NCBI GenBank assembly: GCA_903851445.1
Contig: CAINOH010000015.1
Coordinates: forward strand, 1 to 56,297
Reading direction: 5' to 3'
Length of the DNA: 56,297 bases
Origin: an uncultured Microcaldota archaeon
GTDB lineage: Archaea; Micrarchaeota; Micrarchaeia; Norongarragalinales; CAINOH01
In this document: positions 1-56,297 of the stretch, one piece after another
Position numbering within the stretch: the first letter of the stretch is position 1
How the letters are laid out: each line of letters begins with the position of its first letter
Position numbers and translations under genes: made by a program
The notes under the pieces: model-generated
Seen by the model: only the letters and a program-made list of their open reading frames with translations
Databases searched by the model: none
Told to the model about the DNA's origin: nothing

Positions 1-746
1 GCAACTATTCCGCTTAACTCGCCAGCAGTCACTGCTGCAGTCGTACCGCCGTCATACTCTTTCGACGTAGTCAGAGTAGGCTCTGCAATAGTCAACTGCT
101 TCTTAGTAATCACACCAGTAGTTACAACGTAATCCACTGGCTTGGTGTACTTGGCCGCATCTGCTCCGCCAAGGGTATAAACAACAGTTATAGTCTTACC
201 AGTCCCGACAGCGGCAGTGTCATAAGTCGCTACCGCACTTACGGTTACAACATCAGGAGCGACAACTCCAACCAACGTTCCAGCAGTCACTGCTGCAGTC
301 GCATCCCCGTCATACGGTTTTGACGTAGTCAACGTAGGATCGGTAATAGTCAATTGTGTTACTGCTGCAGTTACTGGTCCTACTAGAGTACTCGTTACCG
401 TACGATCATAACCAGCCTCACCGCGGGCTATAACTCTAATATACTTACCCAGATCACCCGAAACTAACGTGTACGTGTTCAACTCGTCATTAATATTAAG
501 GTCAGTACAATGATTGCTGTCGGTGCATCTTTCCCACGTATAATCTGCGTTATCTACAGTTGCGCCAGTTGGCGACAACACTGCGGTCAATGTTTGACCG
601 ACTTGGGGCGTACCGGTTATAGAAACACCCGTTAAATGAATAGTCGTTGCGCTCGCGAACCCTGCCACGAGCATTATGAATAGGAATAGGAAGATTGCCT
701 CTTTCTGAACGCTGAACGCAGATGCTATACGATTTACCTGTACCAC
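1..746 (-). CDS. Secreted YDG-repeat surface protein, N-terminal part (runs off left edge)
   Basis: Translating the minus strand from GTG at 746 gives an open frame to the window edge, about 248 residues. An in-frame stop lies 18 bases upstream, and GAGAGGGTGG just before the GTG is a plausible ribosome binding site. Residues 17-33 are a hydrophobic signal segment ending in ASA. Residues about 40-120 look like a small beta-sandwich module. After that come repeats of the YDG type with the pattern TTSK-x-YDG followed by TAAVTAG. The two visible copies are 258 bases (86 codons) apart. YDG modules are known from bacterial and archaeal extracellular adhesin-like proteins, so a cell-surface role is inferred. 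More repeats probably lie to the left of the window. The ligand is unknown. Confidence 0.8.
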   Translation of the reverse strand, partial: MVQVNRIASAFSVQKEAIFLFLFIMLVAGFASATTIHLTGVSITGTPQVGQTLTAVLSPTGATVDNADYTWERCTDSNHCTDLNINDELNTYTLVSGDLGKYIRVIARGEAGYDRTVTSTLVGPVTAAVTQLTITDPTLTTSKPYDGDATAAVTAGTLVGVVAPDVVTVSAVATYDTAAVGTGKTITVVYTLGGADAAKYTKPVDYVVTTGVITKKQLTIAEPTLTTSKEYDGGTTAAVTAGELSGIV

Positions 747-798
747 AAAACCACCCTCTCTTCAACAATGCTAACAACGACGTGAAAACAAGTTCAAA

Positions 799-810
799 CC
801 TATAAAAAAA
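799..810 (-). promoter_or_regulatory. TATA box of the YDG surface-protein gene
   Basis: On the minus strand an uninterrupted T run ends in TATA about 55-60 bases before the GTG start. Transcription would begin near 775-780, leaving a leader of about 30 bases that contains the ribosome binding site. The call rests on sequence alone. Confidence 0.45.
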
Positions 811-1042
811 CGAACACGCACCACCCCTGCCAAGGATTGGTACGCTATTTGAACCTATTAGCCCGTAGTAACAAACCACGCATATACGTTAAGATTGTTG
901 GAAAAGCCTAATAAATAGGTATGTAAGGAGCGAAGCGTAAAACGGGGTGGGTTCGGATTGCCAAAACGGGTGCCTCCTGGAATTCGCAGGGCATCATCGC
1001 GAGCTCCTGCAGCCTGCGTTTCTTGCCGCTTCGGCCGGGTTA

Positions 1043-1051
1043 TTATAAATA
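1043..1051 (+). promoter_or_regulatory. TATA box of the DUF475 gene
   Basis: TTATAAATA lies about 45 bases before the ATG at 1092, so transcription would start near 1074 with a leader of roughly 18 bases. It is the best TATA match in the gap on this strand. Confidence 0.55.
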
Positions 1052-1091
1052 GGCGGCCTTCCAAAGGGTTTTGGAAAAGTGAGAAACGACC

Positions 1092-2039
1092 ATGTTCAAC
1101 CTGTTTTCGATAGTCCTCACCGTGCTGGGCCTTACCCTCTTTGAGGTCGTAACGTCTGTTGATAACGCCATCATCAACGCCCACGTGCTTTCAACAATGG
1201 GCCGGAAGGCGCGGCGCTGGTTCGTAGTCTGGGGGCTCCTGATAGCCGTTTTCATAGTCAGGGGCCTGCTCCCGTGGCTGATAGTCTTCTTCCTCAACCC
1301 CCAGCTCGGCCCTGTAGGCTCGCTCACTGCCACCTTTTCCGAGGACCCGATGGTCCTTTCCGCAATAGATGCGTCCAAGCCCATCCTGCTCATAGCCGGC
1401 GGCATATTCATGGTGTTCCTGTTCCTCCACTGGCTCTTCTTGGAGCCCAAGTATTACGGCCTGAAGGGCGAAAAGACAATAGAAAAGAACGGCATCTGGT
1501 TCTATGCGATAGTCTCCATTCTATTGACCGTGCTCATCTACCTTGCAGTGCAAAAGAACCCGATGATGGCCCTCGGCGCCGCAGTCGGCTCATCATTATT
1601 CTTCATAACGCACGGCTTCAAGCAGAACGCGGAAGCAAAGGAAAATGACCTGCTTGACAAGAAAAAGACCGCGAGCCTCTCCGACCTGAGCAAGCTGTTC
1701 TACCTCGAGGTCATCGACGCGACGTTCTCAATAGACTCGGTGCTTGGCGCGTTCGCATTCACCCTCTCGGTGCCCCTCATCCTCATAGGCAACGGCATAG
1801 GCGCGTTCGTGGTAAGGGAACTGACAATCAAGAACGTGACCAAGGTAAAGAACTACAAGTACCTCAAGAACGGCGCGATGTACTCGATATTCTTCCTCGG
1901 GGTAATCATGATTTACGACGCCTTCGGCGGGCATATTCCCGAGTGGGTCTCGCCCATAATCACCTTCGCAGTAGTCGGGTGGTTCTACTTCAAGTCACTG
2001 AAAGTGATGGGAAAGGAAGTCGAAGGGAGCCCGAATTAG
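1092..2039 (+). CDS. DUF475/TerC-like integral membrane protein
   Basis: A 315-residue protein made almost entirely of membrane helices. The N-terminal helix carries the acidic motif FEVVTSVDNAIINA (residues 18-31) and a second copy-like motif LEVIDATFSIDSVLGAF sits near residues 205-221. This pair of E-x3-D-x-S-x-D-type motifs in opposed helices is characteristic of DUF475, a relative of the TerC tellurite-resistance family, and suggests an ion or metal transport role. The substrate is unknown. The loop near residues 180-200 is charged and probably cytoplasmic. The gene stands alone on its strand, with convergent minus-strand genes starting 28 bases downstream. The ATG follows a good TATA box. 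Confidence 0.85.
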   Translation: MFNLFSIVLTVLGLTLFEVVTSVDNAIINAHVLSTMGRKARRWFVVWGLLIAVFIVRGLLPWLIVFFLNPQLGPVGSLTATFSEDPMVLSAIDASKPILLIAGGIFMVFLFLHWLFLEPKYYGLKGEKTIEKNGIWFYAIVSILLTVLIYLAVQKNPMMALGAAVGSSLFFITHGFKQNAEAKENDLLDKKKTASLSDLSKLFYLEVIDATFSIDSVLGAFAFTLSVPLILIGNGIGAFVVRELTIKNVTKVKNYKYLKNGAMYSIFFLGVIMIYDAFGGHIPEWVSPIITFAVVGWFYFKSLKVMGKEVEGSPN

Positions 2040-2067
2040 TTCAAGTTGCCTTCGGCGGGCGGTCCCT

Positions 2068-2508
2068 CTATTTTTTTGAATACTTCAGCGTAGTCCTGAA
2101 CCTCATCCGGTCACTGGCAGTCTCAAAGTTTACGACAACGCAGTTAAGCAGCTTTTCTTTTGAAATCAGGGGGTTCTCTTCGCATATCCGCTGGAAGTTC
2201 TCAACAGTAGGGTCAGCTTTGAACCGCTCGCCGATTTCTTTCGTCCTTTCCGGCGTCAGCTTTTGCTTGGGGCCGAACCGCCTGGCCTGCAGGCGCTCAA
2301 GGAACTTAGCCAAGACAGGGTATTTTCCTTGATACGCCTGCATGGCTTTCCTCATTGTTGGCGCGCCGAATGGAACGGCTTCAACAAGCCTCGGCAGGTG
2401 CTTAACGGGCACGTCCGGGTTCTTCTCGATAAAATCAGCGAGCAACTTTGCGTGTTCTTCGGTAAACCGAGTGTTGCCCTCGCCACGATATACCATAAGC
2501 CTATTCAC
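2068..2508 (-). CDS. Hypothetical basic helical protein, second gene of a two-gene unit
   Basis: A 146-residue soluble protein that I do not recognise. It is rich in lysine and arginine, predicted mostly helical, and has no signal peptide, membrane helix or metal-binding cysteine cluster. Its start overlaps the end of the upstream minus-strand gene by 8 bases, so the two are very probably co-transcribed and translationally coupled. The repeated pattern of short amphipathic helices (LPRLVEA, FLERLQARRF, RTKEIGERF) would fit a nucleic-acid-binding or protein-interaction role, but nothing in the sequence decides this. Codon choice looks like the neighbouring genes. Confidence 0.65.
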   Translation of the reverse strand: MNRLMVYRGEGNTRFTEEHAKLLADFIEKNPDVPVKHLPRLVEAVPFGAPTMRKAMQAYQGKYPVLAKFLERLQARRFGPKQKLTPERTKEIGERFKADPTVENFQRICEENPLISKEKLLNCVVVNFETASDRMRFRTTLKYSKK

Positions 2509-3040
2509 CTACCCGCTTGTATCCAGGGGGGTTGTTGCGTGGCTTGGCGCGCCTGCTGGCCGCCACGGGTTCAAAGGACGGCCTTTGCTCGACTGGTTTG
2601 AAGTGGATTCTGAACTGGCCTTCTGGAAAACCCGCAAGTACCATCGCCCTTTTCAGGCTTTCGTCAAATGGCGTCCGCTTCTCGTCTTCCATACGTCTCC
2701 GGTAGTCATTCAGGTTTCGCACGGCACACCGTACCCGTTCCTCGAATTCAGGGTGGTCGCGTCTTCTCATCCAAGAAAGATAATCCCGGGTTGCGGTTTC
2801 GCGCTTTTGCGGGTTTACTGGCCGCGGAAGGGTGGCAAAAAGCCTGTGGTCAGGGGCGCCCGCGCGCACCAGCGACTTGAACTTCTTCACTTCGTCCATA
2901 GACCTGAAAAGTTCCTGCGCGCCCTTGGTGTCCCTTGCATTCAGGTACGTCGCCTGCTGCTGCTTTTTGTACCTATCCAAAAGCCAGGGCGGTATTTCTT
3001 CTGTTGGCGGCTTTCTTGCGGTAGACGGCATGCTTGTCAC
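2501..3040 (-). CDS. Hypothetical basic protein, first gene of a two-gene unit
   Basis: A 179-residue protein with no recognised domain. It is strongly basic and charged (stretches such as MRRRDH and RRRMEDEKR) and proline-rich at both ends. No signal peptide or membrane segment is visible. It overlaps the following minus-strand gene by 8 bases, so the pair forms one transcription unit read away from the divergent phosphorylase gene. The start is the first ATG; MPSTARK four codons later is an alternative. The composition would suit an RNA- or DNA-associated protein, but this is inference only. Confidence 0.65.
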   Translation of the reverse strand: MTSMPSTARKPPTEEIPPWLLDRYKKQQQATYLNARDTKGAQELFRSMDEVKKFKSLVRAGAPDHRLFATLPRPVNPQKRETATRDYLSWMRRRDHPEFEERVRCAVRNLNDYRRRMEDEKRTPFDESLKRAMVLAGFPEGQFRIHFKPVEQRPSFEPVAASRRAKPRNNPPGYKRVGE

Positions 3041-3160
3041 AACAGGATGGTTCTTGCCTTAACAAAAATACTTTGTTCTCCCTGGGCTTTTTTAATGCCG
3101 CTTGGAGGGCGAAAAGGCACAGGAAAGCAAAAAGCAGCCTCAATAAGAACCCTGAACCGT

Positions 3161-3166
3161 TTTATA
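3161..3166 (+). promoter_or_regulatory. TATA box placing the phosphorylase start at the mRNA 5' end
   Basis: TTTATA is centred about 25 bases before the ATG at 3188, the distance at which archaeal transcription starts. The mRNA would therefore begin at or next to the ATG, a leaderless message. This fixes the start inside a much longer open frame that continues upstream over the minus-strand genes. Confidence 0.65.
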
Positions 3167-3187
3167 CGCCAACTCACTGATGGTCTA

Positions 3188-4924
3188 ATGATTTCCGGCT
3201 GCGACGGCATCACGTGCCCCATTGAGAAGGAGCACATAGCCTATTTCTCAATGGAGGTCGGGATAAGCCACACCATCCCCACTTATGCAGGCGGACTGGG
3301 CATACTTGCAGGCGACGTCTTGAAGTCGTTTGCGGACATGAAGATACCCGTGGTCGGGATTACGCTCCTCAACGAGAAGGGCTATTTTTACCAGACGCTT
3401 GACGCGGACGGGAACCAGAAGGAGGAGCCGGTGCAGTGGAACCCGCACGACCACATGGTGCTCCTGCCGAACTCGGTGACCGTGACTATAGAGGGCAGGC
3501 CGGTCAAGGTGCGTGCGTGGAAGCACATGGTGCGCGGCCTTTCCGGGAACGAGCTTCCGGTCTTCTTCCTTGACACCAACGTTCCGGGCAACTCCGACTT
3601 TGACAAGACGCTCACGTCATACCTTTACGGCGACGGCCGGCCCTACAGGCTCTCGCAGGAAATAGTACTCGGCGTTGGTGGCGTGCGGATGCTCGAGTCG
3701 CTTGGCTACCACAACATACGTAAATATCACATGAACGAGGGCCACGCCGCACTCCTGGCGGTGGAATTGCTGCGCAAGACCTACAGGGACGCGGGCTCGG
3801 AGGAGAAAAACTACGACCTGGATGCAGTGAAGGAAAAGTGCGTGTTCACCTCGCACACGCCGATTGCCGCTGGCCACGACAAGTTCGACCTCGACCTGTT
3901 CCTGCGCCTTACCGGCGACTACGTCCCAAAGATGATCCTTTCCAAGGCCACGCACGACAACCAGGTCAACATGACCCTTCTCGGCCTTGTTGTAAGCAAG
4001 CACATCAACGGGGTTGCCAAGAGCCACGGCGAGGTCACGCGCGGGATGTTCCCCGAATACAGCATCGACACGATAACTAACGGCGTGCACCTTCCAAGCT
4101 GGGTCTCACCTTCATTCCGCGACCTTTTCGACGCGAACCTCCCCGGGTGGGAACTGGACCCGTTCACGCTCCGCAACTCGCTCTTCATCCCAAAGGAAAA
4201 AGTCTGGAAGGCGCACGAGGACTCCAAGGCCGCGCTGGTCAACGAGGTCAACGCACGCACCAACGCGGGATTCCACCCTGCGCGGTTCACAATAGGGTAC
4301 GCACGCAGGTTCACCGAATACAAGCGGCCCGACCTCATCCTTTACGACATTGCAAGGCTCGAGGCGGTTGCAAAGCACGTCGGCGACATCCAAGTGGTCT
4401 TTGCAGGCAAGGCGCACCCGGCTGACGGCAAGGGCAAGGAGCTCATACGCAAGGTGTTCTCCGACTGCAAGGCGGTAAATTCGGCCAACACGCCGCTGAA
4501 GATGGTCTTCCTCGAAGGCTACGACATGCAGCTTGCAAAGTTGATGGTCGCGGGCTGCGACGTGTGGCTCAACACACCCCAGCGGCCATTCGAGGCGTCC
4601 GGGACTTCGGGAATGAAGGCTGCTGCCAACGGCGTGCCGCACTTTTCAACATTGGACGGCTGGTGGCTCGAGGGCCACGTCGAGAACGTGACCGGCTGGA
4701 GCATAGGCGAGCACCCGCACGACGCAAAGCCAGGCCAGGACACTGACGTTGGCGCTGACGCGTCCGACCTTTACAGCAAGCTTGAGAACGACATCATCCC
4801 GGCGTTCTACGGAAACCGGCAAAAGTGGATGGAGATAATGCGGCACTGCATCGCAATCAACGCCAGCTTCTTCAACACCTGCAGGATGGCGCAGCAGTAC
4901 ATCGCGAACGCCTATCTTGAGTGA
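3188..4924 (+). CDS. glgP: Alpha-glucan (glycogen) phosphorylase, GT35 family
   Basis: A 578-residue enzyme of the short GT35 type. It cleaves alpha-1,4-glucan with phosphate to give glucose-1-phosphate. The start region IAYFSMEVGISHTIPTYAGG is typical of the prokaryotic alpha-glucan phosphorylase subfamily. HMNEGHAAL lies near residue 180 and the pyridoxal-phosphate lysine is K477 in EASGTSGMKAAANG. The frame is open for another 282 codons upstream, but that part lies over the minus-strand genes and does not resemble phosphorylase. The TATA box at 3161 supports ATG 3188 as a leaderless start. The DUF3417 extension found on many relatives is absent. The product would feed sugar metabolism, alongside the pentose phosphate genes at 30-36 kb. 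Confidence 0.92.
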   Translation: MISGCDGITCPIEKEHIAYFSMEVGISHTIPTYAGGLGILAGDVLKSFADMKIPVVGITLLNEKGYFYQTLDADGNQKEEPVQWNPHDHMVLLPNSVTVTIEGRPVKVRAWKHMVRGLSGNELPVFFLDTNVPGNSDFDKTLTSYLYGDGRPYRLSQEIVLGVGGVRMLESLGYHNIRKYHMNEGHAALLAVELLRKTYRDAGSEEKNYDLDAVKEKCVFTSHTPIAAGHDKFDLDLFLRLTGDYVPKMILSKATHDNQVNMTLLGLVVSKHINGVAKSHGEVTRGMFPEYSIDTITNGVHLPSWVSPSFRDLFDANLPGWELDPFTLRNSLFIPKEKVWKAHEDSKAALVNEVNARTNAGFHPARFTIGYARRFTEYKRPDLILYDIARLEAVAKHVGDIQVVFAGKAHPADGKGKELIRKVFSDCKAVNSANTPLKMVFLEGYDMQLAKLMVAGCDVWLNTPQRPFEASGTSGMKAAANGVPHFSTLDGWWLEGHVENVTGWSIGEHPHDAKPGQDTDVGADASDLYSKLENDIIPAFYGNRQKWMEIMRHCIAINASFFNTCRMAQQYIANAYLE

Positions 4925-4933
4925 GTTGGACGT

Positions 4934-6730
4934 ATGGATATTGTCGGGAGCGTGCTTGGGTTCCTTTCCAAAGCCCTAAGCTTCATCATCGCGGTTGCCC
5001 GCGGGATGCTCCTGCTTTCCCTTGGCATGCTCCTTGCATTGTCGGTCTTCCTTGCGATAATGGCCAACAGTGCGCGCTTCACGCTCCTGGACTCCAACTT
5101 TTACCTTAACCAGCTTGACGCGTCCAATGCCTACGACTCGATAAAGACAGTTGCCCTTGACCTTGTGGTAACCACGCTTACCGGCCAGTTCCCTGACTCG
5201 CCGGAAAAGGCAAAAGTCGTTTCCGAGTTTAGAACCGGGCTTGCGAACGCAATCCCAACTGACTGGTTCCGCAACAACACGCGGAAAATACTAACAAACA
5301 CGTTCGCCTACGCAAAGGGCGAGACCTACCAGCTCGACCTGAAAATCTCGATTGCCGAAATAAAGCCCGGGCTCAAGGCGGTCTTCAAGGACATTTTGCC
5401 CAAGCTTGCCAACCTGACGCAAGCAAGCAGCGCCGCAGGTCCGGCAGGGCAAACTAATGCCGGGCAATCACAAGGTTCGGGCATGCCTGCAATCATGTGG
5501 CCAGGCAACTGCAATTCCGTTGTAAGCTGCATGGATTACTGCGAAGGCCACGCCGATGAATGCAGCAAGTTTGACAACACGCCCTATGACCTGCGGATTA
5601 ACTGGACTTTCCTCAAGTCAAAATGCAAAGACATCGACGGGTGCGTCACGTACTGCCGCAACCTGGTGGGCACCAACCTCAACCCCGATGCCGGCGGAGT
5701 GGAAGGCAACTGCTCGCGGATGCTGCAGTTCATTGACGCGACCGCGCCCGGGCAACCCATACCGGAGTCGGTGCTGAAAACGCAGCCAAAGGCAACGCCA
5801 AGCCCTACGGCTTCGCCAAGTCCAAGGGCGGTGCCGCAATACAACTTCACCGGCCCCGGCGGGTGCAAAAGCAAGACAGGGTGCACCCAATATTGCTCCA
5901 CCCACAAAAACGAGTGCGCGGACACCAACTACACGATATACGTGGCCGTGAACACGACCGTTCTCGGCTCGCTTTGCTCGGACCCGCAATCCTGCCTGGA
6001 ATACTGCAAAGGCGACATTTCAAACGAAACAGGGGAAGTGAAAGACGAGTGCGGCAGCGTTAACAACGATTACGCGGCAGCACAAGAGGACCTGTTCAGC
6101 GCAATAGCCGGCCAGCAATCAGCGGAAATTTCCAGCGAGACTATGGATCAGCTAATCAACCAGCAACTGGACTCGCTTCCGGATGTAGTTGACTTGGATA
6201 AGGAGATGCAATACCAGCTTTCAGCAGGGCTTGCACAGGGCCGCCAGGCGCTTGGCACGGCAACCCTTGCCTGCGACCTTCTGGTAGTGGCCGCTGTTGT
6301 GCTCGCGCTCTTGATATCCCTTGTCGCATTCAGCGTGCGCGGCGCAATGAGGCACGTGGGCTGGCCGCTATTCATTGCCGGACTTGCCGCAACAATCCTT
6401 GCGCTGCTCGGGCCGAAGATGATCCTTGACACAGTAGCGCAGGGAATGGCCGGAGGGGGGCAGTTCGCGCAAGCAATGGGTGTACTGATGGACGTTGCAG
6501 CAGGCATAGTCAAAGGATACTTCAACACCGTGCTCATACCCGCGGCCATCACCTGCATTCTTGGCCTGGGACTGGTAATCTACTCATTCAAGATGAAGGA
6601 CAAGGAACAGGAAAAGGCCGGAAAAGAAGACCCGAAGAAAGAGCCGGAAGAAAAAGAAGAAGCGTCTGAAGAGGAAGATGCGCCTGAGAAAAAAACGGAG
6701 AAGAAAGCAAAGAACAAAAGTAAAAAATAA
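4934..6730 (+). CDS. Membrane-anchored protein with four C-x5-C-x2-Y-C repeats
   Basis: A 598-residue protein starting 9 bases after the phosphorylase stop, so probably co-transcribed. Residues about 12-45 form a hydrophobic N-terminal anchor. The middle section (residues about 185-375) carries four units of the form C-x5-C-x2-Y-C, each closed by a further cysteine 6-23 residues later. A proline/serine/threonine linker near residues 285-300 separates units two and three. Three more hydrophobic helices follow (about 440-467, 475-500 and 533-555), then a cytoplasmic tail dense in lysine and glutamate. The cysteines suggest disulfide-braced modules outside the membrane. Similar short cysteine units occur in poorly characterised proteins of small-genome archaea and candidate-phyla bacteria, to my memory. 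Function unknown. Confidence 0.75.
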   Translation: MDIVGSVLGFLSKALSFIIAVARGMLLLSLGMLLALSVFLAIMANSARFTLLDSNFYLNQLDASNAYDSIKTVALDLVVTTLTGQFPDSPEKAKVVSEFRTGLANAIPTDWFRNNTRKILTNTFAYAKGETYQLDLKISIAEIKPGLKAVFKDILPKLANLTQASSAAGPAGQTNAGQSQGSGMPAIMWPGNCNSVVSCMDYCEGHADECSKFDNTPYDLRINWTFLKSKCKDIDGCVTYCRNLVGTNLNPDAGGVEGNCSRMLQFIDATAPGQPIPESVLKTQPKATPSPTASPSPRAVPQYNFTGPGGCKSKTGCTQYCSTHKNECADTNYTIYVAVNTTVLGSLCSDPQSCLEYCKGDISNETGEVKDECGSVNNDYAAAQEDLFSAIAGQQSAEISSETMDQLINQQLDSLPDVVDLDKEMQYQLSAGLAQGRQALGTATLACDLLVVAAVVLALLISLVAFSVRGAMRHVGWPLFIAGLAATILALLGPKMILDTVAQGMAGGGQFAQAMGVLMDVAAGIVKGYFNTVLIPAAITCILGLGLVIYSFKMKDKEQEKAGKEDPKKEPEEKEEASEEEDAPEKKTEKKAKNKSKK

Positions 6731-6805
6731 TCGAAAAAAAACATGAAAGAAAACAAAAGGCAAACCTAAAAAATAACCGAAAAAGAAACAAAAATCGAAG
6801 CCAAC

Positions 6806-7879
6806 CTATTTCTTTTGCGCAACAACACCGCACGAATGGTAGATGTGCGAGAGCTTCTTCTCCTCGTCAGCGGTTATGATGCTGATGCACTCGCCGACCT
6901 CGTTCATGCGGCCGGTCCGTCCGGCGCGGTGGATGTAGAACTCGGGTGCCGAAGGCAGGCCGATGCTGTAAATTTTCTCCACGTCCGGAAAATGGATTCC
7001 GCGCGCTGCAACGTCGGTGCAGATGAGGATTTGCTCCTCTCCTGAGATGAACCTGCGCATCGCGGAATGCCTCCGCGCTGGCTTGATTTGCGAGTTGAGC
7101 TGGATTACCTGTATCTTGAACTTGTTGAGCGTGTTCGCAAGCTCCTCGACTTCCTCGTTGGTTGCGCAGAACACCATCGACTTGACGGGGTTTTTTGTGA
7201 GCATTGATGCAAGGGCCTGCGTCTTGTTTTCGGTAACCGTATAGAAGTGTGTGATTGTAGTTGCGGCGACCTTTCCGACTTTTATCTCGGCAAATCCGGG
7301 TCGCATCAATGTCTTTGCCTTTTCGTAGGCGGCGTTTGGCATCTGGACCGAGAACAGCATAGTCTGCTTGCGGCTTGAAAACCGCGAGGCGATGTGCAAG
7401 GTCTCGTCAACAAACTGCTCGCAAAGGAGCCGGTCAGCCTCGTCAAGAACCAGGATTGAATAGTCGCTTGGCTTGAGAACCGCCTTTTGCAGCACCTCGT
7501 GCAGCCGCGTCGGGTTGCCTATGACTATCTGCGCGCCCTTGCGGATTAACTCGTTCTGCTTTCCAGGAGGCGTGCCACCATAGACTGCAACTGTAAGTAT
7601 TCCCATTCCCTCGCAGATTTTGCGGCACTCGTTTGCAGCCTGGATGACAAGCTCGCGGGTTGGCTCGATTATGACTGCGCGGGTGCTGGGCTTGGTGAGA
7701 ATTGCCTGGATTATGGGCACCAGGAACGCGGCGGTTTTGCCGGTCCCGGTTGGCGACAAAGCGTAAAAGTCAGTGCCCGCAACTCCGAGTGGAATCGTCC
7801 TCTCCTGCACTGCAGTAAGCGGCGAATAGCCTAGCCTCTTGAGCGAATCAGTAATGCGAGGGTCTATCTGGACGTCCAT
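6806..7879 (-). CDS. Minimal DEAD-box RNA helicase
   Basis: A 357-residue two-domain helicase core without the long tails of CsdA or SrmB. It shows the Q motif (YSPLTAVQERTIP), Walker A (SPTGTGKT), motif Ia (PTREL), the DEAD box (VLDEADRLL) and motif VI (HRAGRTGRM). Motif III, normally SAT, reads SVQ, and motif Ib reads GNPTRL where TPGR is usual. An open frame extends 33 codons further upstream. ATG 7879 was chosen because it begins the conserved domain and has a TATA-like ATATTATTAG about 28 bases before it. The role is ATP-driven remodelling of RNA or ribonucleoproteins. Confidence 0.85.
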   Translation of the reverse strand: MDVQIDPRITDSLKRLGYSPLTAVQERTIPLGVAGTDFYALSPTGTGKTAAFLVPIIQAILTKPSTRAVIIEPTRELVIQAANECRKICEGMGILTVAVYGGTPPGKQNELIRKGAQIVIGNPTRLHEVLQKAVLKPSDYSILVLDEADRLLCEQFVDETLHIASRFSSRKQTMLFSVQMPNAAYEKAKTLMRPGFAEIKVGKVAATTITHFYTVTENKTQALASMLTKNPVKSMVFCATNEEVEELANTLNKFKIQVIQLNSQIKPARRHSAMRRFISGEEQILICTDVAARGIHFPDVEKIYSIGLPSAPEFYIHRAGRTGRMNEVGECISIITADEEKKLSHIYHSCGVVAQKK

Positions 7880-8030
7880 AGCACAGATTATGCACGGCCG
7901 GGCTAATAATATGGCTTGAAAAAACAGAAGTGCTCCAATCGAGGTCGGAGGCCTTGACACGGTTCGCGGACGGGTCATGGAATTACTCGCAAGAAAAGCA
8001 ATCGAAAAAGGACTGACAGATGGATTAGCA

Positions 8031-8147
8031 AACTAACAATCATTAGTTTTCTATTTACCTCGTAACATAACTAACTTAACTAATTAAATATATAAGTAAT
8101 TCACTAGTTAGTGAAGTATATATATACCTAAATACATAGGTATTAGT
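8031..8147 (+). promoter_or_regulatory. AT-rich promoter with clustered ACTAA/TTAGT repeats, candidate autoregulatory operator
   Basis: The region ahead of the AbiE-like pair is far more AT-rich than its surroundings. The pentamer ACTAA or its complement TTAGT occurs at 8032, 8043, 8070, 8079, 8108 and 8143. Three perfect inverted repeats are visible: AACTAA-N6-TTAGTT (8031-8048), TCACTA-GT-TAGTGA (8101-8114) and ACCTA-N6-TAGGT (8126-8141). A TATATATA tract near 8118-8125 would start transcription near 8150, right before the ATG at 8154. The last inverted repeat then sits between TATA and start, where a bound repressor would block initiation. Confidence 0.6.
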
Positions 8148-8153
8148 GAAAAC

Positions 8154-8834
8154 ATGAAAAATGTAGACGTATTTGCACCTAAATCATGCCGAATCATCTC
8201 ATACTACCTCCTGCACGCAAAGGAGCCCGTAAGTCAAAAGCAAATCGTTGAAGCCACCGGCGTTGCGGCAGGTTTGGTGAGCCGCGTCAGCTCCGAACTA
8301 GTAGCTAGGGGCATCGTCAAGCGCTTGTACCGAACCCGATTTTCACTTGAATACCCACAAAAACTTATGTTGGACTGGATCGGTAACAGGCAAATGGCAC
8401 AAAAGAGGGCGTTCTTTGCCAAGGACGTCTCAATCCTAAAGGGAGTCAAACACACCCATACGCTATTTTCCGGTGCGTTTCTTCAAACAGAGTATCTGAA
8501 GACGCGTTTTACGACAGTATATGTTTCGCACAACTACCGCCCCGATGAAAAAGTCCGTGAGGGCCGGGTCGGCGATTTCCTTGAAAACATCGTCTTAATT
8601 CCTGCTGATGACGAATTCGTCTTTTATGAGAGAAGGAAAATTAAGGGACTGTGGGTAGTAAATCCCGCGCTGCTATTCGTAGATTTGTCGAGTCTTGGAG
8701 GCATGGCCTTGCAGCAGGCTTCGGAAGTCGCCCAGCAGCAGGATTGGCAAGATTTGATGAAGATTGTTACTATTAACGGAGCGACTCGTTCTATTACAAT
8801 GCAGGAAAACATTGCAAATCAGATGAAAAAGTGA
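8154..8834 (+). CDS. Winged-helix regulator of AbiEi type (probable antitoxin)
   Basis: A 226-residue protein. Residues about 10-65 form a winged helix-turn-helix (KQIVEATGVAAGLVSRVSSEL followed by a wing). The C-terminal part, with VNPALLFVDLSSLGG near residues 170-185, resembles the AbiEi antitoxin domain, which in bacteria represses its own operon and neutralises a nucleotidyltransferase toxin. Its stop codon overlaps the start of a nucleotidyltransferase gene (GTGA), and the repeat-rich promoter ahead of it fits autoregulation. Family membership is inferred from architecture and local motifs, not a search. It could alternatively be a plain wHTH regulator of the partner gene. Confidence 0.65.
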   Translation: MKNVDVFAPKSCRIISYYLLHAKEPVSQKQIVEATGVAAGLVSRVSSELVARGIVKRLYRTRFSLEYPQKLMLDWIGNRQMAQKRAFFAKDVSILKGVKHTHTLFSGAFLQTEYLKTRFTTVYVSHNYRPDEKVREGRVGDFLENIVLIPADDEFVFYERRKIKGLWVVNPALLFVDLSSLGGMALQQASEVAQQQDWQDLMKIVTINGATRSITMQENIANQMKK

Positions 8835-9505
8835 AACGAATGGCTGAGTTTTATTCCACAGATATATGCGAGAAATCCTTTTCCGAACTAGTGGAATTCG
8901 CAAGAAAGGCCAACGAACTGGGCGAGCTGCCACTCCTATTCGGGGGTTGGGCAGTATACCATTACAACCAATACGCTGGAAGCAAGGACGTCGATTGCAT
9001 CGTGTCCGAAACCCGCTTCGATGGATTGGTAGATTTTCTAGTTGGTAAAGGGTACGGCCAACGGGAGCTGCGCCTTTTCAAGGACAAGATTTTTTTCGAC
9101 TTGTACAAGAAGGACGAATCAATAGGTGAAGGAGAAACACGCGTTGACTTGTCAGACCTATACTCGGGAAGCTCTGAGGCGTATCTGAAGGGATATGGAA
9201 AAAGAACAGCGGGCGTTCAGGTACTGATTCCCAGCGTCCCTGCGCTATTACGTTCAAAAATATGCGCGCTTGCCATACGTGACGTCCCAAAAGACAGGAG
9301 CGATGCCATCGCGCTCATACTTTGTTTAAATGCTGGCGATGCTCCGGCGTTAGCAAGAAGCCTGCCTGCGGCGTTGAAAGCGCGGGTAGTCTCCTTGAGA
9401 GGCGATGCACAGACGCTTGGACTCGTTGGCAAGCCAACAAAGACAAAGCTGAAGGAACTTAACGACAAGATCCGAATATTGTCAGCTAGCGACCGACGAG
9501 CTTAA
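8831..9505 (+). CDS. Nucleotidyltransferase-fold protein of AbiEii/MNT type (probable toxin)
   Basis: A 224-residue protein whose N-terminal region has the nucleotidyltransferase signature GGWAVYHYNQYAGSKDVDC (residues about 35-53): a GG followed by a D-x-D metal-binding pair. A third acidic residue may be the D in RVDLSDLY. The C-terminal half is helical, as in AbiEii and related minimal nucleotidyltransferases. The GTG at 8831 overlaps the upstream stop by four bases; ATG 8840 is in frame and also possible. Gene order (regulator first, transferase second, overlapping) matches type IV AbiE modules. These modify tRNA or other targets and act in phage defence or plasmid maintenance; a defence role here is inference. 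Confidence 0.65.
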   Translation: MKRMAEFYSTDICEKSFSELVEFARKANELGELPLLFGGWAVYHYNQYAGSKDVDCIVSETRFDGLVDFLVGKGYGQRELRLFKDKIFFDLYKKDESIGEGETRVDLSDLYSGSSEAYLKGYGKRTAGVQVLIPSVPALLRSKICALAIRDVPKDRSDAIALILCLNAGDAPALARSLPAALKARVVSLRGDAQTLGLVGKPTKTKLKELNDKIRILSASDRRA

Positions 9506-9604
9506 TTGAGCAACCCATATAAATCCCAAATGCTTCAGTCCTGACGGATTCAGATATTGGTTTCGTGCCGTTTCTAGCTTGTGGGAACTGAACCTGTGGT
9601 TGGA

Positions 9605-9679
9605 TGCTCCAAACGGGATTTGAACCCGTGTTAGCGGATTGAGAATCCGCTGTCCTTGACCGAGCTAGACTATTGGAGC
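9605..9679 (-). tRNA. tRNA-Glu (anticodon CTC)
   Basis: Read on the minus strand, GCTCCAA pairs with TTGGAGC as the acceptor stem. The anticodon stem GCGGA/TCCGC closes a TTCTCAA loop with anticodon CTC. The T arm is ACGGG-TTCAAAT-CCCGT. The D arm is GTCT...GGAC with the GG pair in its loop. The discriminator base is A, and CCA is not encoded next to it. No intron is apparent. Confidence 0.93.
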
Positions 9680-9726
9680 GAAAAATAGGAATACAAACTA
9701 GGCTTGAAAGTAATAAAATACCGCCC

Positions 9727-11046
9727 TTATTTGGCAGGAGTCTCCTTTTGCAGGACGACCATCCAGTCCGACTTTCCGGCGGGATTGCCTTCGTAAATCT
9801 TTTTCAATCCTTCGATGTAGTCATAATCTTCCGTCGAATCGGGTTTTACTCCCTGAAGGACGATAATGCCTCCCTCGGAAAGCGCACGCTGCGCCTCTGA
9901 AATGATTGCGCCCTCTCGCCGTCTTGACAGGCTTTTTGTTCCCAAGAATCCGTCAGATACGATTGCGTGCATCGATGAATCGGCCGCGGGCAATTTCCAC
10001 TTGGAAAGCGGTACTTCTCCGTTCTTCAATTGGTTTGGCCCGAAAAATAGGTTAGCGGGTTCCCCTGGCGTGACGATGGCTTTGGCGCCCTCGATGGACA
10101 GGAGCTTTCCAAGATTTCCCGGTTCTTGAGCAATTTGAAGGACATTAAGTCGCCCATCTTTCTTTTTGTAGCTACCGAATCCCCAAGGGTAATGCGTCTT
10201 GATTGCGGCAAGAATAGAATGGCTGCTGTCTAAGCCCGACTGCTTGGCATCCTTGCCATACTTGGCTGCGAAATATTCCAAGTTTTTTTCCAAATCACTG
10301 TGACTGATTTTGTCGTCTGCGATTTTCTGGAGCACGTGGAAATAATTTCCGACTTCGTCCGGCCTTGAGGAGAAAACTACTTTCCAGCATTTGCCAAGGG
10401 ATAAGGAGTTGTACCAGCCGGGAGTCCAAGTCATATAGGGGACTTTCTCGGCCCCGGCCAAAATTACAATGCCGCCTTTCTTGAGAATTCGGGAAGCCTC
10501 GGGAAGGACGTATCGGTTCAGCCCCCCGATGCCCGGATAGTCCGAATTCAAAAAGTCCTTCGATACAATCGCATCAACTGACCCATCCTTGAGCGGCACT
10601 CGGATAGCATCGGCGACCATCCCTCCGCGGATGCCGCGCTCCTTTCCGAAATTTATGCTCTTGTGATTCCTGTCAAAGGATGCAACGGTATAGCCTTCCT
10701 TTTGCAAAGCGTCGCCAATCTGGCCGGTCCCGGACGCAAATTCTGCAACATTGACACGAAACTTTTTTTGTGACAGCTTGCCCCGCAAAGAAGCTTGTTG
10801 TTTGGTATATCGCCCCTTATTCACCGGCAATGCCGCCCGGAGAGCGGCGACGATGGGTATGAGCACGTGGCTTTTGTTGAATGGCATATGGGTCAGGACG
10901 CCATTTTCCTGCTCCCAAAGGTATCTTCCAAGGTCGATATCGATTCCCACGAATTCAGGCGGCTTCTTGCACAAGGTTAGAAAATGCCTTTTGAACTTGT
11001 AGCGGAAGACACTTGGATTGATTTCCCTGAATTTCAGCGATGCCAT
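9727..11046 (-). CDS. Tandem methyltransferase-like protein, second domain degenerate
   Basis: A 439-residue protein. Residues about 90-215 form a class I SAM-dependent methyltransferase domain, with motif I AEFASGTGQIGDAL, an acidic residue at SFDRN, and a later GGIVILAGAEKV strand. A second, similar region follows at about 305-425 (VLQIAQEPGNLGKLL, then DSSMHAIVSDG and GGIIVLQGVKP). There the glycine-rich loop is poorly kept, so that half probably does not bind SAM. The first 85 residues are basic and may bind substrate. The substrate is unknown. The gene is divergent from aIF5A and shares a TATA-containing gap with it. The start is the only ATG that fits the promoter. Confidence 0.65.
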   Translation of the reverse strand: MASLKFREINPSVFRYKFKRHFLTLCKKPPEFVGIDIDLGRYLWEQENGVLTHMPFNKSHVLIPIVAALRAALPVNKGRYTKQQASLRGKLSQKKFRVNVAEFASGTGQIGDALQKEGYTVASFDRNHKSINFGKERGIRGGMVADAIRVPLKDGSVDAIVSKDFLNSDYPGIGGLNRYVLPEASRILKKGGIVILAGAEKVPYMTWTPGWYNSLSLGKCWKVVFSSRPDEVGNYFHVLQKIADDKISHSDLEKNLEYFAAKYGKDAKQSGLDSSHSILAAIKTHYPWGFGSYKKKDGRLNVLQIAQEPGNLGKLLSIEGAKAIVTPGEPANLFFGPNQLKNGEVPLSKWKLPAADSSMHAIVSDGFLGTKSLSRRREGAIISEAQRALSEGGIIVLQGVKPDSTEDYDYIEGLKKIYEGNPAGKSDWMVVLQKETPAK

Positions 11047-11077
11047 GAATATTCGAAAGATAATGGCCTTGCAGGGA

Positions 11078-11088
11078 TTTATAAAAAT
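11078..11088. promoter_or_regulatory. TATA element between the methyltransferase and aIF5A genes
   Basis: TTTATAAAAAT reads as a TATA box on both strands. On the minus strand it would start transcription near 11053, just before the ATG at 11046. On the plus strand it would start near 11110, giving aIF5A a leader of about 60 bases. Confidence 0.5.
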
Positions 11089-11169
11089 TCGTTGCGTTAA
11101 TTATTGGCTGTGAGCCAGCCCGGAAAAGGCGGGTTGGCGCGAATCGCGTTTTTAGAGGTGTCATTTCTT

Positions 11170-11571
11170 ATGGTAGACAGGATGTTTTCAACGATGGGCG
11201 ACATGCGCGTGGGCAGGTACATCATTGCCGAGGAGCACCCGTGCAAGATTTTGAGCATGTCAAAGAGCAAGACCGGAAAGCACGGTGCCGGCAAGATAAA
11301 CATGGAGGCGGTCTCCATATTCGACGGCAGCAAGCACATGCTGATGAAGCCCTCGGACGCGGACGTCGAGGTCCCGGTCATCGACCGCAAGAAGGCGCAG
11401 GTCGTCTCAATGAGCGGCAACACCGCGCAGCTTATGGACCTAGTTTCGTTCGAGACTTTCGAAATCACGATTCCCGAGGAGATGGCAGGCGGCATCGAGG
11501 TTGGCAAGGAAATCCAGTACATGGAAGTCATGGGCCGCAAGCTGCTTTTGCGCATCGAAAGCGGGAATTAA
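11170..11571 (+). CDS. Translation factor aIF5A (hypusine-containing)
   Basis: A 133-residue protein with the aIF5A fold: an N-terminal SH3-like domain and a C-terminal OB domain. The hypusination loop reads SKTGKHGAGK with the modified lysine at K37. After modification by deoxyhypusine synthase the factor rescues ribosomes stalled at difficult peptide bonds. The frame is open upstream to 11104, but the family begins near VGRYIIAEEHPCKI. GAGGTG at 11155-11160 is placed correctly for ATG 11170. Genes for the hypusine pathway are not in the window, although homospermidine synthase, an enzyme related in chemistry, lies at 32-34 kb. Confidence 0.93.
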   Translation: MVDRMFSTMGDMRVGRYIIAEEHPCKILSMSKSKTGKHGAGKINMEAVSIFDGSKHMLMKPSDADVEVPVIDRKKAQVVSMSGNTAQLMDLVSFETFEITIPEEMAGGIEVGKEIQYMEVMGRKLLLRIESGN

Positions 11572-11614
11572 TTGTAGGCCTATTTGGTTTTAATTCGCTT
11601 ATCCGCAGGAATCC

Positions 11615-12076
11615 TTACCGTCTTTTCGCCTGCGGTGTGCGTCCAATTGGCTCGCGGGAAATCTCCCTGCTTTTTGAGAACAAGCTTGCACTTTTCCACT
11701 TGGCCTCCGCGTTGTAGATGCTTGCGTGTGCGGTGTCCCCGAGTGTCTTGGGAAGCGCGTCAAGGTCGTACATGTGGCCCAGACCGGACAACCGCAGGTA
11801 AAGCCCCTCGTTGAACTTCGCAAAGGTTTTCTCGGCATTTCTCACGTCGGTGCAGTTTGCATTTGACGAGCGAAAGCGCGCTATGTGGCCATTCAGTTCA
11901 CCAAGGTGAATGTTAAGGCCATCGCGAAGGACGTCAGGCTTCTGCGCGGAACGCTTTTCTGCATACCGCGCCTCGGTTCCAAGGTCGGCCATCTGCGCAA
12001 GGACCGCGGTCCTGCACGCAGTGAGGAACTTTAATGTGGCAAGCCGCTTAACACCCGGGATTTCACGCACGTCCAT
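11615..12076 (-). CDS. Hypothetical protein
   Basis: A 153-residue basic protein, not recognised. It is mostly helical, lacks membrane segments and has two lone cysteines. A basic, poorly structured C-terminus ends in QAKRR. It lies 37 bases downstream of another unknown minus-strand gene but has its own TATA-like CTATAAAC near 12112-12119, so it can be expressed separately. The ATG at 12076 lies about 35-40 bases after that element. It converges with aIF5A, with 43 bases between the two stop codons. No function can be assigned. Confidence 0.6.
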   Translation of the reverse strand: MDVREIPGVKRLATLKFLTACRTAVLAQMADLGTEARYAEKRSAQKPDVLRDGLNIHLGELNGHIARFRSSNANCTDVRNAEKTFAKFNEGLYLRLSGLGHMYDLDALPKTLGDTAHASIYNAEAKWKSASLFSKSREISREPIGRTPQAKRR

Positions 12077-12113
12077 TCAAACAACCTCGTAACGTTAGTA
12101 AGCATACTTGGGT

Positions 12114-12581
12114 TTATAGCGCTTTTCCGGCGCCAATCCCTGACTGGATTTTCTTGAGCGTTGCGACTTTGTGGTCCAGCAGGGTGCAGGCGCCGTTCTC
12201 GCGGAACAGCTCGCCCCGGTCAATCAGCCGCTGGTCGGCCCGGCGCTCGGCCTCAAGGGCCTTTGCAAAGGCGTTGCACATCTTGAGCCGGGTTGCATCC
12301 GAGAGCCGCTCAAGGTGGTTGATTGCTTCAGTGTGCCTTGCAACGCGCCTCGTTATGGGCAAGGCCTGCCTGGACGCTGCAAACCGGACGAACTCCCCAG
12401 CCTGGCCGGCCTTGAGGCTTTCGCGCGCACTGCGTATCGCCTCTGCCCGGTCAAGGTGCAGATTCGTTTGCCTCCTGTTTCTTGCGCCAACAATCAGCTC
12501 GTCGGCCTTCGACGCATAAAGCTCCAGTATGTCTCGCAGCGTATCTTTTGGGGGATTTTTGGGTTCGGAAGCTTGGCTCAT
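12114..12581 (-). CDS. Hypothetical helical protein
   Basis: A 155-residue protein, unrecognised, rich in alanine, arginine and glutamate and predicted to be almost wholly alpha-helical. ATG 12581 (MSQASEPKNPPK) is preferred over an in-frame ATG 33 codons upstream, because the upstream stretch looks unstructured and non-conserved. The gene is divergent from mcm and followed by a second unknown gene on the same strand. Nothing indicates a catalytic site. Confidence 0.55.
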   Translation of the reverse strand: MSQASEPKNPPKDTLRDILELYASKADELIVGARNRRQTNLHLDRAEAIRSARESLKAGQAGEFVRFAASRQALPITRRVARHTEAINHLERLSDATRLKMCNAFAKALEAERRADQRLIDRGELFRENGACTLLDHKVATLKKIQSGIGAGKAL

Positions 12582-12720
12582 GACTGTTTTGCACCGTTTG
12601 CTTGCGGGTATTACAGGAAATAGGGGGTCGAAACCATTTTTATTGTCTGTGGCAACGATATTACTCCGGTCAACTGCCAATCTTGAAGCTTGACTGGATT
12701 AAGGGGGTTGAAGGTTTTTC

Positions 12721-15700
12721 TTGGCGCAGGCACCGCAGTCCGCACTTCCCATAGAGGAGGGCGCAGCCACGCGCCTGTTCGGCGAGTTCTTCAACGAGTA
12801 CTGCAACCGCGAGGTTATGGAGCTCGCCCAAGCATACCCGGACAAGCGCAGCCTCAACATCGACTTTTCGCTGCTTTCAAAGTTCAACTCCGAGCTTGCG
12901 GACGCGCTCGTTGACCGGCCGGACGTCTACCTGAAGGCAGCTGAGGCTGCAGCAAGGCAGCTCGAGGTTGTGACAACTGGCGAGCGCGAGTTTACCCCGC
13001 ACGTCCGGATCATCGGAGTCCCCGAGGAAATCTCGGTCACTGTACAGAACCTTGGCGCGGAGTACCTGAACAAGGTCATGCGGGTTGACGGCATAGTCAC
13101 GCTGATTACCCAAATCATGCCCAAGCTGCAGACTGCAAGGTGGGTCTGCATCCACTGCACGCGCTCAATAGACACTGCTGTCGGGAAGACCGGCGTTGAA
13201 AAGCCGTCGGTGTGCCCCGGCTGCGGCAGGGGCGACGGACTTTACCTTTCCGAGCAGGCGAGCGGCTTTGTGAACATGCAGCGCTCGCAAATCCAGGACC
13301 CTGTTGAGAAAATCCGGGGCAACATCCCTGCGCCGCAGGTTGACCTGTGGCTCGAGGACGACTTCGTCAACATGATCTCGCCAGGGGACAACGTCATAAT
13401 CACTGGGATACTGCGGCTGCGCCAGAACCAGCAGTCGCGGGGCGGGAAGGCCACGCCAGTGTACTCGAAGTTCTTCGACGTGGTCGGAATCGAGAAGATG
13501 CAGAAGGAGTTCGAGGAACTTTCCGTAACCAAGGAAGAGGAAGACCAGATTCTCGAAATCTCGCACGACCCGCACCTCATTGACAAGGTCATCATGAGCA
13601 TCGCGCCAAGCATCTACGGCTATTCCGAGATGAAGGAGGCCATTGCAGTCCAGCTTTTCGGAGGGACGCAGAACAAGGTCCTCCCAGATGGAAAAAAGAT
13701 ACGAGGAGACATACACGTTTTGTTGGTTGGAGACCCGGGTTGCCTTGCTGCTGGCGAGAGAGTCATACTGGCAAACGGGGTGATTGTCCCGATTGAGGGC
13801 CTCGGGGAAAAGCACTTGCAGAAAATCAACATCCCGGTTCAAACTGGGCAAGGCAGGACCCGCGACATTGCGACAGTATTCCACAAGTACGAGCAGCAGC
13901 CAGTCATCGAGATCGTCACCGAGAGCGGCAAGAGAATCCGCGGTACGCACAACCACCCGCTGTTGTGGGTCAGGGCAGAAGACGGTGCTCGCGCCAGCTC
14001 GTGGAAACGGCTTGACGAGTTCAAAGTGGGCGACAAAGTGGCGGTGACAAGCGGCATCCCATGCACCATCACGGGATTCGTACCAACAGGCTTTGCCCCG
14101 CAAAAACGCAATAGGGACCCCCGGTTCCGCGGAAAACTGCCTTCGAAAGTCACGCCCGAGCTCGCGGCATTCATGGGTTACGTCCTTGGCGATGGCTGGG
14201 CGCAAAAATACCGCGTAGGCTTCGTGGTCGCACAACCGGAAATTGACGTGCTGGAGAAGCTTTGCGGCTTCTCAGAATCGCTTTTCGGAATCCGGCCAAA
14301 GATAACCAAGAGGATACTTGCCGGACGCACAGTCCAGCTGCACTACGCCACCATAGGCTCGGAGGATGTCGCGCACAACCTCTCGTTCCTTGCAAAAAAG
14401 CGCGTGCCCTCGCTGATAATGCGCTCTGGAAACGTGGTAGCAAGCGAATTCATCAAATGGCTTTTTGAGGCGGATGGGACGGTCTTCTGCAAGGGCCGCG
14501 GCAGGAGGGCGGTTGCGCTCAAGGCCAAGGATGTCGAGCTATTGCGCGACGTCCAAGTCCTCTTGTTGCGCTTTGGAATCCACTCCCGAATCATTGAAAA
14601 CGCGTTGTGCATCCGGCGCGGGGCGGACATCATACGATTCGAAAAAAAGATCGGCTTTGCGTCCCAAAAAAAGGTTTCCAAGCTCAGGGAGCTTGCAAGG
14701 CAGGCAAAAATATTCAAGCGGTTCAACTCCCAGCGGAGCGAGAAAATAGTCAAAATCCGCCTCTTGGAGCCGCAAACAGTATACGATATTGAAGTCCCGA
14801 AAAGCAACCGTTTCGTCGCAAACGGGATTGTATCGCACAACACCGCCAAATCAACTATCCTCCAGTACGTCAAGGAGCTCGCGCCCAAGGGAATCTACGT
14901 CTCGGGCAAGGGTGCAAGCGGAGTCGGACTCACCGCGTCAGCTGAAAAGGACGAGCTTGCGGATGGCGGCTGGGTGCTCAAGGCGGGCGCGCTCGTTCTC
15001 GCATCTGGCGGGGTCGTGATGGTGGACGAGTTCGACAAGATGGACCCGAACGACCGCGCGAGCATGCATGAGGCAATGGAACAGCAGTCGTATCACTCAA
15101 AGACACGAGTCTTGCTTTCAGACGGGAGCGAAAAGGAAATTGGCCCGCTTGTCGACAGGTTGATATGTGACCGCAAGGAGCGGGTGATTATCGGAAAGGA
15201 CTGCGAAATACTCCCGCTAAAACCAGGCGATCTCGAACTGTTCACTTCCGACTTCTGCAATGTGTTCAAGACGAACGTGAACAGGATAAGCAGGCACAAG
15301 GCGCCGGACAGGTTCGTGAAGATAACCCTGCAAAACGGCAGGAGCGTTTGCGTGACTCCAGAACACCCGTGCTGGGTGATAAAGGACGGCAGGATTACGA
15401 CAAAGCCAGCTGAAAGCATCTCCAGCGAAGACTTCCTTCCAATACCAACCACGATTCCCATCCTCGGGGAGCCGCAAACCATTGAGCAGAAAACACCCTC
15501 TATCGAGCCTAAAGCTCCAGAGCGGAAAGAGGAACTCATCCAAGTAAACCGTTTTCCGAGCCACAATGACGCGGACTTCTGCAAGCTCATAGGCTACCTG
15601 ATTACCGATGGCGGGTATGAACTGAACCGCGGCAAGAAGGTTGGCGTGAACTTCACAAACAAGGACGCGAAGCTAATCGCGGATTTCTGCAGCCTGACCC

Positions 15701-17541
15701 AAAAATACTTTGGGATTGACCCATATGTGCACACGCGGCCAGACGGGGTTGCCATGGCCAGGATAACAAACAAGGCCCTCTTTGGCTACCTTTGCAGGTT
15801 GGACGCCTGCTTTGCGGAGAAAAGCGACCACAAACGCATACCACCCTTCCTAATGAAGTCGACAACAACCGACCTGCGGCCGATGCTTTCCGCGATGTTC
15901 GAGTGCGACGGCTGGGCCACCAAGAACAGGGTCGGCTTCGTCTCGCCAAACAAGGAGTGCTGCGAACAAGTCCAAACCCTGCTGCTGCGGTTTGGCATAC
16001 TCTCTAGCCTGCTTGAGCAGAAGACCGAAAGCGGAAAGAAAATATGGCGGGTTATGATTACCGGCGCGGAGAACCTGCGCCTGTTCTACGAGCGCGTGTC
16101 ATTCCTTTCGGAAAGAAAAAACAGCCGACTCGCAGGCCAGCTTAACCCAAAAAACTACCGCACAATCAAGGACATAGTGCCTAACGTGGGCGCGTCGGTT
16201 TCAATGCTCTCGGCCACCCTGAAGGTGGATGAATCGAGAGTCCTCGGATACTCCATAACAGGCTACAAGGCAGGGAAGAATAACCTCTCCAAACCAGCCT
16301 TAAGGACGTTCACCGAGGCGCTTGAGCAGAAGCTGGTTGCATTTGAAAGGGCGCGCAAGGAACTTACCAGTTTGGCGTCTGCAGAGGAGCTTAAGGCCGT
16401 CCGCACCAGCCTGAACATCTCGCTTGAAGACCTTGAGCAATACTCTGACGCAAGCCACCAGACGCTTTCGTTGATCGAACGCGGCAAAGGGGACCCCAAA
16501 CGGCTCCGGGATGCACTTGAAAAGTTCTGCGCTGACGTCCAGCGAGTTTCTGGGGAAGTCACTTTCCTCAAACGTCTCGCTTTCGGCCAGGTTGCCTGGA
16601 GCAAGGTAAAAAAAGCCGAGTCAGCGCCCAATGATACTGAGGAATGGGTTTACGACGTCACGGTCGAGCCGACACGGAGCTTCATCTCCGAATGCATGCT
16701 TTTGCACAACACCATAAGCGTTGCCAAGGCAGGCATTGTCACCACATTCAAGGCGAAGACTTCGATACTTGCAGCTGCAAACCCCAAGCTTGGAAGGTTC
16801 GACCCGAACATTCCTCCGGCGCAGCAGTTCGACATCCCGCCCACGCTGATGAGCAGGTTCGACCTGATTTTCGCAATCAAGGACGTGCTTGACGAGGCCA
16901 AGGACCGCAAGCTGGTCGACCACGTGCTTACAGGGCACATGTTTGCGGCAAGGAAGCAGAAGCTCTCCGACCTCAAGGACTCGCCGATTATCCCGCCGAT
17001 AATGCCGGAGCTTTTGCGAAAATACATTTCCTACGCGCGAAAGAACATCTACCCGGTTCTTTCCGAGGAGGCTGCGAACAGGATAAAGGAATACTACCTT
17101 TCCCTGCGCAGGATGGGCGCGCAGCAGAACACCTACCCGGTCACCGCAAGGGAAATCGAGGGGCTCATCCGCATGAGCGAGGCGAGCGCCAAGCTCCGGC
17201 TCTCGAACGCTGTTGAACTCCGCGACGCCGAGCGCGCAATCGCACTCGTGCACTTCGTGCTGTCCGACATCTTCATGGACAAGGAGACCGGCAAGATGGA
17301 CTCGGACATAATCAACACGGGCCAGCCCAAGAGCAAGGTGGACAAGATGCGCTCGGTGCTCGGCATCATCAACGCCCTTGAGCAAAAGATGGACGTGGTT
17401 GACATTGACGAGATAGTCAACCAGGCGCAGACGATTGGGATGGATGAGACTTCGGCCCGCAGGCTCATTGACGAGCTAAAGCGCAACGGCGACCTGTACG
17501 AGCCCAAGGTCGGGTTCGTAAAGAGCTCGCGCGGAAGGTAG
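12721..17541 (+). CDS. mcm: Replicative helicase MCM interrupted by two inteins
   Basis: The frame encodes 1606 residues. Removing inteins at residues 341-707 and 790-1330 leaves a 698-residue MCM, the normal length. The extein has an N-terminal domain with a four-cysteine zinc site (C-x2-C ... C-x2-C, residues about 142-165), Walker A GDPG|TAKS, Walker B MVDEFDKM, a sensor-1 AAANP, the arginine finger in MSRFDL, and a C-terminal winged helix. It unwinds DNA ahead of the replication fork. The start is a TTG with a GGGGG/GAAGG region upstream; no in-frame ATG precedes the conserved N-terminal domain. Activity depends on both inteins splicing, because the first splits the ATP-binding loop. Confidence 0.95.
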   Translation: MAQAPQSALPIEEGAATRLFGEFFNEYCNREVMELAQAYPDKRSLNIDFSLLSKFNSELADALVDRPDVYLKAAEAAARQLEVVTTGEREFTPHVRIIGVPEEISVTVQNLGAEYLNKVMRVDGIVTLITQIMPKLQTARWVCIHCTRSIDTAVGKTGVEKPSVCPGCGRGDGLYLSEQASGFVNMQRSQIQDPVEKIRGNIPAPQVDLWLEDDFVNMISPGDNVIITGILRLRQNQQSRGGKATPVYSKFFDVVGIEKMQKEFEELSVTKEEEDQILEISHDPHLIDKVIMSIAPSIYGYSEMKEAIAVQLFGGTQNKVLPDGKKIRGDIHVLLVGDPGCLAAGERVILANGVIVPIEGLGEKHLQKINIPVQTGQGRTRDIATVFHKYEQQPVIEIVTESGKRIRGTHNHPLLWVRAEDGARASSWKRLDEFKVGDKVAVTSGIPCTITGFVPTGFAPQKRNRDPRFRGKLPSKVTPELAAFMGYVLGDGWAQKYRVGFVVAQPEIDVLEKLCGFSESLFGIRPKITKRILAGRTVQLHYATIGSEDVAHNLSFLAKKRVPSLIMRSGNVVASEFIKWLFEADGTVFCKGRGRRAVALKAKDVELLRDVQVLLLRFGIHSRIIENALCIRRGADIIRFEKKIGFASQKKVSKLRELARQAKIFKRFNSQRSEKIVKIRLLEPQTVYDIEVPKSNRFVANGIVSHNTAKSTILQYVKELAPKGIYVSGKGASGVGLTASAEKDELADGGWVLKAGALVLASGGVVMVDEFDKMDPNDRASMHEAMEQQSYHSKTRVLLSDGSEKEIGPLVDRLICDRKERVIIGKDCEILPLKPGDLELFTSDFCNVFKTNVNRISRHKAPDRFVKITLQNGRSVCVTPEHPCWVIKDGRITTKPAESISSEDFLPIPTTIPILGEPQTIEQKTPSIEPKAPERKEELIQVNRFPSHNDADFCKLIGYLITDGGYELNRGKKVGVNFTNKDAKLIADFCSLTQKYFGIDPYVHTRPDGVAMARITNKALFGYLCRLDACFAEKSDHKRIPPFLMKSTTTDLRPMLSAMFECDGWATKNRVGFVSPNKECCEQVQTLLLRFGILSSLLEQKTESGKKIWRVMITGAENLRLFYERVSFLSERKNSRLAGQLNPKNYRTIKDIVPNVGASVSMLSATLKVDESRVLGYSITGYKAGKNNLSKPALRTFTEALEQKLVAFERARKELTSLASAEELKAVRTSLNISLEDLEQYSDASHQTLSLIERGKGDPKRLRDALEKFCADVQRVSGEVTFLKRLAFGQVAWSKVKKAESAPNDTEEWVYDVTVEPTRSFISECMLLHNTISVAKAGIVTTFKAKTSILAAANPKLGRFDPNIPPAQQFDIPPTLMSRFDLIFAIKDVLDEAKDRKLVDHVLTGHMFAARKQKLSDLKDSPIIPPIMPELLRKYISYARKNIYPVLSEEAANRIKEYYLSLRRMGAQQNTYPVTAREIEGLIRMSEASAKLRLSNAVELRDAERAIALVHFVLSDIFMDKETGKMDSDIINTGQPKSKVDKMRSVLGIINALEQKMDVVDIDEIVNQAQTIGMDETSARRLIDELKRNGDLYEPKVGFVKSSRGR
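13741..14841 (+). other. Intein 1 in the MCM Walker A loop (367 aa, LAGLIDADG endonuclease)
   Basis: The insert starts with cysteine (CLAAGERVILANG, block A), has the splicing histidine in GTHNHPLLW (block B), and ends in IVSHN directly before threonine of the extein (GDPG|TAKS). Two LAGLIDADG-like endonuclease motifs are present with their acidic residues, in FMGYVLGDGWA and FIKWLFEADGTV. The element therefore looks capable of both splicing and homing. The insertion point in the P-loop is a classic intein site in MCM and other ATPases. Confidence 0.93.
15088..16710 (+). other. Intein 2 in MCM (541 aa, LAGLIDADG endonuclease plus XRE-like HTH)
   Basis: The insert starts with serine (SYHSKTRVLLSDG) and ends in MLLHN before threonine of the extein (EQQ|TISVAKAG). 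VTPEHPCW is the block B motif. KLIGYLITDGGY and LSAMFECDGWAT are the two endonuclease motifs, again with acidic residues kept. It is about 170 residues longer than intein 1. The extra part includes an XRE/Cro-like helix-turn-helix at about 16381-16533 (LKAVRTSLNISLEDLEQYS, then SLIERGKGDP), preceded by a DIVPNVG segment. This domain probably helps the endonuclease recognise its DNA target. Confidence 0.92.
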
Positions 17542-17593
17542 GCCGCAGGCCGTAAAAAAGGGGTTATTATTTTCCAACAGTGATTACAAGCTA

Positions 17594-18556
17594 ATGCCAA
17601 CACAAACACGGAACAGGAAAACGGCAAAAAGCAAGGCGGCCAAGGAAAACAAATCCGCGGAATCCAAGACCGCTCCTGCAAAGCCAACGACAAGGCAAGA
17701 ACGCATTACCGCTTTTAACCGCAAGAAGAACCTCTTTCTGATGCTGGCGGCATTCGCAAACACGCTCCTAGTCTCGCTGTTCATCGGCGCGGGGTTCATC
17801 GCCCAGCAGGTCACGGTTGTGGAAAACCCGGGCGATGTCGCGAACTCGTTCGGGCTAGTTGCATACATGGTCTTTGCCGCGGCGTTCATGCTCGTGCTCC
17901 TTCGCTTCTACAAGGGAAAGCTCTTCTTCCAGCTTCTCGAATACGGTCTCATAGCTGCAAGCGCCGAGGTTTTTGGCGCGGTGTTCATCCCCGGGTACGA
18001 CATTCACTTGGCGGTTGCCGCCATTGCAGCCAGGCTTTTGATTCCAAAGCTCCAGCCGTTCCTCCTGCTTGCCGCCAGCATAGTCGTAGGCTCGATTCTT
18101 GGCGCCTCGCTTGACTTTTTCCCGGTTGCGGTTTTCGCAGTCCTGCTCGCAGCCTACGATTACATCGCGGTCTTCCGCACCAAGCACATGATCGAACTTG
18201 CGAAGGGGCTGTCCGAACGCCAGGCCGCATTCAGCATCAAAATCGGGGCTACGGCCATACCGACGGACGATGGAAAGAAACCCGCCGCACAACCTCGCCG
18301 CAGCGGGGTCGAGCTCGGGCTTGGCGATTTCCTGATTGGCGTGATGCTCTCGGTTTCAGCTCTCAAGATTGGCGCGTTCCCGTCCTTTGACTACGCGCTC
18401 GCCTCGGTCATTGGCGCGAGCGCGGGCCTTGCCTTGATGTTCATGCACCTTGAAAGGAAGGGCGGCTTCTTCCCCGCAGTGCCGCCCATTGCGGCAGGGT
18501 CGCTCCTGTGCATTGCGGGATACTGGTGCCTGCTTTCCGTTTTCGGAATCGCATAA
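17594..18556 (+). CDS. Presenilin-like intramembrane aspartyl protease (A22 family)
   Basis: A 320-residue protein with a charged N-terminal tail of about 40 residues and nine or so membrane helices. The two catalytic aspartates are visible: D189 in the YD motif (AAYDYIAVF) and D245 in GLGDFLIG. PPIAAGSLL near residue 297 corresponds to the PAL motif. Such archaeal presenilin homologues cleave transmembrane segments of signal peptides or membrane proteins; the native substrates are not known. TTATTATTTT about 30 bases before the ATG suggests a leaderless message. The gene lies between mcm and the aIF2-beta/aIF1A pair on the same strand. Confidence 0.9.
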   Translation: MPTQTRNRKTAKSKAAKENKSAESKTAPAKPTTRQERITAFNRKKNLFLMLAAFANTLLVSLFIGAGFIAQQVTVVENPGDVANSFGLVAYMVFAAAFMLVLLRFYKGKLFFQLLEYGLIAASAEVFGAVFIPGYDIHLAVAAIAARLLIPKLQPFLLLAASIVVGSILGASLDFFPVAVFAVLLAAYDYIAVFRTKHMIELAKGLSERQAAFSIKIGATAIPTDDGKKPAAQPRRSGVELGLGDFLIGVMLSVSALKIGAFPSFDYALASVIGASAGLALMFMHLERKGGFFPAVPPIAAGSLLCIAGYWCLLSVFGIA

Positions 18557-18662
18557 CTTGATTGCGTCTGCGCGGGTTGCAAAGGTTATTTTAATCGTGG
18601 AACGCATAATGCTATCATACAATCAAAGACGTTTTCTGACGTTCCAAAAAGGTTAGCAAAGA

Positions 18663-19073
18663 ATGGATTACGACAAGCTCCTTGACCGCGCACGCGCAAG
18701 CATCCCCGACAAGGAAAAGCTCACATCCGGCGAGAGGTTCGAGACCCCGAAGGCCGTGCTGATGATACAGGGCAACAAGACGATTATCACAAACTACGGC
18801 GACATATGCTCGCGCATACGGCGCACCGATGTCGAGTTCGCAAAATACCTGTTCAAGGAACTCGCCGTTCCGGGCGAGGTGCAGGCGGGAAGGCTCATCC
18901 TCTCGGGAAAGTTCTCCGACAGGGTCGTGAACGACCGCATCCAAAACTATGTCACAACCGCGGTAATCTGCAAGGAGTGCAGAAAGCCCGACACCCACCT
19001 CGAGGGCATCGACAGGCACCTGAAGATGCTGATTTGCGAGGCGTGCGGCGCAAAGGCGCCGGTCAGGATTTGA
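18663..19073 (+). CDS. Translation initiation factor aIF2 subunit beta
   Basis: A 136-residue protein matching aIF2-beta end to end: an N-terminal helix, the central eIF2-beta/eIF5 fold (ICSRIRRTDVEFAKYLFKELA) and a C-terminal zinc ribbon C-x2-C ... C-x2-C (residues about 103-129). It forms the aIF2 heterotrimer that brings initiator tRNA to the ribosome. The ATG has AAAAAGGTTAG upstream as a ribosome binding site. aIF1A follows 29 bases after the stop on the same strand, so the two initiation factors are probably co-transcribed. Confidence 0.95.
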   Translation: MDYDKLLDRARASIPDKEKLTSGERFETPKAVLMIQGNKTIITNYGDICSRIRRTDVEFAKYLFKELAVPGEVQAGRLILSGKFSDRVVNDRIQNYVTTAVICKECRKPDTHLEGIDRHLKMLICEACGAKAPVRI

Positions 19074-19102
19074 TGATTATCACAACACAAGGTGAACTTT
19101 GA

Positions 19103-19468
19103 TTGGCCAACTTCCATCCAAGACCGCATTACCAGCAGAGAAGGCCGGGCGTCCGCAAGCCCATGGCGCCAGGGATGGGCCCGGATGGTTTGCCGCTTCG
19201 CGTGCGTACGCCCCACCAGGGAGAAATCCTTGGGAAGGTCACCGAACTCTACGGAGGCTCGCGCATGAACGTGCAGTGCCTGGATGGGAAAGCCCGCATG
19301 TGCCGCATACCAGGAAAAATCCGCAGGAAGCTGCTCATCAACCCCGGCGACGTGGTTGCAATCACGCCATGGACAGTTGAGTCCGACGAGAAGGGCGACA
19401 TAGCCTACCGCTACACGCGTGTGCAGGCGGAGCAGCTTCGCCAGCGCGGGCTCCTACAGGGACTCTGA
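19103..19468 (+). CDS. Translation initiation factor aIF1A
   Basis: A 121-residue OB-fold protein (GKVTELYGGSRMNVQCLDGKARMCRIPG and LINPGDVVAITPW) that stabilises the scanning or open state of the small ribosomal subunit and helps place initiator tRNA. The start is TTG at 19103, seven bases after a GGTGA site. The N-terminal tail of about 35 residues is basic and proline-rich, longer than the few residues seen in many archaea. The call is firm from the OB core. Confidence 0.94.
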   Translation: MANFHPRPHYQQRRPGVRKPMAPGMGPDGLPLRVRTPHQGEILGKVTELYGGSRMNVQCLDGKARMCRIPGKIRRKLLINPGDVVAITPWTVESDEKGDIAYRYTRVQAEQLRQRGLLQGL

Positions 19469-19523
19469 AACACCGCGCCCATTTCAGAAAAGCACTTAAA
19501 GCTAGATGTATAGTGTGTAATTT

Positions 19524-20156
19524 ATGATCGCAAAGCTGGAATCAGTTGCAAACGAACTTTATTGCGGCACGATTCACAAAAACGCGGGCGACGTACATAC
19601 ATTCAAGTTTGCTGTTGGCTCTAGAGACCAGCTTTCAAATTGGGCATATTTATATGGCGGTAAGTGGAAGCTGATAGAGCAAAAAAAAATCTCAGACTGG
19701 CCTAAAAGCATGGCAAAGACCTTGGCAGCACACTATATCAAATCTGAACGCAATAACGTAGACGACCCGACAGAATTCGGGTATATCGACTTTTTCATCC
19801 GCAAAAAAGGAGGCAAAGCCATCGCGTACGCTGATACGTACGTACCAAAGTCATATTTACGGATACAGCGCGAACCTGAGGATGGCACAAAATCCGGCGG
19901 GGTCAAGGCGGCACTATTGGAAGCAGAATGCCTTGAAAAGCTGAAAGTTGCAGGAGTCACACACATGACCACTAGCACCGACCCAAATAGCAAGCGATGC
20001 AACCAACTTATCGCTCGAGGAATCAAACCATTCAAGACATACCCGATAGACGAATGGATTCTAAAACTTCGCTCCAAGCCGGATTATTCGAAGATTACAG
20101 CGATGACGGAACTAATGCTGTTTCTGGCCCGCGGTAGGTCATTTTTTCTTCGCTGA
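19524..20156 (+). CDS. Possible GNAT-type acetyltransferase, AT-rich insert gene
   Basis: A 210-residue protein. The C-terminal half has a pattern like a GNAT acetyltransferase: GGVKAALLEAECLEKLKVAG, then TTSTDPNSKRCNQLIARG, with an asparagine and a late glycine in the usual order. The acetyl-CoA loop itself is not clear, so confidence is modest. CACTTAAAG about 28 bases before the ATG suggests a leaderless start. The gene is visibly richer in A and T than its neighbours and sits between aIF1A and RIO1, genes often close together in archaea, so it may be a recent insertion. Confidence 0.45.
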   Translation: MIAKLESVANELYCGTIHKNAGDVHTFKFAVGSRDQLSNWAYLYGGKWKLIEQKKISDWPKSMAKTLAAHYIKSERNNVDDPTEFGYIDFFIRKKGGKAIAYADTYVPKSYLRIQREPEDGTKSGGVKAALLEAECLEKLKVAGVTHMTTSTDPNSKRCNQLIARGIKPFKTYPIDEWILKLRSKPDYSKITAMTELMLFLARGRSFFLR

Positions 20157-20233
20157 TTGACAAATATTGAAAAAGAAAGTACTACCATTCGAACTAGTTA
20201 TATTCAGCCTCGGCCATAAGTACTCTTGTTCGT

Positions 20234-21028
20234 ATGGCACGGAAGATTTCAAAGCGAAAGCAGCCCGAGCGCGAGGTCAAGCCGATAAAGGAACGGATGA
20301 AGATCTACTCGGGCAAGGTCCTCGACGACAAGGTCCTTGAAATCCTCAACTGGATGATGAACACCAAGAAAATCGACAGCTTCGACTTTCCCATCTCGAG
20401 CGGGAAGGAGGCGTGCGTGTTCCGCGCAACAAGGATCGGGGCGGATGGCAAGCCCGAGCACGTGGCCGTGAAGGTTTTCAAGTACGAGACATCGATGTTC
20501 AAGACGATGCTGCAGTACATAGAGGGCGACCGCAAGTTCGACCCGCGAAAGAACAAGCGCCTTCTGGTGAACGACTGGGCGCGCAAGGAATATTCCAATC
20601 TCCAGCTCATGCACCGCGCAGGCGTGCGCGTGCCGGAGCCGTACTACCTTCGGGTCAACGTGATAGTGATGGAGTTTCTGGGAGAGGGCGGCTTCCAGTC
20701 GGCGCTGATGGAGCAGGTGGTGCTTGCGGACCCGCAGGCGACTTACGAGGACGTTGTCGAGAACATGCGCAAGACCTTCGACGCGGGCATAATCCACGCG
20801 GACCTCTCGAGCTTCAACATCATAATACACAAGGGCAAGCCCTACCTGATTGACTGGGCGCAGGGAGTGGAGCGCAACCATCCGCACGCCGAGATGTTCC
20901 TGCAGAAGGACTGCCACAATATCGCGGATTTCTTCCAGAAGCTCGGGGTAAAGACTTCCGACGAGGAAGTCTACAGGAAGGTCACGATAAATCGAAAGGA
21001 CGATGACCGGCAGGAAAGAAGGCGTTAG
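20234..21028 (+). CDS. RIO1-type serine/threonine protein kinase
   Basis: A 264-residue atypical kinase involved in small-subunit ribosome maturation. It has the nucleotide-binding segment SSGKEACVF, a lysine in VAVKVFKYE, the RIO-specific flexible loop (FDPRKNKRLLVNDWARKEY), the catalytic loop HADLSSFN with D190, and the metal-binding loop LIDWAQGV. N- and C-termini are basic. TATATT near 20200 serves as promoter. The next gene is a KH protein of the Dim2/Pno1 type, the usual partner in archaea, and both act on pre-rRNA processing at the 3' end of 16S rRNA. Confidence 0.95.
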   Translation: MARKISKRKQPEREVKPIKERMKIYSGKVLDDKVLEILNWMMNTKKIDSFDFPISSGKEACVFRATRIGADGKPEHVAVKVFKYETSMFKTMLQYIEGDRKFDPRKNKRLLVNDWARKEYSNLQLMHRAGVRVPEPYYLRVNVIVMEFLGEGGFQSALMEQVVLADPQATYEDVVENMRKTFDAGIIHADLSSFNIIIHKGKPYLIDWAQGVERNHPHAEMFLQKDCHNIADFFQKLGVKTSDEEVYRKVTINRKDDDRQERRR

Positions 21029-21113
21029 TTTTTTTCAGAAGTTATTTCGCACGAAGCGTAAAATGATTGAAATTAAAGCGTTAATATCCAAATAGAGATG
21101 AACGTGATTTTTT

Positions 21114-21626
21114 ATGGATACGATTAAGGTCCCGCAGAAGCGGCTCAAGGCATACTCCGACAACGACTCTGCAGTGCTGAAAAAGCTGCGCAACGAGCTA
21201 GGGGTTGACATCAAGCTTGAAGATGGCGACATCGAAATCGAGGGCGACGGCGGAGCAGTCTGGGTCGCCTCAATGGTGGTCAACGCCATCAACTACGGCT
21301 TCGCGCCAGAGAAGGCGTACAAGCTCTTTGATGATGAATATTACCTTGAGGTCATTGACCTTGACACGTTCTTTGCAGGTTCGGAAAAGCTTATTGAGCG
21401 CTACCTCGCACGCGTAATCGGCCAGGAAGGCAAGGCGAAGAAAGTCCTGGAGGACCTAAGCGAGGCTCATATTTCAGTCTGGGAGCACAAGATTGCAATC
21501 ATCGGCACGTTCGAGGAGCTCCACGACGCGCGGGAGGCAATCAACCGGCTTCTGATGGGAAGCACGCACGCGGGAGTGTATTCATACCTTGAGCGGAACA
21601 AGAAGCTGAGAAGGCTGCCAAGGTAA
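21114..21626 (+). CDS. KH-domain RNA-binding protein, Dim2/Pno1 homologue
   Basis: A 170-residue protein with two KH-like units. The second has a typical GxxG-type loop in VIGQEGKAKKVLEDL (residues about 101-115). This family (aDim2/Pno1/Krr1) binds near the 3' end of 16S rRNA and works with RIO1 and Nob1 in late small-subunit assembly. It follows RIO1 on the same strand with an 85-base gap holding its own TATA-like TTAATATC, so the message may be nearly leaderless. Confidence 0.92.
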   Translation: MDTIKVPQKRLKAYSDNDSAVLKKLRNELGVDIKLEDGDIEIEGDGGAVWVASMVVNAINYGFAPEKAYKLFDDEYYLEVIDLDTFFAGSEKLIERYLARVIGQEGKAKKVLEDLSEAHISVWEHKIAIIGTFEELHDAREAINRLLMGSTHAGVYSYLERNKKLRRLPR

Positions 21627-21644
21627 CGGGCAAAATCCAATCAA

Positions 21645-21757
21645 GTTTTATATATTCTTGCATCCTTACAAATAAACCTTGCAAAGAAAGGCGTTACCCA
21701 CAAGGGAATAATAAGCTTCAAGACCATAAGTATTTACGAGGTAAAACACTCGTTTTC
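21645..21757 (+). ncRNA. Candidate short transcript between the KH gene and top6B
   Basis: A strong TATA box (GTTTTATATATT, 21645-21656) lies about 170 bases before top6B, which has a separate TATA-like TACATTTAAG near 21776. Transcription from the first would start near 21676. A stem ACGAG/CTCGT (21736-21740 with 21749-21753) followed by TTTTCTT could end an RNA of about 80 bases. No start codon with a useful frame lies in between. It may instead be a second, distal promoter for top6B. Confidence 0.3.
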
Positions 21758-21823
21758 TTGGCCTAAGCCGGCAAATACATTTAAGATTTTAGCGTACTAA
21801 CGAATCACTCAAAGGTATAACTC

Positions 21824-23533
21824 ATGGCAGAAAAGGACGCAAAGGCAACCGCTTCAACGCAAGCAGCTGCAAAGGCCGAAATCGCCCAGGCACAGGACGG
21901 CCAGTCGCACGACTACAAGGAATACAGCGTTGCCGAGTTCTTCAAGAAGAACAGGCAGATGCTCGGCTACTCCGGAAAGGTCCGCTCGCTTACAACTATC
22001 GTCCACGAATACGTCACCAACAGCCTTGACGCTGCGGAGGAGGGCGGAATCCTTCCTGACATCAACGTCGAAATCGAGAACCTTGCGGACGGACACGTGC
22101 GCGTTTCTGTGGAGGACAACGGCATTGGCATCCCCAAGCAGTTCGTGGGCAATGCCCTTGGAAAGCTCCTGTCGGGGACCAAGTTCCACCACCGCAAGCA
22201 GAAGCGCGGCCAGCAGGGAATCGGCGCGTCCTACGCCACGCTTTTCTCCCAAATCACTACCGGAAAGCCGACCAGGGTCAAGACCAGCCTTGGAGACTAC
22301 AAGGTTTACGAGTGCGACATAACCATTGACGTCAAGACAAACGAGCCTGCTGTCAAGAACGAGCGGGAATACTCGGGGAAGTACCGGGGCCTGCGCATAG
22401 ACGCGGAGTTCTCCGAAGTCACGTACAACCGGTCCGAATACGGCGTGTACGAGTACCTGCGCAGGACCGCAATTGCAAACCCGCACGTCCAGATTACGCT
22501 TATTGAACCGAATAAGGAAATCGTCGTCTTCCCGCGCGCGTCCAAGGAAATCCCGAAGAAGGCCAAGGAGACACGTCCCCACCCGCTTGGAATCAGCACT
22601 TCCGACTTGATGGACATCGTGCAGATGTCCAAGGCACGAAAAATATCCTCCATGCTCCAGTCAGACTTCACGCGCGTAAGCGCGGACAAAGTAAAGGAGC
22701 TCGCCACGCTCTGCCCGGGAATAGACCTTGAACGGTCGCCAAAGAACCTCACGTGGGCAGAAGCCGAGGCAATAGTCAAGGCGTTCGGACAGGTCAAGTG
22801 GATTGCGCCGGACATGGACTCCTTGATACTCATAGGCGAAAAGCAGATTGAGATGTCACTCAAGAACATCCTGCAGCCCGAGCAGATGAAGGTAGTCTGC
22901 CGCAAGCCCAGGGTCTTCCGTGGCGGAATCCCGTTCGCAGTCGAGGCTGCAATAGCCTACGGCGGAAAGAGCGGCTCGTGGGTAAGCACAGACGAGCACG
23001 GCAACCCAGTTGAGACCAAGGGAGAGCTGCTGCGCTTTGCAAACCGCGTCCCAATGCTTTTCGACGCGGGAACGTGCGCAACCACAATAGCGGCAAAGGA
23101 CGTGGACTGGTCGCGCTACAACCTCAAGGGCTGGGAATCCCTGCCAGTAAGCATATTCATCAACTTCGTGTCAGTATACGTGCCCTACACTGGCGCGGGA
23201 AAGCTCTCCATCTCAGCTGAGGAGGAAATTGTTGAGGAAATCCGCAACGCCCTGATGGAGTGCGGACGCGACATCGCAAAGTACCTCAACGCGCTTGACC
23301 GCGCAAAGGAGCAGGAGCACAGGCGCAGCATATTCTTCCGCTACATTGTCGAGGTTGCGGAGTGCATCAACGACTTGACCGGGACAGACAAGGCGCTCCT
23401 GGTTGCCAAGCTCAAGAAGACCGCAGAAGAGAAGACGGCAATACTCCTTGCGCAGGGCGAGGAGGCCGAGGAGAGCCTTGAGGAAGTCGGAGCAATAGAG
23501 GACGAGGAAACAAACGGCAAGGACGAAGAATAG
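21824..23533 (+). CDS. top6B: DNA topoisomerase VI subunit B
   Basis: A 569-residue ATPase subunit of type IIB topoisomerase VI. The GHKL ATP site shows NSLDAAEE, DNGIGIP, GKLLSGTKFH and GQQGIGASYA in order within the first 130 residues. The helix-two-turn-helix and transducer domains follow (GIPFAVEAAIAYGGKSG near residue 367). The C-terminal 60 residues are acidic. The enzyme passes one duplex through another to relax or decatenate DNA. The A subunit follows 38 bases later, giving the usual B-A operon. Confidence 0.97.
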   Translation: MAEKDAKATASTQAAAKAEIAQAQDGQSHDYKEYSVAEFFKKNRQMLGYSGKVRSLTTIVHEYVTNSLDAAEEGGILPDINVEIENLADGHVRVSVEDNGIGIPKQFVGNALGKLLSGTKFHHRKQKRGQQGIGASYATLFSQITTGKPTRVKTSLGDYKVYECDITIDVKTNEPAVKNEREYSGKYRGLRIDAEFSEVTYNRSEYGVYEYLRRTAIANPHVQITLIEPNKEIVVFPRASKEIPKKAKETRPHPLGISTSDLMDIVQMSKARKISSMLQSDFTRVSADKVKELATLCPGIDLERSPKNLTWAEAEAIVKAFGQVKWIAPDMDSLILIGEKQIEMSLKNILQPEQMKVVCRKPRVFRGGIPFAVEAAIAYGGKSGSWVSTDEHGNPVETKGELLRFANRVPMLFDAGTCATTIAAKDVDWSRYNLKGWESLPVSIFINFVSVYVPYTGAGKLSISAEEEIVEEIRNALMECGRDIAKYLNALDRAKEQEHRRSIFFRYIVEVAECINDLTGTDKALLVAKLKKTAEEKTAILLAQGEEAEESLEEVGAIEDEETNGKDEE

Positions 23534-23571
23534 GGAATAATTTTTTACTCTTACAAGAAGGTTTTTGAAAA

Positions 23572-24714
23572 ATGGCAGCAAAGAAGGAAGCAGGACAGGC
23601 AGCGCCCAAGCAGATACGCGAGTATGACGCTGAGACGATGCAGAAAATCCAGACGCTTGCAGCTGCGCTTTTGGAAGAGATTAACAAGGGCGAGAACCTG
23701 CACATCGACATCCCGGTCCGCGGCTCGTCAAACGTCACGTTCAACGAAAAGACCAAGAAAATCGAGCTTGGGGACAAATTCGCAAGGCGATACTTGTTCA
23801 ACGTCGCGCACGCGCGCAGGTTCATGCAGACTTTGCTTGTCGCGTCCTACGTAAAGAAGGACTTGCTTGAGAACAACCTGACTGCCACGCTTCGAGACTT
23901 GTACTACGCAAAGAAGCACACCATCCCCGGCACCAAGGAGGACACGATTGACGAGCAGAAGGAATCTGACCTCGCGATTGTGGACTTCGAGGTCGCGCTT
24001 GACACCTTCCGTGAAAGATTGCACCTGCGCGCAGAGCCAAAGGGACGCATCGCAGGGCAGATGGTAGTCACTGACCGCGTCAAGGACAAGGTTGACACCA
24101 TTGACCTCTCCAAGATGGGTTCGGGCGGATGGGCCGTGCCTTCAATTGTGGAGCAGGTCGAGTTCAAGGAGATTGATGCGGAGTACGTGCTGGTTGCGGA
24201 AAAGAACGCAATCTTTGACCGGCTTAACGAGGATGCCTACTGGGCCAAGCAGAAATGCCTCCTCATGACTACCGGAGGCCAGGCCGCACGCGGGGCACGA
24301 AGGCTCCTCAAGAGACTTTCCTCGGAATTGAACCTTCCAATTTACTGCCTTACTGACGCCGACCCTTACGGATGGTACATCTATTCCTGCATGAAGTACG
24401 GTTCGATGGCACTCGCGCACGAGTCGGACCGGCTTGGAAGCAAGGACATGAAGTTCCTAGGGATGAGCATCTCCGACATCGAGCACTACGACCTGCGCAG
24501 CGTCACAATCAAGGCAAAGGACGTGGACATAAAGCGCGCAGAGGAGATGAAGGCCTACGACTGGTTCAAGGCGCCGGCGTGGCAGCGCGAGATAGACAAG
24601 TTCCTTGACAAGAAAATCAAGGCCGAAATCCAGTCGCTCTCATCCAAGAACCTGCAGTATATCTCAACGACATACCTGCCGGAAAAAATCAAGAGCCAGG
24701 ACTTTTTGCCATAA
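23572..24714 (+). CDS. top6A: DNA topoisomerase VI subunit A (Spo11-like)
   Basis: A 380-residue cutting subunit. The catalytic tyrosine lies in LRDLYYAKKH near residue 110. The Toprim metal site is seen as VAEKNA (glutamate) and LTDADPYGWYIYS (D-x-D). It makes the transient double-strand break with a covalent 5'-phosphotyrosine link. It follows top6B on the same strand; AAGAAGG ahead of the ATG is the ribosome binding site. Length is normal and nothing is missing. Confidence 0.97.
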   Translation: MAAKKEAGQAAPKQIREYDAETMQKIQTLAAALLEEINKGENLHIDIPVRGSSNVTFNEKTKKIELGDKFARRYLFNVAHARRFMQTLLVASYVKKDLLENNLTATLRDLYYAKKHTIPGTKEDTIDEQKESDLAIVDFEVALDTFRERLHLRAEPKGRIAGQMVVTDRVKDKVDTIDLSKMGSGGWAVPSIVEQVEFKEIDAEYVLVAEKNAIFDRLNEDAYWAKQKCLLMTTGGQAARGARRLLKRLSSELNLPIYCLTDADPYGWYIYSCMKYGSMALAHESDRLGSKDMKFLGMSISDIEHYDLRSVTIKAKDVDIKRAEEMKAYDWFKAPAWQREIDKFLDKKIKAEIQSLSSKNLQYISTTYLPEKIKSQDFLP

Positions 24715-24761
24715 AGAGAAGAGCCGGACAGTCTGGCGTAACGGGTGGGCTTGGAAACAAA

Positions 24762-25040
24762 CTAATCCTTAGCCCTGCGCTTGTGCTGCGCTCGGACGAT
24801 TGCCTGCGGACTAGTGTCTATTCCAAGCTTCTTTGCACGGGCGGTGCCCCAACGCGCCATCTTTTGAAACTCCGCAGCAGGGTCGCTGAAACGCATGCGC
24901 TTCAGTAGGATGGCATCCGAGCCACCATAGGCGATAAACACGCACCCCGAATCCAAGTCCAGTGCCTTGCGCAGCTGTTCTGGTATGACTACCTGCCCCT
25001 TGGACGACATTCTTGTAACATGAACGTCCGCATCTTTCAA
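24762..25040 (-). CDS. AbrB/SpoVT-type DNA-binding antitoxin
   Basis: A 92-residue protein whose N-terminal 45 residues form a swapped-hairpin AbrB domain (VTRMSSKGQVVIPEQLRKALDL). The C-terminal tail carries charged helices suitable for toxin binding. Such proteins pair with PIN-domain toxins in VapBC modules. Here a PIN gene lies divergently, starting 129 bases away, and is frameshifted. A 20-base palindrome just upstream of this start is the probable operator. The gene may now act without a working partner or control only itself. Confidence 0.8.
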   Translation of the reverse strand: MKDADVHVTRMSSKGQVVIPEQLRKALDLDSGCVFIAYGGSDAILLKRMRFSDPAAEFQKMARWGTARAKKLGIDTSPQAIVRAQHKRRAKD

Positions 25041-25056
25041 AACACATCACTCCCTT

Positions 25057-25076
25057 TAATCTTACTGGTAAGATTA
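25057..25076. promoter_or_regulatory. Palindromic operator between antitoxin and PIN gene
   Basis: TAATCTTAC and GTAAGATTA form perfect nine-base arms around a two-base centre. On the minus strand GATTAAAG in the outer arm also looks like a TATA box about 20-25 bases before the antitoxin ATG at 25040. An AbrB dimer bound here would cover the promoter, the usual arrangement for antitoxin self-repression. Confidence 0.65.
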
Positions 25077-25168
25077 TCTTAATAACCCTTTTGTGTGAAA
25101 CTCCCGGTTTATCACGGGTATAAGAAATCGTTTTATCGCCATTCGTTCTTTGACTTTGCAGTGACACA

Positions 25169-25571
25169 ATGACAAGGATAGTCTTCGACACGAACGTCCT
25201 GCTTTCCGCAGTTATTTCGGAAAGGGGAACATCGTCTAAGCTCGTTCTTCTCGCAGCGCAAGGAAAAATCACGGGTTTTACTTCCCTTGCCATACTACGG
25301 GAATTCGGGGAAGTAGCCATGAGAGACTACCCATTCTCAAATGCAAGGGTTGAGCGAATTGTAGGCGGCTTCCTTAATTATCTGCAGCTGGTAACCCCCG
25401 ATTTTACTTGACGTCCTTTCTGACAAACCCGATAATCGCGTCCTTGAATGCGCGGTAGCCTGCAAGGCAGACTACATAGCGTCTTGGGATAGACACTTGA
25501 CGTGCCTGGATAATTATGAGGGGATATGCATAGCGAATCCGGGTCGCATCCTAGACGAACTGGAATCGTGA
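25169..25571 (+). pseudogene. PIN-domain (VapC-like) toxin broken by a frameshift
   Basis: The first frame encodes VFDTNVLLSAVIS, the start of a PIN nuclease with its first aspartate, and reaches TGA at 25409-25411 after 80 residues. The +1 frame then continues with LLDVLSDKPDNRVLECAVACK, ADYIASWDRHL and GRILDEL to a stop at 25569-25571, which supplies the missing acidic residues. Removing one base from the C5 run at 25395-25399 joins the two halves into a PIN protein of about 133 residues, a normal length. It is either an inactivated toxin, which the cell may tolerate best, or a sequencing error. Confidence 0.75.
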
Positions 25572-25663
25572 ACCGGTTCCTGCCTCCTTTTAAATCGGAA
25601 AGCTAATTTAACCCCGAACTCGGATATAGCCTTATCCAAAGAAAGGCAACCGGTCACCAGCAT

Positions 25664-25756
25664 ATGGACATTGACATATACGGCATCGTCGGGCTTCTCG
25701 TCGCAGGAGCCTTTGGCTGGGAAGTAATCAAGTTCCTGATTATGGAAACCAGCTGA
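25664..25756 (+). CDS. Possible 30-residue single-span membrane peptide
   Basis: An ATG frame of 30 codons encodes a short acidic start (MDIDIYG), one hydrophobic span (IVGLLVAGAFGWEV) and a short tail. A CTTTTAAATC TATA-like element lies about 75 bases upstream. It ends 10 bases before the convergent nop5 stop. Composition is typical of small membrane peptides, but the size makes chance likely, and there is no clear ribosome binding site. Confidence 0.3.
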   Translation: MDIDIYGIVGLLVAGAFGWEVIKFLIMETS

Positions 25757-25765
25757 GCAAGCGAG

Positions 25766-27001
25766 CTATCTTCGGAACTTTCCGCCCGAGCGCTCGCGCT
25801 TCCCGTCGCGCCTTCCTGCAAAGCGCGGCTTGCCGCCAAAGCTGGGCCTGCCGCCTTCGCGGCTTCCACCACGCGAGCCAAAGCCCGGCTTGGATGGCCT
25901 GCGGTCGCCACCGAAGCTGGGCCTGTCGCCCCCGCCATAACGGGGCTTGTCATCATAGCTTGGCCTTGAGCTGCCTTCGCGGGGTGCATCGAATCGCCTT
26001 GCAGGCCGGTCGTAGCCGCCTGCAGCTGCCTCGTTGCCGCCTTCGCGCCGAGCAAAATAAGCCTTGCTCTGGAAGCTCTGCTTGGGCCGCTCGCGGCGCC
26101 TGTCCCCGCCCTGCCTGCGGTCGCCGCCGGGGCCTCCACGCGAGCCTGGCCCGCGCTTTGAAAAGCCGAAGTCGCGCCTGAATTTTTCGTCCTCGGTAAG
26201 CTCCCTGCGAGGTGCGAGGTTAAGCTCAACAACTTCCTTGACTCTAGCGTCAAGGTCTGCCTTGAGCTTTTCTGCGATGAAGTTTCCTGAAAAATAATCC
26301 CCTTTGGCTGCAATCGCAAGCTTTGCCGCAAGCGCGCGCGCAATCCTGCCGCGGCGCTCAAGCGGCTCCCCGCGAATGTACGCGCTCTGGAAGATTATGC
26401 CGTGCTTTGGTGGGTTGGTGCCTGACTTTATGTGCTTGAACAGCGCATTCTCCGCTCCGATGACCTGGATTGTGCTTGCAGGCATCAGCGCGAGCTTCTC
26501 AAGCCCGCCGGCAGTAGTCATGAGCCTTGCCGCAATGGTGGGCTCGAGGATGTAGGAGAGGTTCTTCATTTCCTTGTTTGCCTGCTCGTTGATGTAGTCC
26601 TCAAGCACCTTTCTTGCTGCAAAAAGCGAGTAAATCTGGGAGGCAAAAGCGCGGATTACCGCAGTGTCGGCCTCGTCGAATGGCGCGCCGAAGCTCTTCT
26701 TGGACTGCGCAAAGACCTCGCCGCCCTTGGCCTCTCCTACCATCTCAACAAGCTTGGCCTTGGAAAGGCCTTCCTTGGAGCCGAACTCGGCGACTATGAG
26801 CGCGTAGCTTTCCTCGTTCGCCACGTCCAACTCGGGGAAGTTGAGCTTGAACCACTCGGAAAGCCGGGTGAAAAGCAGGCTCTTGGCCTGGTCGATGTCG
26901 TCAAGGCTGCGTACCGCCTGCATTATCTGCAGGTCCTTGCGCGAATACTTCTCGGTAACGCCCTTCTTTGCAAGCTTGAAAAAGTCCTCTCGTGATGCCA
27001 T
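25766..27001 (-). CDS. nop5: Nop5 (Nop56/58-like) C/D-box RNP core protein with long RG-rich tail
   Basis: A 411-residue protein. The Nop domain is clear at about residues 155-265, with IQVIGAENALFKHI and PKHGIIFQSAYI followed by RGRIARALAAKLAIAA. It bridges fibrillarin and L7Ae on C/D-box guide RNAs for 2'-O-methylation of rRNA and tRNA. Beyond residue about 285 comes a tail of some 125 residues rich in glycine, arginine, serine and aspartate (RGG, GGDRR, RPSFGG), much longer than the lysine-rich tails usual in archaea. Fibrillarin, commonly the next gene, is absent here. ATG 27001 is preferred to TTG 27007 because GGTGA is correctly spaced from it. Confidence 0.92.
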   Translation of the reverse strand: MASREDFFKLAKKGVTEKYSRKDLQIMQAVRSLDDIDQAKSLLFTRLSEWFKLNFPELDVANEESYALIVAEFGSKEGLSKAKLVEMVGEAKGGEVFAQSKKSFGAPFDEADTAVIRAFASQIYSLFAARKVLEDYINEQANKEMKNLSYILEPTIAARLMTTAGGLEKLALMPASTIQVIGAENALFKHIKSGTNPPKHGIIFQSAYIRGEPLERRGRIARALAAKLAIAAKGDYFSGNFIAEKLKADLDARVKEVVELNLAPRRELTEDEKFRRDFGFSKRGPGSRGGPGGDRRQGGDRRRERPKQSFQSKAYFARREGGNEAAAGGYDRPARRFDAPREGSSRPSYDDKPRYGGGDRPSFGGDRRPSKPGFGSRGGSREGGRPSFGGKPRFAGRRDGKRERSGGKFRR

Positions 27002-27140
27002 AACCAATATTCACCAAAACGCAGTATGCCGGCAAGTCTGTTTTGCCCGTAAAATATTTGTTGCCTCTAGGTTAAATAAGTCTTGACTTGCAAGAAAATT
27101 ACCGGTTTTGCAGCCAGCAAAGCTTACGGGGGTTTTTCTA

Positions 27141-28706
27141 ATGTCAGCAAACAAAGTCTCAAAATCAACCATCAGCGACGAGCTTACGCAAAAAATCATC
27201 AGCCTCTGCCAGCGCCGGGCGATACTCTTTGCAAACAGCGACATCTACGGCCAGGCCGCGGGCTTTTTCGACTACGGCCCGTACGGTTGCGAGCTCAAGA
27301 AGAGAATTGAGAACTCGTGGTGGAAGACCTTCGTCCAGTCGCGCGAGGACATAGTCGGAATCGACGGCGCGATAATCACCAGCCCGCGCGTGTGGGTGGC
27401 TTCGGGCCACGTTGCCGCGTTCAACGATCCGCTTGTGGACTGCTCAAAGTGCAAGTCAAGGCACCGCGCGGACACACTTGTCGAGGACGAGCTCAAGATT
27501 AGCGTGGACGGCTTCTCGCTTGACAAGCTTGGCGAACTCATCAATGAGCACAAGATAGTCTGCCCAAAGTGCGGGGGCGAACTTTCGATTGCGCGCAAGT
27601 TCAACTTGATGTTTTCAACGCACATCGGCGCGGTGCAGGACGAGACCTCGATTGCATACCTGCGGCCCGAGACAGCACAGCTCATGTTCGCCGATTTCCG
27701 CATCGTCCAGCAGGCGATGAGAAAGAAGCTACCGTTCGGGATTGCCCAAATCGGGAAGGCGTTCCGCAACGAGATTGCGCCGCGCAACTTCGTGTTCCGC
27801 TGCCGCGAGTTCTCGCAGATGGAAATCGAGTTCTTCATACACCCCAAAGAGGTAAACAAATGCCCGCTCCTTACAAAGGAGATTTTGGAGAAGAAAGTGC
27901 AGATGATTACTGCAATCGAACAGGAAAAGGGAAAGGACAGCAAGATGGAGACCATGACAATCGGCGATGCACTCAAGGGCAAGGTCATCAAGACCCAGTG
28001 GCACGGCTACTGGCTTTCAACGTGCCTTGACTGGCTCTACTCGCTTGGGATTACGAAAGAAAACCTGCGCTTGCGCGAGCACGTAAAGACCGAGCTCTCA
28101 CACTACTCGGTCGAGACATGGGACATCGAGTACAAGTACCCGTGGGGGTGGAAGGAACTGCAGGGAATCGCAAACCGGACTAACTTCGACCTTTCCCAGC
28201 ACCAGAAGGAAAGCGGAAAGGACCTCTCATACTTTGACGAGGAGAGCCACGAGCGCGTGATTCCGCACGTAATCGAGCCGTCCATCGGGGTTGACCGCGT
28301 GTTCTTCACCGTGCTCCTGGATGCTTACCGCGAGAATGCATCGGACAAGGGAAGCACCAGCACCCTTGCTTTGCACCCCGAGCTCGCTCCTGTGCAGGTC
28401 GCAATCTTTCCGCTGATGAAGAAGGACGGGCTTGCGGAAAAGGGCCGTGCGGTTTTCGAGATGCTTCGCAACGAGTTCGTGTGCGAGTACGACGAGTCCG
28501 GCTCAATCGGCAAGCGCTACGCGCGCCAGGACGAGGTGGGCACTCCGTTCTGCATCACCGTTGACTACGACTCGCTGGAAAAGGACGACGTGACCATCCG
28601 CGAGCGCGACTCGGGAAACCAGAGGCGCGTGCATATAAGCAAGCTCAAGGAAGTAATCGAGTGCTCGTTTGCGGAGTACTGCCCGCTTAGCGAAGCAAGA
28701 AAGTAG
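27141..28706 (+). CDS. glyS: Glycyl-tRNA synthetase (class II, dimeric type)
   Basis: A 521-residue enzyme that charges tRNA-Gly. It shows the GlyRS start ANSDIYGQAAGFFDYGPYG, an inserted zinc-type segment with C-x2-C pairs (VDCSKCKSRHR and CPKCGGE), the class II motif 2 region (FRNEIAPRNFVFRCREFSQME), YLRPETAQ, and motif 3 (EPSIGVDRVFF). The C-terminal anticodon-binding domain ends near residue 510. ATG 27141 follows a GGGGG stretch; an in-frame TTG at 27108 is less likely. TTAAATAAG near 27072 is the TATA box. It is divergent from nop5. Confidence 0.96.
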   Translation: MSANKVSKSTISDELTQKIISLCQRRAILFANSDIYGQAAGFFDYGPYGCELKKRIENSWWKTFVQSREDIVGIDGAIITSPRVWVASGHVAAFNDPLVDCSKCKSRHRADTLVEDELKISVDGFSLDKLGELINEHKIVCPKCGGELSIARKFNLMFSTHIGAVQDETSIAYLRPETAQLMFADFRIVQQAMRKKLPFGIAQIGKAFRNEIAPRNFVFRCREFSQMEIEFFIHPKEVNKCPLLTKEILEKKVQMITAIEQEKGKDSKMETMTIGDALKGKVIKTQWHGYWLSTCLDWLYSLGITKENLRLREHVKTELSHYSVETWDIEYKYPWGWKELQGIANRTNFDLSQHQKESGKDLSYFDEESHERVIPHVIEPSIGVDRVFFTVLLDAYRENASDKGSTSTLALHPELAPVQVAIFPLMKKDGLAEKGRAVFEMLRNEFVCEYDESGSIGKRYARQDEVGTPFCITVDYDSLEKDDVTIRERDSGNQRRVHISKLKEVIECSFAEYCPLSEARK

Positions 28707-28726
28707 GTGCAAAAAAGGTGAAGAAA

Positions 28727-29155
28727 ATGGAAAGCTGGCTATTGTTTGCCTTCGGCTCAGGCATAATGTTCGGGCTTTACAACATCTTTGTCAAGATGTA
28801 CTCGGCAAAGACACCGTCGAACGTAAGCGTGATGATAATCGGGCTTGGCGTTTTCCTGTGCGGCCTGGTCTACCTGCTCTTCCAGAAGGATGCCGGCGCG
28901 CAGGTCAATTTGGCAATGCCTGTGCTCGGCCTGATTTTGCTTAGCGCGGTCATATGGTTTGTGGGAACGGTAATGCAGGTAATCTCCTGGGCGGATGCGA
29001 AAAGTTCGCTTGCCATTGGCGCGGTCATACTCACAGTAGGCCTGTGCCTGACCACCACCATCGCCGGAGTCCTCATCTTTGGGGAAACGTTCACCAACAC
29101 CCAACTCGCAGGGATGGCGCTTGCAATCGCAGGAACGGTTCTACTTTCCCTCTGA
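28727..29155 (+). CDS. EamA/DMT-type small membrane transporter
   Basis: A 142-residue protein with about five membrane helices, equivalent to one EamA half: a first helix with GSGIMFGLYNIFVKMYS, glycine-rich centres, and a last pair with FGETFTNTQLAGMALAIAGTVLL, the usual EamA ending. Such half-size drug/metabolite transporters work as dimers. The substrate is not predictable. It starts 20 bases after the GlyRS stop; GGTGA six bases ahead supports ATG 28727 over GTG 28718. Co-transcription with glyS is likely. Confidence 0.75.
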   Translation: MESWLLFAFGSGIMFGLYNIFVKMYSAKTPSNVSVMIIGLGVFLCGLVYLLFQKDAGAQVNLAMPVLGLILLSAVIWFVGTVMQVISWADAKSSLAIGAVILTVGLCLTTTIAGVLIFGETFTNTQLAGMALAIAGTVLLSL

Positions 29156-29172
29156 GGCCATAAACCAAACAA

Positions 29173-29400
29173 CTAGATTTCCTTGGCCATTTTTTTCCAC
29201 TCTGCAAGCGTAAGTCTCTTCTGCCCCTCGTCGTGCAGGGCTTTACCTGTGAGAAGCTTGTAGCACAGGTAGGGAGCGGCGCACTCTTCGCACTTAGTCT
29301 TGCCGCCAAAGCCGCAGTGGCCCTGCTTTTCCCATAGCTCGAGGCAGAAGCCAAGCTCGTGCTTTATGCGCTCCTTGTCAACCGGTTTTTCCACAGCCAC
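29173..29400 (-). CDS. Small cysteine-containing protein
   Basis: A 75-residue protein, not recognised. Five cysteines are present (near residues 19, 29, 37, 40 and 46), with C-x2-C-x5-C in CEECAAPYLC, so binding of zinc or an iron-sulfur cluster is plausible. The rest is charged and helical. It begins 15 bases after the stop of the preceding minus-strand gene and is almost certainly co-transcribed with it. It converges with the EamA gene. Confidence 0.6.
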   Translation of the reverse strand: MAVEKPVDKERIKHELGFCLELWEKQGHCGFGGKTKCEECAAPYLCYKLLTGKALHDEGQKRLTLAEWKKMAKEI

Positions 29401-29415
29401 ATCGCACCCAAAAAA

Positions 29416-30513
29416 CTAAATCCATCTCTGGCCCTTGCCGCCCGCAATCTCGCTCGTGCCAATCGCGTTGTAGGTCTTGTCGCCGATTTTGATCGTGCCT
29501 TCGCTTTGGTACGCCGAGTACTCGATGTGCTGAAGGTGTACGCCGAACATCTCCTTCTTGCCCTCAATCTTCCGCACCTCGGGCGTTGTCTGGGCGCGAA
29601 TCTCGGCGAACATCTCGTCGTTTTCAAGAGTGAAAACCGGCTTGCCGTCCTTGGTCTCCTGCGTAATCTTCGCGTCGGAGTCGATGTGGATTCTTCCGGT
29701 CTCCAAGTCAACGGTGTAGAACTGCAGGTTCAGCACGGTTGCGCCGCGTTCGCGCTCGGGCCTGTTGCCCTCAAAGAACAGGTCCATGAAGCCGAACATC
29801 ATCTCGGGCTTTGCGGGGTTGTCCGAATAGCACTCGAGCATGTGCCAGTACCAGCCGCCGTTGTAAATCGGGCCGTTGGCGTGAACTGCCTCGTTGTATG
29901 CAAAGAACGACGTGATTTCCTTCCCGTTGATGCGCTCGAAAAGCTCCTTTGAGATGCCGAGCTTTTCCGGGTCGCCCTCGATTTTCACAGCAAGGGTTGC
30001 CTTGCACGGGAGCACGTAAAAGTACGCAAGCCTGTTGCCAAGCACGTCGCCTACGCACTTGTAGGGGCCGACCTTTTCGTTGATTTTTTCGAACTTGTAC
30101 TTGAACTCGGCCTTGTTGCCGTCCTTCTCAAGCCACACAGAGATGGAAAACTCGGGGAACGGGCCGCACCAGTCCACCTGCAGACCGGCCTCGCGGATTA
30201 TGAGCTTCCCCTGCTCGAGCTCGGACTTGCAGAGCCTCTCGCCTACTACGAAGGACTTCCCGCCAAGACGGAACTCCTGGAAGAACCTGCTGTCCTTGCT
30301 GTCGCGGCCTATTGCCACGAATACCGAGAAGTCTCCGGCGTAAAGGTAGCCGTACAGCCAGCCGCGCTCGAAAGTGCTCATAGGCTTGAGAACATTGTGT
30401 GTGGTGAATATGGCCTCTGCGTCCTCCTTGGACTTACCAGAAAGCTTCCGGACGCCCTGCACGTCGGGCGGGGAGAAATAAAAGCCCAAAACATCGCTGT
30501 TGGTTGCTTGCAT
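29416..30513 (-). CDS. Hypothetical protein, beta-rich, possible lipocalin-like fold
   Basis: A 365-residue protein without signal peptide or membrane helices. It is dominated by beta-strand patterns with many aromatic residues (GWLYGYLYAGDFSVFVAIG, YNGGWYWHMLEC, TVLNLQFYTVD). The layout recalls AttH/CrtC-type double lipocalin proteins, which bind or modify hydrophobic ligands, but no diagnostic motif was identified. It heads a two-gene unit with the small cysteine protein and lies downstream of rpe on the same strand, 48 bases away. Function unknown. Confidence 0.6.
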   Translation of the reverse strand: MQATNSDVLGFYFSPPDVQGVRKLSGKSKEDAEAIFTTHNVLKPMSTFERGWLYGYLYAGDFSVFVAIGRDSKDSRFFQEFRLGGKSFVVGERLCKSELEQGKLIIREAGLQVDWCGPFPEFSISVWLEKDGNKAEFKYKFEKINEKVGPYKCVGDVLGNRLAYFYVLPCKATLAVKIEGDPEKLGISKELFERINGKEITSFFAYNEAVHANGPIYNGGWYWHMLECYSDNPAKPEMMFGFMDLFFEGNRPERERGATVLNLQFYTVDLETGRIHIDSDAKITQETKDGKPVFTLENDEMFAEIRAQTTPEVRKIEGKKEMFGVHLQHIEYSAYQSEGTIKIGDKTYNAIGTSEIAGGKGQRWI

Positions 30514-30561
30514 AAAAAATCACCTGAAAGAAATGGAAAGCGCCGCGTGTTGCCGCTTGAA

Positions 30562-31233
30562 TTACTTTCGCCTGAAAGCATGCGCAGTCTTGAAGAACTC
30601 GCGGGTTTCCCTGCTGCCAAGGTTCTTCGTGACATAGCTTCCTGTTGCGAGAATGTCCGCGCCTGCCTCAAGGCACTCCCTATATGACGACTCGTTGACC
30701 CCGCCGTCAACCTCCAAAAGCGTCCTCACGCCGAGCCGGTCAATCATGTGCCTTGCCTGCCTCAGCCTGCCGACCGTTTCAGGGATGAAGCTCTGGCCGC
30801 CAAAGCCGGGGTAGACTCCCATCAATAGGAGTATTGCAATGTCAAACTTCCGCAAGTAAGGCTCGGCCTCCTCCACGTTGGTGTTGGGGTTGAGCACAAT
30901 CCCGACTTTCAGCCCGTACTTTTGGCACTCCTTGATTGCGGATGCGAGGTTGCCGCAGGACTCGAAGTGGATGAGGTAATAGTTAGAGCCAGCCTTTGCG
31001 TAGGACTCGGCAAAGCGCTGGGGCTCGTAGACCATCATATGCGTCTCAATCGGCTTTTTGGTGACTTTGCGTATGCACTCCTGCGCATACGCGCCGAACG
31101 AGATATTCGGCACGAAGTGGCCGTCCATAACGTCATGGTGTATGAAATCTACCCCAAGGGCCTCGATTTTCCGGATGTCGGACGCGAGGTTGGACCAGTC
31201 TGCATTCAGGAGCGTGACCGCGACTTTAGCCAT
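30562..31233 (-). CDS. rpe: Ribulose-phosphate 3-epimerase
   Basis: A 223-residue TIM barrel that interconverts ribulose-5-phosphate and xylulose-5-phosphate. Metal ligands and active-site residues are visible in HHDVMDGHFVPNIS, ETHMMVYEP, IHFESC, MGVYPGFGGQSF and LEVDGGVN. It is one step of the non-oxidative pentose phosphate route together with rpiB just upstream on this strand and transaldolase and transketolase at 34-36 kb. Length and motifs are standard. Confidence 0.95.
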   Translation of the reverse strand: MAKVAVTLLNADWSNLASDIRKIEALGVDFIHHDVMDGHFVPNISFGAYAQECIRKVTKKPIETHMMVYEPQRFAESYAKAGSNYYLIHFESCGNLASAIKECQKYGLKVGIVLNPNTNVEEAEPYLRKFDIAILLLMGVYPGFGGQSFIPETVGRLRQARHMIDRLGVRTLLEVDGGVNESSYRECLEAGADILATGSYVTKNLGSRETREFFKTAHAFRRK

Positions 31234-31339
31234 GAAAGTAGGATAGGCGGAAAGGATAGAAAAAGATATGCCGCAGGTTTTGCCCGGCCGATTTGGGCCG
31301 GTGGCTTTCGGCTGGCCTAGTATTGCGATAGGAGAACCT
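31234..31339 (-). other. GC-rich hairpin region between rpiB and rpe
   Basis: These 106 bases contain CCGGCC and GGCCGG as a six-base stem around a short loop, followed on the plus strand by a partly overlapping GGCC...GGCC pair. On the minus strand the stem is followed by A- and T-containing sequence and a short CTTTTTC. It could weaken read-through from rpiB into rpe, or be incidental. Confidence 0.3.
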
Positions 31340-31822
31340 TCAGGGCGTCATGCGCTTCCTGCGCATCTCGTCGTGGTTGGCGCACTCAAGCCCGGTAATC
31401 TTCGACAGGCGGCGCACGTGCCGCTCCTCGCCTGAGAAGTCGGTCATAGCAAACGCCTTGACCATCTGCATCGCAAGCTCGCTGTCAACGGTGCGCGACG
31501 CGAGGCACAGTATGTTCGCGTCGTTGTGCTGGCGTGTAAGCGTGGCCTCTACTGCGGAGTTGCACTTTGCAGCCCTGATTCCCTCGAACTTGTTCGCAGC
31601 TATGCTCATGCCGATGCCGGTGCCGCAGATGAGGATGCCGAAATCCACTTCCTTCTTCTGCACCAGGCGCACGACCTTCTCCGCAAAATCAGGGTAGTCT
31701 ACGGACTCCTCGCTGTTGGTGCCCACGTCCACAACTGTTGCGTTGAGGTCGCGGTCAATCTGGTACTTGAGGTCCTCCTTGAGAGCGTACCCCGCGTGGT
31801 CTGCGCCGATTGCGATTTTCAT
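31340..31822 (-). CDS. rpiB: Ribose-5-phosphate isomerase B
   Basis: A 160-residue RpiB/LacAB-type isomerase that interconverts ribose-5-phosphate and ribulose-5-phosphate. The motifs IGADHAGY, DYPDFAEKV, the catalytic cysteine in ICGTGIGMSIAANK, and CLASRTV are all present. The last 20 residues are basic. The frame is open upstream to 31870, but family proteins begin at MKIAIGADHAG, so ATG 31822 is used. Most archaea use the unrelated RpiA; the B type is mainly bacterial, so acquisition from bacteria is possible. Confidence 0.93.
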   Translation of the reverse strand: MKIAIGADHAGYALKEDLKYQIDRDLNATVVDVGTNSEESVDYPDFAEKVVRLVQKKEVDFGILICGTGIGMSIAANKFEGIRAAKCNSAVEATLTRQHNDANILCLASRTVDSELAMQMVKAFAMTDFSGEERHVRRLSKITGLECANHDEMRRKRMTP

Positions 31823-31844
31823 AAGAATAGCAACCTGTTGAAAG

Positions 31845-31854
31845 CTTTTATTTT
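31845..31854. promoter_or_regulatory. Shared TATA region between rpiB and a membrane-protein gene
   Basis: CTTTTATTTT lies 20-30 bases from both divergent starts (31822 minus and 31874 plus). In either direction transcription would begin at or very near the start codon, so both messages may be leaderless or have only a few untranslated bases. Confidence 0.5.
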
Positions 31855-31873
31855 GTTGGGTCGTAATCAAAAC

Positions 31874-32380
31874 ATGAAAACTTACGATGATTACCCGTGT
31901 TCTACGGTTGCTGTTTGCAACGCGCAGACCCTCTTGACATACCTTTTGGGCGCGTATCTGGTATCGTTTTACGGCGCGCTCTGGGCCGTCCTCTACATTG
32001 CCTTTTGCATCTACCTGGAATATGCCCTGCTTTCCAAAAGCTGCACCAACTGCTACTATTACGGCAAGACTTGCGCCTTCGGCAGGGGCCGCATCTCGGC
32101 TTTGCTTTTCAAAAAAGGCAGCGCAAGGAAGTTCCTGCAGAGGAAATTCTCCTGGACCGACCTCCTGCCCAGCCTGCTAGCCTCCATAGTGCCCGTGCTT
32201 GCAGGCGCGTTCCTACTCTTTTCGGGCTTCCGCTGGGACATATTGCTGGCAATTGCGTTGCTTGCACTTCTTTTCACTGTCGGCAACAACTATGTCCGCG
32301 GCAGCCTTGCCTGCAAGTTCTGCAAGCAGAGGAAGCTGGGCTGCCCTGCGGAGAAGGCATTCCGGCAAGCAAAAAAATGA
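31874..32380 (+). CDS. Conserved-looking membrane protein with two cysteine motifs
   Basis: A 168-residue protein with four hydrophobic spans in two pairs (residues about 14-50 and 98-138). Between the pairs is CTNCYYYGKTCAFGRGRIS, a C-x2-C-x6-C arrangement. After the last span comes CKFCKQRKLGC with C-x2-C-x6-C. Both lie on the same predicted side, so together they could bind a metal or form disulfides. I do not recognise the family with certainty. The frame is open upstream, but the TATA position supports ATG 31874. It converges with homospermidine synthase, with six bases between stops. Confidence 0.65.
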   Translation: MKTYDDYPCSTVAVCNAQTLLTYLLGAYLVSFYGALWAVLYIAFCIYLEYALLSKSCTNCYYYGKTCAFGRGRISALLFKKGSARKFLQRKFSWTDLLPSLLASIVPVLAGAFLLFSGFRWDILLAIALLALLFTVGNNYVRGSLACKFCKQRKLGCPAEKAFRQAKK

Positions 32381-32386
32381 GGCGCC

Positions 32387-33838
32387 TCAAGGCAGAAGCT
32401 CGAAGTTTCTGAACTGCCACGGGTCGTCCTCGTCCGCCTTGCACTGGGGGTTCTCCATGAAGAATATCTTGCGGTTCTTCAGGGGCGTCCAGTCGCTCTG
32501 CACCGAGACCAGCTTGCCCAGGTAGGGCTCTGCAATCTTGAGCACGTACTCGTGTGGCAGGTCGTCGGGCAGGCACACGCCCTTGGCGGGGTTCTCTATC
32601 ATCCAGCACAGCGCGGACACCACTCCGATTGCAACCTGTATGGTTGTTGCGTTCTGGTGGGGCACGAGCTTTCTAGCCTCGTCGATGCCGAGAATCGTTC
32701 CGCACCACCACGCTGTGAACTGCGGGCCCATGAGCAGGGCGCCCAGGATGTCGTCCCCGGACGTTATCTCGTCGTAGAGTATGCGGATGTGGGGCTGCAT
32801 CTCGTAGTAGCGCGCCTGAAGCTCCCACAGCGAGGACAGAGTCTCGTGGCAGGGCATGTACGCGTAGTGTACTGTCGGCCGGTACAGCACTTTCCTGCCG
32901 TCGCGCACAGTGAGCCTGTCGGAAAGCCCGAAGGCCTCGCCGTGGCGTATCACCATCCCCACGATTTCCTGGTTGGGAATCCACGAGCGCACATAAGTGT
33001 TTATGCCCATGCGGGCAAGGAAAATCTGGTTCTTGGGCCCTGTTGGCGGTATGACTGCAAGCCCGGGAAGCGTCTTTTCGTGCGTACCCCAGCCAAGCTC
33101 TGCAGGGGCCGTACCCTCCTCGCGCAGTCCCTCGATGCTCCAAGTGCCGACGAACTCGTCGACTTCCTTGGGCCTGTTGGTGACCTGCGTGTCGCGCTCG
33201 GAGCAGTGTATTACCTTAACGCCGACTTCCCTTGCAACGTGGTTGAACCGGTTCTCCTTGATGAACTTGCGCAGGTCCGCGGCCTTCTGTTCGGGGACCT
33301 TGCCGTCCGCTATGAGCTTTTCTGATATGTCCACAAGGGCCTTCTTTGCGAAATGCGAAATCAGGCCGGGGTTTGCGCCGTGGTCAAGGACAGCAGTTGG
33401 CGAGCCCTTCAGCCAGGGCTTTACCAGCTCGCGTATGCGCATCTGCCGGAAATACAGCGACTTTTCAAAAGCGGTCTTCTCGGTCATTCCCTCCTGCGGG
33501 TCCCACTCCTCGACGGACGTGTTGATGTAGAGCACTCCGTTGTCGTGGCACCACCGGAGTACGTCACAGGCGTCGATGCACCAGGCAAGGTCGATTATGA
33601 CATCGCCTTTGGAAACGAAAGATGAGAGCAATGTTGAAAGGTTTTCCTGCGTGACGCGCTCGCGCACGAACGTGACGCCCTTCGCAACCCAAGGCTCAAG
33701 CTCCGTTGCCTTGTCCTCAAAATCGATTATCGTGATGTTGGAAAGGGGGATGTCAAGATGCTTTACGAGAATTGGGAGGGTGCAGCGCGACACGGCACCA
33801 TACCCGATTATTAGGATTTTGTTGCTGAAACTAATCAT
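32387..33838 (-). CDS. hss: Homospermidine synthase, saccharopine-dehydrogenase-like
   Basis: A 483-residue NAD-dependent enzyme of the bacterial homospermidine synthase family. The Rossmann fold begins at ILIIGYGAVSRCTLP. LDHGANPGLISHFAKKAL, HCSERDTQVTNRP and GVVSALCWMIENPAKG match conserved family blocks as I know them. The enzyme joins two putrescine-derived units to give sym-homospermidine, a polyamine that stabilises nucleic acids. This family is mainly bacterial, so its presence in an archaeal block is noteworthy. The gene has an A/T-rich promoter (33862-33882) and lies between the two parts of the pentose phosphate genes. Confidence 0.88.
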   Translation of the reverse strand: MISFSNKILIIGYGAVSRCTLPILVKHLDIPLSNITIIDFEDKATELEPWVAKGVTFVRERVTQENLSTLLSSFVSKGDVIIDLAWCIDACDVLRWCHDNGVLYINTSVEEWDPQEGMTEKTAFEKSLYFRQMRIRELVKPWLKGSPTAVLDHGANPGLISHFAKKALVDISEKLIADGKVPEQKAADLRKFIKENRFNHVAREVGVKVIHCSERDTQVTNRPKEVDEFVGTWSIEGLREEGTAPAELGWGTHEKTLPGLAVIPPTGPKNQIFLARMGINTYVRSWIPNQEIVGMVIRHGEAFGLSDRLTVRDGRKVLYRPTVHYAYMPCHETLSSLWELQARYYEMQPHIRILYDEITSGDDILGALLMGPQFTAWWCGTILGIDEARKLVPHQNATTIQVAIGVVSALCWMIENPAKGVCLPDDLPHEYVLKIAEPYLGKLVSVQSDWTPLKNRKIFFMENPQCKADEDDPWQFRNFELLP

Positions 33839-33841
33839 TTC

Positions 33842-33944
33842 TTCTACGGTTCGACCTCACAAAAAAATATTTTTTTTTATTAGAATGAGTTTCTTATTAA
33901 GATTAGCGGTGGAAAAGCAATGGAAAAAACGAAAGGGACACAAG
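33842..33944. other. AT-rich gap between homospermidine synthase and transaldolase
   Basis: This gap holds the minus-strand A/T tract that serves as hss promoter (about 33862-33882) and the T-rich end of the transaldolase transcript. No reading frame of interest or RNA structure was seen in it. Confidence 0.5.
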
Positions 33945-34592
33945 CTATTTCTTCTGGAGCTTCTCCCAGTCTGCCATGAACTTCGCAAGACCGGCGTCGG
34001 TGAGCGGGTGCCTGAACATCATCTGAAGCACTTTGAACGGCACAGTAGCGACGTCGGCGCCCAAAAGCGCGGACTTGGTGACGTGAACAGGGTGGCGTAT
34101 GCTTGCTGCAAGTATCTGCGTCTTGTAGCCGTAGTTCGTGTAGATTTGGCGGATGTCGGCGATGAGCTGCATCCCGTCCTCGTTGATGTCGTCAAGCCTG
34201 CCGATGAAGGGCGAGACGTAGGTTGCGCCGGCAAGGGCCGCGAGTATCGCCTGGTTTGCTGAGAAGCAGAGGGTGACGTTGGTCTTGATTCCGGCGTCGG
34301 AGAGCGCCTTGCAGGCGATTATGCCCTCCTCGTTGAGCGGAATCTTGATTACGATGTTCTTGTGCCACTTTGAGATTTCCTTGCCCTGCTTGACCATCTC
34401 GGCTGCAGTTAGCGCGGTGACTTCGGCGCTGATGGGGCCGTCGATGAGCTTGCAGATTTCGCCAACCACTTCCCGGAAGTCCTTCCCTTCCTTGGCAATC
34501 AGGGAGGGGTTGGTTGTCACTCCCGCGATTACGCCCCAGCGCGAGGCTGCCTTGATTTCCTCGATGTTTGCAGTGTCTATGAAGAGTTTCAT
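33945..34592 (-). CDS. tal: Transaldolase, small MipB/TalC type
   Basis: A 215-residue protein of the short transaldolase/fructose-6-phosphate aldolase subfamily. It begins [13 protein letters not shown], has [11 protein letters not shown], the Schiff-base lysine in [20 protein letters not shown] and SPFIGRLDD. It moves a three-carbon unit between sugar phosphates. GGTGATTTAGGT ahead of ATG 34592 supports that start over one seven codons upstream. It starts 24 bases after the transketolase C-half on the same strand, so tktN-tktC-tal is one operon. Confidence 0.94.
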
Positions 34593-34616
34593 ACCTAAAT
34601 CACCAAAGGGCATTGA

Positions 34617-35582
34617 TTATTTTTTCATCTTAATCGCTGCTTTCACCGCTTCAGCGATGTGCCTTGAAGTCAGGCCGTATTTTTCTAAAAGCGACGGGAT
34701 GTCACCGGACTCGCCGAAAGTATCTTTTGTCCCTACGCGCACAACCGGAACCGGGTATTTGGAGCCGGTGCATTCCGCAACAGCGCCGCCCAGTCCGCCA
34801 AGGATATTGTGTTCTTCCGCAGTAACTATTGCGCCGCACTTTCGTGCCATGCTCTCGACACGCGCATCGTCAAGTGGCTTGATGCAAGCCATGTCAATGA
34901 CTGCAACGTCAATGCCCTCGGCCTTGAGCGTCTCGGCTGCCTTGAGAGCCTCGGCTACTTCATAGCCTACTGCGATGATTGCACAGTCCTTGCCGTCCAA
35001 AAGGACGGTGCCTTTGCCCATCTTGAATTCATAAGAATCGTCATAGATTACTGGGAACTTTGGCCTTGAGAGCCGGACGTACACCGGGCCGACGTCGGAT
35101 GCTACTGCGCGTATGATTTTCTTTGTCGAAGGCCCGTCGGCTGGGTGTATCACCCGCATCTTCGGGATGGCGCGCATTATCGCGATGTCCTCAAGCGCCT
35201 GGTGGCTTGCGCCGTCCTCGCCAACCGTAATCCCGGCGTGGGTTGCCACGATCTTCACGTTGGCCTGGTTGTGGCAGACTATGTTCCGCACCTGCTCCCA
35301 CGGCCTTCCTGTTGCGAACATCGCAAAGCTTGAGGCGAAGGGGATTTTTCCCGCAAACGACATCCCCGCAGCAACGCCGATCATGTTCTGCTCCGCAATC
35401 CCCATGTCAAAGAACCTGTCGGGGAACTTCTTGCCAAAGACAGCCGTCTTTGTCGAGGTGGAAAGGTCTGCATCCAGCACTACGATGTCCGGGTTCTCCG
35501 AGCCAAGCTCTGCCAGGACCTCGCCGTAGGCGTCGCGCGTTGCGATTCCAGTGCCTTTTGACGGTCCTGCCATAAGTATCAT
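34617..35582 (-). CDS. tktB: Transketolase, C-terminal half (separate subunit)
   Basis: A 321-residue protein with the pyrimidine-binding domain (DADLSTSTKTAVF, the catalytic glutamate in MGIAEQNMIGVAAG, and ATHAGITVGEDGASHQALED) and the C-terminal transketolase domain. Together with the N-half it makes one transketolase active site. In archaea and some bacteria the enzyme is split this way. The ATG at 35582 touches the stop of the N-half gene, so the two are translationally coupled and made in equal amounts. Confidence 0.95.
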   Translation of the reverse strand: MILMAGPSKGTGIATRDAYGEVLAELGSENPDIVVLDADLSTSTKTAVFGKKFPDRFFDMGIAEQNMIGVAAGMSFAGKIPFASSFAMFATGRPWEQVRNIVCHNQANVKIVATHAGITVGEDGASHQALEDIAIMRAIPKMRVIHPADGPSTKKIIRAVASDVGPVYVRLSRPKFPVIYDDSYEFKMGKGTVLLDGKDCAIIAVGYEVAEALKAAETLKAEGIDVAVIDMACIKPLDDARVESMARKCGAIVTAEEHNILGGLGGAVAECTGSKYPVPVVRVGTKDTFGESGDIPSLLEKYGLTSRHIAEAVKAAIKMKK

Positions 35583-36464
35583 CTAGAAGAAATCCGGCCA
35601 CTTCGCCGGGCCAAGCCCTGCCATTGCCTTCTCGTAGTCCGCGTCGCAGGGCGGCGCGCCGTGGAACCCCGAGATTTCCTGCTCGAAAATCGGGACGCCC
35701 TTGCCCTTTATCGTGTCCGCAATGACCACTGTCGGCTTTCCCTTGAATGCAAGTGCTTTCTTGTAAGCGTCAATAATCTGCACAATGTCGTGGCCGTTGA
35801 TTTCAATCACGTTCCAGTTGAATGCGCGGTACTTGTCAGCTATTGGCGCGATATCCACTATGTTCTCAACCGGGCCGGAAAGCTGCTTCTTGTTGTAGTC
35901 AAGGATTACAGTGAGGTTGTCGGTTTTGTGGAAGCCGGCAGCCATTATGGCCTCCCACATCTGTCCTTCCTGGTGCTCGCCGTCGCCGGTGATTGCCCAG
36001 ACGTGGTTGGGCGTCTTGTCAAGCCTCGTCGCAAGGGCCATCCCGAGCGCAATCGATATGCCCTGGCCAAGCGGCCCTGTTGACGCGTCGATTCCGGGCA
36101 CCTTGAGCCTGTCCACGTGGCCCTGGAGCCTGGTGCCGAGCTTTCGGAACGTGGCAAGTTCGGCCTTCGGAAAATAACCCAAGTCTGCAAGAATGGAGTA
36201 TGCAAGGGGGGATGCGTGGCCCTTGGACCACACCACGTAGTCGCGGCCGTCCCACTTGGGATTTGCAGGGTCGCCTTTGAGGAAGGAATAGTAAAGCGTG
36301 GTGGCGAGCTCGACTGCAGAGAGGCTCCCTCCCATGTGGCCCGATGAGGCGCAGTGGACCATCTTGACTATGTGTCGCCTGTGCAATAGGCATTTGTCAG
36401 CAAGCAGTTGCTTGTCCGAAGTCAGTGCGTAGGCTGCCACTTTACAAAAACCCCTTGTTGCCAA
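35583..36464 (-). CDS. tktA: Transketolase, N-terminal half (thiamine-diphosphate-binding subunit)
   Basis: A 293-residue protein with the thiamine-diphosphate fold: SSGHMGGSLS near residue 40, SKGHASP, GPLGQGISIALGMA, and the metal motif GDGEHQEGQMWEA extending to DYNKKQLSG. It needs the C-half for activity. No ATG fits the start: TTG 36464 gives the length used, while GTG 36440 has AAGGGG about ten bases upstream and may be the true start, shortening the protein by eight residues. GATAATAGTTT near 36508 is the TATA box. It is divergent from ferredoxin. Confidence 0.94.
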   Translation of the reverse strand: MATRGFCKVAAYALTSDKQLLADKCLLHRRHIVKMVHCASSGHMGGSLSAVELATTLYYSFLKGDPANPKWDGRDYVVWSKGHASPLAYSILADLGYFPKAELATFRKLGTRLQGHVDRLKVPGIDASTGPLGQGISIALGMALATRLDKTPNHVWAITGDGEHQEGQMWEAIMAAGFHKTDNLTVILDYNKKQLSGPVENIVDIAPIADKYRAFNWNVIEINGHDIVQIIDAYKKALAFKGKPTVVIADTIKGKGVPIFEQEISGFHGAPPCDADYEKAMAGLGPAKWPDFF

Positions 36465-36626
36465 AATGCCCCAAACTGCCCGCCCAAAAATTAGGCCGAA
36501 CAGGCAACAAACTATTATCAGATGTTCAAGTTAAAAAAGAGATTCCCCATTTTCGGCAAATGCCCTTGCGAAGATTTAAAATCAATGGAAAAAACAACTA
36601 ACCTACTCAATTGTTTTGGTGATGAA

Positions 36627-36821
36627 ATGGCCCAGGTTCCAGTTGTTGACAAGGACACTTGCATCGGTTGCGGCGCGTGCGCCGGGGTGTGCCCCAAGGT
36701 GTTCCAGATTGGCGCTGACGGGAAGTCCGAAGTGACAGACCCTGCTGGAGCATCCGAGTCCGAAATCCAGGCCGCGATAGACGGCTGCCCTGTTGGCGCA
36801 ATCAGCTGGAAGAAGCAGTGA
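36627..36821 (+). CDS. Small [4Fe-4S] ferredoxin
   Basis: A 64-residue monocluster ferredoxin. The cluster motif is C-x2-C-x2-C-x3-CP in CIGCGACAGVCPKV, with the distal cysteine in DGCPVGAI. This resembles archaeal and Thermotoga single-cluster ferredoxins. It carries electrons for oxidoreductases, none of which is adjacent. The frame is open upstream, but GGTGATG is spaced five bases before ATG 36627 and a TATA-like GATTTAAAAT is near 36575, which fixes this start. Confidence 0.92.
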   Translation: MAQVPVVDKDTCIGCGACAGVCPKVFQIGADGKSEVTDPAGASESEIQAAIDGCPVGAISWKKQ

Positions 36822-37050
36822 TTCGCTTTCCGCCCACCTTTTCTTACTTTTTTACCTGCCTGTTTTTTCCAAACCGGCAATAATGCCGCATCCCTCTTTT
36901 TATTTGTTTAGCTCATTACTGTCTTCATTCACAAGGCGTTTCATGCGCCGGGTTGAAAGCAAGAGTTTTTTAGGGAAAGCCAGGAAGGCAAAGGCCGCTA
37001 GACACACGACAGCCAGTGCTTTCCTTGTACTTTGGCAAGGCGAAAAAAGT

Positions 37051-38613
37051 ATGGCAGACACCACGGCCACGGATGCCGTGCAGCCGGAATTGCTACGCAA
37101 GAGGCAGATAGCGGAGCTTTTCAAAAAGGACCGCATCATAGTGTCGCCAAAATCACTTGAGCAGCTCTGCCAGTCCCAGAACGCCTACGAGGATGCGCTG
37201 AAACTGCGCGAATACATGCAAAGGTACGGGCTCTTCCTCCTTGATGACAAGGCGCTCGGCCTGTGGCACGAAAGCGCGGCGCGGTCGGCAAAGACAGTCG
37301 AACCAACAGCGGCTGTAAAGGCCGGCGAGTGGGCCAGCGGCGTGCCGCGGGCAGCCACGCTCGAAAAGGACCTCGCACTTTCCGTCAACAACAGCGACGT
37401 TACCGACCACTCGCGCTGCAAGGGGACGGTCAAGGACTTTGTCGACTACTTCAACGACCGCTACTCGCGGCTTTCAAGGCAGCTTAGGATGATGTCCTCA
37501 AGCTACGACACGGTGAAGCTGCGCGAGGCGCAGAACCGCCAAGGGAAGACCATCAACGTAATCGGCATGGTCTACTCGAAGAAAATCACCAAGAACGGCC
37601 ACCTGCTGATTGAGATCGAAGACGAGGAGACCCTCATCCCGCTGCTCATCCCCAAGGACTCACCCATAATGGCGCAGGCTTCGGGAATACTCGAGGACGA
37701 GGTGCTCTCCTTCGAGGCATACATGTCAAACTCCCTCTTGATTGTAAAGGCATTCACCGCTCCCGGGAAGCTTTTGCAGCACCGCATGCCTTCGAAAAGC
37801 GCCCGGCCCGCAAAAATAGTCTTCCTTTCCGACCTGCACGTCGGAAGCAGGTGGTTCTTGCAGAAGAACTTCCAGCAATTTCTCGCATTCCTCAACGGCA
37901 AGACCGGGGAGAAGGAGCGCGAAATTGCCGAGGACATCAAGTACATCAGCATCGCGGGCGACCTGGTGGACGGCATCGGCGTCTACCCCAAGCAGGAGCG
38001 CGAGCTCGTCACCAAGGACATCTTCGCGCAATACGAAATCCTCTGCGGCTTTTTGAAGGCCATTCCCGAGCACATCGAGGTCATCGTCGCACCGGGAAAC
38101 CACGACGCAGTCCGCGTTGCAGACCCCCAGCCTGCGCTGCCCTTGGAATTCGTGAAGCACGTTGACGACGCGGACAACATCCACTTTGTGGGCAACCCCT
38201 CAATCCACAAGGTCGAGGGCCTTTCGCTCCTTGTTTACCACGGCACGTCGATGGACGGCTGGATTGCAAACAACCCTAACTTGCGCGACGGGTATGAGAA
38301 CCCGCAGAAGGTTGCAATGGAGATGCTCAACCAGCGGCACCTGTGCCCACGCTATGGCGAGGACTCGCTCGTGCCGGAGCCGCACGACTACATGGCGCTT
38401 GACTTCACCCCGGACATCTTCCACTTCGGCCACGTGCACAAGAACGGGTACGCGGAAAATTACAACGGCACGGTAATCATAAACTCGGGCACGTTCCAGG
38501 CGCAGACTGACTTTCAGGTCAGCCTCGGCCACATCCCGACCCCGTGCAAGGTGCCGATTTACGGGCTGAACACTGGCGTGCTCGAAGTGCTGGACTTTTC
38601 AAAGGTAGAATAG
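37051..38613 (+). CDS. polB: DNA polymerase D small subunit (DP1, proofreading exonuclease)
   Basis: A 520-residue subunit. Residues about 1-65 are a helical N-terminal domain, then a linker, an OB fold (INVIGMVYSKKITKNGHLLIEIEDEE) and the Mre11-like phosphodiesterase with all metal motifs: LSDLHVGS, GDLVDG, PGNHD, YHG and GHVHKNG. It gives PolD its 3'-5' proofreading. ATG 37051 follows an AAGGCG site. The frame continues upstream, and ATG 36943 would add 36 basic residues; this longer form cannot be excluded because the only clear TATA is near 36898. The large subunit follows after five bases. Confidence 0.95.
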   Translation: MADTTATDAVQPELLRKRQIAELFKKDRIIVSPKSLEQLCQSQNAYEDALKLREYMQRYGLFLLDDKALGLWHESAARSAKTVEPTAAVKAGEWASGVPRAATLEKDLALSVNNSDVTDHSRCKGTVKDFVDYFNDRYSRLSRQLRMMSSSYDTVKLREAQNRQGKTINVIGMVYSKKITKNGHLLIEIEDEETLIPLLIPKDSPIMAQASGILEDEVLSFEAYMSNSLLIVKAFTAPGKLLQHRMPSKSARPAKIVFLSDLHVGSRWFLQKNFQQFLAFLNGKTGEKEREIAEDIKYISIAGDLVDGIGVYPKQERELVTKDIFAQYEILCGFLKAIPEHIEVIVAPGNHDAVRVADPQPALPLEFVKHVDDADNIHFVGNPSIHKVEGLSLLVYHGTSMDGWIANNPNLRDGYENPQKVAMEMLNQRHLCPRYGEDSLVPEPHDYMALDFTPDIFHFGHVHKNGYAENYNGTVIINSGTFQAQTDFQVSLGHIPTPCKVPIYGLNTGVLEVLDFSKVE

Positions 38614-38618
38614 GAAGA

Positions 38619-41600
38619 ATGGACGAAAAAATAGCTGCAAAGGAACCCGCGCCGGCTTCGGAAGCCAGACCGCAGGATGAAAAGCCAAAGACAACACTGG
38701 TCTGCTCTCCGTTCATCCAGAACTACTTTGACATCCTCACCGCACAAATCAACAGCGAATACGCCATAGCGTCAAGCGCGCGGAAGATGGGACTGGACCC
38801 CGAGGAAGCAGTTGAAATCACGCCCGCACCCGACGTGGCAGCCAGGGTGGAGGGGCTTGTCGGGCCGGAAGGCATTGCTGCCTGCATCCGCCGGATAATT
38901 GCCGAGCAGGCCGGGGACCGCGAGAAGACGTGCTTTGAGATGTGCCGGGAAATCATAGAGGGAAAGTTCGACAACGGCAAAATACTCACAACACAGCAGA
39001 GGATAGAGCAGGCCGTCCGTTCCGGGCTTGCGCTTTTCACCGAAGGAGTTGTGAGCGCGCCAATCGAAGGGGTCTCCAAAATCGAGATACGCAAGAACTT
39101 CGACGGCTCAAGCTATGTTGCAGTATTCTTTTCGGGTCCCATCCGCGCCGCCGGAGGGACCGGACAGGCGTTCACAGTAATCCTGGGGGATGTGTGCCGA
39201 AAGATTGCGGGCATAGGCGACTACCGCGCAACGGAAAGCGAAGTGGAACGCTACATAGAGGAACTGGGGCTTTACGCGCGAAAGACCCGCGCGGGGCAAT
39301 ACGTGCCGACTGCGGAGGAAATCCAGAGCATAGTCCGCAACTGTCCGGTGTGCATCGCAGGCGACGCAACCGAGGACTACGAAGTCTCGAAGACCAAGAA
39401 CATACCCACGATTGACACCAACCGCGTGCGCTCGGGAGTCTGCCTGGTAATCAGCGAGGGCATGTGCCTGAAGGCCGCAAAGGTTCTCAAGATATCCAAG
39501 AAGGCCGGGCTGTCGTGGGACTTCATCCAGAACCTCATTAAGGTGGCAAAGTCCGACCCGGGGCACAAGATAGAAATCAAGCCTATTGAAAAGTACATGG
39601 ACGAGCTTGTCGCAGGCAGGCCGATTTTTTCATACCCGATGCGGCCCGGAGGCTTTCGGCTCCGTTACGGAAGGACGAGGCTCACAGGAATAGCGTCAAA
39701 GGCAATACACCCCGCGACAATGGAAATACTGCACGAGTTCCCTGCAATAGGGACCCAGGTGAAGATAGAGCGGCCCGGGAAGGGGTGCATAGTCACGCCC
39801 TGCCAGGAAGTCGACGGCCCCATAGTCCTGCTAAAGAACGGCGACGTCGTGAAAGTCGAATCGGGAAAGCAGGCGTTCGAGGTTGCGCCGCAGGTCGAAA
39901 AAATCCTGTTCCTTGGCGACTTGCTGGTAAACTACGGCGATTTTTTGAAGGCAAACCACCCGATTGTGCCAAGCCCCTGGTGCGAAGAATGGTACGGCCT
40001 CATTCTGGAGTCCAAGGGGCTGGGCAAGAAAACTTTTGCAGAGCTTTACAACATCACGATTGAAGAGAGCCTTTCGCTTGCACGGAGCAGCAAGGTGCCC
40101 CTTGCGCCCAGGCACACGTTCTTCTACCACGACCTGTCCGCTGATGAGATCATTACGCTGTGCGAGTGGCTAGCAACAGGAAAAGTCACGTTCGACTGGT
40201 TCGAGTTCCGAGATTACAGGATTGCAAGCGAGCCGGAAAAGAAGGTGCTGCTTGAGCGGCTTGGCGTGCCGCACCAGCTCCGCGAAGGCGAAATCATAAT
40301 CGAGGGAGAGTGGGCCCGCGCGCTCCTCGAGACTCTTGGACTGTTGAAAGAAAAGGCGCTTGATGCAACAAAGGCAATTGAGGCAAAGGGCAAACATCCC
40401 GATTCAATGACTCTTGTCAACGCGCTTGCAGGCTTTGAAGTAAAAAAGAAGGCAACTGTTTACGTCGGCGCGAGCATGGGCCGGCCTGAGAAGGCCAAGG
40501 AACGCAAGATGGAGCCACCTGTTCATGTCCTGTTTCCAATCGGAGAAAGCGGAGGCAAGATGCGCGACATCGTCAAGGCAAAGAAGAACCTCTCGGACAA
40601 GACCATCGCAACAGCGGAACTTGAAATGGCGAACAACATCTGCCCCCAGTGCAACAAGAGGACGTTCTACAACACCTGCCCCCAGTGCCGGGTGCACGCA
40701 AAGCCGGAATACGCTTGCGAAAAGTGCGGAAAACCCATCGCACCCAAGTCCGTTTGCGAGTGCGGCGGACGCGGCTCGTACGTAGCAAGGCACATAGTCG
40801 ACGTCTCGCGCGTCCTCGAGCAGGCTGCAAACCGCGTCAACTACGCGCCCAAGGAAATCAAGGGAGTCATCGGCCTCATCTCGGAGACAAAATCAGCCGA
40901 GCCGCTTGAGAAGGGCATCCTGCGCGAAAAGCACGGCACGTACGTCTTCCGGGACGGCACGTGCAGGTTCGACGCAACCGAAGTCCCGATTACGCATTTT
41001 TACCCGTACGAAATCGGCGCAACTGTTTTCCAGCTGAAGAAGATGGGCTACGAGCACGACGCCTACGGAAAGCCGCTTGAAAGCGAGGAGCAGCTCGTTG
41101 AGCTTCTTCCCCAGGACATAATAATCAACGAGTACGGAGGGGAATACTTCTCCAAAATCACCGGGTTCGTGGACGACGAGCTGTCCTACATCTACGGACA
41201 GCGCAAGCACTACTCGATGAAGACGCCAGGCGACCTGATCGGAAAGCTGGGAATTGCCCTTGCGCCCCACACGAGCGCGGGAATAGTTGTGCGCATAATC
41301 GGATTCACCAAAGTCAGGGGCCTGCTTTGCCACCCGTACGTCCACTGCGCGTGCAGGCGGAACGCCGATGGCGACGAGCTCTGCCTCATACTCTTGCTTG
41401 ACGGGCTACTCAACTTCTCCAAAAAGTTCCTGCCGGTCACTCGCGGCGGCCAGATGGACGCGCCGCTCGTGCTGACAACACTGCTTGACCCGCGCGAGGT
41501 CGACGACGAGGTACACGCGATGGACGCGTGCTGGAACTACCCGCTCGAGTTCTACGACGCTTCCGAGAACCTGCCCAACCCGTCCGACGTCAAGATTGAG

Positions 41601-42104
41601 ACGATAAAGTCGCGGCTTGGAAAGCCCGGCCAGTACGAGTCAATAGGGTTTACGCACAACTGCACTATGGAGGGCCCGACCGAGTCGCGCTACGTACAGC
41701 TTGGGGACATGGCCGAGAAGCTTGCGGAAGAGCTTGCGCTGATGGAAACCATCCGCAGCGTGGACTTCCACAACGCAACCGAACGCGTCATCCTGTCCCA
41801 CTTCATCCCTGACATCTACGGAAACCTGCGAAAGTTCACCAAGCAGAAGTTCAGATGCGCAGGGTGCAACCAGAAATACCGCCGCGTGCCCCTGATTGGA
41901 AAGTGCAGGCGGTGCGGCGGGAAAATCCTGCTTACCATCAACAAGGGCGGGATTGAGAAGTACCTCCAGCCCTCGCTCGACCTCATCGAGAAATACAGCC
42001 TGCCGGACTACCTCAAGCAGAGGCTTGAGCTTGTGAAGAAGGAGATTGCGAGCATCTTCGAGGACGAGAACTCGAAGCAGTATAGTTTGGCGAATTTCGT
42101 GTGA
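38619..42104 (+). CDS. polC: DNA polymerase D large subunit (DP2, catalytic)
   Basis: An 1161-residue catalytic subunit of the archaeal replicase, full length and without an intein, although this gene often carries one. [17 protein letters not shown] lies near residue 170. The catalytic region has [27 protein letters not shown] and [11 protein letters not shown] near residue 915. Zinc sites appear as CPQCNKR/CPQC, CEKCGKP/CECG and, near the end, [14 protein letters not shown]. The C-terminal peptide is the usual site for PCNA and DP1 contacts. It forms an operon with DP1. Confidence 0.97.
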   Translation: [1161 protein letters not shown]

Positions 42105-42148
42105 GAAAACATAGAGAACGAGTAGTGGACGTCGGAGAACAAATACAG

Positions 42149-42904
42149 TTAGTTTTGCAAACGCGCATCTATCACTACGGTATAGCGCTGTAACTCGCTA
42201 AGCTGGTCATCAGATACGCACTGAGGATAAGTATTCGTTCCGGTAATTGCAATTACTACATTGTTTCGTCTAAACATTATGACGGATGAAAGGCAGTGCG
42301 TGCCTGATGCTGCAAAATCATCGTTGCCTACCTGAGTTACGTCTAATTTCGTAGAATATTTTTCAGCGTTGTTCAATGCATGTTCATATTGCAATTTGGC
42401 AGTGGGTATATCTGGCCATTTGTCAGCAATTATTTGTAATGATTTAAACCCACGTCCATTATCTGGCTCTTTGAATGGACCGGGGGAAAGCACATACGAT
42501 GATTCGCTATAAGTGTAATTAGTTATTTGGTCTATTCTTTGGCTTTTATTTTGTAAATCCCAATAATATTGTCCGGTAATTGGGTTTGTAGTATCCGTAT
42601 TATTTGCATCGATGCATTCTGACTGCCAACTTTTTCCGCTATCATCACTAAAGTTAATGCACTGACGTTGAATTGCTTCTTTGATTTGCAAGACATATTT
42701 TGGATTTCCCCAAGAATCGTTGATTTGCCATTCGCTCGCTAAGTCAGCTTGAGTGAAAAGGTTAGTAAGTGGTTTAGTTATTAACAAAGCTGGGTTGATA
42801 GCAGTAGTATTTGAACTGATAATGACAGGAGGATTATTGCTATTGACCAAACAACCTAACATTAGGAGTGAAGCCGCAAATACGAGTATCAGACGAAGTT
42901 TCAT
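42149..42904 (-). CDS. Putative lipoprotein, AT-rich gene
   Basis: A 251-residue protein with a signal peptide of about 17 residues ending in a lipobox (LLMLGC), so cysteine 18 would carry lipid. The mature part is rich in asparagine, serine and threonine, has four further cysteines, and resembles no family I recognise. N-x-S/T sequons are frequent, which would fit surface glycosylation. The gene is clearly richer in A and T than the flanking DP2 and UPF0147 genes, which suggests a different origin. No partner gene is adjacent. Confidence 0.7.
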   Translation of the reverse strand: MKLRLILVFAASLLMLGCLVNSNNPPVIISSNTTAINPALLITKPLTNLFTQADLASEWQINDSWGNPKYVLQIKEAIQRQCINFSDDSGKSWQSECIDANNTDTTNPITGQYYWDLQNKSQRIDQITNYTYSESSYVLSPGPFKEPDNGRGFKSLQIIADKWPDIPTAKLQYEHALNNAEKYSTKLDVTQVGNDDFAASGTHCLSSVIMFRRNNVVIAITGTNTYPQCVSDDQLSELQRYTVVIDARLQN

Positions 42905-42937
42905 TGTTTTCCCTGCTAGTTTGGAAACGCTGAAAAG

Positions 42938-43186
42938 CTACTGCTTCATTCCCTCAAGCTCGCTTATGATGTTCCACACCATCGTGCGCGCGTGCATGGG
43001 GATGTTGATGTCGTTGGAGATTTCCTCAAGCGCGTAGACCGCGCCGGAGAGGGCCACTTCCTTGTCGTCGCTCTTGGTGAGGCGAGTGCGCGCCTTCTGT
43101 ATGGATGCGCGGACGTTGCGCGGGATCGAGTTGTCCTCAAGCATCATGTCCAGCGCGGAAACGATGTTGGGGATTGGATCGGACAT
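42938..43186 (-). CDS. UPF0147 family protein
   Basis: An 82-residue all-helical protein matching the archaeal UPF0147 family (IVSALDMMLEDNSIPRNVR, AVYALEEISNDINIPMHAR, VWNIISELE). The family is widespread in archaea but its role is unknown; the two similar halves (each with a IP-x-N-VR or IP-x-HAR turn) suggest a HEAT-like pair. It lies downstream of orc1 on the same strand with its own TATA-like AGTTATACC near 43220. Confidence 0.9.
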   Translation of the reverse strand: MSDPIPNIVSALDMMLEDNSIPRNVRASIQKARTRLTKSDDKEVALSGAVYALEEISNDINIPMHARTMVWNIISELEGMKQ

Positions 43187-43302
43187 GAAAAGGCACCAAG
43201 AAGTGTTTTAGCTGCGATTTTAGGTATAACTGATTCATCTATTGCGTCATTGACTGTTAATATCATTTTCGTATTCGGGCTTTGCATCCGGGCAGGGTGC
43301 GC

Positions 43303-44490
43303 TCATGGTCCGGTAAGCGTGGACTCCACAATCTTCCGCACCTTCTCGGGCTCGTAAGCGAGCCGGACAAGCGTGGTGCGGCCGCGCACTCCCTTTCCGG
43401 ACTGGATTGAGGTTATCAGGCCGAGCGCGTCAAGCTCGACTATGTACTCGCGCATCCAGCGCGAGGTGCGCGGCTCCTTTCCCATCTTCTTTACGTAATG
43501 GCAGTACTTCTCGTAGGTCTCCCCAGAAAGGTAGAAGCGCTCCCCACCCTCCTCTACAAGGCGGTGGTATTGCGAGTCTAGCGACAGGCTCGAGAGCGCA
43601 AGGAGGAATATCTGCTGGTGCTCGGGAAGCGTGCTGATGATTTCGAACGCCTTGTCCTCCTCCGCCTGCTTCCGCGCATCCTGCACCTCTTTGTCGGTGA
43701 TGCGCGTCTTGCGCGAGTCCGCAAGCTCGCCTGCCCGGAGCAAAAGAAGCAGGGCGTAGCGCGCGTCGCCGTTCTCAGCAGATGCGATTGCGGCAGCCAA
43801 GTTGATTCCGCTCTCGTCAACCACCGAGTCGTCCTCGAACGCCTGCTTAATCCTCTGCTTCAGGATGCCCTGAAGCTGCATTGCGTTGTAGGGCTGGAAC
43901 ACTATTTCGCGCTCGCATAGGCTGCTTCGGCTTCGCGCATCGAGCCTGATCTTGAAGTTGACCTTGTTGCTGATTCCGACTATGGAGACGCTGCCCTTCT
44001 TGAGGTCGTCGTTTGCGCGGACAAGGGTGTAGATGAGGCTGTCGAGGTCCTTTACCATGTCAAGCTCGTCAAGAACCACAATCAGCCGCTTTGCCTCTAT
44101 GTGGTCGCCGTCTCCCTCGACCCAGTCAAGGAGCCGCTCGTAGAGCACGGAAAAGGAGAAGCCGGTCTTTGCAAAGTCGGGGTTGAAGTGCGAGATGCAC
44201 TTTTGCAGAACCTTGTAGCGCGTGTCGTATACCCGGCAGTTCATGTATACCGGCTTGATGCGGTCGCTCCCTTCAGAGACGAGCTTCTCGATGACCGTGC
44301 GCGAGGACGCTGTCTTCCCGGTGCCGGTGCCGCCGTAGATGAACATGTTGTGCGGCTTCTGGTCCTTGAGCGCAGGAAGGAGGCCCTCCATCAGGGTGCG
44401 TATCTCGTTCTCGCGGAAGAGCATATGCTCGGGCACGAAGTGCGGCGATAGCGTCTCCTTGTTGCGGAAGATGCTCTTTTCAGTCAGCAT
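43303..44490 (-). CDS. orc1: Origin-binding initiator Orc1/Cdc6
   Basis: A 395-residue AAA+ initiator. The N-terminus LSPHFVPEHMLFRENEI is typical, followed by Walker A YGGTGTGKTAS, Walker B LIVVLDELD, sensor 1 GISNKV, and a C-terminal winged helix that binds origin DNA. It recruits MCM. The frame runs 30 codons further to TTG 44580, but conserved similarity begins close to MLTEKSIF, and the upstream DNA contains an ORB-like element, so ATG 44490 is preferred. ORC1 lies 1.2 kb beyond DP2 on the opposite strand, an arrangement reminiscent of the Pyrococcus replication island. Confidence 0.94.
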   Translation of the reverse strand: MLTEKSIFRNKETLSPHFVPEHMLFRENEIRTLMEGLLPALKDQKPHNMFIYGGTGTGKTASSRTVIEKLVSEGSDRIKPVYMNCRVYDTRYKVLQKCISHFNPDFAKTGFSFSVLYERLLDWVEGDGDHIEAKRLIVVLDELDMVKDLDSLIYTLVRANDDLKKGSVSIVGISNKVNFKIRLDARSRSSLCEREIVFQPYNAMQLQGILKQRIKQAFEDDSVVDESGINLAAAIASAENGDARYALLLLLRAGELADSRKTRITDKEVQDARKQAEEDKAFEIISTLPEHQQIFLLALSSLSLDSQYHRLVEEGGERFYLSGETYEKYCHYVKKMGKEPRTSRWMREYIVELDALGLITSIQSGKGVRGRTTLVRLAYEPEKVRKIVESTLTGP

Positions 44491-44516
44491 ATCCTTAAAG
44501 GTGGGCACCCACAAAA

Positions 44517-44530
44517 CCCCTTTCTTTCCA
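44517..44530 (-). promoter_or_regulatory. ORB-like sequence upstream of orc1
   Basis: On the minus strand the 14 bases read TGGAAAGAAAGGGG. The core of the archaeal origin recognition box, as I recall it, is TGGAAACAAAGGGG, so 13 of 14 positions agree. It lies 27 bases before the preferred orc1 start. Only one copy was found by eye; true origins usually have several, often inverted around an AT-rich stretch. Confidence 0.4.
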
Positions 44531-44750
44531 AAAACTTCGCGCCTGCCTAGGCCTTCGACTGCGAAGGAAATCGCTATCAAAGCCAGCGCGATGAAATAGT
44601 GGAAGTGCGGTAATTAAAGCTTAATCATGGAACCTTCGGGCACAGGGGATATTTTGCCTTGGCCAGAGGGACAATGACAAACCTTTATAATCTGCCCGCC
44701 GCTATTTTTTCAACTACACATTTAACCGTTCAAACGGAAGGTGAATATAC

Positions 44751-45116
44751 ATGGGCATTTTCTCCAAGATTTCGGGTGCGCTCGGAATATCGCGCGAAAT
44801 GACTCTGGACGAGTTCATGACCGCAAGCGACGCAGAGGACGTTGACATGATGCACAAGGCAGCGTCGATGTACGTAAAGCCGATTGCACTCCAATCCGAA
44901 GGCGACGTCAAGGTCGTCGAGGAGGAGCTCTCCAACCGTAACATCGTGCTTCTGAACATCTCGCCAATGGCGCGCAACCCCGCAAAGCTCAAGGCGGCTG
45001 TTGACGGCCTTCGCAGGTTCTCAATGAACCTCAACGGCGACATGGCGCGCATAGACGAGGACAAGATACTCCTCGTGCCGGCTGACATAAAAATCGTCAA
45101 GAGAAGGAAGGAGTAA
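44751..45116 (+). CDS. sepF: Cell division protein SepF
   Basis: A 121-residue SepF. The N-terminus MGIFSKISGALG is an amphipathic membrane-targeting helix. The C-terminal SepF domain (VVEEELSNRNIVLLNISPMARNPAKLKAAVDGLRRF) forms the dimer that ties FtsZ to the membrane. In archaea SepF is the main FtsZ anchor because FtsA is lacking. FtsZ is not in the window. TTTATAAT near 44694 is the TATA box, and GGAAGGTGA is a strong ribosome binding site. A small palindrome CCGTT-CA-AACGG sits just ahead of that site. Confidence 0.93.
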   Translation: MGIFSKISGALGISREMTLDEFMTASDAEDVDMMHKAASMYVKPIALQSEGDVKVVEEELSNRNIVLLNISPMARNPAKLKAAVDGLRRFSMNLNGDMARIDEDKILLVPADIKIVKRRKE

Positions 45117-45129
45117 ATCCTTTCCTCAA

Positions 45130-45167
45130 TTTCTTTTTCTTCAGTTTTATTATTTTTTTTAATTTTC
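45130..45167 (+). terminator. Oligo-T terminator after sepF
   Basis: Repeated T runs (T5, T4 and a T8 block) begin 14 bases after the sepF stop. Archaeal RNA polymerase stops at such tracts without a stem. The reverse side also closes the convergent CYTH gene's neighbourhood. Confidence 0.6.
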
Positions 45168-45218
45168 TAATTATTTGCGAATTATTTCTGATTTTTCACA
45201 ATTAGCAATATCCAAACA

Positions 45219-45776
45219 CTATTTCTTCAAAATAAGGTTCCCAACAGGCCTGCCCAACTTTCGGAAATGCAGTGCCGCAAGGTCGTAGTAGCTCCCGTTG
45301 AACGTCCGGGCGCCCTTCAAGCCAAGCTTGACAATCGCCTTCCTTACCTTGGCATCCGAGTCGGCCTCAACTTCAACAACAGTGCCTAAGGAAGGCAGGG
45401 TGTCAACGTCGATATGGCAGCCAAGAAAGGAGAACGACTCGCGTATTTTATCGTAGCGCCAGATGGGCGAAAGCCCGACTCGCGCAAACGAGGCGACGAT
45501 TGCCTTGTAGTCCCTTGACCTGCCAAGCACGAACTCGGTTTCCTCGCGCGACTTGTAATTCGAGGCCTTGCGCGGCCCCTTGAAAGTCAGTATGGCGCAG
45601 TTGCCGGAAAAACGCAAGCGCATCAGGCACCCGCGGCTCGCTATTGCCATGCCTGAGTAGTCTAGGATGAAGTTGCGCTCCGTGTTCTTGCCGAGCCGCT
45701 TGGCGACCTTGAGCGCCTTTCGCAGTTGCGCAAGCTCGGTCCTGTCCAACAACAGCTTGACTTCGACTTCGGCCAT
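45219..45776 (-). CDS. CYTH-domain phosphatase (CyaB/thiamine triphosphatase-like)
   Basis: A 185-residue CYTH protein. The signature EVEVKLLL (E-x-E-x-K) stands at residues 3-10. Further charged strands of the tunnel are seen in RNFILDYSG, CLMRLRF, LTFKGPRK, REETEF, RYDKIRESF and VEVEADS. The family hydrolyses or cyclises triphosphorylated substrates in a metal-dependent way; archaeal members may be adenylate cyclase-like or triphosphatases. ATG 45776 (MAEVEVKL) is preferred to the upstream frame start. It is divergent from a membrane protein. Confidence 0.88.
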   Translation of the reverse strand: MAEVEVKLLLDRTELAQLRKALKVAKRLGKNTERNFILDYSGMAIASRGCLMRLRFSGNCAILTFKGPRKASNYKSREETEFVLGRSRDYKAIVASFARVGLSPIWRYDKIRESFSFLGCHIDVDTLPSLGTVVEVEADSDAKVRKAIVKLGLKGARTFNGSYYDLAALHFRKLGRPVGNLILKK

Positions 45777-45841
45777 CACAGAGCACCGGGAAACATGTGC
45801 TTTTCCAAGCAATTAAAAGCATCGCCAAGGAAACATTTTTC

Positions 45842-46906
45842 ATGCTCCTTGACGGCCAGACATTCGAACTCGTGCTCACGCCGGAGATTGCCCTTTCCTC
45901 GGTGCAGAAGGACCTTTCACGCGCCGGCCACAGGAACATCGAGGTCCAGCAAATCAGGCTCTTTTACGAGCCGTTCTGGATATTCACCTTCGACGTGGAG
46001 GGCGCGGCGCAGCCGATAAGCGGGAAGACCTCCCTCAACGCGTCTTCCGGCGACGTCAACGAGTTCGTGCCGATGCTCCTTGACCGGCCGCTCAACAAGA
46101 CCAAGAACACCGCTGAGAACACTGAGTGCGAAGTCGAGCCGACGTCGGTTGACCGCAAGGAAGTCGAGCGCGTCGCACAAGCCCGGGTTGCGGCGCAACT
46201 CGGAGTAAAGAAGGACCAGGTCTCGGTTTCCGCTTTCCAGAAAATCTACGTCCCTTTCTACAGGATTTGGCTCTCGGTTGACGGCGCGGCCTACAAGGCC
46301 GAAGTGGACGGCTGCCTTGGCGCGACCTTCGGCCTCGAGGGAGTGCCACAAAAGCAGAAGGGAATGGACGAGGTCACCAAGGAGACCCTAGACAAGATGA
46401 AGTCGCCAGCAGGCTGGGCCGACCTCATAGGAAGGACCGGGGACGCGGTTGCGGGCGGGCTTACTGGCAAATCGGCGCCCATTCCGGGGCTTGGAAAGGC
46501 AGGAATCTGGCTCATCCTGATTGCAGTCATAATATTGGTGTTCGTGTTTGCAAATCCCCTTGGCAGCACTGCAAAAATGAGTTGCCAGCTCAACAATGAG
46601 TTTTACAGGACCGACCTCAACTTGCTAGTCTACAAGTTCCAGACGATAGTCCCCGGTTATAGCGACAACGGCACCCGCTATGTGGAAGGCACGTGCAGTT
46701 TCACCACCAAGAAAACTGATGGAGAGCAAGTGTGCCCGCAGGTTTACCTGCGGCTTGACAGCGTGGACACGTTCCGAAAGAGCGCGTCTGACTTGTGCGG
46801 CACGAAAGTGGCTTACGGGGACTATCCTACTACGAAGGACTTCAGCCTAGAATGGCCTGATGACGGCATAAAGCACTCCTACGAGTTCATCGCGAAGCTC
46901 AGCTAG
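45842..46906 (+). CDS. Single-span membrane protein of unknown function
   Basis: A 354-residue protein. The first 230 residues are soluble, with two similar-looking beta/alpha units, and are likely cytoplasmic. One strong membrane span follows at about residues 218-240 (GIWLILIAVIILVFVFANPL), then a 110-residue outer domain with four or five cysteines. CAATTAAAAG about 27 bases before ATG 45842 suggests a leaderless start, and the conserved-looking MLLDGQTFEL begins there. No family was recognised. Confidence 0.65.
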   Translation: MLLDGQTFELVLTPEIALSSVQKDLSRAGHRNIEVQQIRLFYEPFWIFTFDVEGAAQPISGKTSLNASSGDVNEFVPMLLDRPLNKTKNTAENTECEVEPTSVDRKEVERVAQARVAAQLGVKKDQVSVSAFQKIYVPFYRIWLSVDGAAYKAEVDGCLGATFGLEGVPQKQKGMDEVTKETLDKMKSPAGWADLIGRTGDAVAGGLTGKSAPIPGLGKAGIWLILIAVIILVFVFANPLGSTAKMSCQLNNEFYRTDLNLLVYKFQTIVPGYSDNGTRYVEGTCSFTTKKTDGEQVCPQVYLRLDSVDTFRKSASDLCGTKVAYGDYPTTKDFSLEWPDDGIKHSYEFIAKLS

Positions 46907-46952
46907 GTTCGCACCCGCTTGGCGTTTTCATATTTTCAGAAGGTGTTTTGAT

Positions 46953-47888
46953 TTGGCAAAAACTTATGACGTAATCATCATCGGCGGCGGCCCGGCCGGG
47001 CTTTCCGCAGCAATCTATGCAAAGCGATTTGGCCTTGACACGCTTGCCATTGTGCAACAGCCAGGCGGGCTGATGGCCACTGCCCCCCTTCTGGAGAACT
47101 GGCCCGGAGAAAAGTCCATCACCGGGCTGAAGCTTTCGCAGAAGATGGAAAAGCACGCAAGGAAGCTCAAGGTCAAGATGGCCTCCGACTCGGTTGAGAA
47201 GGTGCACAGCGTGGACGGCGGCGCAAAGTTCGTCGCAAGCGCGATTGAGAAGCAGTACTCCGCAAAATCAATCATCCTTGCAACCGGCACCAAGCACAAG
47301 CACCTCGGGGTGCCCGGCGAGAGCGAGTTTGAGGGCAAGGGCGTGAGCTATTGCGCAACCTGCGACGGCCCGCTATTTGCAAACAAGACAGTTGCGGTGA
47401 TTGGCGGAGGCGACTCTGCTGTCAAGACCGCGCTATTGCTTTCGGGCATTGCCTCCAAAGTCTACCTGGTTTACCGCGGGGCGGCGCTCAAGTGCGACAG
47501 CTTCAACAGGGAAGGCGCGTGCTCCAACGAGAAAATCAAGGTAATCTACGAAACCAACGTCACCAAAATCATTGGCGACAAGATGGTAAGCAAGCTTGAG
47601 CTTGACAGGGCCTATGAAGGCTCAACTGAATTGAGGGTGGATGGGGTGTTCGTCTCAGTTGGCCACGTTCCCCAGTCCGAACTTGCGGGCATCCTTGGCG
47701 TTGCGACAAACGAAAAGGCCGAGATAATCATAGACAAGCACGGCAAGACCTCGGTGCCGGGAGTCTTTGCAGCAGGCGACGTTACTGACTTCGGCTTTAG
47801 GCAGGCCATCAGCGCCGCATCCCAGGGCGCGACTGCGGCGTGGGCGGTCTACGAGTACGTTTCGAAAAAGGGTGCGGCAAAAAAATAG
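46953..47888 (+). CDS. trxB: Thioredoxin reductase-like flavoprotein
   Basis: A 311-residue FAD enzyme. The FAD loop is IIIGGGPAGLSAA, the redox pair is C134-A-T-C137, and the second nucleotide loop is VIGGGDSAVKTALLL, followed by FAAGDVTD. In the second loop the HRR-type arginines that select NADPH are not obvious (VYRGAALKC), so NADH or another donor is possible. No thioredoxin gene is adjacent. The start is TTG 46953 with AGGTG eight bases upstream. Confidence 0.92.
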   Translation: MAKTYDVIIIGGGPAGLSAAIYAKRFGLDTLAIVQQPGGLMATAPLLENWPGEKSITGLKLSQKMEKHARKLKVKMASDSVEKVHSVDGGAKFVASAIEKQYSAKSIILATGTKHKHLGVPGESEFEGKGVSYCATCDGPLFANKTVAVIGGGDSAVKTALLLSGIASKVYLVYRGAALKCDSFNREGACSNEKIKVIYETNVTKIIGDKMVSKLELDRAYEGSTELRVDGVFVSVGHVPQSELAGILGVATNEKAEIIIDKHGKTSVPGVFAAGDVTDFGFRQAISAASQGATAAWAVYEYVSKKGAAKK

Positions 47889-47931
47889 GCAGGGCAAACC
47901 ACCACCAAAAGGCCGCGACCCGAATTTCTTA

Positions 47932-47942
47932 AGGGTTTTATT
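47932..47942 (+). promoter_or_regulatory. TATA box of guaA (leaderless)
   Basis: GGGTTTTATTC is centred about 26 bases before ATG 47964, so transcription should begin at the start codon. No ribosome binding site precedes the ATG, which agrees. Confidence 0.6.
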
Positions 47943-47963
47943 CCTTTTCTGCGCAGATATGTT

Positions 47964-49511
47964 ATGGCAATACTCGTTCTCAACTTCGGCGGCCAGTTCT
48001 GCCACCTGATTGCAAGGCGCATCCGCGAACTCGGGGTCAGGTCCGAAATCATACCATTTGATCTTCCAGCAGAGCAAATCAAGGCCATGAAACCCGAGGG
48101 AATCGTCCTTTCGGGCGGGCCTTCGAGCGTCTATGAAAAGGGCTCCCCGCACCCCGACCACAAGGTCTTCTCGCTCGGAGTGCCCATCCTCGGGATTTGC
48201 TACGGGATGCAGCTTCTGGCATCCGAGCTTGGCGGGAAGGTCGAGCCCGGAAAGGTGCGCGAGTTCGGCAGGCAAACGGTCTCAATCACAGACCCCAAGT
48301 GCGAGCTCTTCGACGGCCTTGACAAGGAACAGGCCGTGTGGTTCTCCCACGGCGACCGCGTGACCAAGCTCCCTACTGGCTTTGCGGAGTCCGCGTCCAG
48401 CGCTGACGGCATCCTTGCCGGGATGTACGACGCAAAGCGCAACTTTTACGCAATCCAGTTCCACCCCGAGGTGGCGCACACCGAGAAGGGCACCGAAATC
48501 CTCTCGAATTTCGTGTTCAAAGCCTGCAAGGCAAGGAAGGACTACGACCCCAAGGCGCGCGGCCAGGCGCTCATAGGCTTTTACAAGAAGGAAATCGGCC
48601 AGAAGAAGGTGCTGATGGCAGTAAGCGGCGGAGTTGACTCGTTCGTTGCCGCCACCCTGCTGCACAAGGCCATCGGCGACAACCTTTACCTGATTTTCGT
48701 TGACCACGGGCTTTTGCGCGAGAACGAGGCCGAGGACGTGCACAAGAGCCTGCAGGCAATCGGGTTTTCGGAAAAGAACTACAAGCTTGTCAATGCTTCA
48801 AAGCAATTCCTGACCAAACTCAAGGGAGTCTCCGACCCCGAGGAGAAGCGCAAGATTGTGGGCCACGAGTTCATAGCTGTGTTTGAGGCGCACGCCTTGA
48901 AGCTTGGGAAGGAAGTTGGGATTACATACCTTGCGCAGGGCACGATTTACCCCGACAGGGTCGAGTCGGCCGGCATCTCAAGCAATGCCACTGACAAGAT
49001 AAAGAGCCACCACAACCTCACGCTGCCTGAGAAGATGAACCTGAAGATTATCGAGCCACTTGCGGAGTTCTACAAGGACGAGGTGCGCGAAATCGGGAAA
49101 TCCCTTGGGGTGCCGCAATCCGTGCTTTCCCGCCACCCGTTTCCGGGGCCGGGGCTTTCGGTTCGCGTGCTTGGCGAGATAGACCCTCACAAATTGGAGC
49201 TCCTCCGGAAAGCCGATGCAATCTTCATCCAGGAGCTCAAGGAATCCGGCTACTACGACAAGGTCTGGCAGGCCTTTGCAGCCCTTCTTCCGGTCAAGGC
49301 GGTCGGGGTCAAGGGCGACGCGCGCACCTACGAGTACATAGTCTCGCTGCGGGCGGTGAACTCCATTGACGGGATGACCGCCGACTGGTCCAAGCTGCCC
49401 CACTGGCTCCTTGAGAAGGTTTCCACCCGCATCATGAACGAAATCCGCGGCATCGGAAGAGTAGTCTATGATGTCAGCCAGAAGCCTCCAGCTACAATCG
49501 AATACGAATGA
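47964..49511 (+). CDS. guaA: GMP synthase (glutamine-hydrolysing), two-domain form
   Basis: A 515-residue protein with both halves in one chain. The class I amidotransferase domain has the nucleophile C79 in GICYGMQ and the HPEVAHTEKG histidine-glutamate pair. The ATP pyrophosphatase domain has AVSGGVDSFVA, and the dimerisation domain has HPFPGPGLSVRVLGE. It converts XMP to GMP. Many archaea encode the two domains as separate proteins, so the fused chain is bacterial in style. It is preceded by a leaderless promoter. Confidence 0.96.
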   Translation: MAILVLNFGGQFCHLIARRIRELGVRSEIIPFDLPAEQIKAMKPEGIVLSGGPSSVYEKGSPHPDHKVFSLGVPILGICYGMQLLASELGGKVEPGKVREFGRQTVSITDPKCELFDGLDKEQAVWFSHGDRVTKLPTGFAESASSADGILAGMYDAKRNFYAIQFHPEVAHTEKGTEILSNFVFKACKARKDYDPKARGQALIGFYKKEIGQKKVLMAVSGGVDSFVAATLLHKAIGDNLYLIFVDHGLLRENEAEDVHKSLQAIGFSEKNYKLVNASKQFLTKLKGVSDPEEKRKIVGHEFIAVFEAHALKLGKEVGITYLAQGTIYPDRVESAGISSNATDKIKSHHNLTLPEKMNLKIIEPLAEFYKDEVREIGKSLGVPQSVLSRHPFPGPGLSVRVLGEIDPHKLELLRKADAIFIQELKESGYYDKVWQAFAALLPVKAVGVKGDARTYEYIVSLRAVNSIDGMTADWSKLPHWLLEKVSTRIMNEIRGIGRVVYDVSQKPPATIEYE

Positions 49512-49680
49512 GTCCAAAGTACCTGACCGCTCGGCTGGGCTCTTTGTAGGATTAACCGAATTGTTCGTAATATTCTTTGCAGCATAGCCGGAGGCGCCAC
49601 AAAATAAGAAGGCATTTTTAACTGCGGGAGAGTAAACCTTTTCAATAAAGCGTTTCCATTCGCCGAAAAGGGTGTTCCCA

Positions 49681-50406
49681 ATGAGAGTTGAAATCAAGCA
49701 AGTCGCAAAGGCCAAGCTCAAGAACCCGGTAATCATCGAGGGCTTCCCGGGTGTGGGGATGCTGGGCACGCTAGGCGCGACCTACCTTACCGAGACTTTG
49801 GACATGAAGCTGATCGGCTACTTTACAAGCTGCAAGTTCCCGCCAATCGCTTCCATACACAACTATTCGCCGAGCTTCCCCGCAAGGATTTACGCATCCG
49901 AAAAATACAATGCCATAGTCCTCTTCTCCGAATTCGTAATCCCCGCTGACGCAGTATACCTTTTGACGCAGGAAATCCTCAAGCTCGCAAGGCAATACAA
50001 GGCTAGCGCGATAATCTCGCTTGCGGGAATTGGCGCTGAAAAGCCGGACACGCAAGTGTATGGTATTGCAAGCACCCCGGAACTTTCCAAAAAGCTTGAG
50101 GCTGCGGGAGTCAAGCTCATCAAGGAAGGCGCGACGCAGGGCGTGAGCGGGCTGCTCATTGCCGAGTGCGCCGCAGAGGGGTTCCCAGCTGCGAACATCA
50201 TGGCCCAGACTAACCAGCCCCTTGACCCGGCTGTTGCAGCAAGGCTGCTTGACTGCGCGGCTAAGGTCACCGGAGTAAAGGTCGATACCGGACGGCTCCG
50301 TACCGAGGGCAACCAGATACAGGACAAGCTCAAGAAGTCCATTGACAAGATAAAGACCATGCACGACTCCTACAACGAGATGCAGGACAACCCGATGTAC
50401 GGGTAA
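49681..50406 (+). CDS. PAC2-family proteasome assembly chaperone
   Basis: A 241-residue protein of the PAC2 family (IIEGFPGVGMLGTLGATYL near residue 17, then PPIASIHNYSPSFPARIY and a GVSGLLIAECAAEG block). Archaeal homologues such as PbaB interact with proteasomal alpha rings or act as chaperones. The last 45 residues form a coiled-coil-like helix (KLKKSIDKIKTMHDSYNEMQ). AGGGTG lies ahead of ATG 49681. The PIN-ATPase gene follows after 37 bases and is probably co-transcribed. Confidence 0.9.
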   Translation: MRVEIKQVAKAKLKNPVIIEGFPGVGMLGTLGATYLTETLDMKLIGYFTSCKFPPIASIHNYSPSFPARIYASEKYNAIVLFSEFVIPADAVYLLTQEILKLARQYKASAIISLAGIGAEKPDTQVYGIASTPELSKKLEAAGVKLIKEGATQGVSGLLIAECAAEGFPAANIMAQTNQPLDPAVAARLLDCAAKVTGVKVDTGRLRTEGNQIQDKLKKSIDKIKTMHDSYNEMQDNPMYG

Positions 50407-50443
50407 GGATACTGCGGCCAGGCAAGCAAAAAGGTGTATTCAA

Positions 50444-51922
50444 ATGAAAGTCATAGTCCCAGATACAGGCGCGCTGATTGACGGCCGCATAACAGAGATG
50501 CTCTCAAAAAAAGGGGGCGCGGCAAAGGTAGTCATAAGCAAGGCGGCACTTGCCGAGCTTGAGCACCAGGCCAATTCCGGCCGCGAGACCGGGCTTGCGG
50601 GCCTGTCCGAAATCAGCAAGCTTGGCGAGCTTGCGGCTGCCGGAAAAATCGAGTTGGATTTTTCAGGAACAAGGCCGAAGCACTTCGAGATTGCCGGCGC
50701 GAGCCTGGGCGAAATCGACGCGCTGATTCGCGAGGAAGCCAAGCTCTACGAAGGCGCAACACTTATCACAACTGACAAGGTGCAGGCCGCAGTTGCAAGG
50801 GCCGAGGGCATACAGGTCGAATACCTGGAGCCCATAGTTGAGAAGGCGATGCTCGGGTTTGCACACTTCTTTGAAAGCGGGGACGTGATGTCCCTTCACA
50901 TCAAGGAAGGCGAGAAAGCGAGGGTGAAGCGCGGCCTGCCCGGACAGTTCGAGCTTGTGGATTACGCGGACAAAAAATACTCAAGAAGCGAACTTGACCA
51001 AATCCTGAAGCGTTGCGTGGAGTTCGCAAAGCGCGACGAGAACAGCTTCATCGAAATAGACAAGCTCGGAGCAACGGTCATACAGGCAGGGGAATACAGG
51101 ATTACGTTCACGCGGCGGCCGTTCTCCGAAAGCTCGGAGATTACGGTTGTAAAGCCCCTTGTAAAGCTTGCCCTCTCAGACTATGAGATTTCCGGAACAC
51201 TCTCAGCTCGGCTCGCAGCCAAGGCCGAGGGAATTATTGTCGCCGGGCCGCCCGGGAGCGGAAAGAGCACGTTTGTGAGCGCGCTTGCAGAAAGCTACGC
51301 CGATGCAAACAAGATTGTGAAGACCCTTGAACAGCCCCGCGATCTTCAAGTCTCAAGGCGAATCACGCAATACGCGCCGCTTGAGGGAAGCTTCGAGAAC
51401 GCAAGCGACATCCTGCTTCTTGTGCGGCCGGACTACACGATTTACGACGAGGTGCGAAAGACCGACGACTTCCGCGTGTTTGCGGACTTGCGCATGGCTG
51501 GAGTGGGAATGGTGGGAGTAATCCACGCATCCAAGCCCATTGACGCGGTTCAGCGCTTCTTCGGGAAGGTTGACCTCGGGCTGATTCCGCAAGTCATCGA
51601 CACGGTAATCTTCATCGAAAAGGGCCGGGTCGCAAAGGCGTACTCTCTTGACTTCTCCGTGCGCACGCCGTCCGGGATGATGGAAAAGGACCTAGCGCGG
51701 CCGGTGATTTCCGTCCGGGACCTCGAGACTGCCGCAATCGAGTACGAAATCTACAAGTACGGCGAGGAAACCGTTGTGTCGCCGCTGCGCGCTGCAAAGG
51801 AACGCGTTCCCGAACGGTTCGAAAAGCAAGGCGGCCGAGGACGCGATGTGCAGCCTTGGAAGAAAGGCTTTGACGGCGGCAACGGCCAGTTCTGGAAAAG
51901 CAAGGGCAAGCATAGGCGCTGA
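50444..51922 (+). CDS. PIN domain-PilT-type ATPase fusion
   Basis: A 492-residue archaeal protein joining an N-terminal PIN domain (VPDTGALIDGRI with the first aspartate, later acidic residues in ALAELEH and TTDKVQAAVA) to a PilT/VirB11-like ATPase. The Walker A is AGPPGSGKST near residue 270, with LLLVRPDYTIYDEVR as Walker B region. The C-terminal 50 residues are basic and glycine-rich. The family is conserved across archaea and probably couples RNA cleavage to ATP-driven unwinding or translocation, but its substrate is unproven. Start ATG follows an AAAGGTG site. Confidence 0.9.
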   Translation: MKVIVPDTGALIDGRITEMLSKKGGAAKVVISKAALAELEHQANSGRETGLAGLSEISKLGELAAAGKIELDFSGTRPKHFEIAGASLGEIDALIREEAKLYEGATLITTDKVQAAVARAEGIQVEYLEPIVEKAMLGFAHFFESGDVMSLHIKEGEKARVKRGLPGQFELVDYADKKYSRSELDQILKRCVEFAKRDENSFIEIDKLGATVIQAGEYRITFTRRPFSESSEITVVKPLVKLALSDYEISGTLSARLAAKAEGIIVAGPPGSGKSTFVSALAESYADANKIVKTLEQPRDLQVSRRITQYAPLEGSFENASDILLLVRPDYTIYDEVRKTDDFRVFADLRMAGVGMVGVIHASKPIDAVQRFFGKVDLGLIPQVIDTVIFIEKGRVAKAYSLDFSVRTPSGMMEKDLARPVISVRDLETAAIEYEIYKYGEETVVSPLRAAKERVPERFEKQGGRGRDVQPWKKGFDGGNGQFWKSKGKHRR

Positions 51923-51972
51923 CTGCAATAATCTTGCGGCCAACTGCATTATCGACTCCGCTGTTTTACGAC

Positions 51973-52155
51973 CCGACTTGCCATTACGAATATTGTCGGC
52001 CTCACCCGGAGCTTTTTTGCAACGCCAATCGTCGAACTGCGATTGGGTTAAAAACGGCAAATCACTTTGTTGTCTATAGCGAACCGAGAACATATTTCGA
52101 CGTAATCTCGGTTGCGCTATAGGTAAAACGCAAAAAATCTGTTGTGTTTTGCCGT
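51973..52155 (+). other. Structured intergenic element before the acyl-CoA synthetase gene
   Basis: The 264-base gap holds several nested inverted repeats. CCAATCG (52025-52031) pairs with CGATTGG (52040-52046). A 16-pair stem with one bulged base joins 52074-52089 to 52106-52122 around a 16-base loop. ACGGCAAA (52054-52061) pairs with TTTGCCGT (52148-52155) and encloses that stem. A weaker CCGAC/GTCGG pair lies at 51973-51999. A T6 run at 52013-52018 probably ends the upstream transcript. The element may be a structured leader, a small RNA, or a degenerate mobile-element remnant. Confidence 0.5.
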
Positions 52156-52186
52156 AACCATCTATTCATAGCGGTGATTGCGTATA

Positions 52187-53962
52187 GTGGACAAGCTCGA
52201 ACAGCACAGGACAAAGTCAGGGGTGCCCCAGGAGGTCGTAAAACGCGACCTGTCCGGGCTCAAGGTCGAGCCCTTTGTCAAGGACTACGAGCAGGCCAGG
52301 CACAACTTTTCCTGGAAGCACATCGAAGAGCAGTTCAGCTGGCACAAGACAGGAAAGGTCAACGCGGCTTACGAGTGCATCGACAGGCACGCGGAGACTT
52401 GGAGAAAGAACAAGATTGCTCTATACTATTCGGATGACGGCCGCAAGGAAGAGTACACATTTCAGCAGATGTCAATGCTTTCGAACAAGTTCGCCAACGT
52501 GCTGAAAAAATACGAGGTACAGAAAGGCGACCGCGTATTCATATTCCTCCCGCGCGCCCCGGAACTTTACATCTCGTTCCTTGGAATCATCAAGACCGGC
52601 GCAATAGTCGGCCCGCTTTTCGAGGCGTTCATGGAAGACGCTGTGCGCGACAGGCTGCAGGACAGCACCGCGACAGTGCTTGTGACCAATCCCGAGCTCC
52701 TCAAGCGCATCCCACTCAAGGAAATCCCCTCGCTAAAGCACATCATCCTCGTGGGAGACCTTTCCAAGCACAAGCTCGCACCGCACGAGCATTCCTATGA
52801 GGAGGAAATGGCAAAGGCGCCTGAAAAGTTCGACACCGAGTGGGTTGACTTGGAGGATGGCCTTATTTTGCACTACACCAGCGGCTCAACCGGCAAGCCC
52901 AAGGGCGCGCTGCACGTGCACAACGCCATGATTGGCCATTACGCAACAGGAAAGTACACGCTTGACCTGCACGAGGAGGACATCTACTGGTGCACTGCTG
53001 ACCCGGGCTGGGTCACCGGCACGAGCTACGGGATTTTCGCGCCCTGGCTCAACGGGATATCCGTGGTGGTTCTCGGCGGCCGGTTTGACGTTGACAGGTG
53101 GTACAAGACAGTACAGGACTACAAAGTCTCGATTTGGTACAGCGCACCAACCGCATTCCGGCTCTTGATGGCCGCTGGTGACGAAAAGGTCGCACAATAC
53201 GATTTCTCCTGCGTTCGGCACATCTACTCGGTTGGCGAGCCTCTGAACCCCGAAGTGGTCAAGTGGGGGCTCAAAGTATTCAAAAAGACGATTATGGAGA
53301 ACTGGTGGATGACCGAGACCGGGATGCACCTCATATGCAACTTTGCGGGAATGCCGCTCAAGCTCAGCTCGATGGGAAAATCCTTCCCCGGAACCGAGGC
53401 TGCGATTGTCGATGCCGACGGCAACAGGATGAAGCCGTACGAAATCGGCGACCTTGCGGTGAAGCGTGGCTGGCCGTCCATGATGCGCCAGATTTGGAAC
53501 AACCCCGAAAAGTACGAGGAGTATTTCCGCGGGAAGGACAAGGAGTGGTACGTCTCGGGCGACTCGGCGTACCAGGACGAGGAGGGCTACTTCTTCTTCG
53601 AAGGCAGGATTGACGACGTCATCAAGACTAGCGGCGAGCGGGTCGGGCCTTTCGAAGTTGAAAGCGCGCTGCTTGAGCACAAGGCTGTTGCCGAGGCAGG
53701 GGTCATCGGGAAGCCCGACTTGATCCGCGGTGCAATCATCAAGGCGTTCGTGGTTCTCAAGAAAAGCCACAAGCCCAGCGAGGAGCTCAAGACCGAGCTG
53801 ATGGAGTTCGTCAAGCTCAAGCTTGCAGCCCACGCAAAGCCGCGGGAGATTGAATTCCTAGACAAGCTCCCGAAGACGCGGTCGGGAAAGATAATGCGCA
53901 GGGTCTTGAGGGCGAAGGAACTCGGCCTGCCGATGGGAGACCTGTCAACGATGGAAGACTAG
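52187..53962 (+). CDS. acsA: Acyl/acetyl-CoA synthetase, AMP-forming
   Basis: A 591-residue ANL-superfamily enzyme closest to acetyl-CoA synthetases. It has the P-loop YTSGSTGKPKGALH, a CTADPGWVTGTSYG block, WMTETGMH, the hinge GRIDDVIKTSGERVGPFEVE and the adenylation lysine in KTRSGKIMRRVL. It activates a carboxylate with ATP and transfers it to CoA. The usual start is uncertain: TTG 52178 begins the frame, but GGTGA is correctly spaced from GTG 52187. The upstream gap holds strong hairpins that could regulate it. Confidence 0.92.
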   Translation: MDKLEQHRTKSGVPQEVVKRDLSGLKVEPFVKDYEQARHNFSWKHIEEQFSWHKTGKVNAAYECIDRHAETWRKNKIALYYSDDGRKEEYTFQQMSMLSNKFANVLKKYEVQKGDRVFIFLPRAPELYISFLGIIKTGAIVGPLFEAFMEDAVRDRLQDSTATVLVTNPELLKRIPLKEIPSLKHIILVGDLSKHKLAPHEHSYEEEMAKAPEKFDTEWVDLEDGLILHYTSGSTGKPKGALHVHNAMIGHYATGKYTLDLHEEDIYWCTADPGWVTGTSYGIFAPWLNGISVVVLGGRFDVDRWYKTVQDYKVSIWYSAPTAFRLLMAAGDEKVAQYDFSCVRHIYSVGEPLNPEVVKWGLKVFKKTIMENWWMTETGMHLICNFAGMPLKLSSMGKSFPGTEAAIVDADGNRMKPYEIGDLAVKRGWPSMMRQIWNNPEKYEEYFRGKDKEWYVSGDSAYQDEEGYFFFEGRIDDVIKTSGERVGPFEVESALLEHKAVAEAGVIGKPDLIRGAIIKAFVVLKKSHKPSEELKTELMEFVKLKLAAHAKPREIEFLDKLPKTRSGKIMRRVLRAKELGLPMGDLSTMED

Positions 53963-54237
53963 ATTGTCCAGTACCACTCCTCATACTGCTTGTGGTCGCC
54001 TACGAAGTGAATGATTTTGACGCGCCGTTCCTCGTCGACCTTGTAGGCAACCCTGTAGCCGCCGACTTCCTCAACGTGGTAGCGTGATGAATGAAGTCCG
54101 CGTCCAAACAGCGACTGCTTCATGTGCCCAAACTTCGTGAGTATGCGCTGCTTTGTAGACTTGTCAAAATGCACGAAGTGCTTGTCCCATCCGGGCCAGA
54201 ATTCAAGAGAATACGGCCGTAAGTCGAAAAGCGTCAC
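53959..54237 (-). CDS. RelE/ParE-family toxin
   Basis: A 92-residue basic protein with the RelE-type layout: FDKSTKQRILTKFGHMKQSL helices, then HVEEVGGYRVAYKVDEERRVKIIHFVGDHKQYEEWY. Such toxins cleave mRNA on the ribosome or block gyrase. The GTG start overlaps the antitoxin stop (GTGA), and the stop overlaps the convergent synthetase stop by four bases. The catalytic residues of this subgroup are not defined well enough to confirm activity. Confidence 0.8.
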   Translation of the reverse strand: MTLFDLRPYSLEFWPGWDKHFVHFDKSTKQRILTKFGHMKQSLFGRGLHSSRYHVEEVGGYRVAYKVDEERRVKIIHFVGDHKQYEEWYWTI

Positions 54238-54482
54238 CTGTATTTCGAGAGCGCTTCGTCTTCAGTAAGGTAGCGTTTCTTTTTTGACAACATTTCGTTT
54301 TCCTGGCGCTCAATCTTTCGTGCAACAAGCTCGGCTTCCAAGTCCTTCACTATGGAATACTCTTTGTTCAGGGCGAATATGCCCATGCGAAGAGCCTCGG
54401 TCTTGGAACGCGCTATGCCAAGGTCAACTGCCTTTTGGAGGATAAGCTCAGGAGCGCCAACGAATGAAAGTGTAGTCCGCAT
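54234..54482 (-). CDS. Ribbon-helix-helix antitoxin
   Basis: An 82-residue protein. The first 45 residues (TTLSFVGAPELILQKAVDLG, then SKTEALRMGIFAL) form a ribbon-helix-helix DNA-binding fold. The C-terminal part is a long charged helix suited to wrapping the toxin. GGTGA is five bases ahead of ATG 54482 and CATTTATATG near 54520 is the TATA box; the longer upstream frame is not needed. It heads the pair and overlaps the toxin by four bases. Confidence 0.8.
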   Translation of the reverse strand: MRTTLSFVGAPELILQKAVDLGIARSKTEALRMGIFALNKEYSIVKDLEAELVARKIERQENEMLSKKKRYLTEDEALSKYR

Positions 54483-54599
54483 CAGATTCACCAGCACTAA
54501 TTGATGCACTAAAGACATATAAATGATGCACATACAGGCGTATTTTAATGCAAACACTGAGGCGTAACGCCGATTAAGAGGAGGGCACAAATAGTATTC

Positions 54600-55469
54600 A
54601 TGCAACAAATCAACGTGCCTAACTTGAATCTGAGCCTCTCATTTTTTTCAGGCCAGGTCTTCGACTGGGAACACAACAGGAAAACCGATGAGTATAGCGG
54701 CGACCTGCTCGGCGATTTTGCAACTCTTAAACATGACTGCAAACGTCAAGAGCTACTGTTTTCTGGAACCACCAAGGAAAAAGTGAGGGAATTCTTTGAC
54801 CTTGGCGCAGATTACCAGCGCATGCTCGATTCCATAAGGAAAGCCGACCCCAAACTCTACTCCGACTCGAAAAGATACTTCGGCCTGCGCATCCTGCGCC
54901 AGGACTCCTGGAAGGCGGCAGTCGCTTTCGTGTGCTCGCAGAACAACAACATTCCAAGGATTAGGAAAATGTTGGGGGCGTTGAGGAAAAAGTATGGAAA
55001 GGGTGGTGCGTTCCCGACCGCCCAGAGACTCTCAAAGGCCACTCTTTTGGGATTGCGCGGCCTTGGACTGGGCTACCGCGCCGAATACATCCACAGCCTT
55101 GCAAAGAACGTCGCAAGCGGAAAGCTTGACTTTGCGCAACTGGAAAAAAGGTCATACGAGGACGCGTTCGTTCATCTTATTGACAACCAGCACGGAGTGG
55201 GACCAAAGGTGGCGGATTGCCTGCTCCTTTACGGCCTTGGAAAGATGGATGCGTTCCCAACTGACGTCTGGGTAAGAAAGGCAGTCCAGCGCCGCTATAG
55301 CAAGGAACTCGACGAGTTCGCGGAATGCGAAAAATGCAGGGCAAAGGAAGTACCCTACCAAATCATCGGCTCGTTCGCAAGGAAGAAGTTCGGAAAGGAC
55401 GCAGGGTATGCGCAGCAGTTTCTCTTCCTGTGCGAAAGGAATTTAGAGAACAAGAGACGGAAATGGTAA
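54600..55469 (+). CDS. ogg: OGG1-like 8-oxoguanine DNA glycosylase/lyase
   Basis: A 289-residue HhH-GPD glycosylase that removes oxidised guanine. The hairpin and catalytic lysine stand in GVGPKVADCLLLYGLG (K203), and the catalytic aspartate is D222 in FPTDVWVRKAV. An N-terminal beta domain precedes it (residues 1-70, with FFSGQVFDWEH). This corresponds to the OGG1 or Ogg2 lineage rather than AGOG. The last 30 residues are basic. A downstream hydrolase overlaps its stop codon. GAGGAGGG lies about 15 bases before the start, somewhat far. Confidence 0.92.
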   Translation: MQQINVPNLNLSLSFFSGQVFDWEHNRKTDEYSGDLLGDFATLKHDCKRQELLFSGTTKEKVREFFDLGADYQRMLDSIRKADPKLYSDSKRYFGLRILRQDSWKAAVAFVCSQNNNIPRIRKMLGALRKKYGKGGAFPTAQRLSKATLLGLRGLGLGYRAEYIHSLAKNVASGKLDFAQLEKRSYEDAFVHLIDNQHGVGPKVADCLLLYGLGKMDAFPTDVWVRKAVQRRYSKELDEFAECEKCRAKEVPYQIIGSFARKKFGKDAGYAQQFLFLCERNLENKRRKW

Positions 55470-56161
55470 TGGAAAACTCCGCTTTAGCGGAAGTGAAATG
55501 GATGCCAAGCTCATTCGATTATTTCGGAGTTAAAGTCACCTGGCTCTGCCAGTCTGGCTTCCTCTTCGAGTTCGAGGAAAAGAAAGTCTACGTCGACCCG
55601 TACAAGGCGCCACAGGACGCGCCAACAGCGGACCTGATTGTGATTACCCACGAGCACGGCGACCACTGCAACCCGACCATGATTGGAAGGCTAATTGGAA
55701 ATGAAACTCGGATTGTTGCAAGCCACGCCTGCCAGCAGAAGCTTTCGATGTTCTCCCAGCTTACCTCGTTCGTGCATCCTGGAGATTACCCGAGCGCAAA
55801 GGGATTTTACCTAAAAACGATTGCCGCTTACAATCCCGCAAAGCCGTTCCACCCCAAAGGCAACGGCATGGGCGTAGTCATCCCAATCAACGGCAAGAAC
55901 TTCTACCACGCAGGAGACACGGATTTTGTTCCCGAAATGGGCTGGCTTAAGGACATTGACGTTGCATTTCTTCCAATCGGCGGAAAATTCACGATGGACG
56001 TCGAAGCGGCAGCCAAGGCCGCAAACACCATCAAGCCAAAGGCCCTCGTGCCTATGCACTTTGAGCCGGAGGGCGACATCAAGGCGGACCCTGAACAGTT
56101 GAGGGCAAAGCTGGATGCGTCAATCAAGCTGGAAATACTCGAGCCCAAAATCGTCGAATAA
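55469..56161 (+). CDS. Metallo-beta-lactamase-fold hydrolase (UPF0173-like)
   Basis: A 230-residue protein with the metal-binding motif THEHGDHCN (residues about 53-61), ASHACQ, a later HAGDTDF and VPMHFEPEGD. This pattern fits the UPF0173 group of metal-dependent hydrolases, whose substrates are unknown. The start codon ATG 55469 overlaps the glycosylase stop as TAATG; ATG 55463 would add two residues. Coupling with a DNA repair gene may hint at nucleotide-related work, but that is inference. Confidence 0.85.
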   Translation: MENSALAEVKWMPSSFDYFGVKVTWLCQSGFLFEFEEKKVYVDPYKAPQDAPTADLIVITHEHGDHCNPTMIGRLIGNETRIVASHACQQKLSMFSQLTSFVHPGDYPSAKGFYLKTIAAYNPAKPFHPKGNGMGVVIPINGKNFYHAGDTDFVPEMGWLKDIDVAFLPIGGKFTMDVEAAAKAANTIKPKALVPMHFEPEGDIKADPEQLRAKLDASIKLEILEPKIVE

Positions 56162-56165
56162 ATTA

Positions 56166-56190
56166 CCTACGCCTAAAGGCGTAGGTTTTT
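56166..56190 (+). terminator. Hairpin with T5 tail, possible insertion-element end
   Basis: CCTACGCC (56166-56173) and GGCGTAGG (56178-56185) form a perfect eight-pair stem with a TAAA loop, followed by TTTTT. It starts five bases after the hydrolase stop and could terminate that message. Because a transposase end lies right behind it, it may instead be the subterminal hairpin of an IS200/IS605 element. Confidence 0.65.
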
Positions 56191-56297
56191 AGTATGCCGC
56201 CAGCTTTTGCTGGCGGGGGTCATTATCTGTCCGGACGTAGCGCGTGATTGTTGCGAGGTCGGCGTCGCCTGCGGAGCGGTGGAAGTATCCGCGGCCC
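56189..56297 (-). CDS. tnpA: Partial IS200/IS605-type transposase TnpA, C-terminal end
   Basis: The minus strand is open from the right edge to TAA at 56189-56191, giving 35 residues that begin GRGYFHRSAGDADLATIT and continue RYVRTDND. The GRGYF motif followed by an I-x-x-Y-x-x-x-x-D segment is how Y1 transposases of the IS200/IS605 family end. The catalytic tyrosine and HUH motif would lie outside the window. Two strong hairpins overlap or flank this end, as expected for this family. Confidence 0.55.
   Translation of the reverse strand, partial: GRGYFHRSAGDADLATITRYVRTDNDPRQQKLAAY
56197..56216. repeat. Second perfect hairpin inside the transposase 3' end
   Basis: CCGCCAGC (56197-56204) and GCTGGCGG (56209-56216) pair over eight bases around a TTTT loop. 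It falls within the last codons of the partial transposase frame. Y1 transposases recognise such hairpins near element ends. Confidence 0.6.

Follow-up and report, generated by a model that had tools for sequence, protein, structure and literature searches.

Introduction

REPINs, described together with RAYT in Pseudomonas and others (PMC3116915), are dispersed as inverted doublets, and the BIMEs and REPs of enterobacteria and Stenotrophomonas (PMC2817692) alternate palindromic units. CGTC-tagged REPs are abundant palindromic repeats without a dedicated transposase (PMC3733652). Short MITEs are described from the archaea Sulfolobus and Haloquadratum (PMC10969869), and the text of a 2025 survey of REPs in bacteria and archaea (PMC12306157) mentions neither DPANN nor Micrarchaeota. 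In the literature outside subscription papers and preprints, we found no description of a Micrarchaeota double-hairpin repeat family.

Here we analyze a window of 56,297 nucleotides (the whole stretch of DNA under study) from the genome of an uncultured Microcaldota archaeon (G000; 1.09 Mb, 81% complete). A sequence-only reading had proposed that positions 51973-52186 form a highly structured leader upstream of an acyl-CoA synthetase gene (acs), which might sense a metabolite, or else a small RNA or the remnant of a MITE-like element. Judged by comparison with related genomes, the feature is a worn, decayed copy of a short two-hairpin repeat dispersed in Micrarchaeota. We consider this repeat to be probably a non-autonomous mobile element of REPIN/BIME-like kind, with a probability of roughly 0.78.

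Results

Refolding of positions 52020-52160 produced four hairpins in succession (-52.5 kcal/mol), a structure far beyond chance (z = -6.1; 0 of 200 dinucleotide shuffles equaled it), and the full 51973-52186 gave a z score of -3.8. The seven-pair hairpin and the 16-pair hairpin with one bulge, a G, that the sequence-only reading had named are both present (Table 1), and its weaker fourth pairing reappeared on refolding as an A+T-rich hairpin. For the proposed enclosing stem of eight pairs, the complementarity exists, but the stem competes with the local hairpins at 52054-52073 and 52122-52153, and the minimum-energy fold prefers the latter two; the 5' arm of the first of these can alternatively pair with 52147-52155. 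As the enclosing stem is missing from a second copy in the genome, it was ruled out as part of the element. The supposed T6 terminator is a mere run of T, since a scan revealed no terminator-like stem on the plus strand. The hairpins of the structured stretch are real, but the unit held in common with other loci is confined to 52075-52156 and does not span all of 51973-52186.

TABLE 1 Features of the element locus and of the adjoining genes
Feature	Positions	Strand	Basis or remark
Upstream gene, PIN-domain ATPase (PRK13764 / PINA-like)	50444-51922	+	NCBIfam NF010335, over cut-off
T6 run	52013-52018	+	Sequence; downstream of the PINA-like ATPase gene
Short extra hairpin, CCAATCG/CGATTGG	52026-52032/52039-52045 (52026-52045)	.	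Fold; adjoins the element
Extra hairpin, ACGGCAAA/UUUGUUGU	52054-52073	.	Fold; missing from the secY copy
Enclosing stem, ACGGCAAA/TTTTGCCGT	52054-52061/52147-52155		Complementarity present in the sequence
Long hairpin, CTATAGCG-AACCGAGA / TCTCGGTT-G-CGCTATAG	52074-52089/52106-52122		Contains a single bulged G
Entire copy of the element (two hairpins), TATAGC...GCCGTA	52075-52156	+	R1 match, 108.7 bits (this copy is among the training sequences of R1)
Unit A, 15-16 bp stem, bulged G at 52114, 16-nt loop	52075-52121	+	R2 match and fold
A+T-rich hairpin	52122-52153		Fold
Unit B, opposite in orientation to unit A, with a degenerate loop and an A+T-rich stem of 12 bp	52122-52156	-	Fold
Downstream gene acs, acetate--CoA ligase (AMP-forming)	52187-53962	+	NCBIfam NF003313, over cut-off, 930 bits; ORF

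The boundaries of the element were taken from 51 distinct doublet copies, and the window copy measures 82 bp against the usual 95 bp in relatives. Unit A has the foot TATAGC, carries the family motif ...TTTCGAC in its loop, and matched R2, a single-unit covariance model whose training includes this copy, with 43.3 bits (E 1.8e-7 in the window's genome). The CCAATCG/CGATTGG hairpin has no second copy that we could find in this genome; extra short hairpins are also present in some copies of the element in relatives, and it is possibly a module of a mosaic. The acs gene starts with GTG at 52187, with an in-frame TTG alternative at 52178. Directly after it, on the minus strand (53959-54608), lie two short overlapping genes of 92 and 124 amino acids that resemble by eye a RelE/ParE-type toxin and antitoxin, neither of which has an NCBIfam match.

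Searching G000 revealed one further significant place, at 396061-396117 of contig C9, between rpl15 and secY (gene names assigned by eye on the basis of the translations). The secY copy has the architecture of the window copy, with a first hairpin of CTATARCGAACCGAG-loop-CTCGGTTGCGCTATA and a second of GYAAAACG-loop-CGTTTTGCYGTA, but the hairpins that flank the window copy are absent from it. When the two are compared, the second hairpin stays paired through changes of G-C to A-U, U-G to C-G, and G-U to G-C, and the first hairpin shows one A-C mismatch. A CTCCGA/TCGGAG hairpin followed by T5, terminator-like in form, separates the secY copy from the start of that gene (L008:2156-2190), inside a normally co-transcribed ribosomal operon. 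A covariance model trained solely on the acs and secY copies (R1; all covariance-model E-values are rough) detected a third, weaker copy between the tRNA-Lys and tRNA-Cys genes (E 2.8e-6), and the recognizable copies in G000 number only three. The same model gave matches elsewhere in the order, in G018, G007, G012, G027, and G028, with E-values down to 1e-4.

The copies in relatives reveal the design of the family. Each unit reads 5'-TAYAGC-stem-AAAGTnnTnCGA...-stem'-GCWA, and a second unit follows in inverted orientation within a few bases; the typical element (TAYAGC...GCTRTA) is exactly 95 bp long and consists of two hairpin units of about 46 nt. Foot and loop motif are common to all subtypes, whereas the stem letters vary from copy to copy and are typical of a given genome and subtype (e.g., AAACCAAG, AAAACGCG, GGACTCGG, and AGAAGGCA). 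In an alignment of 21 units, each of the 10 stem pairs changes on both sides in some sequence, and pairing holds in 93.8% of cells, compared with 33-46% in slid controls. Among 43 nonredundant units, 96.7% of cells are paired and again all 10 pairs covary, a set that leans toward pairing because most of its units were chosen by a scanner demanding 9 of 10 pairs. Covariation in relatives, which the sequence-only reading had suggested looking for, is thus strong for a dispersed repeat, but not for a leader of acs. The 51 doublets, with plus and minus halves no more than 8 nt apart, were exactly 95 bp long in 35 cases; their ends read TATAGC (70 of 102) or TACAGC (20 of 102), and their flanks hold no information save a T at -1 (63 of 102). 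Other families of the class (L100, L101, L104, and L108) have the repeat in a second length class, in which the loop of the first unit is longer (units of 61-65 nt).

Known families did not account for the repeat. Rfam 15 gave no family in the window apart from one tRNA, nothing meaningful for the stretch at relaxed thresholds, and, for eight members of the family, no match even with E relaxed to 1. The core boxes of integron attC sites (GTTRRRY / RYYYAAC) were sought as well, and on inspection (A4 and A6) no GTTRRRY stands at the foot, where the base is TAYAGC/GCWA. A pattern search of viral contigs returned chance-like matches only, and blastn of the window sequence against phages and relatives from the order returned short pieces only.

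At E <= 0.01, R2 recognized the element in 33 of the 301 genomes searched in the class and was negative in 268; in 170 kb of control loci, no match fell below an E of 0.29. Six genomes had at least 18-21 matches; since just 20 first-look candidates were scored, the true copy numbers are higher. Some Micrarchaeota genomes hold dozens of copies, and G012 has 31 element loci in 1.11 Mb. When 84,980 species genomes were scanned with an exact pattern, 51 stretches were found, nearly all titled Micrarchaeota. A lone unit (45 bits) lies on a contig that bears the title Diapherotrites. A Micrarchaeota-type doublet on L131 (MFXJ01000083.1), filed under Peregrinibacteria, was not accepted as a bacterial copy, as the same contig encodes an archaeal-type alanyl-tRNA synthetase (alaS) and is probably misbinned.

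Copies differ in place between congeners. Elements of about 96 bp in G008 are 90-98% identical to elements at unrelated places in its congener G012, and the aligned genes of the two are mostly 65-76% identical (best, about 85%). One gap between an orthologous gene pair holds an element in G008, unrelated sequence in G023, and another subtype at another offset in G012; a copy 93% identical to the gap element of G008 sits elsewhere in G023. At the 3' end of purD (named by eye), G008 has a unit and G012 has none. Units are also re-paired, type 14 occurring with types 0, 3, 15, and 33 and type 15 with types 5, 14, 17, and 34, and there are tandem doublets, arrays, and forms with four additional short hairpins. 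On sequence comparison, we read this exchange of partners and these forms as mosaic behavior. Gene conversion or selection, in place of transposition, could account for some of the resemblance between copies. A second type of module was seen in four G012 copies (L220:3300-3540, L212:11405-11645, L232:6577-6816, and L226:17836-18075), in which four extra perfect short hairpins inside unit A have CTTGC or CACAA stems that differ between copies.

The earlier suggestion of a mobile-element remnant is supported by these data, with the correction that the ends are those of the element copy in Table 1 and not ACGGCAAA. Such a remnant might descend from a cut-and-paste, TA-target transposon of the IS630/Tc1 type, in which case TA[YAGC...GCTR]TA would serve as short terminal inverted repeats that are bound in double-stranded form, and the hairpins would be a by-product. 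TA stands at nearly all doublet ends and T is favored just outside, as with insertion at TTAA; the ends are sharp, and the spread is intergenic. Correia-type bacterial MITEs likewise begin with TATAG. Among the 51 doublets, no target duplication was found beyond a possible TA, and the empty-site flank at the orthologous gap is too diverged to display a TA duplication. Against this origin, some copies begin with AATAGC, and the two stems of an element are often unlike in their letters, which leaves a common terminal repeat of just about 7-10 bp, yet each stem stays paired. Moreover, the IS630-type domain DDE_3 (PF13358) occurs in just 4 of 29 genomes of the order, among element carriers only in G018 and G009, and was not found in G007, G008, G012, G027, or G028. 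We regard a MITE of this type as unlikely.

Other candidate movers fared no better. Y1 transposases (PF01797) are absent from the element-rich draft genomes G008, G012, G018, G027, and G028, and they occur in 12 of 33 genomes with elements and 98 of 268 without, frequencies so alike that no association is indicated and Y1 was rejected as a partner. Reverse transcriptase was found in none of the genomes searched and, like IS630, does not track the element; both were rejected. All of these absences are soft, since the completeness of these draft genomes is estimated at 54-100%.

Alternatively, the doublets may serve the host as RNA, acting as 3' or 5' untranslated elements (in termination, protection of mRNA ends, or protein binding) that recombination disperses and selection on RNA structure maintains. 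The very strong covariation of the stems and the conserved loop motif are in line with such a role, as are gene contexts (from simple longest-ORF calls), where in a mixed set many copies lie between convergent genes and several a few nucleotides past stop codons. A strong preference for convergent gaps, suggested by that set, is not claimed, since the excess in G012 is weak (7 of 22 element gaps against 154 of 690 background gaps). The neighbors are diverse, including secY, tRNA genes, purD, and many others, the sites are mostly intergenic, and the proteins adjoining the G012 elements have no family in common. Presence and absence at orthologous gaps, the mixed orientation and gene context of copies, inverted halves that render the element nearly symmetric on both strands, and the want of an Rfam match all speak against a host function, which we judge quite unlikely as the main explanation.

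A riboswitch-like, metabolite-sensing leader specific to acs is very improbable: the strong fold lies immediately upstream of the GTG and the acs and secY copies of G000 are both in sense orientation, but 13 loci with synthetase homologs in 12 relatives gave no element match, the enclosing stem is not conserved, and a near-identical architecture recurs upstream of secY, between two tRNA genes, and at dozens of unrelated sites.

Discussion

We favor the reading of the element as a non-autonomous mobile repeat. It would have spread as mobile DNA, with an enzyme acting in trans that recognizes the folded single strand by its foot, stem shape, and loop and not by the letters of the stem, and new copies would insert mainly between genes. 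The window copy is probably part of the spacer between the PINA-like ATPase gene and acs and perhaps also lies within untranslated RNA between them, be it the leader of acs or the 3' end of the ATPase transcript, or it may be untranscribed; if transcribed, it may have a role there as RNA. A more tentative proposal, which we put forward as a possibility with the odds against it, is that these repeats form a distinct class of mobile repeat in archaea, in which modules recognized by shape, foot, and loop, and not by the sequence of the stem, reassort and an enzyme other than a Y1/RAYT or known DDE transposase moves them in trans.

The family represents a REPIN/BIME-like mosaic repeat with unusually clear covariation in streamlined Micrarchaeota, where dozens of copies are found even in genomes of 0.7-1.4 Mb. 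Should its spread be confirmed, the folded hairpins are moved in these archaea either by an unrecognized enzyme or by a known transposase acting at a distance. The case also calls for caution before such intergenic folds in DPANN genomes are taken for riboswitches.

Among known systems, archaeal MITEs (PMC10969869) are likewise short, noncoding, dispersed elements with possible TA ends, but the Micrarchaeota repeat is an internal double hairpin with covarying stems, and no parent insertion sequence was found for it. The CGTC REPs (PMC3733652) set a precedent for REP-like repeats that have no transposase of their own, although their tag is another one and they are described as short stem-loops and not as a double-hairpin unit. 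With BIMEs and REPs (PMC2817692), the repeat shares alternating palindromic units, mosaic combinations, hybrid arrays, and changes that keep the palindrome; it differs in lacking a GTAG tag and a linked tyrosine transposase gene and in its longer, motif-bearing loops. With REPINs (PMC3116915), it shares an inverted doublet as the dispersed unit, a similar size (about 70-110 bp), intergenic location, doublets that also occur in clusters, compensatory changes that keep pairing, and subtypes that differ between genomes. Unlike in REPINs, however, each half is a complete hairpin with a stem of 10-16 bp and a loop of about 16-22 nt, the foot is TAYAGC in place of the GTAG (or GGAG) tag of REPINs and REP-BIMEs, the hosts are DPANN archaea, and there is no association with Y1/RAYT genes. 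Because it has neither a GTAG foot nor a RAYT association, we liken the repeat to REPINs and BIMEs and do not class it as a member. REPINs (PMC3116915) and BIME-1 (PMC2817692) are nonetheless the closest in design, and by analogy the Micrarchaeota repeat would work like these bacterial repeats.
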